From a candidate division TA06 bacterium SM23_40 (GTDB lineage: Bacteria > LJUI01 > SM1-40), in NCBI GenBank assembly GCA_001303705.1, contig LJUI01000185.1, forward strand, positions 1 to 6,364: a DNA stretch of 6,364 nt, given 5' to 3'. The notes beneath the pieces are model-generated. The model ran no database searches, was not told the origin of the DNA, and was given only the letters and a program-made list of their open reading frames with translations. Each line of letters starts with the position of its first letter. The first letter of the stretch is position 1. Both the position numbers and the translations under genes were made by a program. Of this stretch, positions 1 through 6,364 are shown one piece after another.

Positions 1-346
1 AGTCGTGCAGAAAGCACCCTCTCGATTTCTTCCCTTCTCCGTCTCCCACGTCTGGGGCGAGAAATTCCCCGGCCGGACACTCACCGTGCCCTCGATCCCC
101 TTGAGAATGGGGCATATCTGTCAGGAGAACGGCGGAAGAGAGGGTCTCCGTATTCACTGATGTGTGTGAGCCGGCCAAGGTGCTCCGGTAGGCACACGGA
201 CCTGCTGTTGAGGTGTCGAACGGCGTGTGGTCGCCCTGCGATGGCCCACATCAACATTGTGTCACTCCTGAGAGGGAATGATAACCTTTCGGCCTTCTCA
301 CGGACAGGTGTCACAGAGGGGAATGTTCGAAATGTGGCCTTACGAG

Positions 347-375
347 TTGACAATTGGATGGGTGTGCCATATATT
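347..375 (+). promoter_or_regulatory. Sigma-70-type promoter of the DUF4175 gene
   Basis: A perfect -35 box, TTGACA (347-352), is followed by a 17-bp spacer and TATATT (370-375), a 5 of 6 match to the -10 consensus. There is no extended -10 TG. Transcription would start near 382 and leave a leader of about 95 nt before the ATG at 478. It points at the only downstream gene and lies in non-coding DNA. Function is inferred from consensus match and position. Confidence 0.7.
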
Positions 376-392
376 CGCTGGAGGTATGGGCG

Positions 393-401
393 TAAGGAGG
401 G
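393..401 (+). promoter_or_regulatory. Orphan Shine-Dalgarno-like sequence in the leader
   Basis: TAAGGAGGG matches the anti-Shine-Dalgarno almost perfectly but has no ATG, GTG or TTG at normal spacing. The nearest is GTG at 421, about 20 nt away, which would encode only eight residues (MSKDCYPW) before TGA at 445-447. It may be chance, a ribosome standby site, or a remnant of a leader peptide. Confidence 0.25.
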
Positions 402-466
402 AACTTCACTAACTGCTACGGTGTCTAAAGACTGTTATCCGTGGTGACTCGCAGCTCAGAACTGAG

Positions 467-475
467 AAAGGAAGG
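467..475 (+). promoter_or_regulatory. Ribosome binding site of the DUF4175 gene
   Basis: AAAGGAAGG lies just before the ATG at 478. Taking AAGGA (468-472) as the core gives 5 nt of spacing. It supports the ATG at 478 as the start. Confidence 0.6.
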
Positions 476-477
476 CG

Positions 478-3400
478 ATGTCAGAACGTATCAGGAAAGA
501 TCGCGCCAGTCGAGCATACGCATCCATTGTCTCCCGGCTACACGCCCTTCGATCGTATCATCGCTTGATTGATGTGGGATATGGGTTGGCATGTGCAGTG
601 GCAGCGGGTGTTGGATGGCTTGTGCTGACGCTTCTCATCGAATCTGTCTTCAGGTTACCCAGCTCAGGGCGCCTTATTCTTCTCCTTGTGGGCGCGGTGC
701 TCATTGGGGGTCCGCTGGTGTGGTACACGGTCCGTCCCCTCCTGGGGGCGCCTGGTATCGAACGGCTGGCCCTGCGCTTGGAGGAGCGGTTTCCAGAGTT
801 CCGGGACAGACTGATCGGAACGCTCCAATTATGGGGAAGGCATGACGCCAACCCGGAAGGCTACTCCCTGGCGATGATCGACGCAGCGGCCGTCGAATCA
901 GAGGAGGTGGCCACACGTCTCAATTTCAGGGAGATCATCAACGTCAAACGATGCTGGAAGGCGGCCGAATCCGCTTCTGGTCTCATCGCTCTGTGTGTAC
1001 TTCTGCTGCTTTTCTTCCCTGCACCATTCCAATCTTCGTTGACGAGAGTGACTCATCCCTTCACCGATTTCCCCAGGCCGCAGAGGACATTCATTGTGGT
1101 TTCCCCCGGAGATACGGAGGCTGTGTCAGAAGAGGACGTGGTCATCTCCGTACGAGTGACGGGGGAGATCCCCGACGAGGTAGTGCTTCGTTCGGCCGAC
1201 GTCGGGCACGAGAACTGGAAGACCTATCCTTTTGTGAGGGAGTCCGATCGAGAATACTCCTACGTTGTACAGAGGATAAAGCGATCTCTGCACTACTCTG
1301 TCGAGGCTGGTGACGCTGAGAGCCCACTGCACACCATCACTGTTCTTGACAGGCCCATGGTGAGGCGGCTGAAGCTTCGGTACACATACCCAGCCTACAC
1401 GCGGCTCGGTGCCAGGGAGGAGGAGGACAATATCGGTGACATCAGGGCCATGGTGGGGACGTCTGTTCAAATGGACATTGTGGCGAATAAGACCCTCGAT
1501 TCTGCCCGAGTAGGGATGAGTGGTGGACAGCAGATCGAGGCTACGCTGAGGGGGAGGGAGGCACGGGCCGCCTTTGTGATCCGCCGCGGCGGGAAATATC
1601 ACATTGAACTGAGGGATAAATCTGGCCTGAGGAACAAGGACCCCATCGAGTATCGTATCACTGCATCTTCCGACGAATATCCCGTGGTGCGCATCATCCG
1701 CCCTGGCACGGACACAGAACTGGCCGAGGATATGCTCCTGCCCCTCGCCATCAATGCCACTGACGATTTCGGTTTCTCCCGCCTTCAATTGGCCTTCACG
1801 GTCGGGGAGGATGGGGCCCTTCAGGAGCGGACAATCCCGATGCCGAAGGGAGCTGGATCAGAAATGACCGTGGAGCATATGTGGGATCTTGCCGATCTTG
1901 ACCTCCTGCCCGAGGATGTTGTCTTCTACCGTGTGGCGGTCTACGATAATGACACCGTCTCAGGTCCAAAGCGATCGGAGAGCCGCACTTTCATGGTCCG
2001 TTTCCCCTCCATTTATGAGATCTACGCCGAAGTGGAACGGAGTCAAGAGGAGCAGATGGTCGATCTTGAGGAGATGCTGAGGGAAAGCCGGGATGTGAAA
2101 GAGAAGCTGGATCAGGTCGTACGGGAGCTGCAGCGCGAAACAGAGCTCGATTGGGAAAAACAGAAGGAGACGGATGGAGCCCTCCAGAGACAGCGGGAGA
2201 TGGCTGAGGATTTGAAGAAACTTTCGGAAGAGATGGAACGATCTGCGGAGAAACTGGAAAGGCACAACCTCGTCACCCCAGAGACCCTGGAGAAGCTGGA
2301 GGAAATCCAACGACTCATGCAGGAGATCACCACTCCTGAACTGATGGAGGCTCTGGAAAAACTGCACCAGGCCCTGCAGCAGATCGACCGGCAACAACTG
2401 CAACAGGCCATGAAGGATTTTTCCTTTAATCAGGAGGATTTCCAGAAGCGTTTGGAGCGCACCATTGAGCTCTTGAAGCGCATTCAAATGGAACAGAAGA
2501 TGGATGCCCTTGTGAAAAAGATGGATGAGCTCCTCGAAAGGCAGGAGGACCTTAATCGGAGCACCGAGAGCGCTGACGAACTGCAGGACATGAGCGATCT
2601 TGCCGCCCAGCAGGAGAAGATGAGGCGGGACCTGGACCGGCTCAAACAGACGATGCAGGCTCAGGCGACTCAGAAGAGAATCTCCGATCTGTTGAGGCAG
2701 ATGAGTCAGGGACTCAGGATGGCCCAGAGCATGATGATGCAGAATATGTTTCAGCAGGTACTGGAAGCCATGCGAAAAGCGACGCACCAACTCCTCGACC
2801 TCTCCCAGCAGCAGGAGGGGCTGTCGTGTCAGACCGAAGGATTGAGAAGAAACAGCCCCCAGTGCGAGGCCATGGCAGAGAAGCAACTGGATGCCTTCAA
2901 CAACGCGGCGAAGGTGGCCAATGCCCTTTTCGATGCTGCCAGACAGAGCCTCTTCATCACTCAGGAGATTTCTCGGTCGATGGGCAAGGCCATGGCTGAG
3001 ATGGAAGACGCCATCAACAGTCTGGAAGGGAGAAACACGAGCTCGGCCGCAAAGGGCCAGCGTGAAGCCATGAGCGCCCTCAATGAGGCGGTGATGCAGA
3101 TGCGTCAGGCCATGCAGAACATGTGCTCCTCCGGCCAGTGCTCCGGCGGCATGCAGCAATTCCTCCAGAGGCTTCAGCAACTGGCCCAACAGCAGATGTG
3201 CCTCAATCAGGAGACAATGGGTCTTGACCAGATGGGACAGTGGTCTCTGGAGGACAGGGCGGCTCTTCAGCGGCTGGCTGCAGAACAAGAAATGCTCCGA
3301 AAGAGCATTGAAGAGCTGCAGCGGGAGATGGGCAATCGGCCCGAGATTCTCGGGCGCCTCGATCGCGTCATCGAGGATATGAAAAAGGTCTCCGAAGAGT

Positions 3401-3708
3401 TGAAGGGGCAACAGCTCAGCCAGGAAACCATCGCCCGCCAGAACAGAATTCTGTCCCGACTTCTGGACTATCAGCGGTCACTCCGGGAACGCGACTACAC
3501 GCGGCAACGTCGAGCGAAACCTGGGAAGGAGTACCTTCGGACCGGTCCGGCCCATCTGCCGGAGGACTTGGGCGAGAGACAGGACGAACTGCGGCAAGAT
3601 CTGCTGGACGCCTTGAAGGAGGATTATCCGAAGGAGTATAAGGATCTCATCCGGGCGTATTTCGAGGCCCTGTCCAAGGAACAGGAAGGACCGGGGTCAG
3701 AGCTATAA
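478..3708 (+). CDS. DUF4175-family membrane-anchored coiled-coil envelope protein
   Basis: This is a complete 1076-residue protein. Hydrophobic segments at about 33-55, 64-85 and 163-181 predict a cytoplasmic N-terminus and a large periplasmic remainder. Family-like features in order are: the amphipathic stretch LEERFPEFRDRLIGTLQL (about 101-118) between TM2 and TM3; PGD at 210-212 opening a beta-rich region; YPAYT at 304-308; GTSV at 327-330; and ATDDFG with D429/D430. From about 512 to 1000 it is one long Glu/Gln/Met-rich helical region, clearly coiled coil. It closes with SRLLDYQRSLRERDY (about 992-1006) and YPKEYKDLIRAYF from 1050, a typical tail of such proteins. In known genomes the family often sits near MoxR ATPase, DUF58 and von Willebrand A genes, but none are in this window. 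Its biochemical role is unknown and no enzymatic motif is visible. The periplasmic part has cysteines only at 784, 796, 883, 888 and 908. The start has a ribosome binding site and a strong promoter upstream. The family assignment rests on recalled motifs and architecture. Confidence 0.85.
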   Translation: MSERIRKDRASRAYASIVSRLHALRSYHRLIDVGYGLACAVAAGVGWLVLTLLIESVFRLPSSGRLILLLVGAVLIGGPLVWYTVRPLLGAPGIERLALRLEERFPEFRDRLIGTLQLWGRHDANPEGYSLAMIDAAAVESEEVATRLNFREIINVKRCWKAAESASGLIALCVLLLLFFPAPFQSSLTRVTHPFTDFPRPQRTFIVVSPGDTEAVSEEDVVISVRVTGEIPDEVVLRSADVGHENWKTYPFVRESDREYSYVVQRIKRSLHYSVEAGDAESPLHTITVLDRPMVRRLKLRYTYPAYTRLGAREEEDNIGDIRAMVGTSVQMDIVANKTLDSARVGMSGGQQIEATLRGREARAAFVIRRGGKYHIELRDKSGLRNKDPIEYRITASSDEYPVVRIIRPGTDTELAEDMLLPLAINATDDFGFSRLQLAFTVGEDGALQERTIPMPKGAGSEMTVEHMWDLADLDLLPEDVVFYRVAVYDNDTVSGPKRSESRTFMVRFPSIYEIYAEVERSQEEQMVDLEEMLRESRDVKEKLDQVVRELQRETELDWEKQKETDGALQRQREMAEDLKKLSEEMERSAEKLERHNLVTPETLEKLEEIQRLMQEITTPELMEALEKLHQALQQIDRQQLQQAMKDFSFNQEDFQKRLERTIELLKRIQMEQKMDALVKKMDELLERQEDLNRSTESADELQDMSDLAAQQEKMRRDLDRLKQTMQAQATQKRISDLLRQMSQGLRMAQSMMMQNMFQQVLEAMRKATHQLLDLSQQQEGLSCQTEGLRRNSPQCEAMAEKQLDAFNNAAKVANALFDAARQSLFITQEISRSMGKAMAEMEDAINSLEGRNTSSAAKGQREAMSALNEAVMQMRQAMQNMCSSGQCSGGMQQFLQRLQQLAQQQMCLNQETMGLDQMGQWSLEDRAALQRLAAEQEMLRKSIEELQREMGNRPEILGRLDRVIEDMKKVSEELKGQQLSQETIARQNRILSRLLDYQRSLRERDYTRQRRAKPGKEYLRTGPAHLPEDLGERQDELRQDLLDALKEDYPKEYKDLIRAYFEALSKEQEGPGSEL

Positions 3709-3885
3709 GGCCCATCAGCTCTCCACGGCATGTGAGAGTGACAGCATAGCTTATACGACTACACGTGTCGGGAATTCCTGGGTCTCCGGCATGTCCATCA
3801 GGGAGCGTGTGGGAAGGCCTGCCTGCGTGGCAGCGATGTGCTCTTCCCCAACGGGTGACAGCCATGAACCGCATGGTTCGCAACG

Positions 3886-3913
3886 CCCAATCCCGAGGGC
3901 CATCGGGATTGGG
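3886..3913. repeat. Perfect 11-bp inverted repeat (hairpin)
   Basis: CCCAATCCCGA (3886-3896) is exactly complementary to TCGGGATTGGG (3903-3913) across a 6-nt loop. The stem is strong, but no T-run follows, so it is not a canonical intrinsic terminator. It lies about 180 bp after the DUF4175 stop. It could act as a transcript-end structure, a protein-binding palindrome, or a dispersed repeat unit. Confidence 0.6.
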
Positions 3914-4001
3914 AACGGTGCCCGCAGAGCGCGCTCCCTTCGAGAAAGCCCTTTGCCTGTGTGTGGGCATCTTTTTTGCGCGTGTGGAGATAGGCTGGCC
4001 C

Positions 4002-4030
4002 ATGACTCAGGCTCGAGTACACAGTATGAT
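4002..4030 (+). promoter_or_regulatory. Candidate promoter of the TPR gene
   Basis: ATGACT (4002-4007, 4 of 6 to TTGACA), a 17-bp spacer and TATGAT (4025-4030, 5 of 6 to TATAAT). Transcription would begin near 4037 and give a leader of about 125 nt before the TTG at 4161. The match is only moderate. The wide gap after the previous gene makes a separate promoter plausible. Confidence 0.35.
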
Positions 4031-4046
4031 CATCTCGACCGGCGCA

Positions 4047-4068
4047 TCGAAAGGGTGGGCGCTTTCGA
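4047..4068. repeat. 7-bp inverted repeat in the TPR gene leader
   Basis: TCGAAAG (4047-4053) pairs exactly with CTTTCGA (4062-4068) across an 8-nt loop. It lies immediately downstream of the candidate promoter, where an operator or a 5' mRNA hairpin would be expected. It is short enough to occur by chance. Confidence 0.35.
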
Positions 4069-4145
4069 GCAGCCTTCATCCTGTCCTGACCGCCGTCGCC
4101 GTGCACGAAAGATGACAGTGCTGAAATGAGTCTCCGTTCGTTGAA

Positions 4146-4152
4146 AGGGGAG
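4146..4152 (+). promoter_or_regulatory. Ribosome binding site that fixes the TTG start
   Basis: AGGGGAG ends 8 nt before the TTG at 4161. Upstream in this frame there is a TGA at 4122-4124 and no ATG, GTG or TTG before 4161. The next in-frame alternative downstream would remove the signal peptide. The TTG at 4161 is therefore the best start. Confidence 0.65.
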
Positions 4153-4160
4153 CACCTGTT

Positions 4161-5918
4161 TTGAAGAGAGCATGTCTGGCATTGTTGATATCCCTCATAG
4201 GATTCACCTTAGCGTTCGCTCAGCAGAAGGACGAGGTGCGAGCCGAACTGGATCGTGCCCGGAGGCTGGAGCGGCTGAACAGATACGAGGAGGCCCTCAG
4301 GATCCACAAGCGTCTTTTTAGCGCGGACCCGGGCAACTCTCAAGCAGTTGACGGAATCGAGCGCGACCTTCTGCAACTGAAGAGATACACGGAACTGATC
4401 GACTTTCTTCAAGAACTCCTCAAAGAGCACCCCACTGATCGGCCCCTATTGGAGAAGCTGGGAAATGCTCTCTATAGATCCGACCAGAAGGAAGAGGCCG
4501 AGGTCACGTGGAGCCGAATCATCGAAGGTGAGCCTCATGATGAGGGTTCATATGCGGGCGTCGCCAGGCAGTACCTGCATAACGGTCTCATCGACAAAAC
4601 CGTTGATACATATCTTGAGGGTAGAAAGAGGTTGGATCAACCGTCTCTCTTTGCCAGAGAGCTCGCACGGCTCTACTCCTCTCAGATGGAGTTTGAAGAG
4701 GCGACCAGGGAGTACGTCCGCCTTCTCGAAGCGAATCCCAAACAGTACTCATATGTCGAGAACATGATCGGCCAGTTCAAACGTGCCGACACCATTGACG
4801 ATGCGGTCGCAGCGGTGTTGGAGGAGGCGGTAGAGAGCCATCCAGACGATTCTCATTTTAGAAGGTTGTTGGGAAACCACTACTTTCGGACGGCGCAACC
4901 GGAGCGGGCGTATGAGCAATACGTCAAGGTTGAGGAGGCCGAACGGAGCAACGGCGGCACCCTTTTTGACTTTGCAGAGGGCGCATACCGCGAGGGATTC
5001 TATTCCACGGCATTGACAGCGTATCGCCACATCTTGGAACTGTACCCGACGTCTCCTCTCGGGCCAAAGATCATGCAGGGGATCGGGCGCTCTCTCGCAA
5101 AGGTGGGCCGATTCGAGGATGCGATATCGGCGTTCCGATCTCTCGCTTCCCTTTATCCAACCTCGAAGGAGAAGGAAAGCGCTCTCTTCGAGATCGGTGA
5201 GATCCAACTGCTCGAGCTGGGGCAGGTGGACTCGGCCCTGAGTGCCTTCGGCGATCTTGTCGATGGCCGAAAGCGCGGTCGTCACTATTTTGACGCCATG
5301 TTTCGCATCGGCGAGTGCCTTGTTGTGAAGGGCGACCTTGACGGTGCGAAGCAGGAGTACGAAGAGGTCCGAAAACAGGCCAGGGAGTTGCCGGAGATTG
5401 GTGATGAGGCCACTTTTCGGATCGGGGAGGTAGACTACTTCCGCGGAGACTTCGACGGAGCACTCAGCGAGTTGGAGAGACTGGCGAAAGCGGATCCCAA
5501 GGGAGCGTATGTCAACGACGCCTTGAGCCTCATCGTCTTCATCGAAGAGAATCGAGTGATGGGCGACGATGCACTTCGCGCATTTGCCACCGCAGCCCTT
5601 CTGGAACGCCAGAAGAGTCACTCTGAGGCGATCGAGGCCTATCAGCGAATACGGACGCACTATTCGTACTCCTTTCTGGGCGACGATGCCTTGCTCAAGA
5701 TTGGGGCTCTCCAGAGCGAACAGGGTCAGTTTGAAGTGGCCATTGAGACGTATCAACAGCTTCTGTCCACATATCCCTCGAGCGATCTGAGCGACGAGGC
5801 TCAGCGCCGCGTCGGCGAAGCGTACGAGGTTGGACTGCATGATCTCCCGAAGGCAATCGAGGCCTATGAGGAAATCCTCTCCAAGTATCCCGACAGCAGG
5901 TTCGACAATTGCAGGTGA
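4161..5918 (+). CDS. Secreted tetratricopeptide-repeat protein
   Basis: A 585-residue protein starting at TTG. Residues 1-20 form a classical signal peptide: MKRA, a hydrophobic core, then AFA before QQ as the likely signal peptidase I site, so the mature protein is periplasmic. No lipobox cysteine follows. The rest is a chain of helical repeats, about 22-56, 93-126, 163-193, 231-262, 265-298, 302-335, 338-371, 374-406, 413-444, 481-503, 506-540 and 543-578. They show the TPR pattern of paired helices, A/G-x-Y/F and repeat-end motifs such as LYPTS, TYPSS and KYPDS, as in YbgF/BamD-type TPR_6 repeats. TPR arrays bind proteins, so it is probably a scaffold or adaptor in the envelope. The specific partner is unknown, although the preceding coiled-coil envelope protein is a candidate. 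The C-terminus (RFDNCR) is abrupt after a repeat, and the last part of the gene is the copy duplicated at the window end. Confidence 0.85.
   Translation: MKRACLALLISLIGFTLAFAQQKDEVRAELDRARRLERLNRYEEALRIHKRLFSADPGNSQAVDGIERDLLQLKRYTELIDFLQELLKEHPTDRPLLEKLGNALYRSDQKEEAEVTWSRIIEGEPHDEGSYAGVARQYLHNGLIDKTVDTYLEGRKRLDQPSLFARELARLYSSQMEFEEATREYVRLLEANPKQYSYVENMIGQFKRADTIDDAVAAVLEEAVESHPDDSHFRRLLGNHYFRTAQPERAYEQYVKVEEAERSNGGTLFDFAEGAYREGFYSTALTAYRHILELYPTSPLGPKIMQGIGRSLAKVGRFEDAISAFRSLASLYPTSKEKESALFEIGEIQLLELGQVDSALSAFGDLVDGRKRGRHYFDAMFRIGECLVVKGDLDGAKQEYEEVRKQARELPEIGDEATFRIGEVDYFRGDFDGALSELERLAKADPKGAYVNDALSLIVFIEENRVMGDDALRAFATAALLERQKSHSEAIEAYQRIRTHYSYSFLGDDALLKIGALQSEQGQFEVAIETYQQLLSTYPSSDLSDEAQRRVGEAYEVGLHDLPKAIEAYEEILSKYPDSRFDNCR
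5794..5897 (+). repeat. 104-bp direct repeat, copy 1 (inside TPR gene)
   Basis: These 104 bases encode the last TPR unit (about residues 545-579) and recur exactly at 6261-6364, 467 bp downstream on the same strand. Identity starts at ACGAGGCTCA, preceded by G here and T in copy 2. It runs until the window ends, so its true right limit is unknown. In this copy the reading frame is that of the TPR protein, so this is the native location. Confidence 0.95.
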
Positions 5919-6143
5919 AGGTTGGTGCTGCAGGGTAGGGTCCGCTCTCTGCGCTGTGCGGATTTCCACATTTCGATATTTTCCGGCTGACATTCCTGCA
6001 ACGTTTTCGCAGTGTGCGAGAAACAGTCTTACGTCGCTTGATCTTCCGTCTGCCACGAATGATGAGAAAGAAGCCGCATTCTACACTCTGAGCGGTCCAC
6101 GGAGGTTGCTGTCTCGGGCAGGTCGCGACCCCTCACATCTGTC
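5919..6143. other. Gap between the TPR gene and amrS
   Basis: About 225 bp with no recognisable gene. A small imperfect hairpin lies at 6004-6022 (8-bp stem with one G.T pair, 3-nt loop), without a T-run after it. GGAGG at 6101-6105 is too far from the ATG at 6144 to serve it. An open frame (5830-6219) crosses the region but overlaps the TPR gene in another frame and has no protein-like features. Confidence 0.5.
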
Positions 6144-6364
6144 ATGGAGAGTGCGATTCGGGAAAGTCTTCTCTTCAAACCTCTCGAGGAGGAGAGGGTT
6201 CGGTGCAACATCTGCCTGAGGCGGTGTACGATCGCACAGGGAGAGCGCGGCTTCTGCGGTACGAGGCTCAGCGCCGCGTCGGCGAAGCGTACGAGGTTGG
6301 ACTGCATGATCTCCCGAAGGCAATCGAGGCCTATGAGGAAATCCTCTCCAAGTATCCCGACAGC
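6144..6364 (+). CDS. amrS: AmmeMemoRadiSam system radical SAM enzyme, N-terminal fragment (chimeric end)
   Basis: The frame from ATG at 6144 is open to the window end. Residues 18-42 carry a cysteine pattern, CNICLRRC then GERGFCGTR, with C21, C24, C28 and C38. This matches the conserved N-terminal start of AmrS, the radical SAM member of the AmmeMemoRadiSam trio with AMMECR1-like and Memo-like proteins. The pattern precedes the CxxxCxxC cluster-binding motif, which is not reached here, and full proteins are usually over 300 residues. The cellular substrate is not something I can state. From codon 40 (base 6261) the DNA is the 104-bp TPR-gene repeat read in a different frame, so residues beyond about 42 are not AmrS sequence. 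The gene is thus either cut by an assembly error or truly disrupted. No good ribosome binding site lies directly before the ATG, but the start fits the family length ahead of the first cysteine. Confidence 0.7.
   Translation, partial: MESAIRESLLFKPLEEERVRCNICLRRCTIAQGERGFCGTRLSAASAKRTRLDCMISRRQSRPMRKSSPSIPT
6261..6364 (+). repeat. 104-bp direct repeat, copy 2 (window end, fused to amrS)
   Basis: An exact copy of 5794-5897. It begins inside the amrS Cys-Gly-Thr-Arg codons and ends at the last base of the window. The TPR reading frame is not continued from amrS, so no sensible fusion protein results. A short stretch such as ACGAGGCTCA may be shared by the authentic amrS and TPR genes and could have caused the false or real join. 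Confidence 0.95.

Follow-up and report, generated by a model that had tools for sequence, protein, structure and literature searches.

The end of contig C16

The window is the complete contig C16 (6,364 bp) from a draft genome of 2.88 Mb in 189 contigs; base 6364 is the last base of the contig, and the end of the window is therefore a true contig end. Its last third holds the following features:

4161–5918, plus strand: gene for a TPR-repeat protein of 585 aa, holding copy 1 of the repeat (Pfam TPR_6, E 7.8e-37; relative in CP070758.1)
5794–5897, plus strand: copy 1 of a 104-bp repeat, within the TPR gene (exact match to 6261–6364)
5919–6143, plus strand: gap of 225 bp from the TPR stop to the amrS start (no Pfam, Rfam or terminator/promoter-like match)
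6144–6266, plus strand: start of amrS (AmmeMemoRadiSam radical SAM enzyme), residues 1–41, the last of which are CGTR (TIGR04337; alignment with the homologue in CP070758.1, genome G041)
6261–6364, plus strand: copy 2, a contig-end overlap with an untrustworthy join at 6260/6261 (exact shares of 104–105 bp occur only at contig ends here)

The two copies are identical at all 104 bases (exact-match comparison within C16), far beyond chance, and lie in direct orientation with a start-to-start spacing of 467. A search of the genome confines the sequence to these two sites, and scans for Rfam families and for terminator-like or promoter-like sites found none at the repeat. To the left of the two copies the sequences are unrelated, with 33% identity over 40 bases; the join is therefore abrupt and the repeat is not an old gene-family repeat. 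Copy 1 begins in codon phase 1 of the TPR gene (5794), copy 2 in phase 0 of amrS (6261). An earlier note had claimed an exact direct repeat of this length that stops where the window stops and carries TPR sequence out of frame; all three points are borne out.

The TPR protein has a collinear relative in CP070758.1 (62% identical), in which CDEAQRRIGEIYEIGLQDVPKAIEAYEEILSKYPES aligns with the copy 1 protein sequence, SDEAQRRVGEAYEVGLHDLPKAIEAYEEILSKYPDS, and copy 1 encodes the last, C-terminal repeats of the protein. By this collinearity, copy 1 is genuine. A misjoin of copy 1 at 5897/5898 is not favoured, the DNCR that follows copy 1 aligning with DSVR of the relative, although this alignment is short, precedes an earlier stop in the relative and is weak evidence. 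Between the two genes, the gap holds no Rfam match and no terminator-like or promoter-like site, and the plus-strand ORF that crosses it (5830–6219) has no Pfam match.

The amrS fragment matches TIGR04337 (E 2.5e-5) at profile positions 5–36 and aligns ungapped over 37 residues, up to CGTR, with the intact AmrS of CP070758.1. Past CGTR the intact protein reads CGTRRNREGRLYSLAYG and the window departs from it at the join: the relative continues with RNREGRLYSLAYG, the window with LSAASAKR, which is TPR DNA read in another frame. The CxxxCxxC radical SAM core and the full length of the family are absent, and the fragment from 6144 is the genuine start of an amrS gene rather than a whole AmrS member. 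The earlier note had placed the join in the middle of CGTR. This stands at the base level, where the first base of copy 2 falls within the Thr codon; at the protein level all four residues are read intact, because ACGAGG (Thr-Arg) occurs in both genes, and the first residue to differ from AmrS comes directly after the motif. With both flanking genes genuine, the sole anomalous adjacency is 6260/6261, a 467-bp backward jump, and the advice to distrust this join was sound.

A search for local gene order gave 40 nearest genomes, none closer than the same domain. The nearest, CP070758.1, gives protein continuity for TPR and AmrS, but no synteny, the two genes lying 2.2 Mb apart. Its record has short N runs beside both genes (X runs in the translations), which are probably masking. 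Further upstream in the window, a DUF4175 protein (478–3708, 1,076 aa) is 69% identical to a 1,123-aa protein of CP070758.1, the latter being 47 residues longer and having an extra stretch in mid-protein.

Exact shares across the assembly

We listed exact shares of at least 30 bases on both strands among 141 of the 189 contigs (1,723,542 bp, 252 contig ends), the 30 of these contigs longer than 20 kb being covered by their first 20 kb. The longest shares in this set are 105 and 104 bp, and nothing exceeds 105 bp. All shares of 104–105 bp touch contig ends (C43, C47, C67, C176, C12 and C16), and the longest share clear of any contig end is 99 bp. The C16 share thus touches a contig end, and its length recurs at other ends and is not exceeded inside contigs. 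Assemblers have been reported to leave exact contig-end overlaps of maxK or maxK-1 (PMC10914622; PMC7111523). The restriction of 104–105-bp shares to contig ends argues that the 104 bp are an overlap which the graph of the assembler left behind. Both the length of the repeat and its stopping point would then be set by the assembler. An assembly-graph loop, one of the origins proposed in the earlier note, is on this count supported more strongly than its reader could show, 104 bp being the characteristic end overlap of this assembly.

Contigs C176, C47 and C67 converge on a single 104-mer, from which they take homologous but different continuations; this fits the standard picture of a plain graph branch node. 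Beyond the overlap, C12/C176 and C47/C67/C176 are homologous, with about 80% identity adjoining it, so these branches are caused by real gene-family repeats. At C176 15528–15631, the C12 end, the C47 start and the C67 end, apparent gene-family copies have exactly 104 bp in common and the assembly is broken; the reading frames there may encode proteins of iron-sulfur/HdrA type. C43 also loops into itself: its bases 1–105 recur at 3248–3352, with unrelated sequence beyond, and on its minus strand the contig-start copy comes after an apparent signal peptide. Its 105 bp would fit 104 plus one chance base.

C16 resembles the de Bruijn contig-end overlaps used by COBRA (maxK/maxK-1) in having an exact share of fixed length at a contig end, a length that turns up at several of the assembly's branch points. 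Unlike the usual case, in which the overlap is with the end of another contig, the end of C16 overlaps its own interior, as a lasso. Spurious cycles in metagenome assembly graphs are likewise short closed walks with no supported exit, but the C16 loop is no extrachromosomal circle: it is entered linearly and has an ordinary chromosomal gene on each side.

Readings of the join

Shares of this length are peculiar to contig ends in this assembly, and the genes on either side of the join are both genuine. We consider it probable that copy 2 is the overlap of a de Bruijn graph node, reached through what is most likely a chimeric connection from 6260 to 6261. The assembler would have walked through the TPR gene, the gap and the amrS start and then back to the 104-mer at 5794–5897; with this node already used, the walk would halt and print the 104-mer again as the contig end. 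The most likely source of the connection is a small number of chimeric molecules or reads, perhaps formed by template switching at the short common sequence ACGAGG; the assembler may have followed the chimeric edge since the graph lacked the true amrS continuation or supported it poorly. ACGAGG is a possible microhomology of 6 bp, a length that is provisional because the bases certain to be amrS end at GGT.

The fate of the amrS continuation bears on this. A contig search found no amrS remainder continuing C16 in the same genome, and no other contig there carries the C16 amrS start or the sequence that should follow it. What the search did find were complete amrS-like genes, two in all (C76 and C121), plus a weak match on C121, none of which continues C16; the amrS side of the join has no match in viral contigs. 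The shortest contig among those examined is 5,071 bp, and the genome seems to omit contigs below about 5 kb, which possibly explains why the continuation is absent from the bin.

Direct joins of less than 10 kb are rare among chimeras from MDA (11/475; PMC1855051), and the C16 library may not be amplified; where such close direct joins occur, short complementarity is usual (PMC1855051). Six shared bases at the C16 join would fit a chimera or a duplication alike. Against a chimera stands simple coverage reasoning: a true continuation with good coverage should win over a rare chimeric one, and the loop edge may therefore have been truly supported.

Such support would be expected if the 467-bp unit 5794–6260 were really duplicated in tandem, in a clone or in part of the population and at a short shared sequence, a reading that we regard as unlikely but worth weighing. 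The TPR gene and amrS would both remain whole, separated by an amrS-TPR fusion without function, and the contig would stop since short reads cannot resolve the repeat. A direct 467-bp backward jump is exactly the junction that a tandem duplication makes, here at the possible microhomology ACGAGG, and a duplication accounts both for the retained loop edge and for a contig end on re-entry; its fusion frame is predicted to run about 140 codons past the join, ending in the second gap or amrS start. No exit contig with the amrS remainder is found in the genome, though the apparent omission of contigs under about 5 kb applies here too, and CP070758.1, with its widely separated genes, is without any such duplication. 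C16 shares with known short tandem duplications at microhomology the direct orientation, the 467-bp unit and the possible 6-bp shared sequence; it differs from them in that no more of the second unit is visible than the 104 bp which the assembler would print anyway. Mainly because nothing of a second unit is seen beyond these obligatory bases, we hold a chimera to be roughly three times as probable as a real duplication, a judgement and not a measurement.

It is improbable that scaffolding or gap filling wrongly joined two contigs at ACGAGG. Short N runs occur in five of the contigs examined and may be scaffold gaps, although masking of some stretches is also present in the collection; the C16 join, however, is free of N, and the contig ends exactly at the graph overlap length, as contigs do at branch nodes.

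The earlier note had offered as its alternative a recent recombination that broke amrS; the first 41 codons of the gene would then be truly fused to TPR DNA. We find this extremely improbable, even though no stop interrupts the frame between 6144 and the contig end: it requires TPR DNA to be present again at an unlinked site and to be visible for exactly the end-overlap length of the assembler, and the genome has the two other complete amrS-like genes, with nothing showing a loss of the one on C16. Nor is it the natural alternative, the 467-bp direct backward jump being a tandem-duplication junction with complete genes on either side.

Use of the sequence

In length and end point, copy 2 is an ordinary contig-end artefact, with an unverified join, and the apparently broken gene at the end of C16 is most likely not real biology. 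Neither a chimera nor a duplication requires a broken amrS, because a tandem duplication leaves an intact copy downstream. With a chimeric join, the contig simply ends before amrS does; with a real duplication, the second unit would again close with the amrS start and should run on into a complete amrS. The latter case would be a recent 467-bp TPR/amrS tandem duplication in an uncultured bacterium, with a six-base microhomology and both genes complete.

The importance of the repeat is for data quality only. Users should trim or disregard bases 6261–6364, leave the fused open frame 6144–6364 without a protein annotation and refrain from scoring amrS on C16 as a pseudogene. Comparing the length of a repeat with the end-overlap length of the same assembly needs no reads and is applicable to terminal repeats of other draft genomes. 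Direct repeats also occur near the ends of C112 (5613–6276, spacing 279) and C90 (6667–7292, spacing 447); these are apparently real, diverged repeats.
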